Shown: piece by piece, positions 1-64,000 of the stretch
How positions within the stretch are numbered: position 1 is the stretch's first letter
Layout: each line of letters begins with the position of its first letter
Source: Yoonia vestfoldensis
Lineage (GTDB): Bacteria; Pseudomonadota; Alphaproteobacteria; Rhodobacterales; Rhodobacteraceae
DNA: 64,000 nt
Assembly (NCBI RefSeq): GCF_002158905.1
Contig: NZ_CP021431.1
Location: 496,001 to 560,000, forward strand
Direction: 5' to 3'
Translations under genes and position numbers: made by a program
Notes under the pieces: model-generated
The model's input: only the letters and a program-made list of their open reading frames with translations
The model's database searches: none
Told to the model about the DNA's origin: nothing

Positions 1-1315
1 CGAACACCGGGCGCATGATCAGCGCGGATTTGAACACCGAGCCGTCGAGCTTGTCCTTATAGGCCCTCAGATCCGCAATCGGGCGCTTGGCCACGCCGGT
101 TTCCATCGCGGCCTTGGCCACGGCGCAGGCGACAACGCCCATCAGCCGGGGATCGAAGGGTTTGGGGATCAGGTAATCCGCACCAAAGGTCAGTTTCTCG
201 CCGCTATAGGCAGCGGCGGCCTCGGCGCTGGTGGTGGCGCGGGCGAGCGCGGCGATACCTTCGATACAGGCGATTTTCATCTCATCGTTGATTTCGGTCG
301 CACCCGCATCCAGCGCGCCGCGAAAGATGAAGGGGAAACACAGCACGTTATTGACCTGATTGGGGTAATCGCTGCGCCCCGTCGCGATGATCGCATCGGG
401 CGTGACCGCACGAGCGGCGTCGGGGTCGATTTCGGGATTGGGATTGGCCAGCGCAAAGATGATCGGGCGCGGCGCCATCCGTGCCACCATCTCGGGTTTC
501 AGCACGCCGGGGCCGGAAAGGCCCAGAAACAGGTCCGCGCCATCAATGACATCGGCCAGCGTCGCGGGTGTTGTGCCTTGGGCATATTCCGCCTTTTGCG
601 GGGTCATGTCCTTTTCGCGGCCGTGATGGACCAGACCTTCGATATCGCAAAGCCAGACGTTTTCGCGTTTCACGCCCAGTTTCAGCAGCATGTTCAGACA
701 AGCGATCCCCGCCGCCCCGCCACCGGTGCTGACGATCTTGATATCCTCGAACCTCTTGCCCGCGACATGCAGCGCATTGACCGCCGCAGCACCCACGACG
801 ATGGCCGTGCCGTGCTGGTCGTCGTGAAAGACGGGGATATTCATCCGCTCGCGGCAGAGCTTTTCAACGATGAAACAATCCGGGGCCTTGATATCCTCAA
901 GGTTGATCGCGCCAAAAGTCGGTTCCAGCGCGCAGACGATATCGGCCAGCTTATAGGGGTCGGCCTCGTTCAGCTCGATGTCGAAACAATCGATATTGGC
1001 GAATTTCTTGAACAGGACGGCCTTGCCTTCCATCACCGGCTTGGACGCGAGCGCCCCGATATTGCCCAGCCCCAGCACCGCCGTGCCATTGGTGACAACC
1101 GCGACCAGATTACCGCGCGCGGTGTAATCGCGGGCGGTGTCGGGATCGGCCTTGATTTCCAGACAGGCCTCGGCCACGCCGGGCGAATAGGCGCGGGCCA
1201 GATCGCGGCCATTGGCCAGCGGCTTGGTGGCGCGGATTTCCAGTTTTCCGGGCTTGGGAAACTTGTGATAATCAAGGGCAGCCTGTCGCTGGCTATTCGC
1301 TGTTTCATCGACCAT
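1..1315 (-). CDS. maeB: NADP-dependent malic enzyme (partial, C-terminus off the left edge)
   Basis: Oxidative decarboxylation of malate to pyruvate, a cytosolic step feeding gluconeogenesis and NADPH supply. The minus-strand frame is open to the window edge and gives about 438 residues. It has the malic enzyme N-terminus ([11 protein letters not shown]), the malate-binding region ([12 protein letters not shown]), the catalytic segment with [11 protein letters not shown], and a nucleotide-binding [10 protein letters not shown]. Proteobacterial MaeB proteins usually run to about 750 residues with a phosphotransacetylase-like C-terminal domain, which would lie outside the window. Three ATG codons occur in tandem (1321, 1318, 1315). 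I chose 1315 because GGAG at 1322-1325 is then 6 bases away. A perfect palindrome lies just upstream. Confidence 0.93.
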
Positions 1316-1332
1316 CATCATCTCCACTCAAT

Positions 1333-1352
1333 ATGGTTTAACGTTAAACCAT
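1333..1352. promoter_or_regulatory. 20-bp perfect palindrome, likely operator for maeB
   Basis: The sequence ATGGTTTAACGTTAAACCAT is a perfect inverted repeat ending 17 bases before the chosen malic enzyme start. A central CG in an A/T-rich dyad is typical of LacI-family operators. In alphaproteobacteria, LacI-type carbon regulators of the PckR/CceR kind are known to control malic enzyme and gluconeogenic genes, so that assignment is plausible but inferred. The position fits repression of maeB; the divergent cupin gene starts 90 bases away. Confidence 0.7.
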
Positions 1353-1441
1353 TTCACTGCCGCAAGGGAAAGCCTGCGGCGCGGTTAATCACGCTTTGGG
1401 CAATCTTGCAAATCTTTCGCGCGGGGCACAATGTGCCAGAC

Positions 1442-2518
1442 ATGACACAGAGACATGAAATCCGCGCTGAAATCCGCCTGTCCACCAGCGACCTGCGTGC
1501 CGATCTGCCATTCTTTGGCAAGGTGCTGGGGATGCGGCTGGATATGATCTATCCCGCCGACGATCCCAATGTGGCCGTTTATTTGGGGCTTGGTCTGCGG
1601 TTGCGGCTGGAACAGGGGGCCGGGGTGAACCCCGGCTTACGGATCTTGACCGATGATCCGGGTTTTGCCGATGGGCGTCAGGAACTGACCTCGCCCGGTG
1701 GCACATTGGTCAGTGTGCATCCGCTGAACCCGCCTTTGGTGCTGCCGCCCACGGATCATGCCTTTGTCGTGCGCCGTCTGGCGGATCAGGCCCCTTGGGT
1801 GATCGGGCGGGCGGGGATGCAGTATCGCGACCTGATCCCGACACGGTTGGGCGGGTCGATCATCGCAAGCCACATCCGTATCCCCGATGGCGGTCCCGTC
1901 CCCGATATGGTGCATTTCCACAAGGTCGGGTTTCAGCTGATTTTCTGCATCAAGGGCTGGGTCGATGTTGTCTATGAAGACCAAGGCGGCCCGATCCGCC
2001 TGACTGCGGGCGATTGTTTCATCCAGCCGCCCGAAATCCGCCACCGCGTGCTGCAAGCCTCTGACGGGATCGAGGTGATCGAGATCGGCGTGCCCGCCGA
2101 ACATGTGACCGAGATCGACCACGACATGACCTTGCCGACGCCGCATCTGCGCCCTGACCGCGAATGGCAGGGGCAAAGGTTTGTCTATAACAAGGCCGCC
2201 GATGCCGCTTGGCAGCCTGCGCGCCTGCCCGGATTTATCGCGCGCGACACCACGATTGCCGCCAATACCAAAGGCGTCGCCGCTGTGCAGGTGATCCGGC
2301 GTGGCACGGGTGATCCGCAATGGTGCGCGCATGACGCGGATATCCATTTCACCTTTGTCATGGCCGGCGAGATGCTGCTGGAAGGCGAGGGCAAAGAGCC
2401 CTTCATCCTGACCGCAGGCGATGCTTTCGTGATCCCGCCGGGGATGCGGACGCGTTACACCAAGCCAAGCGACGATCTGGAATTGCTCGAGGTCATGTTA
2501 CCGGGGGCGCCGGGCTAA
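1442..2518 (+). CDS. VOC-like domain fused to a bicupin, function unknown
   Basis: 358 residues. Residues 1-60 resemble a glyoxalase/VOC half-domain (LSTSDLRADLPFFGKVLGM). Two cupin domains follow: one with the metal-site pattern HFHKVGFQ and a matching GDCFIQPPEIRH, the second near the C-terminus with AGDAFVIPPGM. The second cupin lacks an obvious HxH pair (it reads HDADIHF), so only the first may bind metal. Bicupins include oxalate decarboxylases and dioxygenases, but nothing here fixes a substrate. The ATG at 1442 is chosen because the VOC-like domain begins there; the upstream open frame is antisense to maeB. Divergent from maeB, 70 bases before cdd. Confidence 0.75.
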   Translation: MTQRHEIRAEIRLSTSDLRADLPFFGKVLGMRLDMIYPADDPNVAVYLGLGLRLRLEQGAGVNPGLRILTDDPGFADGRQELTSPGGTLVSVHPLNPPLVLPPTDHAFVVRRLADQAPWVIGRAGMQYRDLIPTRLGGSIIASHIRIPDGGPVPDMVHFHKVGFQLIFCIKGWVDVVYEDQGGPIRLTAGDCFIQPPEIRHRVLQASDGIEVIEIGVPAEHVTEIDHDMTLPTPHLRPDREWQGQRFVYNKAADAAWQPARLPGFIARDTTIAANTKGVAAVQVIRRGTGDPQWCAHDADIHFTFVMAGEMLLEGEGKEPFILTAGDAFVIPPGMRTRYTKPSDDLELLEVMLPGAPG

Positions 2519-2588
2519 AGCCCAGCCTACGGGTCTTGCATTGCGCTGCGGGCCGCACCAATCTGATCTGACCCAACCGGAGGTTTCC

Positions 2589-2981
2589 ATGTCGCTGATC
2601 GACGATGCCCGCGCCGTGCGCGAAAACGCCTATGCCCCCTATTCCAAGTTCAAGGTCGGTGCTGCGATCCGGTCGGCATCTGGCACCATTTACACCGGCT
2701 GCAACGTCGAAAACGTGGCCTATCCCGAAGGTACCTGCGCCGAGGCCGGGGCCATCGCCGCGATGATCGCAGGCGGTGATACCCGCATCGCCGAGGTTGC
2801 GGTGATCGCCGACAGCCCCAAACCCGTCAGCCCCTGTGGCGGCTGCCGCCAGAAGATCGCGGAATTCGCGGATGGTGATGTGGCCGTGACACTCGCCACG
2901 ATGGACGGGATTGTGCAGCGCACCACGGTCGCGGACCTGCTGCCCGGCAGTTTTGACGCCGATTACATGAGCCGCGTCTGA
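2589..2981 (+). CDS. cdd: Cytidine deaminase
   Basis: Deaminates cytidine and deoxycytidine to uridine and deoxyuridine, the first step of pyrimidine nucleoside salvage, in the cytosol. 130 residues, the size of the homotetrameric class. The zinc site is visible as TCAEAGAI (Cys ligand plus catalytic Glu) and PCGGCRQ (two Cys ligands); the start region has AYAPYSKFKVGAA, the substrate-binding segment. A good GGAGG ribosome site lies 5 bases before ATG 2589. It is first in the tightly packed operon cdd-deoA-deoB-add-upp, whose products turn nucleosides into bases and pentose phosphate. Confidence 0.95.
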   Translation: MSLIDDARAVRENAYAPYSKFKVGAAIRSASGTIYTGCNVENVAYPEGTCAEAGAIAAMIAGGDTRIAEVAVIADSPKPVSPCGGCRQKIAEFADGDVAVTLATMDGIVQRTTVADLLPGSFDADYMSRV

Positions 2982-2984
2982 CCC

Positions 2985-4286
2985 TTGGACGCCCGCGCGA
3001 TCATAGTCGCGATCCGCAACCGGCAGACGCCAGATGCGGAGGCCCTTGCATGGTTCGCGCAAGGCTTGGCCAATGGCGCTGTCAGTGACGCGCAGGCTGG
3101 GGCCTTTGCCATGGCGGTTTGCCTGAACGGGCTGTCCGACCAAGGCCGCGTGGCGCTGACCGCAGCGATGCGCGACAGCGGTGATGTGCTGGCATGGGAC
3201 CTGCCGGGGCCGGTCTTGGACAAACATTCCACCGGTGGCGTGGGCGATTGCGTCTCGTTGATCGCGGCCCCGGTGCTGGCGGCCTGCGGGGCCTATGTGC
3301 CGATGATCTCGGGGCGGGGTTTGGGGCATACGGGCGGCACGCTCGACAAGCTGGAATCGATCCCCGGCCTGTCCACCCAAGTCACCGAAACGCGCCTGCG
3401 CCAGATCACCCGCGAGGTGGGCTGCGCCATCGTCAGCGCCACGGGCCAGATCGCGCCTGCCGACCGCAGGCTATATGCGATCCGCGATGTCACCGCGACG
3501 GTGGATTCCATCGACCTGATCACCGCCTCGATCCTGTCCAAGAAACTGGCGGCGGGGCTCGATGGCCTGATGCTGGATGTCAAATGCGGGTCAGGCGCTT
3601 TCATGAAAACGCCGGGTGACGCGCGCGCGCTGGCGCAGGCGCTGGTTGATGCGGCCAATGGCGCAGGCTGCCCCACGGCCGCGCTGATCACCGATATGAA
3701 CGCGCCGCTGGCCCCCGCGCTGGGCAATGCGGTCGAGGTTGCCATCTGCATGGAGGTGCTGGAAGGCAATAGCGCCGCCGCCCCCCGCCTTGTGGATTTG
3801 ACCAAGGCGCTTTGCGTGCATCTGCTGACCCTGCAAGGTCGGACCGCGCCCGAGGCCAGCGCGCAGGTCGCCCTTGCCCTGTCCTCGGGCGAGGCGATGG
3901 ACCGTTTCGCCCGCATGATCGCCGCGATGGGTGGCCCCCCCGACATGGCCGAGGATTGGCGCACCCATCTGCCCACTGCCCCTGTCGTGGGCGAGGTCAT
4001 GGCACCTGACAGCGGCCATATCACCGCAATTGATGGCGAGGCGCTGGGGCTGGTCGTCGTGGGCTTGGGCGGCGGGCGGCGGGTGGAAACCGACCGGATC
4101 GACCCTGCCGTCGGGTTGACCGAGATGATCGGGCTGGGTGCGCCGGTGACGCGCGGCCAGCCGCTGTGCACGCTGCATGCCGCGACCGAGCAGGCCGCGA
4201 CCGAAGCCGCCCGCGCCGTGCAGGCGGCGATCACCATTGGCGATGCGGCTGTGCCCGGCCCGCTGGTTCTGGAAAGGATCGGCTGA
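2985..4286 (+). CDS. deoA: Thymidine phosphorylase
   Basis: Phosphorolysis of thymidine or deoxyuridine to base plus deoxyribose-1-phosphate. 433 residues, the usual length. The glycosyltransferase family 3 signature is clear: KHSTGGVGD (phosphate loop), SGRGLGHTGGTLDKLES, and LDVKCGSGAFM. The start appears to be TTG at 2985, three bases after the cdd stop, because no ATG exists before the conserved core and the N-terminal helix aligns from there. It has no clear ribosome site of its own, suggesting translational coupling to cdd. Its product is the substrate of the next gene, deoB. Confidence 0.95.
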   Translation: MDARAIIVAIRNRQTPDAEALAWFAQGLANGAVSDAQAGAFAMAVCLNGLSDQGRVALTAAMRDSGDVLAWDLPGPVLDKHSTGGVGDCVSLIAAPVLAACGAYVPMISGRGLGHTGGTLDKLESIPGLSTQVTETRLRQITREVGCAIVSATGQIAPADRRLYAIRDVTATVDSIDLITASILSKKLAAGLDGLMLDVKCGSGAFMKTPGDARALAQALVDAANGAGCPTAALITDMNAPLAPALGNAVEVAICMEVLEGNSAAAPRLVDLTKALCVHLLTLQGRTAPEASAQVALALSSGEAMDRFARMIAAMGGPPDMAEDWRTHLPTAPVVGEVMAPDSGHITAIDGEALGLVVVGLGGGRRVETDRIDPAVGLTEMIGLGAPVTRGQPLCTLHAATEQAATEAARAVQAAITIGDAAVPGPLVLERIG

Positions 4287-5461
4287 TGGCGCGCGCAATC
4301 CTGATCGTGATCGACAGCGTGGGCATCGGCGGCGCGCCGGATGCCGCACATTATTTCAACGGCGATCTGCCCGATACCGGCGCGAATACGCTGGGCCATA
4401 TCGCGCAGGCGGTGCCGCTGCATCTGCCGCATCTGGATGCGCTGGGGCTGGGGTCGGCGGTGCAGCTGGCCTCGGGGCTGGTGGCGCCGGGGCTGGGCGC
4501 TGTGCCGACAGGCGCTTGGGGGGCCGCGACCGAGGTATCGCGCGGCAAGGACACCCCGTCGGGCCATTGGGAATTGGCGGGCGTGCCGGTGCCTTGGGAT
4601 TGGCACCATTTCCCCGATAGGGTGCCCGCCTTTCCCGCCGATCTGACCGCCGCGATCTGCAAGGCGGCAGGCACGGACGGCATCCTGGGCAATTGCCATG
4701 CCTCTGGCACCGCGATCATCGCCCGCGAGGGCGCGGCGCATATCCGCTCTGGCTGGCCGATCTGTTATACCTCTGCCGATAGCGTCTTGCAGATCGCAGC
4801 GCATGAGGATCATTTCGGGCTGGACCGGCTATACCGGCTTTGCGCCGATCTTGCGCCCATGCTGCACGCGATGAAAGTCGGGCGTGTGATCGCGCGGCCT
4901 TTCGTGAGCGAGGTCGGGGCCTTTACGCGCACCGCCAATCGCAAGGATTACGCGATCCCTTTGCCCGGTCCCTCGATCTGCGATGATGTGCAGGCGGCGG
5001 GCGGCAGGGTGCATGCGGTGGGCAAGATCGGGGATATCTTTTCGATGCAAGGCATCGACACTTTGCGCAAGGGCAAGGATGCCGCGTTGATGGATCATCT
5101 GCGCGATCTGCTGGACGAGGCGACAGATGGCGATTTCATTTTCGTCAATCTGGTCGAATTCGACAGCGATTACGGTCACCGGCGCGATGTTGCGGGCTAT
5201 GCTGCGCATCTGGCGTGGTTTGACGCGGCATTGGGCAGGCTTTTGCCGCATCTGGCAAAGGATGACCTGTTGATCGTCACCGCTGACCATGGCAATGACC
5301 CGACATGGCCCGGCACCGACCATACCCGCGAAAGGGTGCCGGTGCTGGTGCATGGCATCGGGGACGCAGCTTTGGGGCATCTGGCCTTTTCGGATGTCGC
5401 GGCCAGTATCGCGGATCATTTGGCAGTGCCCTATCGCGGCGCAGGAAAGAGTTTTCTATGA
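4286..5461 (+). CDS. deoB: Phosphopentomutase
   Basis: Interconverts (deoxy)ribose-1-phosphate and -5-phosphate, linking nucleoside breakdown to central metabolism. 391 residues, alkaline-phosphatase superfamily. Metal ligands and core motifs are visible: VIDSVGIGGAPDA at the start, GKDTPSGHWE (acceptor Thr), and TADHGNDPTWPGTDHTRE near the C-terminus. ATG 4286 overlaps the deoA stop in a TGATG junction, which fixes the start and indicates coupled translation. Confidence 0.96.
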   Translation: MARAILIVIDSVGIGGAPDAAHYFNGDLPDTGANTLGHIAQAVPLHLPHLDALGLGSAVQLASGLVAPGLGAVPTGAWGAATEVSRGKDTPSGHWELAGVPVPWDWHHFPDRVPAFPADLTAAICKAAGTDGILGNCHASGTAIIAREGAAHIRSGWPICYTSADSVLQIAAHEDHFGLDRLYRLCADLAPMLHAMKVGRVIARPFVSEVGAFTRTANRKDYAIPLPGPSICDDVQAAGGRVHAVGKIGDIFSMQGIDTLRKGKDAALMDHLRDLLDEATDGDFIFVNLVEFDSDYGHRRDVAGYAAHLAWFDAALGRLLPHLAKDDLLIVTADHGNDPTWPGTDHTRERVPVLVHGIGDAALGHLAFSDVAASIADHLAVPYRGAGKSFL

Positions 5462-6447
5462 GTTTTCAGCATATCCCCAAGGTCGAACTGCACACCCATC
5501 TGGAAGGCTGCGCGCCGCCCGATTTCATCCGCATGTTGGCGGCCGAGAAAAAGATCGACATCAGCGGGATTTTCACGCCGCAGGGCGGCTATGATTTCCG
5601 CGATTTCGACCATTTCCTGAAGGTCTATGAGGCCGCCTGCACCACCCTGCAAACGCCCGATGATTTCCGCCGCCTGACGCTGGCGGTGCTGGAAGAAACC
5701 GCCGCCCATGGCGTGGTCTATATGGAAACCTTCGTTTCGCCCGATTTCTGCGGTGGCGGTGATCTGGCGGCTTGGAAAGACTATCTTGCCGCCATGTCTG
5801 ACGCCGCCGACGAGGGCGAGGCGCGGTTCGGTATCACGCTGCGCGGGATCGTCACCGGCATCCGCCATTTCGGGCCAGAGGCTTGCAAGCCTGCCGCGCG
5901 CTGTGCGGCGGAAACCTTTGGCGGTTTTGTCGTGGGCTACGGCATGGCGGGCGGTGAAATGGCGGGGCGGCCTGCGGATTACGCCTATTCTTTCGACTTG
6001 GCACGCGAAGCGGGCATGCCGCTGACCTGTCATGCGGGCGAATGGGGCGGGGCGGCGATGGTCGCGGAAACCATCCGCGATCTGAAAGTCGCCCGCATCG
6101 GCCACGGGATCGGGGCCATCGACGATCCCGCCTTGCTGCGCGAGATCGTGGAAAAAGATATCGTGCTAGAGGTCTGCCCCGGTTCCAATGTCGTGCTGAA
6201 AGCGGTGCCCGATTGGGCCAGCCATCCCATCGCCCGGCTGCGTGATGCGGGCGTCAAGGTCACCGTTTCGACCGATGATCCGCCGTTCTTTCACACCACG
6301 ATGAGTGCGGAATGCGACATGCTGCACCGGACCTTTGGCTGGGACGAGGCCGATTTCACGGCGTTGAACCAGACCGCCCTTGCCGCCGCTTTCTGCGATG
6401 ATGCCACCCGCGCCCGTGTGGCCAAACGACTGGAGCCTGCCCGATGA
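5458..6447 (+). CDS. add: Adenosine deaminase
   Basis: Deaminates adenosine and deoxyadenosine to inosine. 329 residues, metal-dependent amidohydrolase fold. Motifs in order: ELHTHLEG near residues 10-17 (zinc histidines), CHAGEWGG (catalytic Glu), RIGHGIGA and STDDPPFF (zinc Asp and neighbour). ATG 5458 overlaps the deoB stop by ATGA. Placing add with deoA, deoB and upp makes a combined purine/pyrimidine salvage operon. Related adenine or aminofutalosine deaminases share the fold, but the operon context favours adenosine deaminase. Confidence 0.92.
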
Positions 6448-7076
6448 ACGACCATGTCACCCATGTCACCCACCCTTTGGTGCAGCACAAGCTGACGCTG
6501 ATGCGCCAAAAGGATACCTCGACCGCCCTGTTTCGCCAATTGCTGCGCGAGATCAGCCAGCTGCTCGCCTATGAGGTCACGCGCGGTTTGCCGATGACCA
6601 CCCGCCGGATCGACACGCCGCTGGAACCGATGGATGCGCCGGTGATTGATGGCAAGAAACTGGCGCTGGTCTCGATCCTGCGGGCGGGCAATGGCTTGCT
6701 GGACGGGGTGCTGGAACTGATCCCCTCGGCGCGGGTGGGTTTTGTCGGGCTTTACCGCGACGAGGCGACGCTGCAACCCGTGCAATATTATTTCAAAGTC
6801 CCGACAGAGCTGGAAGACCGGCTGGTCATCGCCGTTGATCCGATGCTGGCCACGGGCAATTCATCGGTGGCCGCGATTGATCTGCTGAAACAGGCCGGGG
6901 CCACGAATATCCGGTTTCTCTGCCTGTTGGCCGCCCCCGAAGGTATCGCGCGGATGCGCGAGGCGCATCCCGATGTGCCGATCATCACCGCCGCTATCGA
7001 CAGCCATCTGAATGATCACGGCTATATCGTGCCGGGTCTGGGCGATGCGGGCGACCGGATGTTCGGCACCAAATAG
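6444..7076 (+). CDS. upp: Uracil phosphoribosyltransferase
   Basis: Condenses uracil with PRPP to UMP, recovering the base released by DeoA. 210 residues, standard length. It shows the family N-terminus ([19 protein letters not shown]), the SILRAGNGL loop, and the PRPP-binding motif [14 protein letters not shown]. The C-terminal uracil site is [20 protein letters not shown] 6444 overlaps the add stop (ATGA). Last gene of the salvage operon, ending three bases before a convergent gene. Confidence 0.97.
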
Positions 7077-7079
7077 CCG

Positions 7080-8096
7080 CTAGCGGTTGCAGATATTCTG
7101 CAAGCTGATCCATTCGCTATCGGTCAGCACCGGCGCAGAGGGCTGCCCGTCCAGCGGATCGCGCCCCAGATCGGGCATCGTGCCGCTGCGCTGGTCGGCC
7201 AATATCTGATAGGGCCGGTGCGGCAGGCTCGCCCGTTGAAAGGCGTGGCGCAGATCGCCAGCCTCGGCCTGCGGTGCGGGTTCGGCCAGACGCTCATCGG
7301 CATGGCGCTGCAAGATATCGCGCGGGATATCGCCGGTGGTCAGCAAGCCAAAGGTCGCGGCAAGACCTGCCTCTTTGAGAACGGGTTCCAGCGGATCGCG
7401 GCCAGCGACAGCCTCGCGGCTGGCCAGCACGTAACCCGCCACGGCGACAGGATCATCGGCGGCCTGCAACAAGCCCGCATCCAGAATGATCAGCCCGCCC
7501 GGCATCGCCAGCGCGCCTTGGTCCAAGACCGGCACGACCACGATATGCAGCGGTGTTCCCGCCCCAAAGACGCGGCTGGCCAGCCTGCCGGCTGCCGCCT
7601 GCGCCGCGGCATCGCGGCAAACCGGCCCGGTCCGGGTCTGGATATGCGCCAGGATCGTCGCGCCGATCTCGGCCCGTTTCGCCGGCGGCACAATCGCCAG
7701 CGTCTGCCGCATCAGCGCGCCGGGCAGCCAGAACACCGCCAGCGCCAGCGTCACGCTGATGATCCCCGCCGTGATCCAATGCCGCAGCTTGCCGGGATGG
7801 GGACGCGCCTTGGCCAGCGCCTTGCGGACTTCTTCGATCGCGTCGATCATCGTGTCATCGGCGATTTCCAGCTCTTCGCTGGCTTCTTCGTCGGGGGCAT
7901 AGATCGCGGGGCGTTCGCCGGGGTTAAGCCGGATCAGCGCGGGCAGCGACCAATGGGCCAGCGGGCGCGCCACCCCGTCGGCGATGACCAGCGTCGCATC
8001 GCCAAAAGAGATCATCACCTGTCGGCGCTGCTGGTCCGGCGCAGGCCGCCACAGCCCGTCGCTTTCCAGCCGCACATATCGATCCAGCGCTGTCAT
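7080..8096 (-). CDS. Membrane protein with a degenerate M48-type peptidase-like domain
   Basis: 338 residues. An N-terminal soluble part of about 105 residues precedes one transmembrane segment (about 107-127), then a domain at about 180-245 with the M48 family pattern of a short-chain lead-in, ALAMPGGLIILDAGLL and a following helix. In active M48 enzymes that helix carries HExxH; here the place reads VLASREAVAG, so the zinc motif is missing and activity is unlikely. The start at 8096 gives the sequence beginning MTALDRYVRLES; the ribosome site is weak. Function unknown, perhaps an envelope scaffold or inactive protease homologue. Convergent with upp. Confidence 0.6.
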   Translation of the reverse strand: MTALDRYVRLESDGLWRPAPDQQRRQVMISFGDATLVIADGVARPLAHWSLPALIRLNPGERPAIYAPDEEASEELEIADDTMIDAIEEVRKALAKARPHPGKLRHWITAGIISVTLALAVFWLPGALMRQTLAIVPPAKRAEIGATILAHIQTRTGPVCRDAAAQAAAGRLASRVFGAGTPLHIVVVPVLDQGALAMPGGLIILDAGLLQAADDPVAVAGYVLASREAVAGRDPLEPVLKEAGLAATFGLLTTGDIPRDILQRHADERLAEPAPQAEAGDLRHAFQRASLPHRPYQILADQRSGTMPDLGRDPLDGQPSAPVLTDSEWISLQNICNR

Positions 8097-8174
8097 CTGC
8101 CCATATAGCCTTTTTGCAGCTACCTTACGCCCAGAGCTGCAGGTTGTCATGCCCCAAAGGGCGGCCCGGCGCGG

Positions 8175-9800
8175 TCAGAAGGTCTTGGCGATCAGGCGCA
8201 GTTCGAATTTCTGGATCTTGCCGGTCGAGGTCTTGGGCAGGTCCTGAAACACCACGCGTTTGGGGCATTTAAACCCCGCCAGCCTGTCGCGGGCAAAACC
8301 GATGATCTGGGCCTCGGTGGCGGTGGCGCCATCCTTCAATTCGACAAAGGCGCAAGGGGTTTCGCCCCATGTCTCGTCGGGCTGCGCCACCACCGCGCAG
8401 AGGTTCACGGCCGGATGGTTCATCAACGCCGCCTCGACCTCGACCGAGCTGATATTCTCGCCGCCGGAAATGATGATATCCTTGGCGCGATCCGAAATCT
8501 GGATCATGCCGCCGGGATGCTGGACCGCCAGATCCTCGGAATGGAAATAGCCACCGGCAAAGGCCTTTTCGGTGGCCTCCGGGTTCTTGAGATATCCTTT
8601 CATCACCGCATTGCCGCGCATGACGATTTCGCCCTGCGTGCTGGCGTCCCATGGCACGGGGGTCATGTCTTCGTGGACCACGGTCACCTCTTCCATCATC
8701 GGCATGCTGACACCTTGGCGCGCCTTGATCGCGGCCTGTTCAGCCTCTGGCAGGGCGTCCCATGCGGCATCCCAGATGCATTCGGTGACATGGCCGAAGG
8801 TTTCGGTCAGCCCATAGACCTGTTTGACGTCAAACCCCAGCTTGCCAATCGCGGCCAATGTTGCGGGGGCAGGGGGCGCGCCTGCGGTGAAGACCTCGAC
8901 CACATGGGTGAAAGCGCGGCGATGGTCCGGCTTGGCATTGACCAGCAGGTTCAGCACGATGGGTGCGCCGCCGAAATGCGTGGCCCCGTGATCGGCGATG
9001 GCGTCATAGATCGCCTGCGCCGTGATATCACGACAGCAGATCGCGGTGCCACCCAGCGCGGGCAGCATCCAGGTATGGTTCCAGCCGTTGCAATGAAACA
9101 GCGGCACGATTTGCAGATATCGCACGAAGCTTGGCATCTGCCATGACATCGCCGTGCCCATCGTCATCAGATAGGCGCCGCGATGGTGATAGACGACGCC
9201 CTTGGGCCGCCCCGTCGTGCCAGAGGTGTAATTCAGCGCAAGGCTTTCCCATTCATCGCGCGGCAAGATCCATGCGAAATCGGGATCGCCACTGGCCAGA
9301 AAATCCTCGTATTTCTGCTGGCTGCCGATGGCATGGACGCCCGCCTCATCATCGGGCACTTCGATCACCAAAGGCGCAGGCCCCTGCATCTGGTCGATGG
9401 CGGCCATCGCCTGCGGCAGGAATTGGCTGTCGACCAGCACAACCTTTGCCTCTCCATGATCAAGGATATAGGCGATGGTGTCCACATCCAGCCGGATGTT
9501 GATCGTGTTCAGCACCGCGCCGCAGGCAGGCACGGCAAAACCGGCCTCGGATTGCGCGGGGATATTGGGCAGGATCGTGGCGACCACATCGCCGGGCTGC
9601 ACGCCTGCCTTGGCCAAGGCCGAGGCCAGCTGTGACACGCGCCGGTAATATTGCGCATAGCTCAGACGGGCTGTGCCATAGATCAGCGCTTCGCGGTTGG
9701 CAAAGACATGTGCTGCGCGTTGCAGATGCGACAAAGGCGTCAGCGGCACATGATTGGCGGCCCGTTTGCCGAGCCCCGTCTCGTCGCGCATCCAGCCCAT
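8175..9800 (-). CDS. Acyl-CoA synthetase (AMP-forming), DmdB-like
   Basis: Activates a carboxylic acid through an acyl-adenylate to its CoA thioester. 541 residues, ANL superfamily. The P-loop-like YTSGTTGRPKGV, the VYGLTETFG segment, the hinge SDRAKDIIISGGENIS and the catalytic C-terminal lysine in PKTSTGKIQK are all present. The overall sequence resembles medium-chain and methylmercaptopropionate (DmdB-type) ligases of roseobacters, but substrate cannot be decided by eye. ATG 9800 has GGAGGG upstream. It is transcribed away from the neighbouring DMT permease. It may supply the beta-oxidation operon downstream. Confidence 0.9.
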   Translation of the reverse strand: MGWMRDETGLGKRAANHVPLTPLSHLQRAAHVFANREALIYGTARLSYAQYYRRVSQLASALAKAGVQPGDVVATILPNIPAQSEAGFAVPACGAVLNTINIRLDVDTIAYILDHGEAKVVLVDSQFLPQAMAAIDQMQGPAPLVIEVPDDEAGVHAIGSQQKYEDFLASGDPDFAWILPRDEWESLALNYTSGTTGRPKGVVYHHRGAYLMTMGTAMSWQMPSFVRYLQIVPLFHCNGWNHTWMLPALGGTAICCRDITAQAIYDAIADHGATHFGGAPIVLNLLVNAKPDHRRAFTHVVEVFTAGAPPAPATLAAIGKLGFDVKQVYGLTETFGHVTECIWDAAWDALPEAEQAAIKARQGVSMPMMEEVTVVHEDMTPVPWDASTQGEIVMRGNAVMKGYLKNPEATEKAFAGGYFHSEDLAVQHPGGMIQISDRAKDIIISGGENISSVEVEAALMNHPAVNLCAVVAQPDETWGETPCAFVELKDGATATEAQIIGFARDRLAGFKCPKRVVFQDLPKTSTGKIQKFELRLIAKTF

Positions 9801-9890
9801 GTCGCCCTCCCGCTTTTTGGGTCGCTATCTGGACAGAGTATTGCGGCGCATCGGTGACTTTGAAAGCGGAATTCCGCTGAAAGCTGCCCG

Positions 9891-10793
9891 ATGACGCCCC
9901 AGATCGCCTTGCCTGACCAGATCATATCGCCGCGTGCGGTGCTCTATATCATCGCGGGGATGGCGGTCTTGGGGCTGAACGACAATTTCATCCCCTATAT
10001 CGCGCCAGAAGGATCTTTGTGGCAGTTCCACCTGCTGCGCGGGCTGCTGGCGCTGGGGGTGCTGGGGGTGATCGGCTGGGGCAGCTTGCGGCCCAAGCGT
10101 CTTTGGGCCGTGGTCGGACGCAGCCTGTTTCAGGCGGGGTCGATGCTGATCTATTTCGGCTGTCTGGCCATCCTGCCGATCGGGATCGTCGTGGCGGGGC
10201 TGTTCACATCGCCGATCTTCGTGCTGCTGATCGCCGTGATTTTCCAAGGCAAACGTGTCGGCTGGGTCCGCAGCCTTGCCATCGTGACGGGGTTCGCGGG
10301 TGCGCTGCTGGTGATCCGGCCAGACCCTGCGGCGCTGGATCTGGTGGTGTTCCTGCCGATCCTCGCGGGGCTGCTTTATGCCATCGGGGCCATTGCCACC
10401 CGCGCATGGTGCGAAGGCGAAACCACCCTGACGCTGAGCGCGGGTTTCTTTGCGATGCTGGCCATCTGCGGTGCGCTGGGCTGTCTGTTGCTGCCTGCTG
10501 GCGCGCCGGGTGCCGAAGGCTTTGCCAGCCGTGGCTGGATGCCGTTGACCGCTGATCTGTTGTTCTGGATATCGGTGCAGACCGCCCTCGCGCTGGTCGG
10601 TATCTTCTGCCTGTTTCGCGGTTATCAGCTGGGCGAGGCCAGTCAGGTCGCCGTCTACGAATATGCGCTGCTGATCTTTGCCAGCGGCTGGGCGTGGTAT
10701 CTATGGGGGGATCTGGTCAGCCCTGTGGCGATGGCGGGGATGGCGCTGATCGCGCTGGCAGGCATCATCATCGTGTCGCGCCGCAGCGTGTAA
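9891..10793 (+). CDS. DMT superfamily (EamA) permease
   Basis: 300 residues with about ten hydrophobic segments in two similar halves, the EamA arrangement of drug/metabolite transporters. The segment LRGLLALGVLGVIGWG and the paired second half (AVYEYALLIFASGWAWYLWGD) match the family. Many homologues are unassigned exporters of amino acids or cofactors, and the substrate here is unknown. ATG 9891 is divergent from the acyl-CoA synthetase, 90 bases away. A strong hairpin follows the stop. Confidence 0.85.
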   Translation: MTPQIALPDQIISPRAVLYIIAGMAVLGLNDNFIPYIAPEGSLWQFHLLRGLLALGVLGVIGWGSLRPKRLWAVVGRSLFQAGSMLIYFGCLAILPIGIVVAGLFTSPIFVLLIAVIFQGKRVGWVRSLAIVTGFAGALLVIRPDPAALDLVVFLPILAGLLYAIGAIATRAWCEGETTLTLSAGFFAMLAICGALGCLLLPAGAPGAEGFASRGWMPLTADLLFWISVQTALALVGIFCLFRGYQLGEASQVAVYEYALLIFASGWAWYLWGDLVSPVAMAGMALIALAGIIIVSRRSV

Positions 10794-10798
10794 GGGCT

Positions 10799-10824
10799 GG
10801 CGCATCCCCGCGAAGGGATGCGCC
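10799..10824. terminator. Hairpin between convergent genes
   Basis: GGCGCATCCC at 10799-10808 pairs perfectly with GGGATGCGCC at 10815-10824 around a six-base loop. It sits between the ends of the DMT permease gene and the convergent fatty-acid oxidation gene, so it could end both transcripts. There is no U-tract. Confidence 0.6.
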
Positions 10825-10831
10825 TAGATAG

Positions 10832-13024
10832 TCAGGCCGCTTTCGCGCCGGTGGCGAAGCGTTTGTAAAACTCCTGCCCCTTATCGGCCATGTCGCGCAG
10901 CAGGTCAGGCGCGCTGAACCGATCCCCGAATTCTGCGGTCAACTGGTCGCAGCGTTCGGCGGCATAGGGCGCGCCGATGATATCCAGCCAGCTGAACGGC
11001 CCGCCCGACCAAGGCGCAAAGCCCCAGCCAAGGATCGCGCCGACATCGCCTTCGCGGATATCGGTCAGCACGCCGTCTTCCAGCGCGCGCACGGCTTCCA
11101 GCACTTGGGCGAACAGCAGGCGGTGCTGCACGGTCACCAGATCGGGCTGGTCATCCGCGACAGGGTATTGCGCGGCCAGATTGTCCCAGAGGCCAAGGCG
11201 CTTGCCCTTGTCGTCATAGGCATAAAAACCGGCATTGGATTTGCGGCCCAGACGGTTTTGATCGGCCATCCAGAACAGCACCTCGTCCACCGCACCGTCG
11301 GGATAGGCATCGCCCATCGCGGCGCGCGTCGCCTTGGCGATTTTCACGCCCAGATCGATGCTGGTTTCATCCACCAATTGCAGCGGACCCAGCGGCATGC
11401 CGACCAGTTTGGCCGCGTTTTCGATCAGGGCGGGTTCGACCCCTTCGCGGACCATGCGGATGCCTTCGTTGATATAAGGAATGATGCAGCGGTTGGCGTA
11501 GAAGAACCGCGCGTCATTGACCACGATCGGCGTCTTGCGGATCTGGCGCACGAAATCGAGCGCTTTGGCCACCGCGACATCGCCTGTTGCCTCGCCTTTG
11601 ATGATCTCGACCAGCATCATCTTGTCCACGGGGGAAAAGAAATGGATGCCGATGAAATTCGCCGGATCATTGCTGGCTTTGGCCAGTTCGGTGATCGGCA
11701 GGGTCGATGTGTTGGTCGCAAAGATGCAGTCAGGACCCGTCACCGCCTGCACCTTCTTGGTGACCTCGGCCTTGACGCCCACATCCTCGAACACGGCCTC
11801 GACGATCAGATCGCAATCTTTCAAGGCGGCATAATCGGTCGTGGCGTTGATCAGCCCCAACACGGCGGCTTTCTTGTCCTCGGTCGCCTTTTTGCGGGCG
11901 ATGCCTTTGTCCATGTAAGCGGCAGTATATGATTTGCCTTTGTCGGCGGCCTCTTGTTTGGCGTCGATCAGCACGACCTTGATGCCTGCAAGCGCAGAGA
12001 CCAGCGCGATGCCCGCCCCCATCATGCCCGCGCCGATGACACCGACCTGTTTGACCTTTTGATCGGGCGCATCAGGGCGGTTGGCGCCTTTTTCCAGCGC
12101 TTCCTTATTGATGAACAGGCTGCGGATCATGGCCGAGGAGCTGGGGTTCATCAAGATATTGGTGAACCAGCGCGCCTCGATCTTCAGCGCGGTATCGAAA
12201 GGCACCAAGGCCCCTTCATAGACCGCCGATAGCAAGGCTTTCGCGGCAGGATAGACCCCCATCGTCTTGCCGTTGACCATGGCAGATGCGCCGACAAAGG
12301 TCATGAAACCGGCCGGATGGTAGGGCGCGCCACCGGGCATTTTATAACCCTTTTCGTCCCAGGGTTTGACGATGGACGGGTTCGAAAGGATCCATTCCTT
12401 GGCGGCGGCGACAGGGTCGGCCACAACCTCGTCGACCACGCCTGCACGTTTGGCCCCTTGCGGATCGTTCAGCTTGCCTTCGAGCAACAGGGGTGATGCG
12501 GCCATGGCCCCCAGCTTGCGCACCAGACGCGTCGTGCCACCGGCACCGGGGAAAATGCCGACCATGATTTCGGGCAGGCCGATTTTCGCCTTGGGGTTAT
12601 CGGTGGCAAAGATGCGGTGACAGGCCAGCGGGATTTCCAGCCCGATGCCCAGTGCCGTGCCGGGCAGGGCGGCGGCGATGGGCTTGCCGCCTTTGTTGGT
12701 CTTTGGGTCCATGCCCGCGCGTTCGATCTTGCGCAAAACGCCATGCATCGCCATCACGCCGTCGAACAGCCCGCGCGCGGGATCATCACCGGCGCTGTCT
12801 TTCATCCGCGCGATGATGTTCAGGTCCATACCCCCGGCAAAAGACCCGTCCTTGCCCGATGTGATGATGATGCCTTTGACGGCATCATCCGCCAGAGCCT
12901 GATCAATCAGCGCATCCAGATCGGTGAACCCTTGCTGGTTCATCACATTCATGGATTTGCCGATTGTGTCCCAAGTGATGACTGCCACGCCATCGGCGTC
13001 GGTTTTAAGTGTGAAATCAGTCAT
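10832..13024 (-). CDS. fadJ: Bifunctional enoyl-CoA hydratase / 3-hydroxyacyl-CoA dehydrogenase
   Basis: Alpha subunit of the beta-oxidation complex: hydrates enoyl-CoA, then oxidises 3-hydroxyacyl-CoA with NAD. 730 residues. The N-terminal crotonase domain (oxyanion region SFAGGMDLN, and GIFPGAGGTTRL) is followed at about 315 by the Rossmann motif GVIGAGMMGAGIA and the dehydrogenase core IGIHFFSPVDKM, with paired C-terminal helical domains. The start at 13024 matches the crotonase N-terminus; it is 10 bases after the thiolase stop. Length and architecture match FadB/FadJ; symbol given by class. It is the last gene of the MerR-acd-GST-thiolase operon. Confidence 0.92.
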   Translation of the reverse strand: MTDFTLKTDADGVAVITWDTIGKSMNVMNQQGFTDLDALIDQALADDAVKGIIITSGKDGSFAGGMDLNIIARMKDSAGDDPARGLFDGVMAMHGVLRKIERAGMDPKTNKGGKPIAAALPGTALGIGLEIPLACHRIFATDNPKAKIGLPEIMVGIFPGAGGTTRLVRKLGAMAASPLLLEGKLNDPQGAKRAGVVDEVVADPVAAAKEWILSNPSIVKPWDEKGYKMPGGAPYHPAGFMTFVGASAMVNGKTMGVYPAAKALLSAVYEGALVPFDTALKIEARWFTNILMNPSSSAMIRSLFINKEALEKGANRPDAPDQKVKQVGVIGAGMMGAGIALVSALAGIKVVLIDAKQEAADKGKSYTAAYMDKGIARKKATEDKKAAVLGLINATTDYAALKDCDLIVEAVFEDVGVKAEVTKKVQAVTGPDCIFATNTSTLPITELAKASNDPANFIGIHFFSPVDKMMLVEIIKGEATGDVAVAKALDFVRQIRKTPIVVNDARFFYANRCIIPYINEGIRMVREGVEPALIENAAKLVGMPLGPLQLVDETSIDLGVKIAKATRAAMGDAYPDGAVDEVLFWMADQNRLGRKSNAGFYAYDDKGKRLGLWDNLAAQYPVADDQPDLVTVQHRLLFAQVLEAVRALEDGVLTDIREGDVGAILGWGFAPWSGGPFSWLDIIGAPYAAERCDQLTAEFGDRFSAPDLLRDMADKGQEFYKRFATGAKAA

Positions 13025-13034
13025 GATCGCCCCC

Positions 13035-14246
13035 TTACACGCGTTCGATAATCGTTGCGGCACCCATGCCCGATGCGATGCAGAGCGTCGCCAGACCGGT
13101 GGATTTGCCAGAGCGTTCCAATTCATCCAGCAGGGTGCCGATGATGATCGCACCGGTGGCCCCCAAAGGATGCCCCATCGCGATGGACCCGCCGTTGACG
13201 TTGACGCGGTCATGATCGACGTTGAACGCCTGCATGAACCGCAGCACGACGGAGGCAAAAGCCTCGTTCACCTCGAACAGGTCGATATCGCTGATCGCCA
13301 TGCCGGCATCCCGCAGGATTTTCTCGGTCACGGGCACCGGGCCGGTCAGCATGATCGTCGGATCAGTGCCGATTTTCGCAGTCGCACGGATCACCGCGCG
13401 GGGTTTGAGGCCCATCGCCTCGCCCCATTCCTTCGACGCAACCAGCACGCCAGCGGCACCATCGACGATGCCCGATGAATTGCCCGCATGGTGGATATGG
13501 TTGATCCGTTCCAGATGGGGGTATTTCATCAGCGCGATCTTGTCGAAGCCGGGCATCACCTCGCCCATGGCGGCAAAGGCGGGGTTCAGCGACCCAAGCG
13601 TTTGCATATTCGTTTCTGGTCGCATGTATTCGTCATGGTCCAGAATGGCCAAACCGTTGATATCGCGCACCGTCACGACGGATTTGGCGAAACGGCCTTC
13701 GTCCCACGCGGCCTTCGCGCGTTTCTGGCTTTCGACGGCCAATTGGTCGGCCGCGTCACGGCTGAAACCGTATTCAGTGGCGATGATATCGGCGGAAATG
13801 CCCTGCGGGACGAAATAGCTGTCCATCGCAATCGACGGATCAACCGCAATCGCCGCCCCGTCGCTGCCCATGGCGACGCGGCCCATCATTTCAACGCCGC
13901 CCGCGATATAGGCCTGACCGGCCCCGCCGCGCACCTGATTGGCGGCAAGGTTCACCGCTTCCATGCCAGAGGCGCAGAACCTGTTGATCGCCAGACCGGG
14001 GATGGATTCGTCCAGATCGGACGCCAGCACCGCCGTGCGCGCCAGACAGCCGCCCTGTTCGCCAACCTGTGTGACATTGCCCCAGATCACATCCTCGACC
14101 GCGTGGCCTTGCAGGTTGTTGCGCTCTTTCAGCGCGTTCAGCACACCGGCGGACAGGCGGGCGGATGTCACCTCGTGCAGGCTGCCATCGGCGCGGCCTT
14201 TGCCGCGCGGCGTGCGGATCGCGTCATAGATATAGGCGTCGGTCAT
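13035..14246 (-). CDS. fadA: Acetyl-CoA C-acyltransferase (3-ketoacyl-CoA thiolase)
   Basis: Cleaves 3-ketoacyl-CoA with CoA to acetyl-CoA and a shortened acyl-CoA. 403 residues. Nucleophile Cys91 in [11 protein letters not shown], the GHPLGATGA histidine motif and the C-terminal CIASGMGAA cysteine motif are present. Two adjacent ATGs are possible; 14246 leaves 4 bases to a GGAGGA ribosome site at 14251-14256 and is preferred over 14249. It lies between the GST-like gene and the hydratase/dehydrogenase gene, making the usual FadA/FadB-type pair. Confidence 0.93.
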
Positions 14247-14258
14247 CATATCCTCCGT

Positions 14259-14894
14259 TCAGGCCGCGCCGGATAGCGCGCGCGGCATCAAGTCATAGGG
14301 GTGTTTCCAACCGGGGCGGGCGGCGATGGCGTCCAGCCAGCGGTCGATCTGCGGGTAATCGGTGCGCGCAAAGGTAAAGGGTTCGGTGTAGAACAGGTAA
14401 CCGGCGCAGGCGATATCGGCGATGGTCATATCCTCGCCCGCCAGCCAGTTGCGCCCCGTCAGATGGGTTTCCATCACCTTGAGCGCCGAGGCCAGACGCA
14501 TCGCCAGAAAGCCGTTCACATCGGCGTTGCGCTTGTCCTCGGGCAGGAAATTCATGTTGAACCGCAAAGGCCCGGCCACGCCGCTGACCTTGTGATTGTC
14601 AAAGAACATCCAGCGCAACACCTCGCGGCGTTCGGCGGCGGACCTTCCCCCCAGCTTGCCCGATTTAGAGCTGATGTAATCCTGCATGACCGCCGATTGG
14701 GTCAGCACCAGATCGCCGTCTTCCAGAACCGGCACCTCGCCCATCACGTTGAGCGCGCGGAATTCCGGCGTGCGGGTCGCGCCGTTGAAGAAATCGACAA
14801 AGACCGGGTCCCAGTCCTGATTGGTCAGGGTCAAGGTAAGGGCCACTTTATAGGCGTTTCCGCTTTCGCCGAAGCAGTGCAGTTTCATGGGCAT
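14259..14894 (-). CDS. Glutathione S-transferase family protein
   Basis: 211 residues with an N-terminal thioredoxin-like GST domain (MKLHCFGESGNAYK, with a candidate catalytic Ser in the GESGNA turn; VMGEVPVLEDGD contains the cis-Pro; QSAVMQDYI) and a C-terminal helical domain (LAGEDMTIADIACAGY). ATG 14894 has GGGAGG 8 bases upstream. Its place within a beta-oxidation operon is unexpected for a detoxification enzyme and suggests action on a reactive acyl intermediate or a thioester, but this is inference. The substrate is unknown. Confidence 0.85.
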   Translation of the reverse strand: MPMKLHCFGESGNAYKVALTLTLTNQDWDPVFVDFFNGATRTPEFRALNVMGEVPVLEDGDLVLTQSAVMQDYISSKSGKLGGRSAAERREVLRWMFFDNHKVSGVAGPLRFNMNFLPEDKRNADVNGFLAMRLASALKVMETHLTGRNWLAGEDMTIADIACAGYLFYTEPFTFARTDYPQIDRWLDAIAARPGWKHPYDLMPRALSGAA

Positions 14895-14975
14895 GGTGCA
14901 GGCCTCCCAACCTGGGGCCGAAATCCTTGTGAAATCGGATAGGGACGCCGCAGGATCGCGGCGCCCATCTGAACC

Positions 14976-16754
14976 CTAGAAGTTCGCGGCCTGCAACGCC
15001 ATGACAGTATCAGCCCCGGTGTTGATCCGGGCCAGATGCATCCCTGTCGCGGGCAATTGGCGCGCCATGTAATAACGGCCGGTTGCGATCTTGGTTTCAT
15101 AGAATGCGGTATCGGATGCCCCGCTGTCCAAAGCCTCCATCGCGGCCTTGGCCATGCGTGCCCACATCAGACCCAGACAGACATGGCCCATCATATGCAT
15201 GAAATCATAAGACCCCGACAAAGCGTTATTGGGGTTTTTCATGCCGTTTTGCATGAAATACATCCCCGCCGCCTGCAGGTCTTCGCTGGCGGCTTTCAGC
15301 GGCACAAGGAAATCCTTGTTCAGCGCCTCATTGCCTTCGTTTTCCTTGATGAAGCTTTTGATCATCTCGAAAAACGCCATGACATGTTTGCCGCCATCCA
15401 GCGCGAGCTTGCGCCCCACAAGATCCAGCGCCTGAATGCCATTGGCCCCTTCATAGATCATCGCGATCCTTGCGTCGCGGGCATATTGGGACATGCCCCA
15501 TTCCTCGATATAGCCATGGCCGCCGTAAACCTGCTGCGCGGCGGTGGCATATTCAAAGCCTTTGTCGGTCAGGAACCCCTTGATCACCGGCGTCATCAGC
15601 GAGATCAGGCCGTCGGCGTCCTTGTCGCTGTTGCGATGCGCGCGGTCGATCAGATAGGCGCCCCAATAGGTAAAGGCGCGCGCCCCTTCGACAAAGGACT
15701 TCTGGTCCATCAGGTTGCGGCGGATATCGGGATGCACGATCAGCGGATCGGCAGGACCGTCAGGGTTTTCCGCACCCGTGACAGCGCGCCCTTGCAGGCG
15801 GTCATTGGCATAGGCGACAGCGTTCTGATAGGCGCTTTCGGCTTGGGCATAGCCTTGCAGGCCGACGCCCAGACGGGCCTCGTTCATCATGGTGAACATG
15901 GCGCGCATGCCTTTATGGGCTTCACCCAGCAGGAAACCCGTCGCTGCGTCATAATTCATCACGCAGGTCGAATTGCCGTGGATGCCCATCTTTTCTTCGA
16001 TCTTGCCGACGCTGACGCCGTTGCGCGCGCCAAGGCTGCCGTCATCATTGACCATGAACTTGGGCACGATGAACAAGGACACGCCCTTGATCCCGTCAGG
16101 CCCGCCCTGAATTTTCGCCAGCACCAGATGGATGATGTTGGAGGCCAGATCGTGATCGCCTGCCGAAATGAAAATCTTCTGGCCGGTGATCTTATAGGTG
16201 CCATCGTCCTGCGGGACGGCCTTGGTGCGCATCAACCCCAGATCGGTGCCGCAATGCGGTTCCGTCAGGTTCATCGTGCCGGTCCATTCGCAGGTCGTCA
16301 ACTTGGGCAGGTATGTCTGTTTCTGGTCGTCCGAGCCATGCGCATAGATCGCGGAATAGGCACCATGGGTCAGACCCTGATACATGTTGAACGCCATATT
16401 GGCGGACACGAAAGGTTCCTGCGCGGCGGTATGCATGACGTAAGGCAGGCCCTGACCGCCATAGGCGGGGTCGCAATCCATCGCGGTCCAGCCGCCGTCT
16501 TTCATCGCCTCAAACGCGTCCTTGAACCCGGTCGGCGTGCGCACGACACCATTTTCCAAAACGCATCCTTCGCGGTCGCCCACGGCGTTCAGCGGATGCA
16601 GCACGGCTGTGGCGACCTTGCCGGCCTCTTCGACCACGGCGCCGGTGAAATCACGGTCAAGGTCTTCGAACCCCGGAATATCCTGTTCACTGACGCGCAG
16701 CAGGTCATGCAGCACGAACTGGATGTCTTTGACGGGGGCGTTATAGATCGGCAT
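14976..16754 (-). CDS. Acyl-CoA dehydrogenase (large, DmdC/FadE-like)
   Basis: FAD-dependent alpha,beta-dehydrogenation of an acyl-CoA, first step of beta-oxidation. 592 residues, the longer class with an extra C-terminal domain. Visible parts: [13 protein letters not shown] (substrate/FAD contact), [24 protein letters not shown], and [16 protein letters not shown], where the catalytic Glu is expected. It resembles DmdC-type methylmercaptopropionyl-CoA dehydrogenases as well as general acyl-CoA dehydrogenases, so the substrate is open. GGGAGA lies about 7 bases before ATG 16754. Follows a MerR regulator by 41 bases in the same direction. Confidence 0.9.
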
Positions 16755-16795
16755 TTGGTCTGTCTCCCTGGGGTCGTGGCGTGGATGGTGCCGGC

Positions 16796-17197
16796 TCAGG
16801 CGGCGGCGGATTTCTTTTTGGCAAGGCTGGCGAGCTTTTCGGCACCCCAAGCCATCTGGGCCTTCAATTCGCCGATCGCCTCGTCAAGCTCGGCTTTCTG
16901 GGCTTGCATATCGGCCAGATGGCGTTCGGCCAGTTCATAGGTCTTGGACAGCTGGGTCTCTTGCCCGTCGTCCATGTGATAAAGGTCCAGCAATTGCCGG
17001 ATTTCCTCGAGCGAGAAGCCAAAGCGCTTGCCGCGCAAGATCAGCTTGAGCCGGGCGCGGTCGCGCTTGGTGAACAGGCGCTTTTGACCCTGGCGGATCG
17101 GGAACAGCAGTTCCTTGGCTTCGTAGAAACGCAAGGTGCGGGGCGTGACATCAAAGGCCTCGCACATCTCGCGGATGTTCATTGTATCTGTCGTCAT
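16796..17197 (-). CDS. MerR family regulator of the fatty-acid oxidation operon
   Basis: 133 residues. An N-terminal MerR winged-helix ([15 protein letters not shown], then [19 protein letters not shown]) is followed by a coiled-coil dimerisation helix (about 75-125) ending in a Lys/Ala-rich tail. It has no cysteine pair for metal, unlike CueR, so it likely senses an organic ligand. LiuR-type MerR proteins are known regulators of branched-chain amino-acid and fatty-acid degradation, and the position directly before an acyl-CoA dehydrogenase fits. GAGGAA sits 5 bases before ATG 17197. A perfect palindrome upstream may be its own operator. Confidence 0.85.
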
Positions 17198-17267
17198 GGC
17201 TTTTCCTCATGCGGATGGCTGCTGCCACGCAATTGCGGATCACATTGGCAGCTTACAAGCAAAGGTG

Positions 17268-17277
17268 ACGTTAACGT
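17268..17277. promoter_or_regulatory. Palindromic operator candidate for the MerR-acd operon
   Basis: ACGTTAACGT is a perfect 10-bp palindrome, followed on the right by AAA, about 70 bases upstream of the MerR gene that leads the beta-oxidation operon. It resembles the ACGT-containing dyads I recall for LiuR-type MerR regulators of fatty-acid degradation. The match to that family is from memory and not computed. Confidence 0.5.
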
Positions 17278-17368
17278 AAACAGAACGTCGCGTCACGAAC
17301 AGGGTGACGAAAGGTCAGCAAAAATCTGGCGAATTTGGTGTAATTTTCTGACGCGAGGGCAGGCGCGC

Positions 17369-17737
17369 CTAGGCTAGGGTCTTGGCGGTATGGTCCCGCA
17401 GCTGCTGTAGTTCGGCCATCGTTTCATCCAGCTGCGCGCGCTGCTGGCGCAGTTCTTCCATCTGCCGGTCGGCCAGCGCGACCCATTCGCGCATCTGCGC
17501 ATGGGTGCCTTCTTTTTCGTATATCAGCAGCCATTGCCGGATGTCTTCAAGCGCAAAGCCAAACCGCCTGCCCCGCAGGATCAGCGTCATCCGTGCCAGT
17601 TCGCGTGGGCCATAGAACCGCGCCCGCCCTTCCTTTTCGGGGGTCAGCAGTTCGATATATTCGTAATAGCGCAACGTCCGAGGCGTGACGTCGAATTTCG
17701 CACACATCTCTTTGAACGACAGGCGCTTTTCGGTCAT
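17369..17737 (-). CDS. Second MerR family regulator, paralogue of its neighbour
   Basis: 122 residues. The HTH region ([35 protein letters not shown]) closely matches the MerR protein just downstream, and a coiled coil follows ([20 protein letters not shown]). No metal-binding cysteines. GGAGAA lies 7 bases before ATG 17737. The two genes probably arose by tandem duplication; their effector regions differ most in the C-terminal helix, so they may respond to different acyl-CoA ligands. Divergent from the thioesterase pair. Confidence 0.82.
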
Positions 17738-17863
17738 CGGTTTCTCCTCGCCGTTAACCTATCGCCATCGCTGGGGCGGGGCAACAGATGGATCGATCAT
17801 GTTTGCAATGACAATCGGGTAACGCTACTGCGGTGGGGGAGTTCCAGCCATGCAGGAGAAGCC

Positions 17864-18304
17864 ATGTCAGACGATCAGGCCAGCCGCCGCGACAAGATCG
17901 CCGCGCAGTTCATCGCGTCGATCCCGCATGCGCAAGCGCTGGGCATGACCCTGACCGAGGTCGGTGACGGCCGGGCAACCATCACGATGGATTATGACGC
18001 GCGTTTCATCGGCGATCCCGATACCGGCGTCATTCACGGCGGGGCGGTATCGGCCTTGATGGATACCTGCGCCGGGGCGGCGGTGATGGCGCATCCGGCG
18101 GCGGCGCTGGCCACGGCGACGCTTGACCTGCGGATTGATTACATGCGCCCGGCCACACCTGGCGAGCGGATCACGGCCACGGCGGAATGTTATCACGTCA
18201 CGCGGTCTGTCGCCTTTGTGCGGGCGACGGCGGTTGACAATGATGCGCACCGGCCTGTCGCTTCGGCCACCGGGGCCTTTACCATCGAAAGGGGCAAGGC
18301 ATGA
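17864..18304 (+). CDS. PaaI-family (hotdog fold) thioesterase
   Basis: 146 residues, hotdog fold. The family motif is seen as [17 protein letters not shown], with the HGG turn and acidic residue used for catalysis, followed by [14 protein letters not shown]. It should hydrolyse acyl-CoA or aryl-CoA thioesters. ATG 17864 has GGAG 6 bases upstream; an earlier ATG at 17850 is out of frame. It overlaps the next gene, a second thioesterase, by ATGA. Confidence 0.88.
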
Positions 18305-18795
18305 CCACCCGTCCCGAGCCCGTCCAGGTGATCAAGCAACGCCGCGATGCGATGTTGCAAAAACTGGTGGCCCGCGTGCCCTATATGCAATTTCTGGGCA
18401 TCCAGATCGACCGGCGCGGCGATGAATTGACGGCGGTGCTGCCCTATGCGGACCGGCTGATCGGCAATCCGATGTTGCCGGCGCTGCATGGTGGTGCGAC
18501 GGCGGCCTTTCTAGAGGTCACCGCCATCATGGAACTGACCTGGGCGATGATCTGGGAGGATATGGAGGCTGGCCGCATCACCGATGACGCCCCGGCCATC
18601 ACCCTGCCCAAGACAATCGACTTTACCGTTGATTACCTGCGCAGCGGGCTGCCGCGCGATGCCTATGCACGCGCGCGGGTCAACCGGTCGGGGCGGCGCT
18701 ATGCCTCGGTGCATGTGGAAACATGGCAGGACAATCGTGCGCGGCTGTTTGCACAGGCGACGGGGCATTTCCTGATGCCCCCGCGCAATGGCTGA
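18301..18795 (+). CDS. Second PaaI-family thioesterase
   Basis: 164 residues, hotdog fold, distant paralogue of the preceding protein. The equivalent motif reads [16 protein letters not shown], so the catalytic Asp of the first protein's ALMDT is replaced by Glu in FLEV; then [19 protein letters not shown]. Translation is coupled to the first gene (ATGA at 18301). Both could work together as a hetero-oligomer or on different chain lengths; no substrate is visible. Confidence 0.85.
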
Positions 18796-20113
18796 CAGGC
18801 TGACGCATCGCCGCGTGCTGCGGATCGCGCTGCCGATCGTGCTGGCCAATGCGACGGTGCCGCTGCTGGGCTTGGTCGATACCGGCGTTGTCGGGCAATT
18901 GGGTGCGGCGGCGCCGATTGGCGCAGTGGGCCTTGGCGCGGTGATCCTGACCGCCGTTTACTGGATCTTCGGCTTTCTGCGGATGGGCACCACCGGGCTT
19001 GCCGCGCAGGCCAGCGGTGCGGGGGACAGCGACGAGGTGGCCGCGCTATTGTCGCGCGCGCTGTTGATCGGTTTTGGCGCGGGGGCGGTGTTGATCGCCG
19101 CGCAATGGCCGATCTTCAACGGCGCCTTTCGGCTTGCCCCCGCCAGCGCCGAGGTCGAGGCCTTGGCCCGCGATTACATGGCGATCCGCATCTGGTCGGC
19201 CCCTGCGACCATTGCGCTTTACGGCATCACCGGCTGGTTGATCGCACAGGAACGCACCGGCGCGGTGCTGGCGATCCAGCTATTGATGAACGGGCTGAAT
19301 ATCGGGTTGGACCTTGTCTTCGTGCTGGGCTTTGACTGGGGCGTGGCGGGGGTGGCTTGGGCCACGTTTATCGCGGTCTGGGCGGGGCTGGTGCTGGGGT
19401 TATGGTATTGCCGCGACGCCTTTGCCGGGGTCGCATGGCGGACAGCGGCGCGGGTGTTTGACCTGATCCGGCTGCGGCGCATGGCGGTGGTAAACAGCGA
19501 TATCATGATCCGATCGGTGCTGGTGCAGGCGATTTTCGTCAGCTTCCTGTTCTATGGGGCAGGTTTTGGCGATGTGCCTTTGGCCGCGAACCAGATTCTG
19601 GTGCAGTTCCTGCACCTGACGGCCTATGCGCTGGACGGTTTCGCCTTTGCCGCCGAGGCGCTGGTGGGCAAGGCCGCAGGTGCGCGGGCGCGCGGTCTGC
19701 TGCGCCGGGCGGCGATCCTGACCAGCCTTTGGGGGCTGGGGGCCTGTGCGGTCATGGCGGTGTGTTTCGCGCTATTCGGCGGCATCATGATCGACATCAT
19801 GACCACCGCAGCCGAGGTGCGCGCGGCAGCGCGTCTTTATCTGCCCTATGTTATCGTCGTCCCCTTGGCGGGGGTGGCGGCATGGATGCTGGACGGCATT
19901 TTCATCGGCGCGACGCGGACAGCGGATATGCGCAACATGATGATCGTCTCGGCGGCAGTCTATTTTACCAGCGTCATTCCCTTGATGGCGCTGTTTGGCA
20001 ATCACGGGCTGTGGCTCGGGATGCTGATCAGCTTTGTGGTGCGTGGCGTGACGCTGGGGCTGAAATATCCCGCGCTGGAGGCTGCAGCCTCAGGTCCAGT
20101 CCGCGCGGCCTGA
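18788..20113 (+). CDS. MATE family efflux transporter
   Basis: 441 residues with about twelve transmembrane segments in two bundles, DinF/NorM type. The N-terminal [23 protein letters not shown] and the internal repeat around [23 protein letters not shown] are typical. Expected to export a cationic or hydrophobic compound using an ion gradient. ATG 18788 overlaps the end of the thioesterase gene by 8 bases. Its end overlaps the end of pyrD on the other strand by 24 bases. Confidence 0.9.
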
Positions 20114-21142
20114 TCCGACCGCATCGGCCAGCGTGGCGAACCCGTCGCGCAGCAACAGCATATCCAATCCGCGCGCGATTTCATCGACCAAGGACAAACC
20201 GCCATAGACCAAGGCGGTATAGAGCTGCACAGCCGAGGCCCCGGCGCGGATTTTCTGATAGGCCTGTTCTGCGGTGGCGACCCCACCAACCCCGATGATC
20301 GGCAGATCGGTCAGACCCGCCAATTGCGCCAGCACGCGGGTCGATTTTTCGAACAAAGGCTGGCCGGATAGCCCGCCTTTTTCCTGCGCATGCGGGCCGT
20401 GCAAGCCGCTGCGGTCCAGCGTGGTATTGGTGGTGATGATGCCTGCAATCGCGGCGGTCTGGGCGACTTCGGCGATTTCGGCAATCTCGTCCAGCGTCAG
20501 ATCCGGCGCGATCTTTAGAAAGACGGGGATCGGGCGCGCCATCTTTGCGCGTTTGTCCATCACACCGGCCAGCAAGGCCGCCAGCGCTGCCTTGCCTTGC
20601 AGGTCGCGCAGCTTTTCGGTGTTGGGCGATGAGACATTCACCGTGGCGAAATCCACATGCGGCCCGCAATAGGCCAGCACGGTCGCGAAATCGGCGGCTT
20701 TGTCGGTGCTGTCCTTGTTCGCGCCAAGGTTCAGGCCGACCACGCTGCCGACTGGGCGCTGCGCCAAGCGCTGGGCGATGGCCTGCATCCCGTCATTGTT
20801 GAACCCGAAACGGTTGATCACGGCGCGATCACCGGTCAGCCGGAACAGGCGCGGCTTGGGGTTGCCGGGCTGGGCGCGCGGGGTGGCGGCGCCGACCTCG
20901 ACAAAGCCGAAACCTGCGCGCGCCAGCGGCGCAAGGGCGGTCGCGTTCTTGTCAAACCCCGCGGCAAGGCCGATGGGATTGGGCAGCGCCAGCCCGGCCA
21001 GATCGCAGCGCAGACGCGGCGATGTGAAAGGGGTGGTCTTTGGGCCAAGCCCTTTGCGCAAAGCGGTGATCGCCACGCCATGCGCGGTTTCGGGATCTAT
21101 CCGGCGCAGCGCCGCCAACCCGATCTGTTCCAGCGCCTTCAT
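20090..21142 (-). CDS. pyrD: Dihydroorotate dehydrogenase (quinone)
   Basis: Oxidises dihydroorotate to orotate in pyrimidine synthesis, passing electrons to quinone at the inner membrane. 350 residues, class 2. The N-terminal amphipathic helix ([19 protein letters not shown]) that marks the membrane-associated class is present. Also seen are LAAGFDKNA, the catalytic-Ser loop [14 protein letters not shown], and [12 protein letters not shown] with QLYTALVY for the FMN phosphate site. ATG 21142 overlaps the stop of the upstream DUF952 gene. Confidence 0.96.
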
Positions 21143-21471
21143 GCAAGATCCGGCAGCTGATGCGCGCCATCCGACAGCGGCAGGTCGCGAACCCAGACGA
21201 CATCGGCCAGCGTCAGGTCGCGGTAAAGATGCGGAAACAGCACGCCACCGCGCGCGGGTTCCCATTTCAGCGGGTCCAGGCCATCGGCGGCGACTGCCAG
21301 CACAACAAGACCGGTTTCGCCTGCGAAATACTTGGTCAATGTTTCGGCCAGGGTCGCGGCGGTGGAAAAATGGATATAGCCATCGGCCAGATCGACAGGC
21401 GCGCCCGCCGTCGCGCCATCGCGTTGCAAGGCGGCCCATTCATCGGCGCGGAAAATCTTGTAAATCAACAT
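21139..21471 (-). CDS. DUF952 domain protein
   Basis: 110 residues. The family signature is seen as the start [12 protein letters not shown], then [15 protein letters not shown] and the C-terminal [16 protein letters not shown]952 has no established activity; its fold is related to ADP-ribosyltransferase-like or RNA-modifying proteins by remembered annotation only. ATG 21471; its stop overlaps the pyrD start by ATGA, so the two are translationally coupled. Confidence 0.85.
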
Positions 21472-21622
21472 GGCAGCGTCATGGGGCCTGCGCAAAAAAT
21501 GGTCAAGTGTCTTGGCCGGGGCCGTTGACGTTGCGGTAAGGTGCCGACAATCGGCTGTTGTGTTTGACTCCCGTCACATCTGGCGGCCAATCTGGCCTAA
21601 CGAAACCTTAAGGGATAAGTCC

Positions 21623-23185
21623 ATGACATTGCGACTGTTGACGACAAGCTGCGCCTTGGCGCTGATCGCGGGGTCGGCTGCGGCCGATTACACGCTGCAT
21701 ATCATCCACACCAACGACCTGCACAGCCGGATCGAGCCGATCAGCGCGTTTGATTCCACCTGCAACGCCGAGGCGAATGCCGCCGGTGAATGCTTTGGCG
21801 GCGTCGCACGCGTCATCACCCAGATCAACGCCCTGCGCGACGAACTGGCAGGTCAGAATGTCATCGTTGTCGATGCGGGCGACCAATATCAGGGCAGCCT
21901 GATGTACACGACCTATAAGGGCGATGTCGAAGCCGAGTTCATGAATGTCATCGGCTATGATGTCATGGCCGTCGGTAACCATGAATTCGACGATGGCGAC
22001 GAAGGCCTGCGCAAGCTGACCGATCTGGTGTCTTTCCCCGTCATTTCCGGCAATATCGACGTGTCCGGTTCCAACATCTTGGCTGGTCAGGTCGAAAACC
22101 ACATCGTGCTTGAAGTCGGCGGGCAGCGGATCGGCATCATCTCGGCTTTGGCCGGGGACACGGTCGAAACATCCAGCCCGTCGGATGCTGTCATCTTCAC
22201 CCCCGAGGTCGCCAGCCTGAGTACGGATGTCGCAGCATTGCAAGGCGAGGGTGTCACCAAGATCATCGCGCTGACCCATGTCGGCCTGTCCAAGGATATG
22301 GAAATCGCCGCCGCGGTTGACGGGATCGACGCCATTGTCGGCGGGCATTCGCATACGCTGATGTCCAACACCGAAGACGGCGCGCTGGCCTATCCCACGA
22401 TGGTCGGCACTGTGCCTGTGGTGCAGGCCTATGCCTATTCCAAATATGTCGGCCATCTGACGCTGGTCTTTGATGACGCGGGCAATGTGATTTCGGCCAC
22501 CGGCGATACGATCCTGCTGGATGCCAGCGTGGCCGAGGATGAAGCGGCAGTCGCGCGGATCGCCGAACTCGCCGGGCCGATCGAAGAGATGAAGACGCGC
22601 ATCGTCGCTGAAACTGCCGCGGCGATTGATGGTGACCGCACTGTCTGCCGTGCGATGGAATGCCCGATGGGATCGCTGATCGCCGATGCGATGCTGGACC
22701 GCGTGCGTGATCAGGGCGTCCAGATCGCGATCCAGAACGGGGGCGGCATCCGCGCCTCGATCGACGCGGGCGAGGTGACGATGGGCGAAGTGCTGGGCGT
22801 GCTGCCGTTCCAGAACACGCTATCCACCTTCGAGGTCACCGGCGAGACTCTGCTGGCCGCGCTTGAAAACGGTGTCAGCCAGATCGAGGACGGGGCTGGC
22901 CGTTTTCCGCAGGTCGCGGGGATGAGCTTTGCCATCGACAGCGCAGCGCCGGCGGGTCAGCGTATCTCGGAGGTCATGGTCGGCGATGCGCCGCTTGATC
23001 CGGCCATGGTCTATGGGGTGGTGTCCAACAATTACGTCCGCAATGGCGGTGATGGCTATTCGATGTTCGAGGATGCCGCCAATGCCTATGATTTTGGCCC
23101 TGACCTGGCGGATGTGCTGGCCGAATATATGGCCGCGCAGGGTGTCTTCACGCCCTATACCGATGGCCGGATCACCGTGAACTGA
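21623..23185 (+). CDS. Periplasmic 5'-nucleotidase / metallophosphoesterase (UshA-like)
   Basis: Hydrolyses extracellular nucleotides so nucleosides can be imported. 520 residues. A clear signal peptide (MTLRLLTTSCALALIAGSAAA) is followed by the dimetal core IIHTNDLHSRIEP, DAGDQYQGSL, GNHEFDDGD and GGHSHTLM. The C-terminal nucleotide-binding domain has QNGGGIRAS and RNGGDGYSMF. It lacks an LPxTG or other anchor. It complements the nucleoside salvage operon at 2.6-7.1 kb, though separate from it. Confidence 0.92.
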   Translation: MTLRLLTTSCALALIAGSAAADYTLHIIHTNDLHSRIEPISAFDSTCNAEANAAGECFGGVARVITQINALRDELAGQNVIVVDAGDQYQGSLMYTTYKGDVEAEFMNVIGYDVMAVGNHEFDDGDEGLRKLTDLVSFPVISGNIDVSGSNILAGQVENHIVLEVGGQRIGIISALAGDTVETSSPSDAVIFTPEVASLSTDVAALQGEGVTKIIALTHVGLSKDMEIAAAVDGIDAIVGGHSHTLMSNTEDGALAYPTMVGTVPVVQAYAYSKYVGHLTLVFDDAGNVISATGDTILLDASVAEDEAAVARIAELAGPIEEMKTRIVAETAAAIDGDRTVCRAMECPMGSLIADAMLDRVRDQGVQIAIQNGGGIRASIDAGEVTMGEVLGVLPFQNTLSTFEVTGETLLAALENGVSQIEDGAGRFPQVAGMSFAIDSAAPAGQRISEVMVGDAPLDPAMVYGVVSNNYVRNGGDGYSMFEDAANAYDFGPDLADVLAEYMAAQGVFTPYTDGRITVN

Positions 23186-23195
23186 TGCAAACACA

Positions 23196-23225
23196 TTGCG
23201 CGCCGCTGCAAGTGGCGGCGCGCAA
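23196..23225. terminator. GC-rich hairpin after the 5'-nucleotidase gene
   Basis: TTGCGCGCCGC at 23196-23206 pairs perfectly with GCGGCGCGCAA at 23215-23225 around an eight-base loop, 11 bases after the stop codon. Strong stem, no U-tract. Confidence 0.6.
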
Positions 23226-23238
23226 GGCGATGTCAGCT

Positions 23239-23278
23239 GCGCTCCGCGCGGGGGATATTTATGCTCGGAAGATGCGGG
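23239..23278 (+). repeat. Dispersed intergenic repeat, copy 1
   Basis: About 40 bases containing GCGCTCCGCGCGGGG, then GATATTTATGCTCGGAAGAT. A nearly identical stretch occurs at 38300-38339 in the same orientation. Both lie downstream of genes. Similar short GC-rich intergenic repeats are known from Rhodobacterales genomes; function unknown. Confidence 0.75.
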
Positions 23279-23323
23279 CTGTTCCTTGACGGGGCGGGCC
23301 GCGTGACTTAATCCCAACACTGC

Positions 23324-23397
23324 GCGGGCGTTGTGTAATGGTAAGACCCTTGCCTTCCAAGCAAGAGACGCGGGTTCGATTCCCGCCGCCCGCTCCA
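23324..23397 (+). tRNA. tRNA-Gly (anticodon TCC)
   Basis: Acceptor GCGGGCG (23324-23330) pairs with CGCCCGC (23387-23393), followed by T and an encoded CCA. The anticodon stem CTTGC/GCAAG encloses CTTCCAA with TCC at 23356-23358. The T-arm GCGGG-TTCGATT-CCCGC is perfect. The D-stem GTGT/AGAC shows one apparent G-G mismatch. It lies alone between the 5'-nucleotidase gene and an ABC exporter. Confidence 0.96.
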
Positions 23398-23492
23398 ATC
23401 TTGCGACAGCTGCGGATTTCGCATCGGCGATCCCGGCTTGTGCAAATGGTGGCCCCGTTTTACATCAGGCCCTGACAGACAAAGGACGCCCG

Positions 23493-25283
23493 ATGGCCGA
23501 AACTGTGCAGACCAAAGCAGAAGACCGGCCAGCCAGCAAAAAGATCAGCGCGCTGCAGGCGCTTTGGCCGTTCATCAAACCCTATAAATGGAACCTGATC
23601 GGGGCGGGATTCGCGCTTGTCTTTACCGCAATGGTGGCGTTGAGCCTGCCGGTGATCGCGCGTCTGGTGGTCGATAATTTCGGGCTCGACAGTGTCGCGA
23701 TCAGCCGCCATTTCATGGCGCTGCTGGCCTTTGCCGTGCTTCTCGCCTTTGGAACGGCGCTGCGATATTATCTGGTCACGCGTCTGGGCGAACGTGTCGT
23801 GGCCGATATCCGCAAGGCGGTGTTCAACCGCATGATCAGCATGAGCCCCAGCTTTTACGAACGGATCATGACGGGCGAGGTGCTGAGCCGGATCACCACC
23901 GATACGACGCTGATCCTATCGGTGATCGGCAGTTCCGCCTCGATCGCGCTGCGCAATATCCTGATCTTTATCGGTGGCGTGGTCCTGATGCTGCTGACCT
24001 CGGTCAAGATGAGCATGATGGTTCTCTGGCCGATCCCGGTCGTGCTGTTCCCGATCCTGTTTCTGGGCCGCCGGGTGCGCAGCCTGTCGCGCGAAAATCA
24101 GGACCTGATCGCGGAATCCAGCGGCGATGCTTCCGAGCTTTTGACCTCGGCCCAGACGGTGCAGGCCTTTACCCACGAAGAGCTGAGCCGCGCCAAATTC
24201 GACGCGGTGACAGAGCAAAGCTATCGCTCGGCGCGGCGGCGCATCCTGACGCGGGCGTTTTTGACGGCGGTCGTGATCTTCATGGTTTTCGCGGCCATCG
24301 TTTTGTTCCTGCAGATGGGATCGCAAGATGTCGTCGCGGGCGAGATCACCGAAGGCGGGCTGGTGCAATTCATGATCTACACGATCATGGTCGGCGGTGC
24401 CGTCGCCGCCCTGTCAGAGGTCTGGGGCGAATTGCAGCGTGCGGCGGGGGCGACCGAACGGCTGGTCGAATTGCTGACGATCGAGGATAGCGTGACCGAC
24501 CCGGCACAGCCGCGCCGCTTGGCGGCCCCCGTCCGTGGCGCGCTGCGCTTTGAAAACCTGCGCTTCAGCTATCCGTCGCGGATGTCGATTTCCGCGCTGG
24601 ACGGCATCAACCTGCATATCGCGCCAGGCGAAACCGTGGCATTGGTTGGCCCGTCCGGCGCGGGCAAAAGCACGATTATCCAGCTTGTCCAGCGGTTCTA
24701 TGATCCGCAGGAAGGACAGGTCACATTGGACGGAATCGATCTGCGTGACCTGACGCGCGCCGAATTTCGCAAGCATATCGCCTTGGTGCCGCAAGATCCG
24801 GTGATCTTTGCCGATACGGCGCGCGAAAACATCCGCTTTGGCCGCCCCGATGCAACCGATGCCGAGGTCGAAGCCGCCGCCAAAGCCGCTGCCGCGCATG
24901 ATTTCCTGACCGCCTTGCCCGACGGCTATGAAAGCTATGTCGGGGAACGTGGCGTGATGCTGTCGGGCGGGCAAAAGCAGCGGATCGCCATCGCGCGGGC
25001 CATCCTGCGCGATGCGCCGGTCCTGTTGCTGGACGAGGCGACAAGCGCGCTGGACGCCGAAAGCGAATATGCCGTGCAACGCGCGGTCGAGGATCTGGCC
25101 AAGACCCGCACAACGCTGATCGTGGCGCATCGGCTGGCCACGGTGAAAAAGGCGGACCGGATCGTCGTCTTTGACGCGGGCCGGATTGTCGCGCAGGGCA
25201 CGCATGATGCGCTGGTGGCACGAGGCGGCCTATATGCGCGGCTGGCAAGGTTGCAATTCACCGAAGGCGTCGCGGCGGAATAG
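23493..25283 (+). CDS. ABC exporter, fused permease-ATPase (MsbA-like)
   Basis: 596 residues. A six-segment transmembrane domain (about 35-330) precedes a nucleotide-binding domain with Walker A GPSGAGKST, signature LSGGQKQRIAIARAI, Walker B VLLLDEATSALD and switch His in VAHRLAT. Half-transporter, expected to act as a homodimer exporting lipid or drug-like compounds. ATG 23493 is chosen because the N-terminal cytosolic tail (MAETVQTKAEDRP) starts there. Stands alone after tRNA-Gly. Confidence 0.92.
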   Translation: MAETVQTKAEDRPASKKISALQALWPFIKPYKWNLIGAGFALVFTAMVALSLPVIARLVVDNFGLDSVAISRHFMALLAFAVLLAFGTALRYYLVTRLGERVVADIRKAVFNRMISMSPSFYERIMTGEVLSRITTDTTLILSVIGSSASIALRNILIFIGGVVLMLLTSVKMSMMVLWPIPVVLFPILFLGRRVRSLSRENQDLIAESSGDASELLTSAQTVQAFTHEELSRAKFDAVTEQSYRSARRRILTRAFLTAVVIFMVFAAIVLFLQMGSQDVVAGEITEGGLVQFMIYTIMVGGAVAALSEVWGELQRAAGATERLVELLTIEDSVTDPAQPRRLAAPVRGALRFENLRFSYPSRMSISALDGINLHIAPGETVALVGPSGAGKSTIIQLVQRFYDPQEGQVTLDGIDLRDLTRAEFRKHIALVPQDPVIFADTARENIRFGRPDATDAEVEAAAKAAAAHDFLTALPDGYESYVGERGVMLSGGQKQRIAIARAILRDAPVLLLDEATSALDAESEYAVQRAVEDLAKTRTTLIVAHRLATVKKADRIVVFDAGRIVAQGTHDALVARGGLYARLARLQFTEGVAAE

Positions 25284-25389
25284 CCCGATTTGCGCAGCGT
25301 CAGGCTTGCACCGCGCGCCGGGTTTGATCAACCTTTCGTCCTGAAGGGGTGCGGCCAAAACCGCGCACCAGACAATCGGGAGGATTGGG

Positions 25390-27258
25390 ATGGCTTTTGC
25401 GACAATGGCGGATCGCGACGCGATTCATAATGAAATGCCCTGGGCAGAACGTAGCCTGCCACGGACGACTTTTGCGCTTTTGTCGCAGACGGCGGCCGCG
25501 CATGGCGATCGCAAGGCGGTCAGCTTTAGCCTGCTGTCCGACCCGGAGTCGTTTTGTGAAACGCTGACTTGGTCCGCCTTACAGGCCAAGACGGCGCAAG
25601 CCGCCAATCTGTTCCGCGACCTGGGGATCGGGGAAACCGATGTCGTCGCCTTCATTTTGCCCAATGCGACCGAAACGATCCTGACCTATCTGGGTGGTCA
25701 GGTCGCGGGGATCGTGAACCCGATCAACCCGCTGCTGGAGCCCGAACAGATCGGCGCGATCCTGCGCGACACAAAGGCCAAGGTCGTCGTCACCCTGCGC
25801 GCCTTTCCCAAAACCGATGTTGCCCAGAAAACCGCCGAGGCCGTGCGCCTGGCCCCCAATGTCACCACCGTGCTGGAGGTCGATCTGCACCGCTACTTGA
25901 CCGGGGTAAAACGATTTGTGGTGCCGCTGATCCGGCCACGGAATCCGGTGGCGCATCAGGCCAAGGTGTTGGATTTCAACGCCGAACTGGCCAAGCGCCC
26001 GGTCAGCCTGACCTTTGCCGATTCGGATAAGGACCGGGTGGCGGCCTATTTTCACACCGGTGGCACCACCGGCATGCCCAAGGTCGTGCAGCACCGCTAT
26101 TCCGGGATCGTCTATAATGCCTGGCTGGGCGCGCGGCTGCTGTTTACCGAAAAGGATGTGCAGATCTGCCCGCTGCCCTTGTTTCATGTGTTTGCGACAA
26201 TCGTGTCGCTGGGCGCCTCGCTTGGGTCGGGGGCGCAGGTCGTGTTTCCGACGCCACAGGGCTATCGCGGGGCCGGCGTGTTCGACAATTTCTGGAAATT
26301 GATCGCCAAGCATAAGGTCAGCTTTATGATCACCGTGCCAACAGCGATGGCGGCGCTGATGCAGCGCAAGGTCGATGCGGATATATCGTCGTTGCGATTG
26401 GCCTTTTGCGGGTCCGCGCCCTTGCCGCTCGAACTTTACAAAAGATTCGAGGCGGCGGCCGGGGTCACCATCTGCGAAGGCTATGGGCTGACCGAGGCGA
26501 CCTGCCTGGTGTCGATCAACCCGCCCGATGGCGAAAAACGGGTCGGCTCGATCGGTCTGCCCTTCCCCTATACGGATGTGAAGATCGTTTCGGCGGCGAC
26601 GGGCAAGCCATGCGGCATCGACGAGATCGGCGAGATCTGCGTGGCCAGCCCGGGTGTGTTCAGCGGCCAGACCTATACCGATGCCGACAAGAACCGCGAC
26701 ATGTTCTACGCCGATCACCTGCGGACCGGGGATCTGGGGCGGATCGATGCGGATGGATATCTGTGGATCACCGGCCGCGCCAAGGATCTGATCATCCGTG
26801 GCGGCCATAATATCGACCCCGCCGAAATCGAAGAGGCTTTGGCCGGGCATCCTGCTGTCGCATTCGCGGGGGCAATCGGGCAGCCCGATGCGCATGCCGG
26901 CGAGGTGCCTTGTGTCTATCTTGAACTGGTCGCCGATGCGGATGTGACCGAAGCGGCGCTGCTGGATTACGCCAAACAGCATATTCACGAACGCGCGGCC
27001 CATCCTAAACATCTGGAAATATTGGCGGAACTTCCGAAAACCGCGGTTGGCAAAATCTTTAAGCCCGATCTGCGCAAGCGCGCGATCACCCGGGTCTATG
27101 CCGCCGCCCTTGCCGATCTGGCGGCAGAGGTCGATTGCGTCGTCGAGGATAGTAAACGCGGGCTTGTCGCGCAGATCAGCGCCGATCCGGCGATTGCAGA
27201 CAAGATCACCAGCGCGCTGGGCCTTTATACCATCCCTTGGGATATCGTTGAAGAATAG
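25390..27258 (+). CDS. Acyl-CoA synthetase (AMP-forming), long form
   Basis: 622 residues, ANL superfamily. Motifs: HTGGTTGMPKVVQH (phosphate loop), EGYGLTEATCLVS, TGRAKDLIIRGGHNIDPAE (hinge), and PKTAVGKIFKPDLR with the catalytic lysine. A C-terminal extension of about 50 residues follows the lysine. The GGTTGMP variant of the P-loop separates it from the first synthetase in the window. GGGAGG lies 7 bases before ATG 25390. Substrate unknown. Convergent with the chemotaxis operon, 22 bases from cheD. Confidence 0.9.
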   Translation: MAFATMADRDAIHNEMPWAERSLPRTTFALLSQTAAAHGDRKAVSFSLLSDPESFCETLTWSALQAKTAQAANLFRDLGIGETDVVAFILPNATETILTYLGGQVAGIVNPINPLLEPEQIGAILRDTKAKVVVTLRAFPKTDVAQKTAEAVRLAPNVTTVLEVDLHRYLTGVKRFVVPLIRPRNPVAHQAKVLDFNAELAKRPVSLTFADSDKDRVAAYFHTGGTTGMPKVVQHRYSGIVYNAWLGARLLFTEKDVQICPLPLFHVFATIVSLGASLGSGAQVVFPTPQGYRGAGVFDNFWKLIAKHKVSFMITVPTAMAALMQRKVDADISSLRLAFCGSAPLPLELYKRFEAAAGVTICEGYGLTEATCLVSINPPDGEKRVGSIGLPFPYTDVKIVSAATGKPCGIDEIGEICVASPGVFSGQTYTDADKNRDMFYADHLRTGDLGRIDADGYLWITGRAKDLIIRGGHNIDPAEIEEALAGHPAVAFAGAIGQPDAHAGEVPCVYLELVADADVTEAALLDYAKQHIHERAAHPKHLEILAELPKTAVGKIFKPDLRKRAITRVYAAALADLAAEVDCVVEDSKRGLVAQISADPAIADKITSALGLYTIPWDIVEE

Positions 27259-27280
27259 CGCAGTCATCCTGGCCCCTGCA

Positions 27281-27811
27281 TCAGAAAAGCGTGATCTCGG
27301 GCGCGGCGCGCGGGCGTATGACCGGTGTTTCGATAGCTGGCGATTCAGAGATTTGCATCTGGCGCGCTGCACCGGTTGTCGGCGTGAACTGGACGCGGCG
27401 GGCCATGGTGCCGCCCAAGCTCTGCGAGAGGCAGGGGATGCCTTCGCGTTCCAGAAACCCCAGGGCGAATTCACCATTGGACTGGCCGATGTCGCGGGCA
27501 TGGACGGTCATGCGCGCACCGCCGAAAATCTTGGCTTGGAGCCTGCGCCTGTCACCGCCCGCGCGCAAGATGCGGTTGATCAGCAATTCCATCGCATTGA
27601 CGCCATATTTCAGGTCGGTGGTATTTGAATCACCGCCGCTGGCCAGCAGAAAATGGTTCATGCCCCCGACTTTCGCCTGAAGGTCAAAGATACAGACCGC
27701 GACGCAAGACCCCAGGACGGTCGACATCACCACCTGCGCATCATTTGACACGGCAAAGTCGCCTTGCACGATGGTCATCATTTTGGGCGATGTGGTGTTC
27801 AGATCACTCAT
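27281..27811 (-). CDS. cheD: Chemoreceptor glutamine deamidase CheD
   Basis: Deamidates receptor glutamines and in some species modulates CheC-type phosphatases. 176 residues. The catalytic Cys36 in STVLGSCVAV and His53 in GGMNHFLL are present, as is AKIFGGARM. A C-terminal tail of about 25 residues (SPAIETPVIRPRAAPEITLF) goes beyond the core. ATG 27811 overlaps the cheB stop by ATGA. Last gene of the che operon. Confidence 0.94.
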   Translation of the reverse strand: MSDLNTTSPKMMTIVQGDFAVSNDAQVVMSTVLGSCVAVCIFDLQAKVGGMNHFLLASGGDSNTTDLKYGVNAMELLINRILRAGGDRRRLQAKIFGGARMTVHARDIGQSNGEFALGFLEREGIPCLSQSLGGTMARRVQFTPTTGAARQMQISESPAIETPVIRPRAAPEITLF

Positions 27812-28794
27812 GCGCGCTGCCTTTGCTGTGATGCCCGCAGCAAGCTGGGACCGATCTGATGGATCGGCAGTTCGGTTTCGATGCCACCCAAGGATTTCGC
27901 CACGCGTGGCATCCCGTAGACGATACAGCTCGCCTCATCCTGACCAAAGGTGCGGGCACCTGCGGCACGCAATGCTGTGATCCCTTCGGCACCATCACGG
28001 CCCATCCCCGTCAGGATCGCGGCGGTCACATGCGATGCAAGCGGGACGGCCGAGAGAAACAGCGTATCCACCGAAGGCCGGTGGCCGGATCTGCGGGGTG
28101 CCTCGTCCAGTTTGATCCGCGCCGGAGACCCGTTGATCAGGCGGACGTGATGCGTGTCACCGGAGGCCAGATAGACATGACCGCGCTGCAATGCCGTATC
28201 CGGCGTTGCGGCCACGACTTTTGCAGTGGTGACCCCGTCAAGCAGCCTAATCAGGCTTGCCGCAAAGTTGCCACCGGTATGTTGGACGATGACAGTCGGC
28301 GGCGCGCCCGGATGAAAATGGGGCAAGATCTGCATCAAAGCATCGATCCCGCCCGTCGAAGAGCCGATCAGAATGGTGCTGCGAGGGTCGACGCGCCCGG
28401 CTGGTGCCGGTGCGACCGCCGGTGCCTTGGGGTGCTGACGGCGCCCGCTGGGCACCAAGGCTGCGATCAGGTCGCTATCCGAGACATTGGCCGGCAGAAC
28501 GCGGATCGCCGGATTGGCCTTGAGCGCGGCATTGGTCAGCTGCGCCTGATTTGGGGTCGCCAGCACGACGCAGCCGATGCCCATGATGCCGAAAAGCGTT
28601 GCAAGCAATTCGAATTCGGGACAATCCGCAATATCGGTTGTCAGCAAGACGCAATCAGGCTCGTGATGTTCCGCAAAATCATAGACTTCCGTCAGCTCGG
28701 TGGCGGCGCGCATCACGTCGATCTTAAGCCGCTCCAGCCGGCGTTGTAGCTGGCCCAGCAGGATGACGGATCGATGGGCGATCAAGATGCGCAT
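27808..28794 (-). CDS. cheB: Protein-glutamate methylesterase CheB with a degenerate receiver
   Basis: Removes methyl groups from chemoreceptor glutamates. 328 residues. The C-terminal methylesterase domain keeps its triad: Ser in IGSSTGGIDAL, His in VIVQHTGGNF, Asp in LTGMGRDGAEG. The N-terminal receiver-like domain starts RILIAHRSV and lacks the acidic pair normally found there, although an Asp at the phospho-site position (LLTTDIAD) may remain, so control by CheA phosphorylation is doubtful. The start is ATG 28794; a 127-base gap separates it from the preceding gene, the only real gap in the operon. Confidence 0.9.
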   Translation of the reverse strand: MRILIAHRSVILLGQLQRRLERLKIDVMRAATELTEVYDFAEHHEPDCVLLTTDIADCPEFELLATLFGIMGIGCVVLATPNQAQLTNAALKANPAIRVLPANVSDSDLIAALVPSGRRQHPKAPAVAPAPAGRVDPRSTILIGSSTGGIDALMQILPHFHPGAPPTVIVQHTGGNFAASLIRLLDGVTTAKVVAATPDTALQRGHVYLASGDTHHVRLINGSPARIKLDEAPRRSGHRPSVDTLFLSAVPLASHVTAAILTGMGRDGAEGITALRAAGARTFGQDEASCIVYGMPRVAKSLGGIETELPIHQIGPSLLRASQQRQRA

Positions 28795-28921
28795 GATCGG
28801 ATGCCTCTTGCTGCGAAGACCTGCCAGATGCTGCCATCTTTGCTGTCGCAATCCGCCAAAGGACTGGCAGCAAGGGCATGGCTGCTTGCGGGCGCGCTGT
28901 GTTGGGCAAAGACATGTCGCA

Positions 28922-29281
28922 TCAGAAGATCGCTATCTGGGTCCGGTCGTGATCGACAGGATCAGGGGCATCGCCAATCAGGTCGCGTAGCCAGGCCAGA
29001 CGCATCTGCGCGATCCATTTGCCACAATCGGGTGTGGCTTGGTCGATGCCATGGTGGCCCATCGCCTCGATCAAGGTTGCAAGATCGGCAAGTGACTGCA
29101 GGACAAGATCAAAGTCCTGCAATGATCGGGTTTTTTGCGGCATGTCGGCAGCGCAAGCGCAGCTATGCAAGGCGGCATCTTCAAGGCGAGTAACGATCGT
29201 CGCGACCTCGCGTAGGGCGGTGCCGACATTGGTGAGCGTCCGCGCTGGCGCGGGCCGGTGCGTGGCGGGTGGCGTTGTCAT
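28922..29281 (-). CDS. Small chemotaxis-operon protein with a CheZ-like motif
   Basis: 119 residues, mostly helical. The segment SLQDFDLVLQSLADL resembles the active site of CheZ, where QDFQDLTGQ supplies the Asp and Gln that dephosphorylate CheY-P; here the spacing D-x3-Q (DLVLQ) is kept. It lacks the long hairpin and the C-terminal CheY-binding peptide of enterobacterial CheZ. ATG 29281 overlaps the stop of cheY by ATGA, tying its expression to its likely partner. Function as a CheY phosphatase (or CheT-like auxiliary) is inferred from motif and position. Confidence 0.7.
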   Translation of the reverse strand: MTTPPATHRPAPARTLTNVGTALREVATIVTRLEDAALHSCACAADMPQKTRSLQDFDLVLQSLADLATLIEAMGHHGIDQATPDCGKWIAQMRLAWLRDLIGDAPDPVDHDRTQIAIF

Positions 29282-29664
29282 AGCTTGCCCACCACGGTTT
29301 CGATGCATTGCTTCATGCTGGCGGTTGAAAAGGGCTTTTTGATGATATTGTTCAGGCCAAGTGCCTTGCCCTTGGCGACCAGGTCGGGGGTCGGGTTGCC
29401 GGTCACGAGAATGAACCCGATCCGTGCGGTGGCCTTGTGCTGGCGCAAGGCGCGGAGCAGTTCGAGCCCGTCCATGCCCGGCATGTTGTAATCGGACAGG
29501 ACCAGATGAACGGGGTCGGCGATCAGCTTGTTCAGAGCGGCACGTCCGTCGTTTTCCGCCTGATTTTTCCATATTCCCATCTCTTCGATGGCTTGTACAA
29601 GCAGCCCCCGGCTGACGCCCATGTCGTCTACGATCATCACGCGCAATGTGTCTTTCAAGCTCAT
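29278..29664 (-). CDS. cheY: Chemotaxis response regulator CheY (second)
   Basis: 128 residues, single receiver domain. Asp13/Asp14 (VMIVDDMG), phospho-acceptor Asp58 (LVLSDYNMP), Thr88 (ILVTGN) and Lys110 before Pro (IIKKPF) are all present, so it should accept phosphate from CheA. Multiple CheYs are normal in alphaproteobacteria, one for the motor and others as phosphate sinks. It sits 3 bases after cheR and overlaps the CheZ-like gene. Confidence 0.94.
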   Translation of the reverse strand: MSLKDTLRVMIVDDMGVSRGLLVQAIEEMGIWKNQAENDGRAALNKLIADPVHLVLSDYNMPGMDGLELLRALRQHKATARIGFILVTGNPTPDLVAKGKALGLNNIIKKPFSTASMKQCIETVVGKL

Positions 29665-29667
29665 GGG

Positions 29668-30567
29668 TCAGTCTTTCGTTTGAGGTCGGCTCGGGGCCGC
29701 GTTGCGGGGCAGCCGCTGGTAAGTGGTAATGGCGGTGCTGCGGAAATCGCTTTGTGCAGGGCCGGTCAGCCGTTCGGAATGCCCGATCATCAAATGGCCG
29801 TCGTCCTGTAAGACATCCGCGAACCGTTGCCAGAGACGGACTTGCGTGTCCTTGTCAAAATAGATCGCCGCATTCCGACAGAAAATGACATCGAACCGCC
29901 GGCGCATCGGCCAATCCCCGATCAGGTTCAATTCGCCGAATGACACCAGCGAGGCCAGATCCTGCCGGATCCGGAATTGCGGCCCATCACTGTCCTCGAT
30001 CATCAGCTTTTTGTATTCATTGGGGATCGCCTCGGCCTGATCTTGGTCATATTGCGCTTGCCGGGCCTTTTGGATCATTTGAGGATCGACATCCGTGGCG
30101 AGCAATTTTATGTCCAGGCGCGCCGCTTCGGGGCATGCATCGCGGATCATTGCGGCAATGGAATAAGCCTCTTGGCCGGCCGAGCAGGCCGAGGACCATA
30201 TTCTGACCGGAGCGCCCTTTTTCGCTTTTTCCACGAGATCGGGAAGGATGTTTTCGCGCAGATAGGTGAAATGGTGGCGTTCACGAAAGAAATGCGTGAC
30301 ATTGGTGGTCAGCGCAGAGAGCAGATGCGATTGTTCCGCATGACCGCGCGGGTCCGACAGCAGGGCGCAATAGCTTTCGAAGTCGGGAAGGTTCAAAGCC
30401 CGCAATCGTTTCGTCAGCCGAGAATAGACAAGCGGCTTTTTGGACGGTTGCAGATGCAGCCCATACCGCTGATGCGCCAAGGCTGCGATTGACTGAAAAT
30501 CATGATCGGTAAATTGATATTCGCGCATGTTCTGGTCGGATCGCGCGGTCTGATCGGGCAGGGTCAT
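29668..30567 (-). CDS. cheR: Chemotaxis protein methyltransferase CheR
   Basis: SAM-dependent methylation of receptor glutamates. 299 residues. N-terminal helical domain (FQSIAALAHQRYGLHL; TTNVTHFFRERHHF) and the SAM site RIWSSACSAGQEAYS, LLATDVDPQM and VIFCRNAAIYFDK. The last reads RNAAIYF instead of the more common RNVLIYF. ATG 30567 overlaps the cheW stop by ATGA. An internal ATG (MREYQF) is possible but lacks coupling. Confidence 0.94.
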   Translation of the reverse strand: MTLPDQTARSDQNMREYQFTDHDFQSIAALAHQRYGLHLQPSKKPLVYSRLTKRLRALNLPDFESYCALLSDPRGHAEQSHLLSALTTNVTHFFRERHHFTYLRENILPDLVEKAKKGAPVRIWSSACSAGQEAYSIAAMIRDACPEAARLDIKLLATDVDPQMIQKARQAQYDQDQAEAIPNEYKKLMIEDSDGPQFRIRQDLASLVSFGELNLIGDWPMRRRFDVIFCRNAAIYFDKDTQVRLWQRFADVLQDDGHLMIGHSERLTGPAQSDFRSTAITTYQRLPRNAAPSRPQTKD

Positions 30568-31031
30568 GCAGCCACCTGATTTGCCGGAGCCAGCAAGGCC
30601 GAGAGACTGATGACTTTTGTCATGTCATCGCCAAGCGGGATGATCCCGAGAATGGCGCGGGTGGTCGTGTCCTCGGGCCCTCTTGGGGTTTCGCGGACGG
30701 TATGGGCATCGACCCCGAGGATCTCGGACACGGATTCGACCAGAAGGCCAATGATCCTGTCCTCGACAGCGATGATGATGATGACATGCCGTTCCGTGGG
30801 CATGATCTTGGCGAAACCGAGTTTCGCGGCAAGATCAATAATCGGAATGACAGCGCCCCGCAGGTTGATCACGCCAAGGACGTGATCGGGCGAATGCGGC
30901 AGCACCGTGACCGGGGTCCAGCGACGAATCTCTCTGATTTGTTTGATTTCAATACAGAAATTCTGACCGCCGGCCACCAGGGTGACGAATTCCAGCCGTT
31001 CGGATTTTTGCAGTTCAGCAAGCTGCGACAT
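30564..31031 (-). CDS. cheW: Chemotaxis coupling protein CheW
   Basis: Bridges receptors and CheA. 155 residues, CheW fold: VTLVAGGQNFCIEI, the receptor-contact region IREIRRWTPVTVLPHSPDHVLGVINLRGAVIPIIDL, and VESVSEILGV. ATG 31031 is preferred because GGAAGGG is 9 bases upstream; the in-frame ATG at 31040 would abut that site. The start lies 14 bases before the cheA stop at 31017-31015, so the genes overlap. Confidence 0.93.
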   Translation of the reverse strand: MSQLAELQKSERLEFVTLVAGGQNFCIEIKQIREIRRWTPVTVLPHSPDHVLGVINLRGAVIPIIDLAAKLGFAKIMPTERHVIIIIAVEDRIIGLLVESVSEILGVDAHTVRETPRGPEDTTTRAILGIIPLGDDMTKVISLSALLAPANQVAA

Positions 31032-33108
31032 AATTGACATCCCTTCCATTTTGGCTGTTGGTGACCGCATAGACCGCGTTGCCTTGCGCGACGGCCTCGG
31101 GGTCGATGATGAGCGCGATCTTGCCGTCGCCCAGGATTGTGGCGCCCGAGATTCCAGATATTTCGCCGTAATTTCCCTGCATGCTTTTGACGACGACCTG
31201 GCGCTGGTCGAAGATATCATCGACGGCCAGCGCGCATTGCGGGACGCTGTCGGTCTGGATCAGCAAAAGCACCCTGTCGGTCATGTCGCGCAGCGTTGCG
31301 ACTTGCCCCATGCGTTCTGCCAGATCGATAATCGGCACATATTCGCCGCGGATGCGCAGCAATGTATTGTTCAGCCCCAGCTGCGACAGGTCGGCCGCTT
31401 TGGGCCGGATCGTTTCCACGATGCTGGAGATGGGGACAACCATTGTCTGCCCGCCAAGGTTGATGATCATGCCATCCATCACCGCCAGCGTCAGTGGCAG
31501 GGTGATGGAAAACGTCGTGCCCTGGCCAAATTGACTGCTGATCGCGACGCGCCCGCCAAGGACGGTGATCGCTGTCTTGACCACATCCATGCCAACGCCG
31601 CGTCCCGAGAGATTGGTCACCTCTTTGGCGGTGGAAAAGCCGGGGGCGAAGAGCAAGTGGTCGATTTCGGTTTCGGACAATTGCGCATCCTCGGCGACGA
31701 GCCCTTTGGAGACGGCAATTTCCCTGATCCGCGGACGGTTGAGGCCAGCCCCGTCATCTGCGATTTCGATCACGATGCTGCCAGACCTTTGACGTGCCGC
31801 AAGGCGCAGCCTGCCTTGCCGGTTCTTTCCGACGGCTTCGCGCTGATCGGGGGCTTCGATCCCGTGGTCGATGGCGTTGCGGATCATATGCGTCAGCGGA
31901 TCGGCGAGCCGTTCGATGACGGTTTTATCGACTTCTGTCGCCTCGCCCTCGGTGATCAGTTCGACCACCTTGCCGGTGGCATCCGCAGCCTCGCGTGCAA
32001 TGCGCAACATGCGCTGGAACAGGGGTTTGACGGGCTGCGCGCGGATCGCCATCACGCCTTCCTGGATTTCGCGGGCCAGCAGTTTGTAATCGTCAAGATC
32101 GGCAAACAATTCCGCCGTATTGGGCAGATTGGCATGTTGCAGCCTTTGCGAGATCACGGATTGGTTGATGATCAATTCACCCACCGCATTGATCAGGCGG
32201 TCAATGCGTTCAGGATCGACGCGGAGCGAACTGGCGGCGCGGGTGTTGCCCTTGTCGGCCGCATTGCGCGTTTTCTGATCGGATATGTCGCCCACCGTAC
32301 CGGCCACGGTTTCCATTGTGTCCTCCTCGGTTGGGTTGCCGGGTGTGTCGTCCGCTGCAATGGCGGGGGCGGTGTCGTCGTCGTCGCGCAATTTGACCTG
32401 CAATGCGCAAAGGTCGTCGACGAATTCGAAGACTTCGAGGATCGGGAGATCCGACCCCAGACCGTCGATTTCGACATGCCAGGACAACAGCCCATCGCGC
32501 CAGTTCAGATCGTCCAAACCGTTTGGCAGCCGCGACAGATCGACCGTGACGCGGGTTGTGCCCAGTGATTGCAATGCGGCGATGATCAAGACCGGATCGT
32601 TGCCGCTAGTGTAAAAGGCTTCATTGGGCGTAAAATCGACCGTATAGGTCGCGCCCGCATCGGCCGGCCCGTCGAAGGCCAGCGTCAGCGCCTCGAAGAC
32701 GAATTCCTCTGCCTCGGCCGGGGCGTCGCCCAGAAAGGATTGCAGATCTGCCAGGACCGGGTCCACCTGGGCAGAGTTTGTCGGCAATTCCTCTCTCGCG
32801 GTTTCGATGAGATCGGCAAGGATATCGCCCGACCGTTGCAGCACATGCAGGATGCGGTCATCAAGGGCCAGCCGCTGAGAGCGGACGTGATCCAGAACCG
32901 TTTCGAATGTATGGGCAAAGCCCACCAGATCATCGAGCGCAAAGGCACCGGCCGCCCCTTTGACGGAATGGACAGCACGAAAGACGGCATTGAGCGTTTC
33001 GCTATCGGTGCTGCCATCGCGCATGGCTGTCAGCCCTTCGGTCAGGGCGGCAATCAGGTCTTCGCATTCTTCGAAGAAAACGTCGCGCATTGTCATATCG
33101 GCGGTCAT
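31015..33108 (-). CDS. cheA: Chemotaxis histidine kinase CheA
   Basis: 697 residues. P1 Hpt domain with phospho-accepting His47 in RAVHSVKGAAGAF. A low-complexity linker and P2-like region rich in Asp (about 130-270) follow, then P3 dimerisation helix (RIDRLINAVGELIINQS) and P4 kinase boxes (LTHMIRNAIDHGIE; DDGAGLN; GRGVGMDVVK). The CheW-like P5 (MIINLGGQTMVVPISS) closes the protein. ATG 33108 overlaps the upstream cheY stop in TGATG and has AGGAG 7 bases ahead, so it is chosen over the GTG at 33111. The end overlaps the cheW start. Confidence 0.95.
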   Translation of the reverse strand: MTADMTMRDVFFEECEDLIAALTEGLTAMRDGSTDSETLNAVFRAVHSVKGAAGAFALDDLVGFAHTFETVLDHVRSQRLALDDRILHVLQRSGDILADLIETAREELPTNSAQVDPVLADLQSFLGDAPAEAEEFVFEALTLAFDGPADAGATYTVDFTPNEAFYTSGNDPVLIIAALQSLGTTRVTVDLSRLPNGLDDLNWRDGLLSWHVEIDGLGSDLPILEVFEFVDDLCALQVKLRDDDDTAPAIAADDTPGNPTEEDTMETVAGTVGDISDQKTRNAADKGNTRAASSLRVDPERIDRLINAVGELIINQSVISQRLQHANLPNTAELFADLDDYKLLAREIQEGVMAIRAQPVKPLFQRMLRIAREAADATGKVVELITEGEATEVDKTVIERLADPLTHMIRNAIDHGIEAPDQREAVGKNRQGRLRLAARQRSGSIVIEIADDGAGLNRPRIREIAVSKGLVAEDAQLSETEIDHLLFAPGFSTAKEVTNLSGRGVGMDVVKTAITVLGGRVAISSQFGQGTTFSITLPLTLAVMDGMIINLGGQTMVVPISSIVETIRPKAADLSQLGLNNTLLRIRGEYVPIIDLAERMGQVATLRDMTDRVLLLIQTDSVPQCALAVDDIFDQRQVVVKSMQGNYGEISGISGATILGDGKIALIIDPEAVAQGNAVYAVTNSQNGRDVNYVAAC

Positions 33109-33479
33109 CACGCGGCTCCTGTCAGGCGGCGGATGACGGCGACCAGCGCTTCGTCATCGAATGGCTTGACGATCCAGCCGGTTGCCCCGGCCTGCCGCGC
33201 GCGTTCTTTCAGCGCAGCCCCGCTTTCCGTGGTCAGGACCAGAACGGGCACCGTGCGGTTGCGGGTGCCCCCGCGGATATCGGCGATCACCCCGAAACCG
33301 TCCTTGTTGGGCATGTTCACATCGGTAATCACCAGATCGGCGTCTTCATGCTGGAACTTTTCGATCCCATCGACGCCGTCCACGGCTGTCGACACCTCGA
33401 ACCCGGCGTTTTGCAGGGTCTGGGTCAGCAGGCTGCGGATGGTCCGCGAATCGTCGATAGCCAGAATGCGTTTCGTCAT
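33108..33479 (-). CDS. cheY: Chemotaxis response regulator CheY (first)
   Basis: 123 residues, single receiver. Asp9/Asp10 (ILAIDDSR), phospho-Asp53 (LVITDVNMPNKDG), Thr83 and Lys105 (IVKPF). It is the likely direct phosphate target of the CheA encoded next. ATG 33479 overlaps the STAS gene stop (TGATG), and its stop overlaps cheA in the same way. Confidence 0.94.
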   Translation of the reverse strand: MTKRILAIDDSRTIRSLLTQTLQNAGFEVSTAVDGVDGIEKFQHEDADLVITDVNMPNKDGFGVIADIRGGTRNRTVPVLVLTTESGAALKERARQAGATGWIVKPFDDEALVAVIRRLTGAA

Positions 33480-33763
33480 CACAGGACCCTTTTTTGTTGC
33501 GGCAGCGGCCAAAGCGCGAGGTTTTCCAGCGCCTGGCGCAGGTCATCGGATTCGTTGACAAGGGTCAGGCACCGCCCGCTGGCCGCCCATGTCAGGCTGG
33601 CCGTGGCCAGGATCTGGGCCGCAAGACCCCCAAGACGGCCGACATTGCTGCCATCAATGATCAGGTCGCCGTCTTGCGCCGCCTTGAGCGCGGTGAACAG
33701 ATCTTCGCAGGCTTCGAATGTCAGCACGGAAGGCAGGGTGATTGTGGCGGTATCGGCCGGCAT
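33479..33763 (-). CDS. STAS-domain protein leading the chemotaxis operon
   Basis: 94 residues, STAS fold (ITLPSVLTFEACEDLFTAL; LIIDGSNVGRLGGLAAQIL; RCLTLVNESDDLRQALENL). In anti-sigma antagonists the turn after the second strand carries DSSG with a phosphorylatable Ser; here it reads RLGG, so phospho-switching of that kind is unlikely. It is the first gene of the operon and may act as a scaffold for signalling proteins. Such STAS genes recur at the head of alphaproteobacterial che operons by my recollection; role unproven. Confidence 0.82.
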   Translation of the reverse strand: MPADTATITLPSVLTFEACEDLFTALKAAQDGDLIIDGSNVGRLGGLAAQILATASLTWAASGRCLTLVNESDDLRQALENLALWPLPQQKRVL

Positions 33764-33813
33764 ATAAAGTGATCCTTCGTTACGTGTCGAAAGGTCTTAT
33801 GGGCTGGCACGCC

Positions 33814-33829
33814 TTAAGATCATGTAAAC
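33814..33829. promoter_or_regulatory. CtrA-box-like site upstream of the chemotaxis operon
   Basis: TTAA-GATCATG-TAAAC matches the CtrA consensus TTAA-N7-TTAAC with one mismatch, 51 bases upstream of the STAS gene. CtrA activates motility and chemotaxis genes in many Rhodobacterales. The rest of the 226-base divergent gap (33764-33989) shows no other clear signal. Confidence 0.4.
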
Positions 33830-33989
33830 GGCGCAGCCTCTTCATCACCCCGGCGGCGGCGTTCAAATCTGCGTGTGGCGTGGCACATCTGCGGCCATGT
33901 CATGCTAAATGCGGCGCATCGGACATATCGATAGGCTTGACCGCGCAGAGCGCGTAATGTCAGTGACGATTGAGAAAGATGAGGCCAGA

Positions 33990-34565
33990 ATGACCAAGAC
34001 GACCCCCAAGACCCCGTCACGCCGCGCTGTGCTGGTCGGGGCGACCGCAGCGACCCTTTTTGCGCCATCCATTTTACGCGCGCAGACCCAGCAGGCCCCG
34101 GTCGATCGCAATATCGCCGCGTTTCGCGTGCATGAATGGCGCGACCATTTCGATTCGCTGGGCGTGGGGGCGATTCTCGCGGATACCAAATCGATGTTTC
34201 TGCAGCATTGGACGCCCGATGGTGACATGCGGATTTATCCGACCTCGGTCCCGCTCTCTGATGATCTGACGCGCACCGGCTTTACCGAGGTGATCGACAA
34301 GCGCGTCGCCCCCAGCTGGTCGCCGACACCGGCGATGCGCGAACGCAACCCTGAATGGCCCGCTTTCATTCCCGGTGGTGACCCGCTGAACCCGATGGGA
34401 TCGCATGCGCTGTATCTGTCGTGGCAATTCTACCGGATCCATGGCACGCAGGACACGCGCAAGATCGGACGCAAATCATCGAACGGCTGCATCGGTCTTT
34501 ACAATGAACAGATCGCCGAAGTGTATGACCGCGCCCCGATCGGGACCAAGGTCCGTCTGATCTGA
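33990..34565 (+). CDS. L,D-transpeptidase (YkuD family), Tat-exported
   Basis: Forms 3-3 crosslinks in peptidoglycan or attaches proteins to it. 191 residues. A twin-arginine leader (PSRRAVLVGATAATLFAP) ends near ILRAQ. The catalytic region shows GSHALYLSWQFYRIHGTQ and SSNGCIGLYNEQI, where Cys of NGCIGL is the nucleophile; the usual SHGCIRL has diverged but the spacing holds. ATG 33990 has GAGG 5 bases upstream; a longer start at 33957 (MSVTIEK) is possible but would put 11 more residues before the leader. Confidence 0.88.
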   Translation: MTKTTPKTPSRRAVLVGATAATLFAPSILRAQTQQAPVDRNIAAFRVHEWRDHFDSLGVGAILADTKSMFLQHWTPDGDMRIYPTSVPLSDDLTRTGFTEVIDKRVAPSWSPTPAMRERNPEWPAFIPGGDPLNPMGSHALYLSWQFYRIHGTQDTRKIGRKSSNGCIGLYNEQIAEVYDRAPIGTKVRLI

Positions 34566-34598
34566 CTGTTTCCCGCCGCTTGCCTTGAAAGGGACAGC

Positions 34599-35324
34599 AT
34601 GAATATGACAAGACTTTTCAGCATTGCGGCGATCTGCGCCTTGCCTTTGTCGCTGGGCGCGCAGAGCCTGACCGAAGATCAGGTCCGCGATCTTGTGCTG
34701 GACACGATCCGTGCCAATCCCCAGATCATCGTCGAAGCCTTGCAGATCCTCGAACAAGATCAGCAAGAGGCGCAGGCCACAGCGGCGCGGGCCGCATTGG
34801 ATGATCAGCGCATGGTGCTGGAAAATGACCCCAATGCACCCGTCATCGGCAACCCCGATGGCGATGTGACCGTGGTCGAATTCTTTGATTACAATTGTCC
34901 TTATTGTCGGAACGCCAAGCTGGAACTTGACGGTTTGCTATCGGCCGATTCCAACGTCCGGGTGGTCTTGCGCGAATGGCCCGTCCTTGGCGAAGGATCG
35001 GTCTTTGCCGCGCGGGCCGCCTTGGCATCGCGGGCGCAGGGCAAATATGCGGAATTTCATACCGCCTTGATGACGATGCAGGGGCGGGCCGAGGAACAAA
35101 GCGTCATGCGCGTGGCGCAAAGCCTGGGGCTGGATCTTGATCAGCTGCGCCGCGACATGCAGGCCCCTGCGGTGACAGAGCATCTGCAAATGTCTAACGG
35201 GCTGGGCCGCGCGCTTGGCTTTACCGGCACACCGTCATTCGTGATCGGTGAAAATCTGGCACCCGGCATGATCCGCGCCGACCAGATGCAAAGGCTGGTC
35301 GCGGCCGCGCGCGCCGCGGAATAG
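34599..35324 (+). CDS. DsbA-family thiol-disulfide oxidoreductase (Com1-like)
   Basis: 241 residues. Signal peptide (MNMTRLFSIAAICALPLSLGAQS), a short helical N-terminal region (QIIVEALQILEQDQQEAQ), then a thioredoxin fold with the redox centre FFDYNCPYCRNAK and the cis-Pro loop GFTGTPSFVIGENL. Expected to form or rearrange disulfides in the periplasm. It lies 33 bases after the L,D-transpeptidase and before copA, in the same direction. Confidence 0.9.
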   Translation: MNMTRLFSIAAICALPLSLGAQSLTEDQVRDLVLDTIRANPQIIVEALQILEQDQQEAQATAARAALDDQRMVLENDPNAPVIGNPDGDVTVVEFFDYNCPYCRNAKLELDGLLSADSNVRVVLREWPVLGEGSVFAARAALASRAQGKYAEFHTALMTMQGRAEEQSVMRVAQSLGLDLDQLRRDMQAPAVTEHLQMSNGLGRALGFTGTPSFVIGENLAPGMIRADQMQRLVAAARAAE

Positions 35325-35504
35325 GCCTCGGGGCCTGATGCGCGCATCGCGGCTGCCAGCTGGCCATTGCTGATCGCGCCGGTGGTGTGGCCGCAGGGTT
35401 GACCCGCGACATCGCATTTCATGCGGTTGCGCCTTGTTGCGCGCCTGCCATGGCCGCGCGTTCCAGCGCAAAAGCAAGGATTTGCGGTTTTTTCCACAAG
35501 GGGC

Positions 35505-35535
35505 TTGAGCTTCCAGTGACTGGAATGCCTATGTT
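35505..35535 (+). promoter_or_regulatory. CueR-type copper-responsive promoter for copA
   Basis: A -35 box TTGAGC (35505-35510) and -10 box TATGTT (35530-35535) are separated by 19 bases, the long spacer diagnostic of MerR-family promoters. The spacer holds the perfect dyad TTCCAGT-G-ACTGGAA (35511-35525). It is 28 bases before the copA start, and the cognate regulator is encoded just downstream. The preceding 180 bases of the 35325-35562 gap show nothing else I can name. Confidence 0.9.
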
Positions 35536-35562
35536 GGGGGTAATCAAGAAAGGTCTTTTCCC

Positions 35563-37863
35563 ATGACAGAACCCGCAACACGACGATTGGCGATTGATGG
35601 CATGTCCTGCGCATCTTGTGTGGGGCGCGTGGATCGCGCCTTGGCGGCGGTTCCGGGGGTCCGGTCCGTTGCGGTCAATCTTGCGACGGAAACCGCGACC
35701 ATCACGCTGGATGATCGCAGCATCACCGCGGCAGAGCTGGCCGCGATCAGCACCGAGGCCGGCTATCCGGCAACGCCCGCCGAGCCCGACCAGACCAGCC
35801 TGACCGCCGCGCGCAAGGCGGATGAGGCGGATGCATTGGCGCGGAGCACCTTGATCGCTGCCATCTTGGCGCTGCCGGTGTTCATTTTGGAAATGGGCGC
35901 GCATCTGGTGCCTGCATTCCACCATGTGATCGCCGATACGATTGGCACGCAAAGCTCTTGGATCATCCAGTTCATGCTGACGACGCTGGTGCTGTTTGGC
36001 CCCGGCCGCGTGTTTTTCGCCAAAGGTCTGCCGGCGCTGGTCAAAGGCGCGCCCGATATGAACAGCCTTGTGGCGCTGGGCACCGGTGCGGCCTATGTCT
36101 ATTCTGTCGTCGCGACCTTCCTGCCCGGGCTGATCCGCGCCGATGTCCGCGCGGTCTATTTCGAGGCGGCGGCGGTGATCGTCGTGCTGATCCTGTTGGG
36201 GCGGCTTCTCGAGGCGCGGGCCAAGGGGCGCACGGGGGCGGCGATCAAGGCGCTTTTGGGCCTGCAGGCGCGGCAGGCGCGGGTGATGCGCGATGGCGCA
36301 TTGGTTGCGGTCGATGTCGATAGGCTGGTGGTGGGCGATGTCATCACGCTGCGTCCGGGCGAACGCGTGCCGGTTGATGGCCGCGTGATCGAGGGCAGCA
36401 GCCCCGTGGATGAAAGCATGATGACAGGCGAGCCCGTACCTGTGGTCAAGACCACAGGCGACGCGTTGACCGGCGGCACGGTGAACGGGCAGGGCGGGCT
36501 GACCTTTGCTGCGACCCGCGTCGGTGCGGATACCACGCTGGCGCAAATCATCCGCATGGTGACCGAAGCGCAGGGCGCAAAACTGCCGATCCAGGATGTG
36601 GTGGACCGGGTGACGCTTTGGTTCGTGCCTGCGGTGCTGGTGCTGGCCATGCTGACCGTGGCGGTCTGGCTGGCGATTGGCCCGGATCCGACGCTGGCGC
36701 TGGTTGCGGGGGTTTCGGTGCTGATCATCGCCTGTCCCTGCGCGATGGGTCTGGCCGTGCCGACCTCGATCATGGTGGGCAGCGGGCGGGCCGCCGAGAT
36801 GGGCGTGCTGTTTCGCAAGGGGGCGGCGCTGCAACAGCTGAGCAATGTCGATGTGATCGCCTTTGACAAGACCGGCACGCTGACGGCGGGCAAGCCGCAT
36901 CTGACCGATCTTGTGCTGGCCGAAGGGTTTGATCATGCCGATGTGCTGCGCCTTGCTGCCGCCATCGAGGCCAAGTCTGAACATCCCATTGCCGATGCCA
37001 TCGTCAGCGCCGCCCGCGCCGAGGGGCTGGGCGATGCTGCCGTCAGTGATTTTCAAGCCATCGCCGGTTTTGGCGTTTGCGCGACGGTCGATGGGCGGCG
37101 TGTCCTGATCGGTGCCGACAGGCTGCTGGCGCAGCACGGGATCGCGCCCGGACCATTGGCGGCTACCGAGACCGACCTTGCCCGACGCGGGCGCACCGCG
37201 CTTTTCGTGGCGATTGACGGGCAGGCCGCCGCCGTGATCGCGGTTGCTGATCCGGTCAAGCCGGGCTCTGCTGCGGCCATTGCCGCGCTGCGGGCCAAGG
37301 GGCTGAAAGTCGCGATGATCACCGGCGACAAACGCGAAACAGCCGAGGCCATTGCCCGCGAGATCGGCATCGACCATGTCGTCGCCGGGGTTCTGCCGGA
37401 TGGCAAGGTCGCGGCGCTTGACCAGTTGCGGGCGCAGGGTCAGATCGGTTTCGTCGGCGACGGGATCAATGATGCGCCCGCGCTGGCCCATGCCGATATC
37501 GGGATCGCCATCGGCACCGGCACCGATGTGGCCATTGAGACGGCGGATGTCGTGCTGATGTCGGGTGATCTGCGCGGCGTGGTCAATGCGGTCGCGGTGT
37601 CGCAGGCGACGATGCGCAACATCCGCCAGAACCTTGGCTGGGCGTTCGGGTATAATGTCGCGCTGGTGCCTGTGGCAGCGGGGGTGCTTTACCCTGTTTT
37701 CGGGCTGCTCTTGTCGCCGGTCTTTGCCGCCGCTGCGATGGCGCTCTCCTCGGTGTCGGTCGTGTCGAATGCGCTGCGCCTGCGTGGCTTGCGCCGCGCC
37801 ATGCAAGACAGCGCGCCACATCCCCCCGCCGCCGCGGCCCGCAATCCCCAGCCGGCAGAATAG
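35563..37863 (+). CDS. copA: Copper-exporting P1B-type ATPase
   Basis: Pumps Cu(I) from the cytosol to the periplasm. 766 residues. One N-terminal heavy-metal-binding domain with GMSCASCV (Cys16, Cys19), eight predicted transmembrane segments, the actuator motif MMTGEPVPV, the transport-site CPC (Cys391, Cys393 in [10 protein letters not shown]), phosphorylation motif DKTGTLT (Asp435), SEHPIADAI histidine-proline site and hinge [16 protein letters not shown]. The CPC signature is that of P1B-1 (Cu/Ag) pumps. Followed 12 bases later by cueR. Confidence 0.96.
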
Positions 37864-37875
37864 GAGAGCCGCCCT

Positions 37876-38271
37876 ATGAATATCGGAGATGCCGCCGCCA
37901 GATCCGGCCTGCCCGCCAAGACCATCCGCTATTACGAAGACATCGGCCTGATCCGGCCGGACCGGCATGCCAATGGCTATCGCCAGTTCCGCCAGACGCA
38001 TCTGCATAAGCTGATGTTTGTCGCACGCGCGCGGTCCTTGGGTTTTTCCATCGATGATTGCCGCGTGCTCTTGGCGCTTTATGACGATGACAGCCGCGCC
38101 TCGGCGCAGGTCAAGGCGCTGGCGCAGGACCATCTGGCGCAGATCGATGCCAAGATCGCAGGGCTGCGCGCCATGCGAGAGACGCTGGCCGATCTGGTCG
38201 CGGCCTGCCATGGTGACAACCGCCCCGATTGCCCGATCCTCAAAGATCTGGCGGCCGCGCAAGACGGATAG
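37876..38271 (+). CDS. cueR: Cu(I)-responsive MerR regulator CueR
   Basis: 131 residues. MerR HTH (KTIRYYEDIGLI), a dimerisation helix, and the copper loop CHGDNRPDC with Cys111 and Cys119 spaced C-x7-C. The position matching CueR Ser77 is Ser76 (RASAQVK), which marks monovalent metal sensors rather than Zn or Hg sensors. It should bind the dyad at 35511-35525 and activate copA; being downstream, it is autoregulated through that promoter. Confidence 0.95.
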   Translation: MNIGDAAARSGLPAKTIRYYEDIGLIRPDRHANGYRQFRQTHLHKLMFVARARSLGFSIDDCRVLLALYDDDSRASAQVKALAQDHLAQIDAKIAGLRAMRETLADLVAACHGDNRPDCPILKDLAAAQDG

Positions 38272-38299
38272 GCGCTGTCCGCCCCGGTGCCCGGGACGG

Positions 38300-38339
38300 G
38301 CGCTCCGCGCGGGGATATTTAGGCTCGGAAGATGGCGGG
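38300..38339 (+). repeat. Dispersed intergenic repeat, copy 2
   Basis: About 40 bases almost identical to 23239-23278, sharing GCGCTCCGCGCGGGG and ATATTT-x-GCTCGGAAGATG; one base shorter in the G-run and T changed to G in the ATATTTATG portion. Lies 28 bases after cueR and upstream of the decarboxylase promoter. Confidence 0.75.
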
Positions 38340-38357
38340 ATGTCGCGCAAGCTTGCT

Positions 38358-38386
38358 TTGACGCGCTGGGGCACCTCTGTCATGTA
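38358..38386 (+). promoter_or_regulatory. Sigma-70-like promoter for the decarboxylase gene
   Basis: TTGACG (38358-38363), a 17-base spacer and CATGTA (38381-38386), 35 bases before the ATG of the decarboxylase gene. Good -35, moderate -10; no operator recognised. Confidence 0.45.
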
Positions 38387-38420
38387 GGCCGAAAGCGGCG
38401 GGCTTGCGCAGGAGAATGCA

Positions 38421-40712
38421 ATGAAGTTTCGATTCCCCATTTTCATCATCGACGAGGATTTCCGGTCGGAGAATTCCTCTGGTCTGGGCATCCGCGCCAT
38501 GGCCGAAGCGATCGAGAATGAAGGTTTCGAGGTCGTCGGTGTCACCAGCTATGGTGACCTGTCCCAGTTTGCGCAACAGCAGTCGCGGGCAAGTGCCTTT
38601 GTGTTGTCGATTGATGACGAGGAATTCAGCCCCGGGCCGGACCTTGACCCCGCCGTCCTGAACCTGCGCCATTTCATCGAAGAAGTGCGCCGCAAGAACG
38701 AGGATGTGCCGATCTATCTGCATGGCGAAACCAAGACCAGCCGCCACCTGCCCAATGATATCCTGCGCGAATTGCATGGATTCATCCATATGTTCGAGGA
38801 TACGCCCGAATTCGTCGCCCGCCATATCGTGCATGAGGCGAAGAAATATCTCGAAGGCATCCAGCCGCCGTTTTTCAAGGCGCTGCTGGATTACGCCGAG
38901 GATGGGTCTTATTCTTGGCATTGCCCCGGCCATTCGGGTGGCGTCGCCTTTCTGAAAAGCCCGATTGGCCAGATGTATCACCAGTTTTACGGTGAAAACA
39001 TGTTGCGCGCCGATGTGTGCAATTCGGTCGAGGAATTAGGCCAGCTGTTGGACCATAACGGTGCCATCGGCGCCTCTGAGCGCAATGCCGCGCGGATTTT
39101 CAACGCCGATCATTGTTTCTTTGTCACCAACGGCACCTCGACCAGCAACAAGATGGTCTGGCATCACACGGTCGCCCCCGGCGATGTCGTCGTCGTGGAC
39201 CGCAATTGCCACAAGTCGATCCTGCATAGCATCATCATGACCGGGGCTATTCCGGTTTTCCTGAAACCCACGCGCAACCATTACGGCATCATCGGGCCGA
39301 TCCAGCAAAGCGAATTCGAACCCGAGGCGATCAAGGCCAAGATCCGCGCCAATCCGCTGTTGGCCCATGTCGATCCCGAGACGGTCCAGCCGCGCATCAT
39401 GACGCTGACGCAATCGACCTATGACGGGGTGCTGTATAATACCGAAACCATCAAGGGTCTGCTGGACGGCTATGTCGAGAATTTGCATTTCGACGAGGCC
39501 TGGCTGCCCCATGCTGCGTTTCACAGCTTTTATAGCGATTTTCATTCGATGGGCCGCAAGCGCGAACGCCCGCGCCATTCGGTGACCTATGCCACCCAAT
39601 CCATCCACAAGCTGCTGGCGGGGATTTCACAGGCAAGCCATGTGCTGGTGCAGGATAGTCAGGATACGCAACTCGACCGGCATCTGTTTAACGAAGCCTA
39701 TCTGATGCATACCAGCACCAGCCCGCAATATAGCATCATCGCCAGCTGCGATGTGGCGGCCGCGATGATGGAACCGCCGGGCGGCGTGGCCTTGGTCGAG
39801 GAAAGCATTATGGAAGCGCTGGATTTCCGCCGCGCCATGCGCAAGGTCGATGCCGAATTCGGCGATGACGAATGGTGGTTCGAGGTCTGGGGGCCCGATG
39901 CGCTGGTCGAGGAAGGCATTGGTGATCCCAAGGATTGGGTTCTCAAGAAAACCGATGCCGATGGTGTGCAGGCCTCGGATGGGGCGGATTCGTGGCATGG
40001 CTTTGGCGATATGGCGCGCGGGTTCAACATGCTGGACCCGATCAAGACCACCATCGTGACACCCGGCCTGAACCTTGATGGCCGCTTCGAGGAGATGGGG
40101 ATTCCCGCCTCTATCGTGACCAAATATCTGGTTGAAAATGGCGTCGTCGTGGAAAAGACCGGGCTTTACAGTTTCTTCATCATGTTCACCATCGGGATCA
40201 CCAAGGGCCGGTGGAATTCGCTGCTGGCGGCACTGCAACAGTTCAAGGATGATTACGGGCGCAACCAGCCTTTGTGGCGCGTCATGCCCGAATTCATCGC
40301 CAAACATCCGCATTACGAAAAGATGGGCCTGCGCGATCTGTGCCAGCATGTCCACAGGCTCTATGCGAAATACGATATCGCGATCCTGTCGACAGAGATG
40401 TATCTGAGCGATCTGCAACCCGCGATGGCCCCGAATGACGCCTATGCCCATATCGCGCGGCGCACGACGCAACGTGTGCCGATTGACGATCTGGTGGGGC
40501 GCATCACCACCTCGCTGGTCACGCCTTATCCGCCGGGCATCCCGCTGCTGATCCCCGGTGAGGTGTTCAACACCAAGATCGTGGAATACCTCAAGTTCAA
40601 CCGCGAGTTTGAGCGCCTATGCCCGGGGTTCGAGAATGACATCCACGGGCTGGTGGTGGAAACCGGTGCAGACGGCGTGAAACGCTATTACGCCGATTGC
40701 GTCGCGGTCTGA
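38421..40712 (+). CDS. Orn/Lys/Arg decarboxylase (fold type I, large)
   Basis: PLP-dependent decarboxylation of a basic amino acid to a polyamine precursor such as agmatine, cadaverine or putrescine. 763 residues with a flavodoxin-like N-terminal wing domain (1-140), PLP domain with SWHCPGHSGG, NGTSTSNKMV and the Schiff-base Lys397 in SIHKLLAG, then a C-terminal domain. The large biodegradative class usually acts in acid resistance or polyamine synthesis. Which substrate is used cannot be read by eye. It stands alone with its own promoter and a 26-base inverted repeat after the stop. Confidence 0.92.
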   Translation: MKFRFPIFIIDEDFRSENSSGLGIRAMAEAIENEGFEVVGVTSYGDLSQFAQQQSRASAFVLSIDDEEFSPGPDLDPAVLNLRHFIEEVRRKNEDVPIYLHGETKTSRHLPNDILRELHGFIHMFEDTPEFVARHIVHEAKKYLEGIQPPFFKALLDYAEDGSYSWHCPGHSGGVAFLKSPIGQMYHQFYGENMLRADVCNSVEELGQLLDHNGAIGASERNAARIFNADHCFFVTNGTSTSNKMVWHHTVAPGDVVVVDRNCHKSILHSIIMTGAIPVFLKPTRNHYGIIGPIQQSEFEPEAIKAKIRANPLLAHVDPETVQPRIMTLTQSTYDGVLYNTETIKGLLDGYVENLHFDEAWLPHAAFHSFYSDFHSMGRKRERPRHSVTYATQSIHKLLAGISQASHVLVQDSQDTQLDRHLFNEAYLMHTSTSPQYSIIASCDVAAAMMEPPGGVALVEESIMEALDFRRAMRKVDAEFGDDEWWFEVWGPDALVEEGIGDPKDWVLKKTDADGVQASDGADSWHGFGDMARGFNMLDPIKTTIVTPGLNLDGRFEEMGIPASIVTKYLVENGVVVEKTGLYSFFIMFTIGITKGRWNSLLAALQQFKDDYGRNQPLWRVMPEFIAKHPHYEKMGLRDLCQHVHRLYAKYDIAILSTEMYLSDLQPAMAPNDAYAHIARRTTQRVPIDDLVGRITTSLVTPYPPGIPLLIPGEVFNTKIVEYLKFNREFERLCPGFENDIHGLVVETGADGVKRYYADCVAV

Positions 40713-40721
40713 ATGGGGCAG

Positions 40722-40747
40722 GTAAGGTGGATCAAGATCCACCTTAC
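40722..40747. terminator. 26-base perfect inverted repeat between convergent genes
   Basis: GTAAGGTGGATC (40722-40733) is followed after AA by its exact complement GATCCACCTTAC (40736-40747). It lies 9 bases after the decarboxylase stop and before the convergent aminotransferase gene. Probably a bidirectional terminator, though the two-base loop would open to a larger one in RNA. Confidence 0.6.
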
Positions 40748-40783
40748 GCGTTCTTTGTCACATGACGGCCGCAGGGTTGATCT

Positions 40784-40805
40784 TGATCCGATCCTGATCC
40801 GATCC
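40784..40805. repeat. Tandem 11-bp duplication
   Basis: TGATCCGATCC occurs twice in direct succession (40784-40794 and 40795-40805), between the inverted repeat and the aminotransferase stop. No function apparent. Confidence 0.7.
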
Positions 40806-40822
40806 GGCCCGTGCCTGTCACT

Positions 40823-42202
40823 TTATCCCAAGACCTGCGCCACGGCGTCTTTGGTCACGGTCACGATTTCATCCGCCTGCGCGCGGGTCAGCGGGAAGGG
40901 CGGGGCAAAGCCGATGATATCGCCCTGCGGCATGGCGCGGGCGATCACGCCGCGATCCAGCATGGCAGCCACGACACGCGGGGCCACCTTGTCGGCGGGG
41001 TCGAAAAACACGCGGTCATCGCGGTCCTTGACCAGCTCGACCGCGCACCACATGCCTTGCCCGCGCACATCGCCGACATGGGCGTGCCCGCCCATCGCGG
41101 CAGCCATGGTTTCGTTCAGATAGGCCCCGACGCTGCCCGCATTGGCGACAAGGTTCTGATCGTCCAGCAGTTTGAGGTTCGCGACACCCGCCGCCGCACA
41201 GATCGGATGCGCCGAATAGGTCCAACCATGGCCGAAGGGGCCGAATTCATCGGTGCCCTTTTCCAGCACGTCCCACATGCGGTCCGACACGATGGACCCC
41301 GACAAAGGCGCATAGGCCGAGGTCAGACCTTTGGCGATGGTGATCAGATCGGGTTTCAGCCCGTAATGGTCCGACCCCATCATCGTCCCTAGGCGGCCAA
41401 AGCCGGTCACGACCTCATCCGCGATCAGCAGGATGTCGTATTTGCGCAGCACCGTCTGGATCGCCTCCCAATAGCCCGCAGGTGGCGGCACGATCCCACC
41501 GGTGCCCAGCATCGGCTCGCCGATAAAGGCGGCAATCGTGTCGGGGCCTTCGCGCAGGATCAATTCCTCCAGCTTGGCCGCGCAATGGGCGGTAAAGGCG
41601 GCCTCGTCCATGTCGCGATCTGCACGGCGGTAGAAATAGGGCGCTTCGGTATGCAGCACCTGCGCAAGCGGCAGGTCGAATTTCTTGTGGAACAGTTCCA
41701 GCCCGGTCAGCGACCCGGTGACCAGCCCCGAGCCGTGATAGCCACGCCAGCGCGAGATGATCTTTTTCTTCTCGGGCCGGCCCAGCACGTTGTTGTAATA
41801 CCAGACCAATTTGACATTGGTTTCATTCGCATCCGACCCGCTGAGGCCATAATAGACGTGGTTCATCCCCTCGGGCGCGCGTTCCGCAATCATCCGCGAC
41901 AGGGTGATCGAGGCCTCGGTGCCATGGCCGACATAGGCGTGGTAATAGGCCAGCTCATGCGCCTGTTTGGCGATGGCTTCGGCGATTTCGGGGTGGCCAT
42001 AGCCGATATTGACGCAATAAAGCCCCGCAAAAGCATCCAGCGACCTGCGCCCTTCGCGGTCGGTGATATGCACGCCTTTGGCCGATTGGATGATCCGGTT
42101 GCCCATCTCGCGCCGTGCGAACTGGCCCAGATGGGTGGAGGGATGGAAGAAATGGTCGTGATCCCATTGGGTCAACTGGTCATTGGCTAGCTGGTCGGTC
42201 AT
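40823..42202 (-). CDS. doeD: Class III aminotransferase, probable diaminobutyrate transaminase
   Basis: 459 residues, omega-amino-acid:pyruvate aminotransferase family. Motifs: YYGLSGSDANETNVKL, ISRWRGYHGSGLVTGS, LLIADEVVTGFGRLG (PLP Asp) and the Schiff-base Lys in ITIAKGLTSAYAPL. Divergent from doeA-doeB, it fits DoeD, which removes the amino group of L-2,4-diaminobutyrate released from ectoine. A putrescine:pyruvate transaminase is the alternative, given the basic amino-acid decarboxylase next door. ATG 42202 has GGAG 6 bases upstream; an ATG at 42214 overlaps that site. Confidence 0.8.
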   Translation of the reverse strand: MTDQLANDQLTQWDHDHFFHPSTHLGQFARREMGNRIIQSAKGVHITDREGRRSLDAFAGLYCVNIGYGHPEIAEAIAKQAHELAYYHAYVGHGTEASITLSRMIAERAPEGMNHVYYGLSGSDANETNVKLVWYYNNVLGRPEKKKIISRWRGYHGSGLVTGSLTGLELFHKKFDLPLAQVLHTEAPYFYRRADRDMDEAAFTAHCAAKLEELILREGPDTIAAFIGEPMLGTGGIVPPPAGYWEAIQTVLRKYDILLIADEVVTGFGRLGTMMGSDHYGLKPDLITIAKGLTSAYAPLSGSIVSDRMWDVLEKGTDEFGPFGHGWTYSAHPICAAAGVANLKLLDDQNLVANAGSVGAYLNETMAAAMGGHAHVGDVRGQGMWCAVELVKDRDDRVFFDPADKVAPRVVAAMLDRGVIARAMPQGDIIGFAPPFPLTRAQADEIVTVTKDAVAQVLG

Positions 42203-42275
42203 CGCATTCTCCATCAGATTTGCGCGCAGTCTAGGCGGGATGGGCCGCAGCCTCCAGCCTGTTGGGGACGCTCTT

Positions 42276-42290
42276 TGTCGGAAAGCGACA
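42276..42290. promoter_or_regulatory. Palindrome in the doeD-doeA divergent promoter region
   Basis: TGTCG-GAAAG-CGACA is a perfect 5-bp dyad with a five-base spacer, placed about midway in the 169-base gap between the doeD and doeA starts. A candidate site for a regulator shared by both genes. No doe regulator gene (AsnC-type DoeX or MocR-type EnuR) is in the window. Confidence 0.45.
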
Positions 42291-42371
42291 TGCTTTGCCG
42301 GTGTTGGGGTATAGAGCGAGGGGCCAAAACAGCCCAGCCTTGGCCGGAATGCGATAATCAAAGGCCAGCTG

Positions 42372-43556
42372 ATGACCACTTTCGAGGCGAATTTCCCAAC
42401 CAGCGAATACCAGCGCCGGATCACCAAGACCCGCGCCGAGATGGCGCTGCGCGGGTTGGACGCGATCTTTGTCACCGACCCGTCGAACATGTCATGGCTG
42501 ACGGGCTATGACGGCTGGTCCTTCTATGTCTTTCAAGGCGTGATCCTGACCCATGACGGCGATCCTGTCTGGTGGGGCCGGGCGATGGATACATTGGGCG
42601 CGCGGCGCACCGTATTCATGGAAAGCGACGACATGATCCGCGGCTATGACGATACTTTCGTGCAGAACCCCGCCAAACACCCGATGCAGGAATTGGCGAA
42701 ATTGCTGGACGAACTCGGGTTGGCCAGTGCGCGGATCGGCGTCGAGATGGATAATTACTATTATTCCGCCGCCGCCCATGCTGCCTTGTTGGCGGGGCTG
42801 CCGCAGGCCAAGATCAGCGATTGCACCGGGCTGGTGAATTGGCAGCGCGCTGTCAAATCCGACCGCGAGATTGATTACATGCGCCGCGCCGCGCGGATCG
42901 TGGAAACCATGCATGCCCGCATCGTCGAACTGGCCGAACCCGGCCTGCGCAAGAATGACCTGATCGCTGATATCTATGCCACGGGGATCAGGGGGGCCGA
43001 TGGCCATTGGGGCGATTATCCCGCCATTGTGCCGATGGCTCCGTCTGGCATGGATGCCACCGCGCCCCATCTGACATGGGACGACCGCCCGATGAAAACC
43101 GGCGAAGCCACGTTTTTCGAGATTGCAGGCGCGCACCGCCGCTATCAATGCCCGCAATCGCGCACCTTGTTTCTGGGCAAGGTTCCTGACAAATACCGCG
43201 ACGCCGAAACCGCCGTGCTGGACGCGGTCGAGGCCGGGCTGGAACAGGCCCGCCCCGGCAATCAGGCGCAGGATATCGCCAATGCTTTCAACGCCGCGCT
43301 GAACAAGGCGGGCTATATCAAGGACAGCCGTTGCGGCTATGCTATCGGGATCAGCTATCCGCCTGATTGGGGCGAACGTACGATATCGTTCCGCAAGGGC
43401 GACACGACCATTCTGGAACCGGGAATGACCTTCCATTTCATGCCCGCGCTCTGGCTCGACGATGGCGGGCTCGAGATTACTGAACCGATCCTGATCACCG
43501 AGACAGGCTATGAATGTTTCTGCACGACGCCCCGCGCGCTGGTGGTCAAGGCATGA
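42372..43556 (+). CDS. doeA: Ectoine hydrolase
   Basis: Opens the ring of ectoine to N-alpha-acetyl-L-2,4-diaminobutyrate in catabolism of this compatible solute. 394 residues, creatinase/M24 'pita-bread' fold: N-terminal domain with FVTDPSNMSWLTGYDGWSF, C-terminal domain with FEIAGAHRRYQCPQSRT and FHFMPALWLDDGG. The metal ligands of M24 peptidases are partly replaced, as in DoeA and creatinase. ATG 42372. Overlaps doeB by ATGA. Confidence 0.92.
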   Translation: MTTFEANFPTSEYQRRITKTRAEMALRGLDAIFVTDPSNMSWLTGYDGWSFYVFQGVILTHDGDPVWWGRAMDTLGARRTVFMESDDMIRGYDDTFVQNPAKHPMQELAKLLDELGLASARIGVEMDNYYYSAAAHAALLAGLPQAKISDCTGLVNWQRAVKSDREIDYMRRAARIVETMHARIVELAEPGLRKNDLIADIYATGIRGADGHWGDYPAIVPMAPSGMDATAPHLTWDDRPMKTGEATFFEIAGAHRRYQCPQSRTLFLGKVPDKYRDAETAVLDAVEAGLEQARPGNQAQDIANAFNAALNKAGYIKDSRCGYAIGISYPPDWGERTISFRKGDTTILEPGMTFHFMPALWLDDGGLEITEPILITETGYECFCTTPRALVVKA

Positions 43557-44548
43557 TTACCCCGACCATCCCGCTTGATGCACAAGGTGTCCACCACGGT
43601 TTCCTGAAACTGCCCTATAGCCGCGATGACAGCGCTTGGGGGTCCGTCATGACCCCGATCACGGTGATCGCCAATGGGGATGGGCCGACGGCTTTGCTGA
43701 CGGGGGCCAATCACGGTGATGAATACGAAGGCCCTGTCGCCTTGCAGGAACTGGCCGCTACCTTGCAGCCCGACCAGATCACCGGGCGGGTGATCATCCT
43801 GCCGATGATGAACCTGCCGGCCTTTGCCGCGGGCGCGCGCTGTTCGCCCATTGATGGCGCGAATATGAACCGCAGCTTTCCGGGCCGTGCCGATGGCAGC
43901 GTGACGCAGAAGATCTGCCATTATATCGCGACCGAGCTGGTGCCTGTGGCCGATATCGTGCTGGATTTCCATTCCGGCGGGCGCACGCTGGATTTCCTGC
44001 CTTTCGCTGCTGCCCATATCCTGCCCGACAAGGTGCAAGAATCCGCCTGCATGGCCGCGATGCAGGCCTTTAACGCGCCATATTCGGTGCGGATGCTGGA
44101 AATCGACGCGGTCGGCATGTTCGACACAGAGGTCGAAAATCAAGGCAAGACCTTTGTCACAACCGAGCTGGGCGGGGCGGGCACGGCCACTGCGCGCAGC
44201 GTGGCCATCGCGCGCAAAGGTATCCGCAACCTGCTGATCCATTCCGGTATCATGCCGGGCGCGTTGCAGCTTGGCCCCACGGTTCAGCTGGATATGCCCG
44301 ATGACAGCTGCTTTGTGTTCGCGCAACATGCGGGGTTGATCGATTATCTGGTCGATCTGGGCGATGCCGTCAATCAGGGCCAACCCATCGCGCGGATCTG
44401 GCCCGCCGACCGGACCGGCGTGCCGCCTGTGATGTGCCATGCCGCCTGCACCGGTATCCTGACCGCGCGGCATGTGCCGGGGCTGGTCAAGCTGGGGGAT
44501 TTCGTCGCCTTGGTGGCCGTCGTCACCGGAACGCCGCCACAAGGGTGA
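43553..44548 (+). CDS. doeB: N-alpha-acetyl-L-2,4-diaminobutyrate deacetylase
   Basis: Removes the acetyl group from the DoeA product. 331 residues, succinylglutamate desuccinylase/aspartoacylase-like zinc hydrolase. Zinc ligands are visible in GANHGDEYEGPVA (His, Glu) and LDFHSGGRTLDF (His), with PIDGANMNRSFPG between. A C-terminal beta domain (AGLIDYLVDLGDAVNQGQPIA) resembles that of this family. ATG 43553 overlaps the doeA stop by ATGA. Confidence 0.92.
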   Translation: MITPTIPLDAQGVHHGFLKLPYSRDDSAWGSVMTPITVIANGDGPTALLTGANHGDEYEGPVALQELAATLQPDQITGRVIILPMMNLPAFAAGARCSPIDGANMNRSFPGRADGSVTQKICHYIATELVPVADIVLDFHSGGRTLDFLPFAAAHILPDKVQESACMAAMQAFNAPYSVRMLEIDAVGMFDTEVENQGKTFVTTELGGAGTATARSVAIARKGIRNLLIHSGIMPGALQLGPTVQLDMPDDSCFVFAQHAGLIDYLVDLGDAVNQGQPIARIWPADRTGVPPVMCHAACTGILTARHVPGLVKLGDFVALVAVVTGTPPQG

Positions 44549-44591
44549 TCACATGGCCCGCGCGACCCGCACCGCTGCGGGCCATTGATCA
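44546..44591. terminator. Hairpin containing the stop codons of both convergent genes
   Basis: ATGGCCCGC (44553-44561) pairs with GCGGGCCAT (44577-44585). Outside it TGATCA (44546-44551) pairs with TGATCA (44586-44591), with one bulged C. The doeB stop begins at 44546 and the TRAP permease stop ends at 44591, so both stops are inside the stem. Likely a bidirectional terminator. Confidence 0.65.
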
Positions 44592-46637
44592 GCCTGTCCG
44601 CGTGACACTTTGCACGCGGCGGGATTTCAGCCAGTTCCAGCCCAGCAGCCCCAAGACCACCATCGCCCCTGCTGTCTCGATCATCGTGTCGGGATTGAAG
44701 ATCGCGATCACCCCGGGCACCACCAACAGGCGCGACAGATTATCCATCCATGTGAACAGATAGCCTTCGATCGCGGCGGCAAAGCCGACCAGACCGATCA
44801 CGATGATGATGCCGGTCCAGATCACATACCATGTCTCGCCGCCCATGATGATCTCGGGGTTGAAGACCATGAAGGCGGGGATCAGATAGAGGCCCTTGGC
44901 ATATTTCCACGCCTGCATGCTGGTTTCCATCGGCTTGGACCCCGCAATCGCCGCCCCGGCAAAGCCCGCAAGGGCAATCGGCGGGGTGACATTGCTGTCC
45001 TGCGAATACCAGAACACCACCAGATGCGCGATCAACAGCGGCACGCCGAATTCGTTATGTAGCGCCGGTCCGACCAGCACGATCAGCACGATATAGGCGG
45101 CTGTCACCGGCAGGCCCATGCCAAGGATCAGGCTGGCCAGCAGCACGAAGATCAGCGCCAGCGGCAGGCTGCCCCCCGAAAGTGAGATCATCATGGACGA
45201 GAATTTCAGCCCCAGACCCGTCAGGCCGACGACACCAACGATAATGCCCGCGACCGCACAGGCCACGCTGACCGCCACCGCATTGCGCGCGCCCAGTTCC
45301 AGCGCCTGAGCGATCAATCGGATCCCGCGCCAGAGCGCGTCGCGCAGGCGCTCTGCCGTCAGGGGCTTGCCGTTTTGCGGATCAAGCAGGATCAGCGTGA
45401 CCCCCGCGCGCAAGGCGGTGACCGCGATCACCGACAGGATCGCCCAGAACCCCACCCGCGTCGGCGAGATGTTATTGACCAGCAGATAGATCAGCACGAC
45501 CAGCGGCACGATGAATTGCCAGCCCGCCGCCAGCACATGGCGCACGATCGGCAGGTCGGCCGCCGACAGCCCTGTCATGCCCGCCTTCATCGCGACCAGA
45601 TGGACGAACAGATAGACCGTGCCCAGATACAGGATCGCCGGAAAGATCGAGACCATGACGATGTCGATATAAGGCACGTTGGTATATTCCGAGATCAGGA
45701 AAGCCCCGGCCCCCATCAAAGGCGGCGTGATCTGCCCGCCGGTGGAGGCCGCAGCCTCGATCCCGCCGGCCTCTTTGGGTTTGTAGCCCAGCTTTTTCAT
45801 CAGCGGGATCGTGAAAGCCCCGGTTGTGACGACATTGGCGATGGCCGAGCCTGAAATCGACCCCATGCCAGCAGAGGCGATGACCGCCGCCTTGGCAGGC
45901 CCACCCGCTTTGCGGCCCGTTGCGGCAAAGGCCAGATCGATGAAAAACTTGCCCGCGCCGGTGACTTCCAGAAAGGCACCGAACAGCACGAACATGAAGA
46001 CATAGGTCGCAGCGACCCCCAATGGCAGGCCAAAGATCCCTTCCTGTCCCAGATAAAGCTGGCCGACCAACCGGTCGACGCTGGCGCCGCGATGCGACAG
46101 GATACCGGGCATCCATTCGCCCAGCCAGGGCAGCGCGCCGCGTGGTCCGGCCAGCGCATAGGCGATGGCGATCAGGCCGATGATGGTCATGCCCAGACCC
46201 ACGACACGGCGGCTTGCCTCAAGCACGGCCAGCGTGGCGATGATCCCCATGACGATATCGGTGCGCGACCACCAGCCCGCCCGGTTGATGATATCGTCAA
46301 GAAAATAGAAGATGTAGAACCCGCTCAGAAAGGCAGCGGTCAGGCAGATAGCATCAATGATCCAGCCGATGCTGCCGCGCGGCCGCGTGGTGCCGGTGAC
46401 CGGAAAGATCAGAAAGGCCAGAAACAGAACAAAGCCCAGATGCGCCGAGCGTTGATAGAACAGCCCCAGCGGTTCGATCCCCGCCGTATACATCTGGAAC
46501 AGCGACATGGTGATCGCAACCAGCGTGATCGTCCACAGGATCGGGCGCGGCTGGACCGCATCAGCCGAGCGCAGCGTCGGCGGCAGGTCGCTGTCCGCCT
46601 GATCTGTGTGGGACGTGTCGGATGTCTGGCTGGTCAT
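44589..46637 (-). CDS. TRAP transporter fused permease (4TM/12TM), TAXI type
   Basis: 682 residues, very hydrophobic; the small (DctQ-like, about 30-150) and large (DctM-like) membrane subunits of a TRAP system are joined. Conserved DctM segments include SAGMGSISGSAIANVVTTGAF, STGGQITPPLMGAGAFL and ILGMGLPVTAAYIVL. It imports an organic acid or similar solute with sodium or protons, using the TAXI binding protein encoded upstream in the same operon. Substrate unknown; fused TRAP-TAXI systems often carry dicarboxylates or glutamate. Its convergent end meets doeB, so a link to ectoine is not implied. Confidence 0.92.
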   Translation of the reverse strand: MTSQTSDTSHTDQADSDLPPTLRSADAVQPRPILWTITLVAITMSLFQMYTAGIEPLGLFYQRSAHLGFVLFLAFLIFPVTGTTRPRGSIGWIIDAICLTAAFLSGFYIFYFLDDIINRAGWWSRTDIVMGIIATLAVLEASRRVVGLGMTIIGLIAIAYALAGPRGALPWLGEWMPGILSHRGASVDRLVGQLYLGQEGIFGLPLGVAATYVFMFVLFGAFLEVTGAGKFFIDLAFAATGRKAGGPAKAAVIASAGMGSISGSAIANVVTTGAFTIPLMKKLGYKPKEAGGIEAAASTGGQITPPLMGAGAFLISEYTNVPYIDIVMVSIFPAILYLGTVYLFVHLVAMKAGMTGLSAADLPIVRHVLAAGWQFIVPLVVLIYLLVNNISPTRVGFWAILSVIAVTALRAGVTLILLDPQNGKPLTAERLRDALWRGIRLIAQALELGARNAVAVSVACAVAGIIVGVVGLTGLGLKFSSMMISLSGGSLPLALIFVLLASLILGMGLPVTAAYIVLIVLVGPALHNEFGVPLLIAHLVVFWYSQDSNVTPPIALAGFAGAAIAGSKPMETSMQAWKYAKGLYLIPAFMVFNPEIIMGGETWYVIWTGIIIVIGLVGFAAAIEGYLFTWMDNLSRLLVVPGVIAIFNPDTMIETAGAMVVLGLLGWNWLKSRRVQSVTRTG

Positions 46638-46671
46638 GGCGTCTATGTCCTGTCGATGCGGATTGCGGCTT

Positions 46672-47148
46672 TCAGTCGGGATACAGGGTCAGCCGCACGG
46701 CGGTCTGCGGCGCCATCCGGCTCAGACGCAGCGATTGGTCGGTGCCGGTCAGCCGGTGGTCAACCGCCGTGGACCCGACCCGCAAGGCCAGCGTATTACC
46801 CGGGATCGGTTCGGCGATATCGACGATCCAATAGCCGCCCGTGGGCGAGGGAATGATCCGGCCGCGTCCTGCGACCTCGCCCAATCCGGCGGCGAAATCA
46901 TGTAGAAAAGAGCGCGTCAGCGTCAGCTTGCCCGCGATATTTTCAAAACAATCTGCAACCGCCCCGCCGGTGACGGAATGGTTCCAGGTCAGGCAGATTT
47001 CCTCGCCCTGACGGAACGGCAATTCACCCAGCGGGGGGCCGGTGGTTTCGACCACCAACAAGGGTTGCGCCAGGCTTGGCGTGCCTGAAAAAAGTGTCGT
47101 GAAAAGAAGGGCGACACAGATGTGCCGCCCTGCCATTATTGCCATCAT
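46672..47148 (-). CDS. DUF1850 protein of the TRAP-TAXI operon
   Basis: 158 residues. A signal peptide-like start (RHICVALLFTTLFSGTPSLAQ) suggests a secreted or periplasmic protein; then LPFRQGEEICLTWNHSVTGGAVADCFE, with two cysteines that could form a disulfide. DUF1850 proteins are repeatedly found between TAXI and fused permease genes, so a helper role in this transporter is likely though unproven. ATG 47148 overlaps the TAXI stop; ATG 47145 and 47136 are alternatives. Confidence 0.8.
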   Translation of the reverse strand: MMAIMAGRHICVALLFTTLFSGTPSLAQPLLVVETTGPPLGELPFRQGEEICLTWNHSVTGGAVADCFENIAGKLTLTRSFLHDFAAGLGEVAGRGRIIPSPTGGYWIVDIAEPIPGNTLALRVGSTAVDHRLTGTDQSLRLSRMAPQTAVRLTLYPD

Positions 47149-48128
47149 GGGCGCTGGTGATCCTGCACCGCGGCACCCACTTCTTCGAGGTAACGCAACG
47201 CGCCGGGGTGGAACGGGATCGGCGTCGAGGCGACCGAGAAGTCGATCGTCGTATCATTCGCCGCCGGATGGATCGCGATCAATTCTGCCACGTTTTCATA
47301 CATCGCCTTGGTGATGTTATAGGCCAGTTCCTCGTCCATATCGGCATGCACGATCAGCACATTGGGCGTCGAGATCGTCTGCACGGCTGCGGCCATCCCG
47401 TCATACAGGCCTTCGCGCAGGGTAAAGGGCGCAAAGGTCGGCTCTGCGGCGCGGGCATTGGCGATTTCATCTGCGGACAGGCCGATGATCGCAATCTCGC
47501 GCGTGGCGGCAAGGTTCATGATCGAGGATGTCGGCGGTCCCACGCTCCAGAAACCGGCGACGATGTCACCGTCGCGGATCGCATCGGCGGTTTCATTGAA
47601 GTTCAGGCGCTGCGCATCGAAATCGTCATAGGTGATGCCATTGGCCGCCAGGATGATCTGCGCGCTCAGTTCCGTGCCCGACCCCGGTGCGCCGACCGAG
47701 ACGCGTTGGCCGCGCAGGTCTTGCATGCTGGTGATCCCGCTGTCGGCCAGCGTGACCAATTGCACGGCATTTGGATAGATCGATGCCAATGCGCGGGCCT
47801 CGCCGATCTGGCGGCCGTCGAATGCGCCGGTGCCGGTAAAGGCCTGATAGACGGTATCCGCCAGGGCAATCGCGATATCGCTGTCGCCGCGCTGGACCAG
47901 GGCCATGTTCTCGACCGAGGCGCCGGTCACTTCGACGCTGGCGGAATAGCCGTCCACATGATTGTTGATGACTTCGGCCAAGCCGCCGCCATAGGGGTAA
48001 TAGACGCCGCCTGTGCCGCCTGTGGCGATAGAGAGTTCCTGCGCCTGTGCGGCGGACCCGATCCCGAATGCCACGATGGCCATAGGTGCGATCAGGGCTT
48101 TTAGCCCGCTGCCGATATGTCTCGTCAT
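47145..48128 (-). CDS. TAXI family TRAP substrate-binding protein
   Basis: 327 residues. Signal peptide ending near IGSAAQAQELS, then the TAXI core LSIATGGTGGVYYPYGGGLAEVIN, VEVTGASVENMALVQRGDSDIAIALADT, and VSVGAPGSGTE. Captures the substrate in the periplasm for the fused permease two genes downstream. GGAGGAG 5 bases before ATG 48128 is the strongest ribosome site of the operon, consistent with high binding-protein expression. Confidence 0.93.
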   Translation of the reverse strand: MTRHIGSGLKALIAPMAIVAFGIGSAAQAQELSIATGGTGGVYYPYGGGLAEVINNHVDGYSASVEVTGASVENMALVQRGDSDIAIALADTVYQAFTGTGAFDGRQIGEARALASIYPNAVQLVTLADSGITSMQDLRGQRVSVGAPGSGTELSAQIILAANGITYDDFDAQRLNFNETADAIRDGDIVAGFWSVGPPTSSIMNLAATREIAIIGLSADEIANARAAEPTFAPFTLREGLYDGMAAAVQTISTPNVLIVHADMDEELAYNITKAMYENVAELIAIHPAANDTTIDFSVASTPIPFHPGALRYLEEVGAAVQDHQRP

Positions 48129-48247
48129 GATGTCTCCTCCATTTGTGGGCCTTTTGCCCTCCCTTGCCCGGTATGTCGCCGGGTTGCTGCCTATGTAGCG
48201 CAAGCTGCCGCATGAGGACAGTTTTTTGGGCCGGGCCGCCGCATTTT

Positions 48248-48829
48248 TCAGGCAGGGCGCGCGCCAGCGGGCGATTGCTGCTGGTTAAATGGGCGGCTTA
48301 GCCCGCGCGCGCCCGCCAGTCCGAAACGCCATGGCCTGTCGCGCGCCTTGGTGATCCCGATCCGCGGGCCGATCAGCAAAGCGGGCGGCGTCAGCGGCAG
48401 GAGGATCGCAAGCTCGGTTCCGTCAAAGGGCGCATTGTTGTCTTGCAGCGTGATGCCAAGCGCGGCCCCCAGCCGTCCGGGGCCATTGCACAAAGTGGCG
48501 GCACCGCGCCTTTGCCGCATGGCATCGATACCGATCTGCGGCTGGATCGCGCGGATCAGCACTGCCGCGCCGGGCTGCGCCACGACATTCAGGCACAGAT
48601 GGATGCCATAGGACCGGTAAACATAGGCATGGCCCGCAGGTCCGAACATCGCGGCATTGCGCAAGCCGGGGCCGCGAAAACTATGCGAGGCGGGATCGTC
48701 GCGGCAATAGGCTTCGGTCTCGATGATCGTGCCGCCACTGCCGCGTATGACCAGAACCGCCCCGATCAGCCGGCGGGCCAGCGCGGGCGCGTCCAGCCCG
48801 GCGATCTGTTGGCGAAAATCCATCTGCAT
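48248..48829 (-). CDS. mpg: DNA-3-methyladenine glycosylase (AAG/MPG family)
   Basis: Excises alkylated and deaminated purines in base excision repair. 193 residues. Family motifs: IIETEAYCRDDPASHSFRG (catalytic Glu), AAMFGPAGHAYVYRSYGIHLCLNVV (base-flipping Tyr region), CNGPGRLGAALGI and GPRIGITKARDRPWRF. ATG 48829 with AGGA 7 bases upstream; a second in-frame ATG lies at 48823. It begins 13 bases after the stop of the AI-2E gene and is probably co-transcribed with it. Confidence 0.93.
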   Translation of the reverse strand: MQMDFRQQIAGLDAPALARRLIGAVLVIRGSGGTIIETEAYCRDDPASHSFRGPGLRNAAMFGPAGHAYVYRSYGIHLCLNVVAQPGAAVLIRAIQPQIGIDAMRQRRGAATLCNGPGRLGAALGITLQDNNAPFDGTELAILLPLTPPALLIGPRIGITKARDRPWRFGLAGARGLSRPFNQQQSPAGARPA

Positions 48830-48842
48830 GCTCGCATCCTGG

Positions 48843-49952
48843 CTAGCGCGCCAAGGTCGGGTCCTTGGTCGCAAGGTCGGTCGTGCTGGGCGTGTCGGTG
48901 CGACCACTGAGAAAGTTGCCGAATGTCGCCAGCGTCGGAACATGATCACAGATCACCTTGATCAGAACAAGGATCGGCACCGCCAACAACGCCCCCGGAA
49001 TCCCCCAAAGCCAGGTCCAGAAGATCACCGATAAAAACACCGCCACGATATTCAGCTGCAACCTGACCCCCAGAAACCACGGCGTCACGAATTGCCCCTC
49101 GATCGCGGTCAGGGCCTGATAGGCGAGCGGTGCGAGCAAGGCGTAATAGACGCTGTCGAAATGCACGATGGCAAAGGCGCCCACACCCAGCGTGCCGATG
49201 ATTCCTCCGAGAAAGGGCAGGTAGTTCAGGCAGAATGCCGCGACGCCCCAGACGAAGGGAAACGGCATGTCCAGCAGAAACAGCACGCCGGCGATCCCCG
49301 CCCCAAGCGCTGCGTTGATAAAGGTGATGGCGACTAGATAGCGCGACATCCGCCGTTCGATTTCATGGATCACCGTCAGAGCGCGTTTCTTGTCGCCGAA
49401 CCGCGAAAAGGATTCGACCACCTTGATGTAGAACATATTGCCCGCCGCCAGCAGGAACAGCGCAAGGATCAGGCCAACGACCAGCGATGTCACGAAACTG
49501 GTCAGATTGCCCACCGCCGTCGTCAGCAGGCCGGGCTGCTGCATCACGACCGTATCGACATCTTCGGCCCCGCCCTGCGCGATTTCGCCGACCTGTTTGG
49601 TCGCGTCCTGAAATGCCAAGACAGATTCGCTGAACCCGCGCAATTTGCTGCGCAATTCAAAGGTGATCCGCGGAATATCGTCGAACCAGCTGGCGACCGA
49701 TCCGCCCAGCAGCGTCACACCCGCCGCGATCAGTGCGACCAATCCCAAGATCGTCACCGATGCAGCCAGGCTTGGCGGGATGCCGCGCTGCGACAGCCAG
49801 CGCACCCAAGGCCCAAGCGTCAGGGCCAGCAAGACGCCCAGCACGACAGGCAGCACGATATCCTTGGCAAAATAGAGCGCGGCCAGCGTCATCAGGGTGA
49901 CCATCGCCGCCAGCAGCCTGTTGGTCGTGCGAATATTGTCCAAAGTGTCCAT
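48843..49952 (-). CDS. AI-2E family (PerM/TqsA-like) permease
   Basis: 369 residues with about seven to eight transmembrane helices. N-terminal pair (LAALYFAKDIVLPVVLGVLLALTLGPWVRWL), the long periplasmic or cytosolic linker (120-190), and family signatures VWGVAAFCLNYLPFLGGIIG and GQFVTPWFLGVRLQLN. Substrates differ widely in this family (quorum signal, sodium/proton exchange), so none is claimed. ATG 49952 is selected because the helices start soon after; a frame extends further upstream through the 13-bp repeats but looks non-coding. Confidence 0.87.
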   Translation of the reverse strand: MDTLDNIRTTNRLLAAMVTLMTLAALYFAKDIVLPVVLGVLLALTLGPWVRWLSQRGIPPSLAASVTILGLVALIAAGVTLLGGSVASWFDDIPRITFELRSKLRGFSESVLAFQDATKQVGEIAQGGAEDVDTVVMQQPGLLTTAVGNLTSFVTSLVVGLILALFLLAAGNMFYIKVVESFSRFGDKKRALTVIHEIERRMSRYLVAITFINAALGAGIAGVLFLLDMPFPFVWGVAAFCLNYLPFLGGIIGTLGVGAFAIVHFDSVYYALLAPLAYQALTAIEGQFVTPWFLGVRLQLNIVAVFLSVIFWTWLWGIPGALLAVPILVLIKVICDHVPTLATFGNFLSGRTDTPSTTDLATKDPTLAR

Positions 49953-49957
49953 GCCTG

Positions 49958-49996
49958 CCCAGTCTGTCTGCCCAGTCTGTTTGCCCAGTCTGTCTG
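49958..49996. repeat. Three tandem 13-bp repeats upstream of the AI-2E gene
   Basis: CCCAGTCTGTCTG at 49958-49970, CCCAGTCTGTTTG at 49971-49983 and CCCAGTCTGTCTG at 49984-49996, with one change in the middle copy. The 294-base divergent gap 49953-50246 that holds them has no other recognised element. A multiple of 13 shifts the frame, so copy-number change could alter spacing or the upstream frame. Confidence 0.85.
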
Positions 49997-50246
49997 TCAA
50001 GACGACAGGCCCATTGCCTGCGCGCGCCGTTGCCGCCGTCACATCCTCAATGGTGGCGGTATCCAACGCCGCCGCTCTGGCAAGGTTCCCTGCCATGTCA
50101 ACGGCCAGACAGCTTGCGCCGCACAGGCCGCAGCCGCGGATATGCGCCCCCGCCCGCAGGGTGTGACTGCCCCCCGGCGGTGCCCTTCTTTCCAAAGCGG
50201 CCCAAACAGAGTAGGCAACACGATCCTTCAAGGTTGGGACCTGATC

Positions 50247-50801
50247 ATGGCGCAAAATGCCACTATTTACAAAGTCGAGCTTTCGGTCGCGGATATGGAT
50301 CGTCACTATTACGAGACCCATAAACTGACGCTGGCCAAACATCCGTCAGAGACCGATGAACGGCTGATGGTCCGCATCATCGCCTTTGCGCTGAATGCCC
50401 ATGCGCAGCTGGAAATGACCAAGGGCCTGTCGACCGATGACGAACCCGACATCTGGCAGAAAAGCCTGAGCGGCGAGCTTGAACTCTGGGTGGCTTTGGG
50501 GCTGCCAAGCGAAAAGCTGTTGCGGCAATCCTGCGGCAAGGCTGCCAAGGTGGTGGTCTATCCCTATGGCGGCAGACCCGCCGAGATCTGGTGGGACAAG
50601 ATCAAGAACAGCACCACCCGTTTCGACAATTTGCAGATCGTCAATCTTCGGCAGGCCGACACCGATGCAATCGCGGCTTTGGCCAGCCGCGCGATGAAGT
50701 TGCAGATCAATATCCAGGATGGCGAGGTGATGATCAATCTTGATGATAGCAGCGTCTATATCTCGCCGCAGCCATGGAAAACGCTGGCCCCTGCCGCTTA
50801 G
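50247..50801 (+). CDS. yaeQ: YaeQ family protein
   Basis: 184 residues with the family start (NATIYKVELSVADMDRHYYETHKLTLAKHPSETDERLMVR), GELELWVALGLPSEKLLRQSCGKA, and WWDKIKNSTTRFDNLQI. YaeQ adopts a PD-(D/E)xK-related fold and has been linked to transcription effects in enterics; molecular activity is not settled. ATG 50247 chosen from the family N-terminus. It is 159 bases before tupB; I see no gene or clear riboswitch in that gap. Confidence 0.92.
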   Translation: MAQNATIYKVELSVADMDRHYYETHKLTLAKHPSETDERLMVRIIAFALNAHAQLEMTKGLSTDDEPDIWQKSLSGELELWVALGLPSEKLLRQSCGKAAKVVVYPYGGRPAEIWWDKIKNSTTRFDNLQIVNLRQADTDAIAALASRAMKLQINIQDGEVMINLDDSSVYISPQPWKTLAPAA

Positions 50802-50960
50802 ACCAAGGTCAAGCGCGCGGTGCCGTGATGCGGCGCTGGCAGTGCCATCCCGGCGCGCGGGGCTTGTTGTGACAAGCGGATTGCTGCTAAGGCACGCCAG
50901 CGGTGCAGGGGGTGCTGTCGCGTTCGGGCATTCGGGGGTGGCATCGGCGATGGAATACTG

Positions 50961-51665
50961 ATGAGCGATATTGCAGATGGCTTTGCCACGGCTGCCCAGC
51001 TGGTTTTGTCGCTGGACGCTGAATTGATCGAGATTACGCTACGCTCGCTTCAGGTGACGCTCAGCGCGACCGCCATTGCCTCGATCATCGGGTTGCCGCT
51101 GGGGGCCTGGCTGGCGATCACGCGTTTCCCCGCACGGCGTTATGTGATCGCGCTGCTGAATGCGCTGATGGGGCTGCCCCCGGTCGTTGTCGGGCTGATC
51201 GTCTATATCTTGCTGTCGCGCTCTGGCCCTTTTGGCGTGCTGGGCCTTTTGTTCACGCCAACGGCGATGATCATCGCGCAGGTCATCATCATCACGCCCT
51301 TGGTCGCGTCGATTGCCCATCAGGCGATGCGCGAATTATGGGCGGATTATCATGATCTGCTGATCTCTCTCCATGCGTCGCGCAGACAGCGGATCGCCAC
51401 GCTGGTCTGGGACGGGCGGCGCACCTTGTTGACGGCGCAGCTGGCCGGTTTCGGGCGCGGCATCGGCGAGGTCGGGGCGATCATGATCGTCGGCGGCAAT
51501 ATCGACAATGCGACGCGGGTGCTGACCACGGCAATCTCGCTCGAGACAGGGCGCGGGCAATTCGCGCTGGCGCTGGCCTTGGGGTTCATCCTGATCGGGC
51601 TGGCCGTTGTGGTCAATCTTTGCATTCATGTCCTGTCACGGACGGAACAGGGCAGCCGATGGTAA
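50961..51665 (+). CDS. tupB: Tungstate ABC transporter permease
   Basis: 234 residues with about five to six transmembrane helices and the inner-membrane component loop (EAA-like region GFGRGIGEVGAIMIVGGNIDN). The GGNIDNATRVLTTAISLETGRGQF stretch is typical of TupB-type tungstate permeases and distinguishes it from ModB. A cytosolic-facing coupling helix contacts TupC. No tupA (binding protein) is found beside it, which is unusual. The overlap with tupC is 7 bases. Supplies W or Mo, and the formate dehydrogenase locus nearby needs such metal. Confidence 0.85.
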   Translation: MSDIADGFATAAQLVLSLDAELIEITLRSLQVTLSATAIASIIGLPLGAWLAITRFPARRYVIALLNALMGLPPVVVGLIVYILLSRSGPFGVLGLLFTPTAMIIAQVIIITPLVASIAHQAMRELWADYHDLLISLHASRRQRIATLVWDGRRTLLTAQLAGFGRGIGEVGAIMIVGGNIDNATRVLTTAISLETGRGQFALALALGFILIGLAVVVNLCIHVLSRTEQGSRW

Positions 51666-52381
51666 ACGATCACGATATCCTGCCGCTGCGCCTGCAAGAG
51701 ATCATGGTCAAGCGGCGTGGCAAACGCATTCTTGGGCCGGTGTCCTTGGTCTTGCAAGGCAAGGGGATCAGCGTGGTCGTCGGGCCAAATGGCAGCGGCA
51801 AGACCACATTGCTGCGCGCGATGCACGGGATCGACCGGATCTCGGAGGGGCGCAAAAGCTGGTCGATCAGCGATGCGCAGGCCCATGCGGCGCAATCTTT
51901 CGTCTTTCAAACCCCGATCATGATGCGGCGCAATGTGCGCGACAATATCGCCTATCCGCTGGTCTTGCGCGGCATGGCGCGCAGCGAGGCGCGCGCCGCC
52001 GCCGATATCCGGGCCGCGCGGGTCGGGCTGGGGGCCGCAGTTTTGCGTGCGGCGCGGGTGCTGTCAGGGGGCGAAAAGCAGAAACTCGCCTTGGCGCGCG
52101 CCTTGGTCACGGCCCCGCAAGTTCTGTTCCTGGACGAGCCTTGTGCCAATCTGGACGGCCATGCCACCCAGGAAATAGAGACGATCCTGCATGCCGCCAG
52201 TGCCGCTGGCACCAGGATCGTGATGTCCACCCATGATCTGGGCCAGGCCCGTCGCCTTGCCGATGAGGTGCTGTTCCTGCATGACGGCCATGTCGTCGAG
52301 ATGCTGCCCGCGGCGGCATTCTTTGCCGGGCCTGCATCGGCGCAGGCACTGGCCTTTCTCAAGGGTGATCTGGTTTTGTGA
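51659..52381 (+). CDS. tupC: Tungstate ABC transporter ATP-binding protein
   Basis: 240 residues, ABC ATPase. Walker A GPNGSGKTT, Q-loop SFVFQTPIMMRRNV, signature LSGGEKQKLALARAL, Walker B VLFLDEPCANLD, switch His in STHDLGQ. A molybdate transporter ATPase (ModC) would carry a C-terminal MOP domain of about 100 residues; none is present here, matching TupC. ATG 51659 overlaps tupB by 7 bases. Ends 74 bases before the stop of the convergent ferredoxin-like gene. Confidence 0.86.
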   Translation: MVNDHDILPLRLQEIMVKRRGKRILGPVSLVLQGKGISVVVGPNGSGKTTLLRAMHGIDRISEGRKSWSISDAQAHAAQSFVFQTPIMMRRNVRDNIAYPLVLRGMARSEARAAADIRAARVGLGAAVLRAARVLSGGEKQKLALARALVTAPQVLFLDEPCANLDGHATQEIETILHAASAAGTRIVMSTHDLGQARRLADEVLFLHDGHVVEMLPAAAFFAGPASAQALAFLKGDLVL

Positions 52382-52455
52382 CGCGGCTTCTCTGCCGCTT
52401 GGGCCTCGGAGCGCAGCCTTGGCCGCGCCCGCCGGAACCCTGCGCTGCGCGCTGA

Positions 52456-54408
52456 TCAGCTATCGGCCTTTTCATGCGGATCAAAGCCGGCCATCACGAC
52501 CTCGCGGGTGCGGCAATCGTCGCACATCGACAGCAGCCGGCGACGCTCTGCCCCGGTCTCACCGGCGAACATCCAATGATCTTCCAGCTTTTGCATGACC
52601 CGCTCGATGCTGGATTTGGTGCCGAATGGCTTGGCGCAGGATGTGCAGGCGAAAGGCTCTTCCTGTTTCAAGACGCGGCGCGGTGCGGCCCAGGCGGCAA
52701 GGTCGATTTGCGGGGTCAGCGACAAGGCATCTTCGGGGCAGGTCGCCACGCAGATGGAACATTGCACACAGGCGCTTTCGGTAAAGCGCAGCATCGGCAG
52801 ATCGGGATTGTCGGACAAGGCCCCCGCAGGGCAGGCCCCGACACAGGCAAGGCAAAGCGTGCAGGCATCGTGATCCAGCGTGACGGTGCCAAAAGGCGCG
52901 CCCTGTGGCAGCGCGATGAAATCGGTCGGCAGGGGGGCTGTCCGGTTCATTTCTTCCATCGCCAGCAGCAGCAAGCCACGTTTGTCATCCTGGGGCATAA
53001 AGCTGGACCGCATCGGGCGTGCCGTGGCCGCAGGCTGCCAAAGCGCAAGTTCCAGCGCATCAGGATCGTCGATTGCAAGCAAGGCGCAGGAAGCCGGATC
53101 ATGGCCGGTCTGCGTGCAGATGACCGCCATCAGATCCAGACTGTCCTGCAACCCGTCCAGCGGATGGGCGGGGCGTTCCTTGGCCAGCACGCGCAGGCCG
53201 CCCGCGCCATAGGCCAACGCTGCCGCCATGATCTCTGGCCCGATCTGCGAGGGTTCATTGACCTGCACCGGGATCACATGCGCGGGCAGACCCTTGCCGA
53301 ACCGCGCCATTGCGTCAATCAGGGCGGCGCCGTGATCGGCATCATGAAACAGCATGATCGGCGCATGTTTGCCGCCTGCTGTGAAATAGGCCGCAAGGCC
53401 TGCGCGCAGCCGGGCGGCGATGTTTTCGGTCACCGGCAGGGCATAGGCGGCGGCCCCTGTCGGGCAGGCCGCTGCGCATTGCCCGCAGCCCGCGCAGATA
53501 TTGGGATCAATCGCCACGGTGTCGCCATTGGACGTGATCGCCCCCGTCGGGCACAGGTTCAGACAGCGGGTGCAGCCGGTCAATGTATTGCGCGAATGGG
53601 CGCAAAGCTCGGCTGTGAAATTGATGTATTTCGGCTTGTCGAAGGTCCCGACCATCTGGCTGGCCTCGGTCACCAGTCTGGCCAGCGCCACCGGGTCACG
53701 CGGATCGGCCCGCAGATAGCCTGGACGGGTTTCATGGAACAAGGGTTGCCCGCCGGTCACGTCGATCACCAGATCACAGGCCGAGATCGCGCCATTGCGC
53801 GCCGTGTCGAATGTCAGCCGCGCGCGCGATGACGCATGCGGGGCGGCATAATCATCAACCGTCAGCTCGAACGCGCCCAGATGCCCGGTCGCATTGCGCA
53901 CCCGCCCTTGCAGCACCGGCCAGGTCGTTTGCGGGCGCGGCACGACATCGGCACCCGGCAGCAACAGCACGGTGATATCGAGCATGTCGGACAGGTTTTG
54001 CGCCAGATCCAGCGCTGCCTGATCGCGCCCGAGAATCAGGGTGATCCCGTTGCTTTCCAGACTGACGACATCAAAAGGAGTGGCGGCGATTTCGGCCATC
54101 GCAAGCAGGGCCGCCATTTTGGGCGTGGCATCTTGCCCCGCCTCGGACCAGCCTGCTGTTTCGCGGATATTGGCGAAATGCAGCGTCCCTTCATAGCCCA
54201 TATCCTCGGCCACTTCTGTAAACAGCGGGGCTTCTTGGGTGCAGGCCACGGTGATTTCGCCGAATGCGCCCAAGGCTTTGCGGAAATGATCAAGCTGGCT
54301 ACGACACAGGTGATTCGCGCCATCGCCCTGTCCCCCCAAGGCCTGGGCTGCGACTTTCATGCTGCCTTCGCAGCTGCAAATCAGGCGGGTTTTGTCGTGC
54401 TGGGGCAT
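52456..54408 (-). CDS. Large 4Fe-4S protein of the formate dehydrogenase locus
   Basis: 650 residues. Cysteine motifs in order: an N-terminal CSCEG; CAHSRNTLTGCTRCLNLCPTG; CAGCGQCAAACPTG; then CTLCLACVGACPAG and CVQCSICVATCPED near residues 530-580, giving about four [4Fe-4S] sites. A C-terminal pair CTSC...CDDC may bind zinc or another cluster. The N-terminal 220 residues resemble HdrA/ferredoxin-like partners but I cannot name the fold. Divergent from the fdh accessory operon. Likely an electron carrier, perhaps for formate oxidation or for metallocluster assembly. Confidence 0.75.
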   Translation of the reverse strand: MPQHDKTRLICSCEGSMKVAAQALGGQGDGANHLCRSQLDHFRKALGAFGEITVACTQEAPLFTEVAEDMGYEGTLHFANIRETAGWSEAGQDATPKMAALLAMAEIAATPFDVVSLESNGITLILGRDQAALDLAQNLSDMLDITVLLLPGADVVPRPQTTWPVLQGRVRNATGHLGAFELTVDDYAAPHASSRARLTFDTARNGAISACDLVIDVTGGQPLFHETRPGYLRADPRDPVALARLVTEASQMVGTFDKPKYINFTAELCAHSRNTLTGCTRCLNLCPTGAITSNGDTVAIDPNICAGCGQCAAACPTGAAAYALPVTENIAARLRAGLAAYFTAGGKHAPIMLFHDADHGAALIDAMARFGKGLPAHVIPVQVNEPSQIGPEIMAAALAYGAGGLRVLAKERPAHPLDGLQDSLDLMAVICTQTGHDPASCALLAIDDPDALELALWQPAATARPMRSSFMPQDDKRGLLLLAMEEMNRTAPLPTDFIALPQGAPFGTVTLDHDACTLCLACVGACPAGALSDNPDLPMLRFTESACVQCSICVATCPEDALSLTPQIDLAAWAAPRRVLKQEEPFACTSCAKPFGTKSSIERVMQKLEDHWMFAGETGAERRRLLSMCDDCRTREVVMAGFDPHEKADS

Positions 54409-54518
54409 TGGTGTCTCGCCTCTGGCTAGATATGGCTGGAACTTGACCGGTTCTGGCCGATATACGCGTCATTGATTGCAAAGCCTAGAGTCCGGCACGC
54501 GATAATCGGGGAGGCAAC

Positions 54519-55253
54519 ATGGACGACAGATCACAGACCCACGGCTTGGGGCACATTGCGTTGCCGCCGCCCTATACATTGCATGCCGGCACCGGGCCGG
54601 ATGTGCTGGAACAGGCAATCAGGCTTGCGCCGGAGCACGGGGCCGGCACCTTGGTGTGCCATGCCTCTGCCGGCGTGCTGGCATTTGCCGTGGTGCTGGA
54701 ACCGACGCAACCGCTGCAAGAGGCGCAGATGGCCTTTCCGCTGGGCATGGTCGCCGTGGCGGATGCGCTTGCGGCGCATTGTCCGCCCGAACGCGCGGTG
54801 CGGCTGCATTGGCCGGATGAAATCCGCTATGACAAGGCGCGGATCGGCGGCGGGCGCTTTGCCGTCGCCCCCGGAACCGGACCGCAGGATGTTCCCGATT
54901 GGATGGTGTTCGCGGCCGAGCTGATCTCGGAACGCGACCATCTGCCGGAACCGGGCCAGTTTCCCGACTCGACATCGTTGAAAGAAGAAGCCTTTGATCC
55001 GCACGAGGATATCATCGCCACTTTCGCCAGCTACATGATGCTCTATTTCGACCGCTGGCTGCATGACGGTCTGGATGCGGTGACCAACCGCTATCTGATG
55101 CGCATCGACCCGCCGCTTTTGCGGGGGGTGCGGCGGATCGAGGGCGACCGCCTGGTCGAGATCACGCCCGCGGGCGGCGGCAAAAGATCGGACCCATTGC
55201 TGCAATCCTTCAACGCCTCTGGCTGGCGCGATGCCAAGGGGCCGAAATTGTGA
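54519..55253 (+). CDS. Degenerate biotin/lipoate-ligase-like protein
   Basis: 244 residues. The N-terminal part resembles the biotin protein ligase fold: WPDEIRYDKARIGGGRF corresponds to the ligase WPND...GRKxxGIL strand pair. The adenylate loop GRGRxGR is absent (the region reads TLVCHASAGVLAFAVVLEP) and the catalytic Lys of GRKxxGI appears replaced by Arg, so biotin or lipoate ligation is unlikely. A C-terminal extension (170-244) is family-specific. GGGGAGG 5 bases before ATG 54519. First gene of the fdh accessory operon; overlaps the next gene by GTGA. Confidence 0.7.
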   Translation: MDDRSQTHGLGHIALPPPYTLHAGTGPDVLEQAIRLAPEHGAGTLVCHASAGVLAFAVVLEPTQPLQEAQMAFPLGMVAVADALAAHCPPERAVRLHWPDEIRYDKARIGGGRFAVAPGTGPQDVPDWMVFAAELISERDHLPEPGQFPDSTSLKEEAFDPHEDIIATFASYMMLYFDRWLHDGLDAVTNRYLMRIDPPLLRGVRRIEGDRLVEITPAGGGKRSDPLLQSFNASGWRDAKGPKL

Positions 55254-55810
55254 TCCGTCTGCCCCGGACCATCCAGCTGGATGCCTCGGACAAGGTGGTG
55301 TTCAGCAATGCCGCCCAGCCCGGTGAATGGGCCGTGCCGGGCACGTTTTTGTTCTGGGGGCGTGCCCCCGATGATCTGACCCGCAAAGAGGCGATTGCCT
55401 TTCGGTCCGGGTTTCTGGGGGTGGACAGTTTTGGCCATGCGACCTTGGTCACGGTGCAAGAGGCCCGGCCCGAGGAACGCGAAGCCATGGTGCTGACATT
55501 GGCCCAGCAATTGGTGACCCATCTGGGCGCCCCATCGCTAGAGGCCGCCCGCCCCGCCGCCGAAGAAGAGGTCGCATTGGCCGAAAGCCTGTGCCGCGCG
55601 CATCCGCTGAACACGCTGATCGCGCTGCACCGCAAACATGATGCCGGCGATATCCGCGAACAATTCCGCACGCTGAAACCGCGTGACGAGACGGCTTTTT
55701 CGGGGTCGCATTTGCAAGGCCATGATCGCGCCTTTCAATTCTTCGAGGAAACCGAAGACAGCCTGCCCGAAGATCATGTCGATCTATTTGCCCTGAGAGG
55801 AAAAGTCTGA
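55250..55810 (+). CDS. Uncharacterised fdh-operon protein (presumed DUF6505)
   Basis: 186 residues, soluble, no signal peptide or transmembrane helix. Features seen: LPRTIQLDASDKVVF, GEWAVPGTFLFWG, KEAIAFRSGFLGVDSFG, then a helical half ending EEVALAESLCRAHP. I recall the name DUF6505 for this neighbour in Rhodobacterales formate dehydrogenase loci; not checked. The start is GTG 55250, coupled to the previous stop (GTGA). Ends in a TGATG junction with the next gene. Function unknown. Confidence 0.72.
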   Translation: MIRLPRTIQLDASDKVVFSNAAQPGEWAVPGTFLFWGRAPDDLTRKEAIAFRSGFLGVDSFGHATLVTVQEARPEEREAMVLTLAQQLVTHLGAPSLEAARPAAEEEVALAESLCRAHPLNTLIALHRKHDAGDIREQFRTLKPRDETAFSGSHLQGHDRAFQFFEETEDSLPEDHVDLFALRGKV

Positions 55811-56799
55811 TGCCTGAATTCTGGGTCGCCTCGGGCCATCACCTGACACGGCTGGATGACGCGGGCCGCATGATTGTCACCGACGAGCTGATCGTCGCAT
55901 GGCTTGCGCGTCCCGAGGTGCTGCCCCCGCCCGAGGCTTGCGCCGCCGAACGCACCTTGCACAAGCGCCTGATGGACCAGCCGCGCGCAAAAGTGTCGGA
56001 TATGGAACTGATCGCGCTGCAAGACCCCGATGCGCGCGAAAACTGGCGCTTTCTTTTGACATTGCGTGACCGGCTGATCGCCGCAGGCACGGTCGAAGAG
56101 GGCTATGCGCAGATCGTGCGCGACGGGGTCACCCTGCCGGTCGTCTTCATGTCGCAGCTGGTGCAGCTGATCCTGCGCAACGCGCTGGATGGGTGCAGTG
56201 ACCCGCAGGTCCTGCGCGCGGCGGAATGTTTCTTTCGCCCGCAGCGCAGCCATATCCAGAACGATACCCTGTTTCTGGCCGATGAAGAATTGGTGCAGCT
56301 GCTGGAACAAGAGATGCACAGCTCGCCCCTGACGGCGATGCTCTCGGGGGGGATCGACGGGCTGGATGTGCTGGGGGACGGCAATGACTGGACCTATTGG
56401 TCGCGCTCTGACGCCCATACGATGGTGCTGAATTTCGGCGGTGATGCCGCGGCGCGCGCGGGCATGGCCACGGCGATTGCCGCCTATCTGCGTCATATGC
56501 TGGGACTTGACTGCAATGTGACGGCGCAGGCCTCGGCCGATAACACCGACCTGCGCTGGTTCGTGGGGCTGGATCAGGCAGGCACGGCAATCGGCAACGC
56601 GCTGTGGAACAAGCAGCCGCTGCCTGCTACACTTGTGGGGTTGTTCCGGCTGGACATCGCCGATCATGCCCGCGTGACGCCTGATCTGCGCGGAGAACCG
56701 ATCTGGCTGTTCCTGGGCTTGGGGGCCGATGGCGCGGTGCGGATCAAGCCGCAGAACCTGCTGACCGGGCTGCCGCTGGCCGCGCCCGTGCTGAACTGA
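55810..56799 (+). CDS. Uncharacterised fdh-operon protein (presumed DUF6352)
   Basis: 329 residues, soluble. N-terminus FWVASGHHLTRLDDAGRMIVTDE, a helical middle (LRAAECFFRPQRSHIQNDTLFLADEELV) and a C-terminal alpha/beta part rich in Asp/Gly (DGLDVLGDGNDWTYWSRSDAH). No catalytic signature I know. The conserved paired HH near the start is a possible metal site, only a guess. The name DUF6352 is recalled, not verified. Coupled to the previous gene (TGATG at 55808-55812) and 10 bases before the DUF3305 gene. Confidence 0.72.
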   Translation: MPEFWVASGHHLTRLDDAGRMIVTDELIVAWLARPEVLPPPEACAAERTLHKRLMDQPRAKVSDMELIALQDPDARENWRFLLTLRDRLIAAGTVEEGYAQIVRDGVTLPVVFMSQLVQLILRNALDGCSDPQVLRAAECFFRPQRSHIQNDTLFLADEELVQLLEQEMHSSPLTAMLSGGIDGLDVLGDGNDWTYWSRSDAHTMVLNFGGDAAARAGMATAIAAYLRHMLGLDCNVTAQASADNTDLRWFVGLDQAGTAIGNALWNKQPLPATLVGLFRLDIADHARVTPDLRGEPIWLFLGLGADGAVRIKPQNLLTGLPLAAPVLN

Positions 56800-56809
56800 A
56801 AGGATAGCC

Positions 56810-57340
56810 ATGCCGATCAAGACCCTGCGCATTTCGGTTCTCGCGATCAGACGGCCTGCGGTCACGAAATGGGGTGCTGGTGAATTGCGGCCCTGTTCGG
56901 TCTTGCCACAGGAACCTGACGCGGCGCCCCATACGCTGCTTTACGCCGAAAACGGGGTCGAGACCTGGTATCTGGGCGGCCGCGATCTGGCGCTCTATTC
57001 TGGTGACACGCTGCACCATCAGGACAATCTGGTCTCGGGGCGTCCGGCGCTCTGGGTGGCGTTGCGCGGGCAGGACCCCAAAACGGCCGAGATCGTGAAT
57101 GTCACCGCCGACCCTTACGAAGGCGAAGGCTATGCATCCGATCTGGACCTATTCGTCGAGCCGGTGCCGATGCCTGCGGTGATAGAAGCGCAGATCGCGG
57201 AATTCGTGGCGAAATACCATGTCGATATGCCCTTCAAGAAACGCAAACGCCATGTGATCGACCCCAATGCCCCACCGGCGCGCGCGCCGCGGGTTTTGCA
57301 AGATGCCGATAAATGGGCGCATCGCCCCGCCAAGAGGTAA
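56810..57340 (+). CDS. DUF3305 protein
   Basis: 176 residues. Start MPIKTLRISVLAIRRPAVTKWGAGELRP is characteristic of DUF3305, followed by YAENGVETWYLGGRDLALY and ALWVALRG, and a Lys/Arg-rich tail (KKRKRH). DUF3305 and DUF3306 genes are companions of formate dehydrogenase operons across proteobacteria; their activity is not defined. Spacing to the DUF3306 gene is 3 bases. Confidence 0.85.
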   Translation: MPIKTLRISVLAIRRPAVTKWGAGELRPCSVLPQEPDAAPHTLLYAENGVETWYLGGRDLALYSGDTLHHQDNLVSGRPALWVALRGQDPKTAEIVNVTADPYEGEGYASDLDLFVEPVPMPAVIEAQIAEFVAKYHVDMPFKKRKRHVIDPNAPPARAPRVLQDADKWAHRPAKR

Positions 57341-57343
57341 GCC

Positions 57344-57997
57344 ATGCCCAAACCCACCGATCAGGGCGAATCTTTTCTGGGCCGCTGGTCGCGCAACAAG
57401 CGCGCGCAACCCGCCGCGCCCGAACCCGTGGCAGAGCCTGATGCCAGTGCCGATATCGCGGCCCCGGACCAAGAATCACTGACCGAAGAAGAAATCGCCG
57501 CATTGCCGGATGTCGATGATCTGACCCCGCAGAGCGATATTCGCGTCTTTTTGCAAAAAGGCGTGCCGCAGGTCCTGCGCAATGCGGCTTTGCGCCGCAA
57601 ATGGATGCTGGTTCCCGGCATCAGGGATCACAATGATCCGGCTGTGGATTACGCTTGGGACTGGAACACACCAGGCGGCGTGCCGGGCGACGGGGCTGCA
57701 CCCTCGCCGGAACGGGCGGCACAAATGCTGCGCGATCTTTTCGCGCCTCGCCGCGATGCAGAAACCACGCAGACCGCTGAAACAGGGGCGGATGCGGCCG
57801 ATCCGGCCATCATTCCGGCCCAGGATATTGCACCGCAGCAAACCGATTTGGCGCTGACCCAGCCGCAGGCCCCACAGGATAAGGCCGAGGCCGAAGGCAG
57901 CGCAGCGTCGCAAGATCAGCAGCAGCAAGCGGCAGGTCCGGACAGCGACGCGGTCCCCCCCGCACGCCGGCGTCATGGCGGGGCTTTGCCCGGCTAG
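57344..57997 (+). CDS. DUF3306 protein
   Basis: 217 residues. N-terminal FLGRWSRNKRA is the DUF3306 hallmark, then LTEEEIAALPDVDDLTPQSDIRVFLQKGVPQVLRNAALRRKWML and the acidic-aromatic DYAWDWNTPGG. The second half (130-217) is low complexity, rich in Ala, Gln, Asp, so mostly disordered. Probably a partner of the enzyme or chaperone during assembly. Followed by a 129-base gap before the torD-like gene, which holds a GTGGTA-N9-TACCAC dyad. Confidence 0.85.
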   Translation: MPKPTDQGESFLGRWSRNKRAQPAAPEPVAEPDASADIAAPDQESLTEEEIAALPDVDDLTPQSDIRVFLQKGVPQVLRNAALRRKWMLVPGIRDHNDPAVDYAWDWNTPGGVPGDGAAPSPERAAQMLRDLFAPRRDAETTQTAETGADAADPAIIPAQDIAPQQTDLALTQPQAPQDKAEAEGSAASQDQQQQAAGPDSDAVPPARRRHGGALPG

Positions 57998-58126
57998 GTG
58001 GTTGCGCCTGTTTGTGATAAATTGTGTGCGAACATATGCAAAGATTCTGGACAGCCACCACTTGCCTGCGTAAAGCTATTGCATGTGGTATCATTTTCTT
58101 ACCACTCGGGAGTGAGACTAGGTAAC

Positions 58127-58732
58127 ATGACGGATAGCCAGCCCATCAACGGGCGAGCCAACGATCCTCTAGAGGCGTCGCGAAGCGATCAATATCGTTT
58201 CATGGCGCGCATGTTGTCGAGCGCGCCTGACCAGGCCTTGCTGGATCATGTATCCCGCCTGCAAGGCGATGATGGCCCGCTGGGCCTTGCTTATGGCGCT
58301 TTGGCGCAGGCGGCCAAGCGGTGTGACGCGGCCCGCGTCGAACGCGAATTTTTCGAATTGTTCATCGGGGTCGGGCGCGGCGAATTGCTGCCCTATGCCA
58401 GCTTTTACCAGACCGGATTTCTGAACGAACGCCCCTTGGCGATTCTGCGCGATGATCTGTCCCGTCTGGGTGTGGCGCGCGCCGCCGGCCGACACGAGCC
58501 CGAAGATCACATCGCTTTGCTGATGGATGTCATGGCCGACATGATTTCGGGCGAGATCGCGGCAAGCGATGATATCCAGCGCGCTTTCTTCAATCGTCAT
58601 ATCGCGCCTTGGGCGGGGCAATTCTTTGACGATCTAGCGATTGCACCAAGCGCAGATTTTTACCGACCGCTGGCCGAAATTGGCCGGTTATTGACCGATA
58701 TCGAGGCACGGGCATTCGCGCTCGCCGCCTGA
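58127..58732 (+). CDS. TorD-family molecular chaperone for formate dehydrogenase
   Basis: 201 residues, all-helical. TorD/DmsD family features: FFELFIGVGRGELLPYASFYQTGFL and EPEDHIALLMDVMADMI, then FFNRHIAPWAGQFFDDL. Such chaperones bind the Tat leader of a molybdoenzyme and hold it until cofactor insertion, in the cytosol. The substrate is presumably the alpha subunit encoded next. ATG 58127 begins the conserved domain; the upstream frame runs into the intergenic gap and is not used. Confidence 0.9.
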   Translation: MTDSQPINGRANDPLEASRSDQYRFMARMLSSAPDQALLDHVSRLQGDDGPLGLAYGALAQAAKRCDAARVEREFFELFIGVGRGELLPYASFYQTGFLNERPLAILRDDLSRLGVARAAGRHEPEDHIALLMDVMADMISGEIAASDDIQRAFFNRHIAPWAGQFFDDLAIAPSADFYRPLAEIGRLLTDIEARAFALAA

Positions 58733-58794
58733 CAGACCAACCTTTACCCCGGTAAGCCAGCCAGCTTGCCGTAGCCGCCACCAGGGAGATCCAG

Positions 58795-59007
58795 ATGACG
58801 AAAGACAAACACGATCCAATGAGCCGCCGTGCGTTTTTTGGCGTCGCGGCGACAGGCGCGTCGGCCGCAGCGCTGACAATGGGCGGCGCGCGCCCTGTCA
58901 TGGCCCAGCAAACCGGGGATGAGCGCACAAAGGCGCGGTACCGCGAGACAGAACATGTCGCCGCGTTTTACCGCACAAATCGTTATTATGATCGGGGAGA
59001 AAACTGA
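58795..59007 (+). CDS. Small Tat-leader protein of the fdh region
   Basis: 70 residues. A twin-arginine leader (SRRAFFGVAATGASAAALTMGG) ends near PVMAQ, then 30 residues ending YRETEHVAAFYRTNRYYDRGEN. It matches the known small 'formate dehydrogenase region Tat target' proteins, whose role (perhaps an extra subunit or maturation aid) is unresolved. Its stop overlaps the fdhA start in TGATG, so the two are made together. Confidence 0.88.
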   Translation: MTKDKHDPMSRRAFFGVAATGASAAALTMGGARPVMAQQTGDERTKARYRETEHVAAFYRTNRYYDRGEN

Positions 59008-61976
59008 TGCTGGTCAAACGCAGATCACGCGAGGCGGTAGCGACAGGCCGCTTGTCGCAGCTGGCCGCAGGCGTCGCCGCCAAACCAATCGACCGGCGCA
59101 GCTTCTTGCGCGCCTCGGGGATGAGCATCGGTGGCCTTGCGGTCATCGCCACGGTCGGATCCGGGCTGACACAGCGCGTCGAGGCCGCCGGTTTCACCGA
59201 TCCGGCGCAGCCGATCGAGATCAAAAAGAACATGTGCACCCATTGTTCGGTTGGCTGCTCGGTCGTCGCCGAAGTGCAAAACGGCGTTTGGGTTGGGCAA
59301 GAGCCTGCCTATAACAGCCCGATCAACCGCGGCACGCATTGCGCCAAGGGCGCATCGGTGCGCGAAGTCGTGCATGGTGATCGTCGCCTGAAATATCCGA
59401 TGAAAAAAGTCGGTGGCGAATGGCAGCGGATCAGCTGGGATCAGGCGCTGGATGAAATCGCCGCCAAGATGGGCGAGATCCGCGAAACGTCCGGTGCGGA
59501 TTCGGTCTATCTGCTGGGTTCGGCCAAGTTCAGTAACGAAGGGTCTTACCTCTTCCGCAAGCTGGCGGCATTCTGGGGCACCAATAACGTCGACCACCAG
59601 GCGCGGATCTGCCACTCGACCACTGTGGCCGGTGTTGCGAATACCTGGGGCTATGGTGCGATGACCAATAGCTACAACGACATCCGCAATTCCAAGACCG
59701 TGATCTTCATGGGCTCGAACGCGGCCGAGGCGCATCCCGTCTCGATGCAGCACATCCTGACCGGCAAGGAAACCCAGCGCGCCAATGTGATCGTGCTGGA
59801 CCCGCGCTTTACCCGCACGGCGGCCCATGCCACCGAATACATCCGTTTCCGTCCCGGCACCGATATCGCCGTGATCAACGGGATGCTTTACCACATCTTT
59901 GAAAACGGCTGGGAAGATACCGAATATCTGGCACAGCGCGTCTATGGCATGGACCAGGTGCGCGAAGTGGTGAAAGCCTATACGCCCGAAGTCGTCGAAA
60001 AGATCGCAGGCGTTGATGGCGACACGCTCAAGCGCGCTGCCGAGAAATTTGCAAAGGAACGCCCCTCGACCTTTATCTGGTGCATGGGTGGCACGCAGCA
60101 TACTGTCGGCACGGCCAATGTCCGCGCTTACAACATTCTGCTGCTGGCGACGGGCAATGTCGGCGGCCAGGGCAATGGCGCCAATATTTTCCGGGGTCAC
60201 TGCAACGTGCAGGGTGCGACGGACTTTGGTCTCGATGTCGGCAACCTGCCTTGCTACTACGGCCTTGGCGCCGGTGCATGGCAGCATTGGTCGCGCGTCT
60301 GGGACGTGCCTTACAACTACTTCGTCAACCGTTTTGACAATGTGCCGGCCAAAGGCGGACGCGATGCGCGGACAGCCGAGGAAAACATGACCATTCCGGG
60401 CATCACCTCGACCCGTTGGTTCGATGCGGTCACGATGGACAGCGATGACGTTGACCAGAAAGACAACATCAAGGCGATGCTGGTCTTTGGTCACGGCGGT
60501 AACACTGTTCCCCGGATGCAGGATGCCCGTCGCGGCATGGATGCGCTGGACCTGCTGGTCGTCGCCGACCCGCATCCAACCACCTTTGCCGCGTTGCATT
60601 CGCGCACCGACAACACCTATCTGCTGCCGATCTGCACGCAGTTTGAATGTTCCGGCTCGCGCACCGCATCCAACCGGTCGGTGCAATGGGGCGAAAAAGT
60701 TGTCGAACCGATTTTCGAATCCGACAATGATTACGCGGTCATGTATGGGCTGTCGCAGCGGCTTGGCTTTGCTGACGAGATGTTCAAGAACTTCGAACTG
60801 GTCGAAGGCAAGTTCGGCCTGGAGCCGACGCCGGAATCCATCCTGCGCGAAATCAACCGTGGTGGCTGGTCTGTCGGTTATACCGGCCAAAGCCCAGAGC
60901 GGCTGAAAGCCCATATGGCCAACCAGCAGCATTTCGATCTGGTCACGCTGAAGGCGCTGCCCGACGCACCCGCCGAGGTTGCTGGCGATTTCTACGGTCT
61001 GCCTTGGCCATGCTGGGGCACGCCCGAGTTCCGGCATCCGGGCAGCCACATCCTCTACAACACCAATATCCCTGTGATGGAAGGTGGCGGCGCGTTCCGT
61101 CCACGTTTCGGGCTGGAACGTGACGGCGAGACATTGCTGGCCGAAGGCAGCTGGAACCCCGGTTCCGAGATCCAGGACGGCTATCCCCAGTTCACGATGG
61201 GCATGCTGAAAGAGCTGGGCTGGGATACCGATCTGACCGCACGCGAACGCGCCGTGATCGAACGGATCGGCGGCGGTGATGAAGAAAAGATCAACGGCGT
61301 CAGCTGGTCGCTCGACCTGTCGGGCGGCATCCAGCGGGTGGCGATCGAACATGGCTGCGTGCCTTACGGCAACGGCAAGGCCCGGGCGGTTGCCTGGAAC
61401 CTGCCCGACCCGATCCCTGTGCACCGCGAACCGATCTATTCGGCACGCCCTGAACTGGTGGCGGAATATCCGACCAATGACGACCGTCGTCAGCAGCGGA
61501 TGCCGAACATCGGCAAAGTGGTGCAGCAAAGCGCGGTGGACCGGAACCTTGCAGCGGACTTCCCGATCATTCTGACCTCTGGTCGCTTGGTGGAATATGA
61601 AGGCGGCGGCGAGGAAACACGGTCCAACCCATGGCTGGCCGAATTGCAGCAGGACATGTTCGTCGAGATCAACCCCGCAGACGCAGCGGCCCGCGGCATC
61701 GTCGATGGCGATTGGGTCTGGGTCTACGGCCCCGAGAACGAGTCCAAGGCACGGGTCAAGGCGATGGTGACCGAGCGTGTGAATTCTGGTCTGGCCTTCA
61801 TGCCATTCCACTTCGCAGGCTGGTTCCAGGGCGAAGATCAGCGCGGCAATTACCCCGCTGGGACTGACCCGATCGTTCTGGGCGAATCCGTCAACGTTAT
61901 CACCAGCTACGGCTATGACCCGGTGACCGGCATGCATGAAGGCAAAGTCACGCTTTGCCAAATCGCAGCGGCATAA
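59007..61976 (+). CDS. fdhA: Formate dehydrogenase alpha subunit (catalytic, Mo/W-bis-MGD)
   Basis: Oxidises formate to CO2 in the periplasm. 989 residues. Tat leader with DRRSFLRAS near residues 29-37. The N-terminal [4Fe-4S] site uses Cys77, Cys80, Cys84 and Cys112. The metal ligand position, selenocysteine in some relatives, is Cys202 followed by His203 (ARICHSTTVAG), so no Sec machinery is required. MGD-binding segments and a C-terminal dinucleotide-binding domain (FMPFHFAGWFQGE) complete it. No in-frame TGA. Enzymes of this kind use Mo or W; nearby tupBC favours W use but does not prove it. Confidence 0.95.
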   Translation: MLVKRRSREAVATGRLSQLAAGVAAKPIDRRSFLRASGMSIGGLAVIATVGSGLTQRVEAAGFTDPAQPIEIKKNMCTHCSVGCSVVAEVQNGVWVGQEPAYNSPINRGTHCAKGASVREVVHGDRRLKYPMKKVGGEWQRISWDQALDEIAAKMGEIRETSGADSVYLLGSAKFSNEGSYLFRKLAAFWGTNNVDHQARICHSTTVAGVANTWGYGAMTNSYNDIRNSKTVIFMGSNAAEAHPVSMQHILTGKETQRANVIVLDPRFTRTAAHATEYIRFRPGTDIAVINGMLYHIFENGWEDTEYLAQRVYGMDQVREVVKAYTPEVVEKIAGVDGDTLKRAAEKFAKERPSTFIWCMGGTQHTVGTANVRAYNILLLATGNVGGQGNGANIFRGHCNVQGATDFGLDVGNLPCYYGLGAGAWQHWSRVWDVPYNYFVNRFDNVPAKGGRDARTAEENMTIPGITSTRWFDAVTMDSDDVDQKDNIKAMLVFGHGGNTVPRMQDARRGMDALDLLVVADPHPTTFAALHSRTDNTYLLPICTQFECSGSRTASNRSVQWGEKVVEPIFESDNDYAVMYGLSQRLGFADEMFKNFELVEGKFGLEPTPESILREINRGGWSVGYTGQSPERLKAHMANQQHFDLVTLKALPDAPAEVAGDFYGLPWPCWGTPEFRHPGSHILYNTNIPVMEGGGAFRPRFGLERDGETLLAEGSWNPGSEIQDGYPQFTMGMLKELGWDTDLTARERAVIERIGGGDEEKINGVSWSLDLSGGIQRVAIEHGCVPYGNGKARAVAWNLPDPIPVHREPIYSARPELVAEYPTNDDRRQQRMPNIGKVVQQSAVDRNLAADFPIILTSGRLVEYEGGGEETRSNPWLAELQQDMFVEINPADAAARGIVDGDWVWVYGPENESKARVKAMVTERVNSGLAFMPFHFAGWFQGEDQRGNYPAGTDPIVLGESVNVITSYGYDPVTGMHEGKVTLCQIAAA

Positions 61977-61991
61977 GGGAGGATCAAAAAA

Positions 61992-62588
61992 ATGGCACGC
62001 ATGAAATTCCTTTGTGACGCGGATCGCTGCATTGAATGCAACGCTTGTGTTACGGCCTGCAAAAACGAGCATGAAGTCCCGTGGGGCATCAACCGCCGCC
62101 GGGTCGTGACGCTGAATGATGGTCTGCCGGGTGAACGGTCGGTCTCGATGGCCTGTATGCATTGCACCGACGCGCCTTGTGCTGCGGTCTGTCCGGTGGA
62201 TTGCTTTTACACCACCGATGATGCGGTCGTGTTGCACAACAAAGACACCTGTATCGGTTGTGGCTATTGCAGCTATGCGTGCCCCTTTGGCGCGCCGCAA
62301 TATCCGCAAACCGCCAATTTCGGCACGCGCGGCAAGATGGACAAATGCACCTATTGTTCGGGTGGTCCAGAGCCGGACATGTCGCAGGCCGAATATGTGA
62401 AATATGGCGCAAACCGTCTTGCCGAAGGCAAACTGCCGCTTTGTGCGGAAATGTGTTCAACCAAGGCGTTGTTGGCGGGGGATGGCGACATCATCGCTGA
62501 CATCTACCGCGAACGGGTTGTCACACGAGGCTATGGATCGGGTGCCTGGGGTTGGCGCACGGCTTATGGCGAAACGGTAGCGGTTTAA
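61992..62588 (+). CDS. fdhB: Formate dehydrogenase iron-sulfur (beta) subunit
   Basis: 198 residues. Four [4Fe-4S] cluster motifs: CIECNACVTAC, CMHCTDAPCAAVC, CIGCGYCSYAC and the last formed with CTYC and CAEMC. It relays electrons from fdhA to the membrane subunit. It is shorter than the beta subunits with a C-terminal transmembrane helix, resembling the Fdh3B class. A GGGAGG is found 9-14 bases before the ATG. Confidence 0.95.
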   Translation: MARMKFLCDADRCIECNACVTACKNEHEVPWGINRRRVVTLNDGLPGERSVSMACMHCTDAPCAAVCPVDCFYTTDDAVVLHNKDTCIGCGYCSYACPFGAPQYPQTANFGTRGKMDKCTYCSGGPEPDMSQAEYVKYGANRLAEGKLPLCAEMCSTKALLAGDGDIIADIYRERVVTRGYGSGAWGWRTAYGETVAV

Positions 62589-62601
62589 GGAGGATATGAA
62601 G

Positions 62602-63585
62602 ATGCGATACGTCTCTCAATTTATGATCGCTCTCGCGGTTCTCGTGTTTGTCGGGCAGGCCTCTGCGCAGGTTAACCCGACGCAAAGCGCCGTCACCGAA
62701 GACTCCATGTTCGAGGCATTGGGCAGTAATTCCAACGCTGTGGCGGGGCGCGTGTCGATCCCGGATACCAGCGCCGGGAACCTGATCAAGCCCGATAACA
62801 AGGCATGGGCTGCTTTGCAGGATGGCACGATCCAGACGCTTTCCGTTGTCGCTGTTGTGGGGATGGTGGGTCTGCTGGCGCTGTTCTACATGGTCCGTGG
62901 CCGTATCCAGGTGGATTCCGGCATGTCCGGTCTCAAGATCCTGCGTTTTGGCGCGATCGACCGTTTTGCTCATTGGACGCTGGCGGCGACCTTTATCATC
63001 CTGGCGATCAGCGGGCTGAACTTGATCATCGGCAATGCCGTGATCCTGCCGCTCATCGGGGAAAATGCGTTTGGGGCTTTGTCGGCTTTTGGCAAGATCG
63101 CGCACAACTACCTGGCCTGGCCGTTCATGCTGGCGCTGGCGTTGATCTTCGTGCTTTGGGTGATCGACAACATCCCCGACAAGGTTGACCTGGAATGGAT
63201 CAAGCAGGGTGGTGGCCTTCTCAAGAAAGGCGTGCACCCGCCTGCCAAAAAGTTCAACGCTGGTCAGAAAGTCATTTTCTGGTCCGTGATCCTTGGTGGC
63301 GCTGGTCTGTCCTTCACAGGTGTCATGCTGCTGTTCCCCGGCTTTGCTGGCGCACCGGCTGATTGGCAGCTCTATCAGACGATCCATGCCCTGATCGCGG
63401 CGGCTCTGTCGGCCATCATCATCGCGCATATCTATATCGGCTCTGTCGGGATGGAAGGCGCGTTCGATGCGATGGGGTCCGGCGAGGTTGACGTCAACTG
63501 GGCCAAGGAACACCATGGTCTGTGGGTCGAGCAAGAAAAAGCAAAGCCCGCCAAGGACGGCGCCTTGTCGACACCTGCCGAGTAA
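62602..63585 (+). CDS. fdhC: Formate dehydrogenase gamma subunit (cytochrome b)
   Basis: Passes electrons to the quinone pool through two haems. About 327 residues. A signal-peptide-like start (FMIALAVLVFVGQASAQ) is followed by a linker, then a transmembrane segment near 80-100 and four helices of the Ni/Fe-hydrogenase-type cytochrome b fold, with candidate haem histidines in FAHWTLAA, IAHNYLAW and ALIAAALSAIIIAHIYIG. ATG 62602 is preferred, 8 bases from AAGGAGG; an ATG at 62596 has spacing of only 2. Last of the fdhABC cluster. Confidence 0.93.
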   Translation: MRYVSQFMIALAVLVFVGQASAQVNPTQSAVTEDSMFEALGSNSNAVAGRVSIPDTSAGNLIKPDNKAWAALQDGTIQTLSVVAVVGMVGLLALFYMVRGRIQVDSGMSGLKILRFGAIDRFAHWTLAATFIILAISGLNLIIGNAVILPLIGENAFGALSAFGKIAHNYLAWPFMLALALIFVLWVIDNIPDKVDLEWIKQGGGLLKKGVHPPAKKFNAGQKVIFWSVILGGAGLSFTGVMLLFPGFAGAPADWQLYQTIHALIAAALSAIIIAHIYIGSVGMEGAFDAMGSGEVDVNWAKEHHGLWVEQEKAKPAKDGALSTPAE

Positions 63586-63609
63586 TCGGGCGTTCGACCA
63601 TTAACAGAT

Positions 63610-63643
63610 ACGACCCAGCCTTGATCCAGAGGCTGGGTCGTTT
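63610..63643 (+). terminator. Rho-independent-like terminator after fdhC
   Basis: ACGACCCAGCC (63610-63620) pairs perfectly with GGCTGGGTCGT (63631-63641) around a ten-base loop, followed by TT. A short U-run only, so moderate strength. It separates fdhABC from the next gene. Confidence 0.75.
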
Positions 63644-63667
63644 GCCCTGAAATACGTTGTGAGAAAT

Positions 63668-64000
63668 ATGTCCCAAGGCGACCGCGATCTCGATGATGAC
63701 ATATCCGGGGTTCTGGTAGAGATGCTTTTGCCGGACGGCAAACCCTTGGGCACGTCGGGGCGGATTGCCGGGCTGAACCAATCGGGCGGCCGGGTCAGCC
63801 TGTCGATCCAGATCAGCCCCGATGAAGCCACGGCCTTTGCGCCGCTGCGCGATAGGCTCGAAGCGCGCTTGCGGGCTTTGGAGGGGGTCACATCGGCCTT
63901 TGTCGTGCTGACCGCCGAACGGGCAGCACCACCGAAACTGGTTGAAAAGACGCCATCAAAGACGGACCCTTTGGAAAATGTCGGTCATGTGATCGCCGTG
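63668..64000 (+). CDS. Mrp/ApbC-type Fe-S carrier (partial, N-terminal part)
   Basis: 111 residues visible; the gene continues past the right edge. The stretch GRIAGLNQSGGRVSLSIQISPDEA followed by LEGVTSAFVVLTAE matches the N-terminal domain of Mrp/NBP35 P-loop proteins, and the last residues GHVIAV lead into where the Walker A (SGKGGVGKS) would begin. The usual PDP motif of the domain is altered (MLLPDGKPLGTSG). Such proteins deliver [4Fe-4S] clusters, which fdhA and fdhB need. The assignment depends on sequence outside the window. Confidence 0.7.
   Translation, partial: MSQGDRDLDDDISGVLVEMLLPDGKPLGTSGRIAGLNQSGGRVSLSIQISPDEATAFAPLRDRLEARLRALEGVTSAFVVLTAERAAPPKLVEKTPSKTDPLENVGHVIAV

Follow-up and report, generated by a model that had tools for sequence, protein, structure and literature searches.

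According to the accessible text of Bay et al. (2015), genes for DUF3305/DUF3306 occur in 60% of DmsD-fdhGHI-linked operons, and fdhD/fdhE are found in nearly all species that have this type of TorD (PMC4464133); judged by that text, the association of the core genes considered here was already partly described in 2015. The available excerpt of a second paper calls fdhE systematically associated with periplasmic formate dehydrogenases (FDHs) and describes FdhE as an iron protein of the rubredoxin type that contains CX2C motifs (PMC10609526). As far as the accessible passages of two further sources go, alpha-subunit maturation is the limiting factor when the tungsten enzyme (W-FDH) MeFDH1 is produced in E. 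coli (PMC13396061), and SoFdhAB of Shewanella oneidensis (PDB entry 9VAP) is a Cys-W enzyme that is fully oxygen tolerant (PMC13397495).

The window, i.e. the whole 64,000-nucleotide stretch analysed here, covers C1:496001-560000 of a 3.99-Mb genome in three contigs. The gene positions given by an earlier, sequence-only reading were confirmed by open reading frames and family searches. The gene of a 650-residue polyferredoxin with Fer4 matches, denoted FER650 (52456..54408), lies on the minus strand, divergent to the operon. It is followed on the plus strand by a block of five genes with spacings of -4, -1, +10 and +3 bases, which encode a BPL-like protein of the family BPL_LplA_LipB_2 (54519..55253; PF16917, 194.5 bits against a cut-off of 27), a DUF6505 protein (55250..55810; PF20115, 201.7 bits), a DUF6352 protein with a KPQNL motif at its C-terminus seen in alignments (55810..56799; PF19879, 145.1 bits), a DUF3305 protein (56810..57340; PF11749, 107 bits) and an acidic DUF3306 protein with a net charge of -15 (57344..57997; PF11748, 52.9 bits). 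The previous description of these five as nameless unknowns has to be dropped: all belong to Pfam families, which are named families without known function, and the BPL-like protein also has a relative of solved structure, 3bfm. Further along the same strand are the genes of a TorD-family chaperone (58127..58732; PF02613, 102.7 bits against a gathering score of 22.2), a small twin-arginine protein of the formate dehydrogenase region (58795..59007), FdhA (59007..61976), FdhB (61992..62588), FdhC (62596..63585) and an Mrp/ApbC-type Fe-S carrier (63659..64000; PF10609). The last is cut by the window end and runs to the equivalent of 64759; the whole gene (L007:160-1260) yielded 329.7 bits with PF10609, and in some relatives Mrp adjoins BPL-DUF6505. 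A WD40-cytochrome c gene that is conserved in relatives follows just beyond the window. The TorD frame is open from GTG 57998; ATG 58127, which would give 201 residues, is the likely start, with moderate support, frames of 198-206 residues being found in 29/126 cases across loci and most of the remaining frames being open upstream.

FdhA (PF00384) contains a Tat motif, RRSFL, at residue 30 and the active-site Cys202 in ARICHS. The pattern AR.CH[SG], and with it the active-site cysteine, is present in every one of the 106 long FdhA sequences from the loci, a set that includes that of the window, and the Tat motif RR.F in 105 of them. The best solved match of FdhA is chain A of 9VAP (9vap_A; 1236 bits over residues 23-988), the second-best reaching 305 bits; FdhB, an FDH3-type beta subunit (NF038355, 338.7 against 240), matches chain B (9vap_B) with 333.6 bits, and the cytochrome b subunit FdhC (TIGR01583, 141.5 against 115.85) is a relative of 1kqf_C. 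In a hand-read alignment, the SoFdhAB tunnel/O2 residues H653, V666 and Y776 are conserved in FdhA and T927 is replaced by serine; the HREPxY motif containing the Y776 equivalent occurs in 101 of the 106 sequences. By its sequence the enzyme is assigned to the FDH3 type, a membrane-bound, predictedly Tat-exported, Cys-type FdhABC. Since FdhA resembles the Cys-W enzyme 9VAP, tungsten is the likely metal of its active site, and the tup-like genes nearby point in the same direction. The small twin-arginine protein, whose position is kept in relatives, scored 46.3 bits with TIGR02811 (formate_TAT), below the cut-off of 48.45, and did not match any chain of 9VAP.

We denoted as FDH3 genomes those in which FDH3_beta (NF038355) scored above its cut-off, and sampled 240 genomes of the class and 269 of the phylum (18 shared, 491 in total). 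DUF3305 was found in 65/65 FDH3 genomes and in 3/426 others, an outcome that favours the link over the view that such genes occur mostly without fdhA. FDH3_beta is present in 34/240 genomes of the class sample; DUF3305 and DUF3306 each match 37/240, an identical set consisting of 34/34 FDH3 genomes and 3/206 others, which upholds the supposed tie of accessory genes to this fdhA. In the phylum sample, the 36/269 genomes with DUF3305 are exactly the 36 with FDH3_beta. Two of the exceptions (G071 and G127) have an FdhA that runs off a short contig (L121 and L115). The true exception, G125 (98% complete), harbours DUF3305-DUF3306-MobA-FdhD-FER650 without FDH3_beta, at a locus adjoining a DNA polymerase III alpha gene. 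None of 14 control genomes, E. coli among them, contained DUF3305.

Kinship is partly controlled for by contrasts within families. Ten families of the class (f16, f35, f51, f67, f70, f75, f93, f105, f107 and f128) hold one genome with both DUF3305 and FDH3 and another with neither; in the window's own family, both are present in 7/14 genomes and neither in 7/14. DUF3305 and DUF3306 are adjacent in 32/32 class, 76/80 named and 14/15 phylum loci and are a nearly inseparable core. Pairwise distances correlated no more than moderately with those of FdhA, at r values from 0.34 to 0.68, DUF3305 being highest, in a comparison that had no control.

A scan of named genomes revealed at least 568 confirmed DUF6352 relatives, of which the best 80 loci, a set biased to close relatives, were used; 53 of the 80, whose flanks reach 5 kb or more upstream and 9 kb or more downstream, were counted. 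The nearest named relative among the matches listed is a Yoonia MAG, with a DUF6352 protein that is 95% identical. The exact order BPL-DUF6505-DUF6352-DUF3305-DUF3306-TorD-Tat-FdhA-FdhB-FdhC is found in 46/53 of these loci from the best 80 of at least 568, and in the same 46 the FER650 gene lies directly upstream of the ten-gene block. FER650, DUF6505, DUF3305, DUF3306, TorD and FdhABC are present in all 53, BPL in 52, Tat in 50, the WD40-cytochrome in 47 and Mrp in 26; cofactor-related neighbours comprise a MoeA-type gene in 34, MobB in 26, FdhD in 16 and MobA in 15, and 6 loci have an HTH-PBP regulator nearby and 9-13 have tup-like genes. The module is present in records of Methylobacterium, Bosea, Bradyrhizobium and Sinorhizobium; it is not confined to Rhodobacterales, and its core also extends to other classes. 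On a plasmid of Sinorhizobium meliloti that was typed as conjugative, the kit is accompanied by MobA, FdhD, molybdopterin-binding proteins, DUF6494, an ABC uptake operon and an HTH regulator. Among plasmid records with relatives, DUF3305 is on 87 and DUF6352 on 10.

The idea that the five proteins are made as a set fits the DUF3305-DUF3306 pair, whereas the BPL-like protein, DUF6505 and DUF6352 are more loosely attached and can be missing or distant. Within the class sample, DUF6352 is present in 28/34 FDH3 genomes and missing from 6/34; its 31/240 carriers are these 28 plus G007, G071 and G127. G007 (93% complete, 810 contigs) has DUF6352 without DUF3305 and without an FDH3_beta above the cut-off. 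DUF6505 is present in 21/34 FDH3 genomes and missing from 13/34; above the cut-off it occurs in 24 class genomes, namely these 21 plus G119, G127 and G228, a count that leaves out two below-cut-off matches and includes a weak match with one stop in G119. PF16917 matches 156/240 class genomes, apparently because ordinary biotin ligases are also caught; a strong, hand-picked BPL-like set comprises 25 genomes, 22 of them with FDH3.

Judged by coordinates, 16 of the 28 genomes having both keep DUF6352 near fdh or contig-adjacent to it. DUF6352 is clearly distant in eight (G028, G051, G105, G128, G135, G159, G233 and G236), by at least 26 kb and mostly far more, and lies on a separate short contig among housekeeping genes in three (G087, G200 and G226); G064 was assigned to none of these groups (1/28). 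In several genomes unlinked DUF6352 has neighbours like aat, accC and nrdJ. For the unlinked genomes its distance correlation with FdhA, again without a control, was close to nil (r of 0.11, 28 pairs). Because DUF6352 is clearly unlinked in 8/28 and yet co-occurs with FDH3, the pairing cannot be put down to shared neighbourhood alone. The window's close relatives G022 and G154 are devoid of DUF6352 genome-wide and have DUF6494-Mrp-BPL-DUF6505 beside FER650. Among seven loci fetched beyond the class, BPL, DUF6505 and Mrp also occur in one, L227, so this layer is mostly, not exclusively, alphaproteobacterial. The others (L224-L226 and L228-L230) have none of the BPL/DUF6505/DUF6352 trio; DUF3305, DUF3306, FER650, TorD, Tat and the Fdh genes are present in them, and Mrp in two. 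No mention of DUF6352, DUF6505 or DUF6494 was found in the literature searched.

Structure prediction gave confident models of DUF6352 (pLDDT 88.9) and DUF3305 (pLDDT 90.2), neither of which clearly matched any solved PDB fold. The best E values of a PDB sequence search were 0.032 for DUF6352, 0.15 for DUF3305 and 0.78 for DUF6505, and profile-profile comparison of 15 families of the neighbourhood detected no internal homology (best probability 7.1%). The BPL-like protein matched 3bfm_A with 111 bits and BirA only at an E value of 0.84. It reads HWPDE where 6jhu has KWPND, the first position aligning with the lysine, which we take to be the active-site lysine of biotin/lipoate protein ligases; this position is unconserved across the family alignment. 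The protein is thus placed by its sequence in the biotin-ligase fold family, without the ligase lysine, and, with that lysine missing, a biotin- or lipoate-type protein modification by it is unlikely.

A crude hydropathy scan gave no convincing indication of an export signal or a membrane span in the five proteins, FER650 and TorD. Their 19-residue maxima range from 0.32 to 1.95, compared with 2.51 for FdhC; the upper value, at residue 42 of the BPL-like protein, exceeds the usual line of 1.6, as do the maxima of 27/108 BPL and 56/128 FER650 family members. Lacking such a signal or span, the accessory proteins would more likely act in the cytoplasm, before export.

FER650 carries two 2[4Fe-4S] domains, which resemble those in FwdF, HdrA and HycF, and a C-terminal CxxC...CxxC pair (C588/C591 and C629/C632). 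The four C-terminal cysteines are invariant in 24/24 aligned sequences, and a pattern search recognized the CxxC...CxxC arrangement in 112/113 long FER650 sequences, visual inspection adding the remaining one. With a mean column identity of 63%, the FER650 alignment is the highest of five alignments compared, and its C-terminal third resembles HycF (7z0s_F). A resemblance of its N-terminus to that of HdrA gained no support by comparison. FdhE (PF04216) was found in 0/19 FDH3 genomes, the window's own included, the E. coli control being positive. This absence is notable in view of the excerpt of PMC10609526, according to which fdhE systematically accompanies periplasmic FDHs. It disagrees with the accessible statement of PMC4464133, although the two may not be comparable, FdhD/E being treated jointly there.

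The name tupBC, given earlier to the transporter genes at the left of the locus, is retained tentatively. The TupB-like ABC permease (50961..51665, plus strand) passes NF038017 (257.9 bits against a cut-off of 100), whereas with the TupB equivalog NF041773 it reaches 166.1 against 320; it may act as a tungstate/molybdate permease, though it is not filed as TupB. The TupC-like ABC ATPase (51620..52381, plus strand; ABC_tran, 77.8 bits) has an uncertain start, TTG 51620 giving the longest frame, and yielded 299 bits with a custom profile from FDH-linked relatives, its own sequence included. The only tupA-like gene in the genome is located at a distance of ~255 kb, beside a tupBC and a regulator of its own. 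FdhD is present in the genome. The match of DUF3305 to the MobA-DUF3305 model NF011058 covers model positions 221-367, with 52.9 bits against a whole-model score of 820, the DUF3305 part alone being present. MobA is immediately beside DUF3305 in 5/32 class loci and in 0/80 named and 0/15 phylum loci. This model and the adjacency in some loci putatively link DUF3305 to the cofactor branch.

We consider it probable that the block represents a dedicated, two-layer biogenesis system for FDH3. The sequence-only reading of a single biogenesis module is thereby kept in its link to this fdhA and, in part only, in the unity of the five. The core layer would comprise DUF3305, DUF3306, FER650, TorD and the small Tat protein, go with FDH3, in the case of DUF3305/DUF3306 nearly one to one, and apparently dispense with FdhE; the auxiliary layer would comprise the BPL-like protein, DUF6505, DUF6352, often Mrp and sometimes DUF6494, and be mostly alphaproteobacterial and losable or movable. 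The steps of the individual proteins are guesses. TorD would keep apo-FdhA in the cytoplasm, and DUF3305/DUF3306 would assist in transferring the bis-guanine-dinucleotide cofactor after its synthesis by MobA and its sulfuration by FdhD. FER650 and Mrp might provide electrons or Fe-S clusters during loading, a step that the BPL-like/DUF6505/DUF6352 trio might aid or check, and the folded FdhA-FdhB pair would be exported last, via Tat. A more specific version, possible but doubtful in our estimate, is an FdhE-independent route in which DUF3305/DUF3306 pass W-bis-MGD from MobA/FdhD to FdhA held on TorD, FER650 replaces FdhE via its rubredoxin-like CxxC...CxxC, and the BPL-like protein is a cofactor- or nucleotide-binding chaperone; the idea of a replacement derives from the description of FdhE as a CX2C-containing, rubredoxin-type iron protein.

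The cluster domains of FER650, their likeness to those of FwdF, HdrA and HycF, and its 63% column identity could also be explained if FER650 and its neighbours were a redox partner set that wires FDH3 to electron pools of the cytoplasm, as for CO2 reduction, and had no part in maturation. We regard this as unlikely: FdhA has a Tat motif whereas FER650 is without a clear signal, DUF3305, DUF3306, DUF6505 and DUF6352 match no Fe-S or other cofactor family, and a quinone link is already offered by FdhC as a relative of 1kqf_C.

That the trio can be separated from fdh, with DUF6352 then lying among aat, accC and nrdJ, is what would be expected of operon hitch-hikers with unrelated functions, kept together by chance or co-regulation. 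Such an origin is very improbable, given that FDH3 is present in 28/31 DUF6352 and 21/24 DUF6505 carriers, linked or not, and that DUF3305 and FDH3 are present or absent jointly within ten families. We give equally little credence to a role in regulation, in which the proteins would sense tungsten or formate and control fdh expression; the HTH-PBP regulator and the tup-like genes near some of the 53 loci are compatible with it, but that regulator is a separate family available for the role, and the five proteins have no DNA-binding family match. The two-layer biogenesis system is the reading we retain. The FDH3-linked core pair and its neighbours, found together on a plasmid typed as conjugative, are a candidate for a missing helper set, and the gene list suggests testable roles for five orphan families.

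Compared with known systems, the TorD/DmsD-fdhGHI operons have the same core, with DUF3305, DUF3306, fdh tat and fer4 around TorD or DmsD (PMC4464133). The accessible text of that paper makes no tie to the FDH3 class or to one-to-one co-occurrence and names neither DUF6352 nor DUF6505; DUF3305/3306 are putative membrane proteins there, whereas we found no span. FdhM of Campylobacter jejuni, a TorD homologue serving FdhABC, is also a TorD-type chaperone for a periplasmic FDH, and the DUF3305 set goes unmentioned in the available excerpt (PMC10609526). FdhD/FdhE of E. coli FDH-N/FDH-O are, according to the same excerpt, likewise cytoplasmic factors for a Tat-exported FDH (PMC10609526). In contrast to that system, the FDH3 genomes scanned lack FdhE (0/19) and have TorD and the DUF families instead. 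FDH1 is a cytoplasmic, NAD-linked type. It is FDH1 that is served by the W-cofactor pathway of MeFDH1 in Methylorubrum extorquens, which has the dedicated late steps MoeA1, MobB, MobA and FdhD; the accessible text contains neither DUF nor lipoate (PMC13197769). SoFdhAB is matched by FdhA of the window over nearly all of FdhA's length and also by FdhB, and the word "accessory" is absent from the available text of its review (PMC13397495). Relative to the accessible text of the papers cited, the new elements here are the nearly one-to-one tie to FDH3, the missing FdhE, the two layers, in which unlinked members still co-occur, and the connection with the class of SoFdhAB.

Directly 3′ of the Mrp gene, about 0.8 kb past the end of the window, lies a gene whose WD40-repeat product ends in a CxxCH cytochrome c domain (positions 1316-2707 of L007, the locus that carries the whole Mrp gene). 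This gene was found in 47 of the 53 named loci, which are those with enough flank among the best 80 of at least 568 DUF6352 relatives, and the CxxCH motif was present in all 52 WD40-cytochrome sequences that are 400-470 residues long. The protein is likely a periplasmic partner of FDH3, the Tat-exported Cys-type formate dehydrogenase FdhABC. A further c-type cytochrome-like protein, with a CGRCH motif and no Pfam match, is encoded between FER650, the polyferredoxin, and DUF6494 at L095:11798-12571 and in relatives; the loci that carry it are close relatives without DUF6352.

Within the fdh genes, a 1094-residue open frame on the minus strand (59025-62309), antisense to fdhA-fdhB, was taken to be a GC-rich gene's shadow frame. 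FdhB and FdhC are separated by small lipoprotein-like genes (60-112 residues) in six loci (L079, L082, L084, L111, L112 and L117).

No binding-protein gene is present beside the window's own tupBC; a complete tupA-tupBC set with an HTH-PBP regulator lies elsewhere in the genome (L237, C1 ~802985-806267). Just 5′ of the window's tupBC is a YaeQ-family gene (50247-50801, plus strand); the 478-residue frame starting at 49365 is an extended frame.

One class-sample genome, G125, carries FdhD-MobA-DUF3305-DUF3306 plus FER650 at a single locus (L094) that has no FDH genes; there the core lies beside one gene for DNA polymerase III alpha and another of impB/mucB type. This core looks like a remnant, or else like one working for something else. 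On a Salipiger plasmid (L239), the FDH3 module adjoins a formate dehydrogenase of fdhF type that has an NAD(P)H-dependent subunit, placing two formate dehydrogenase systems side by side.
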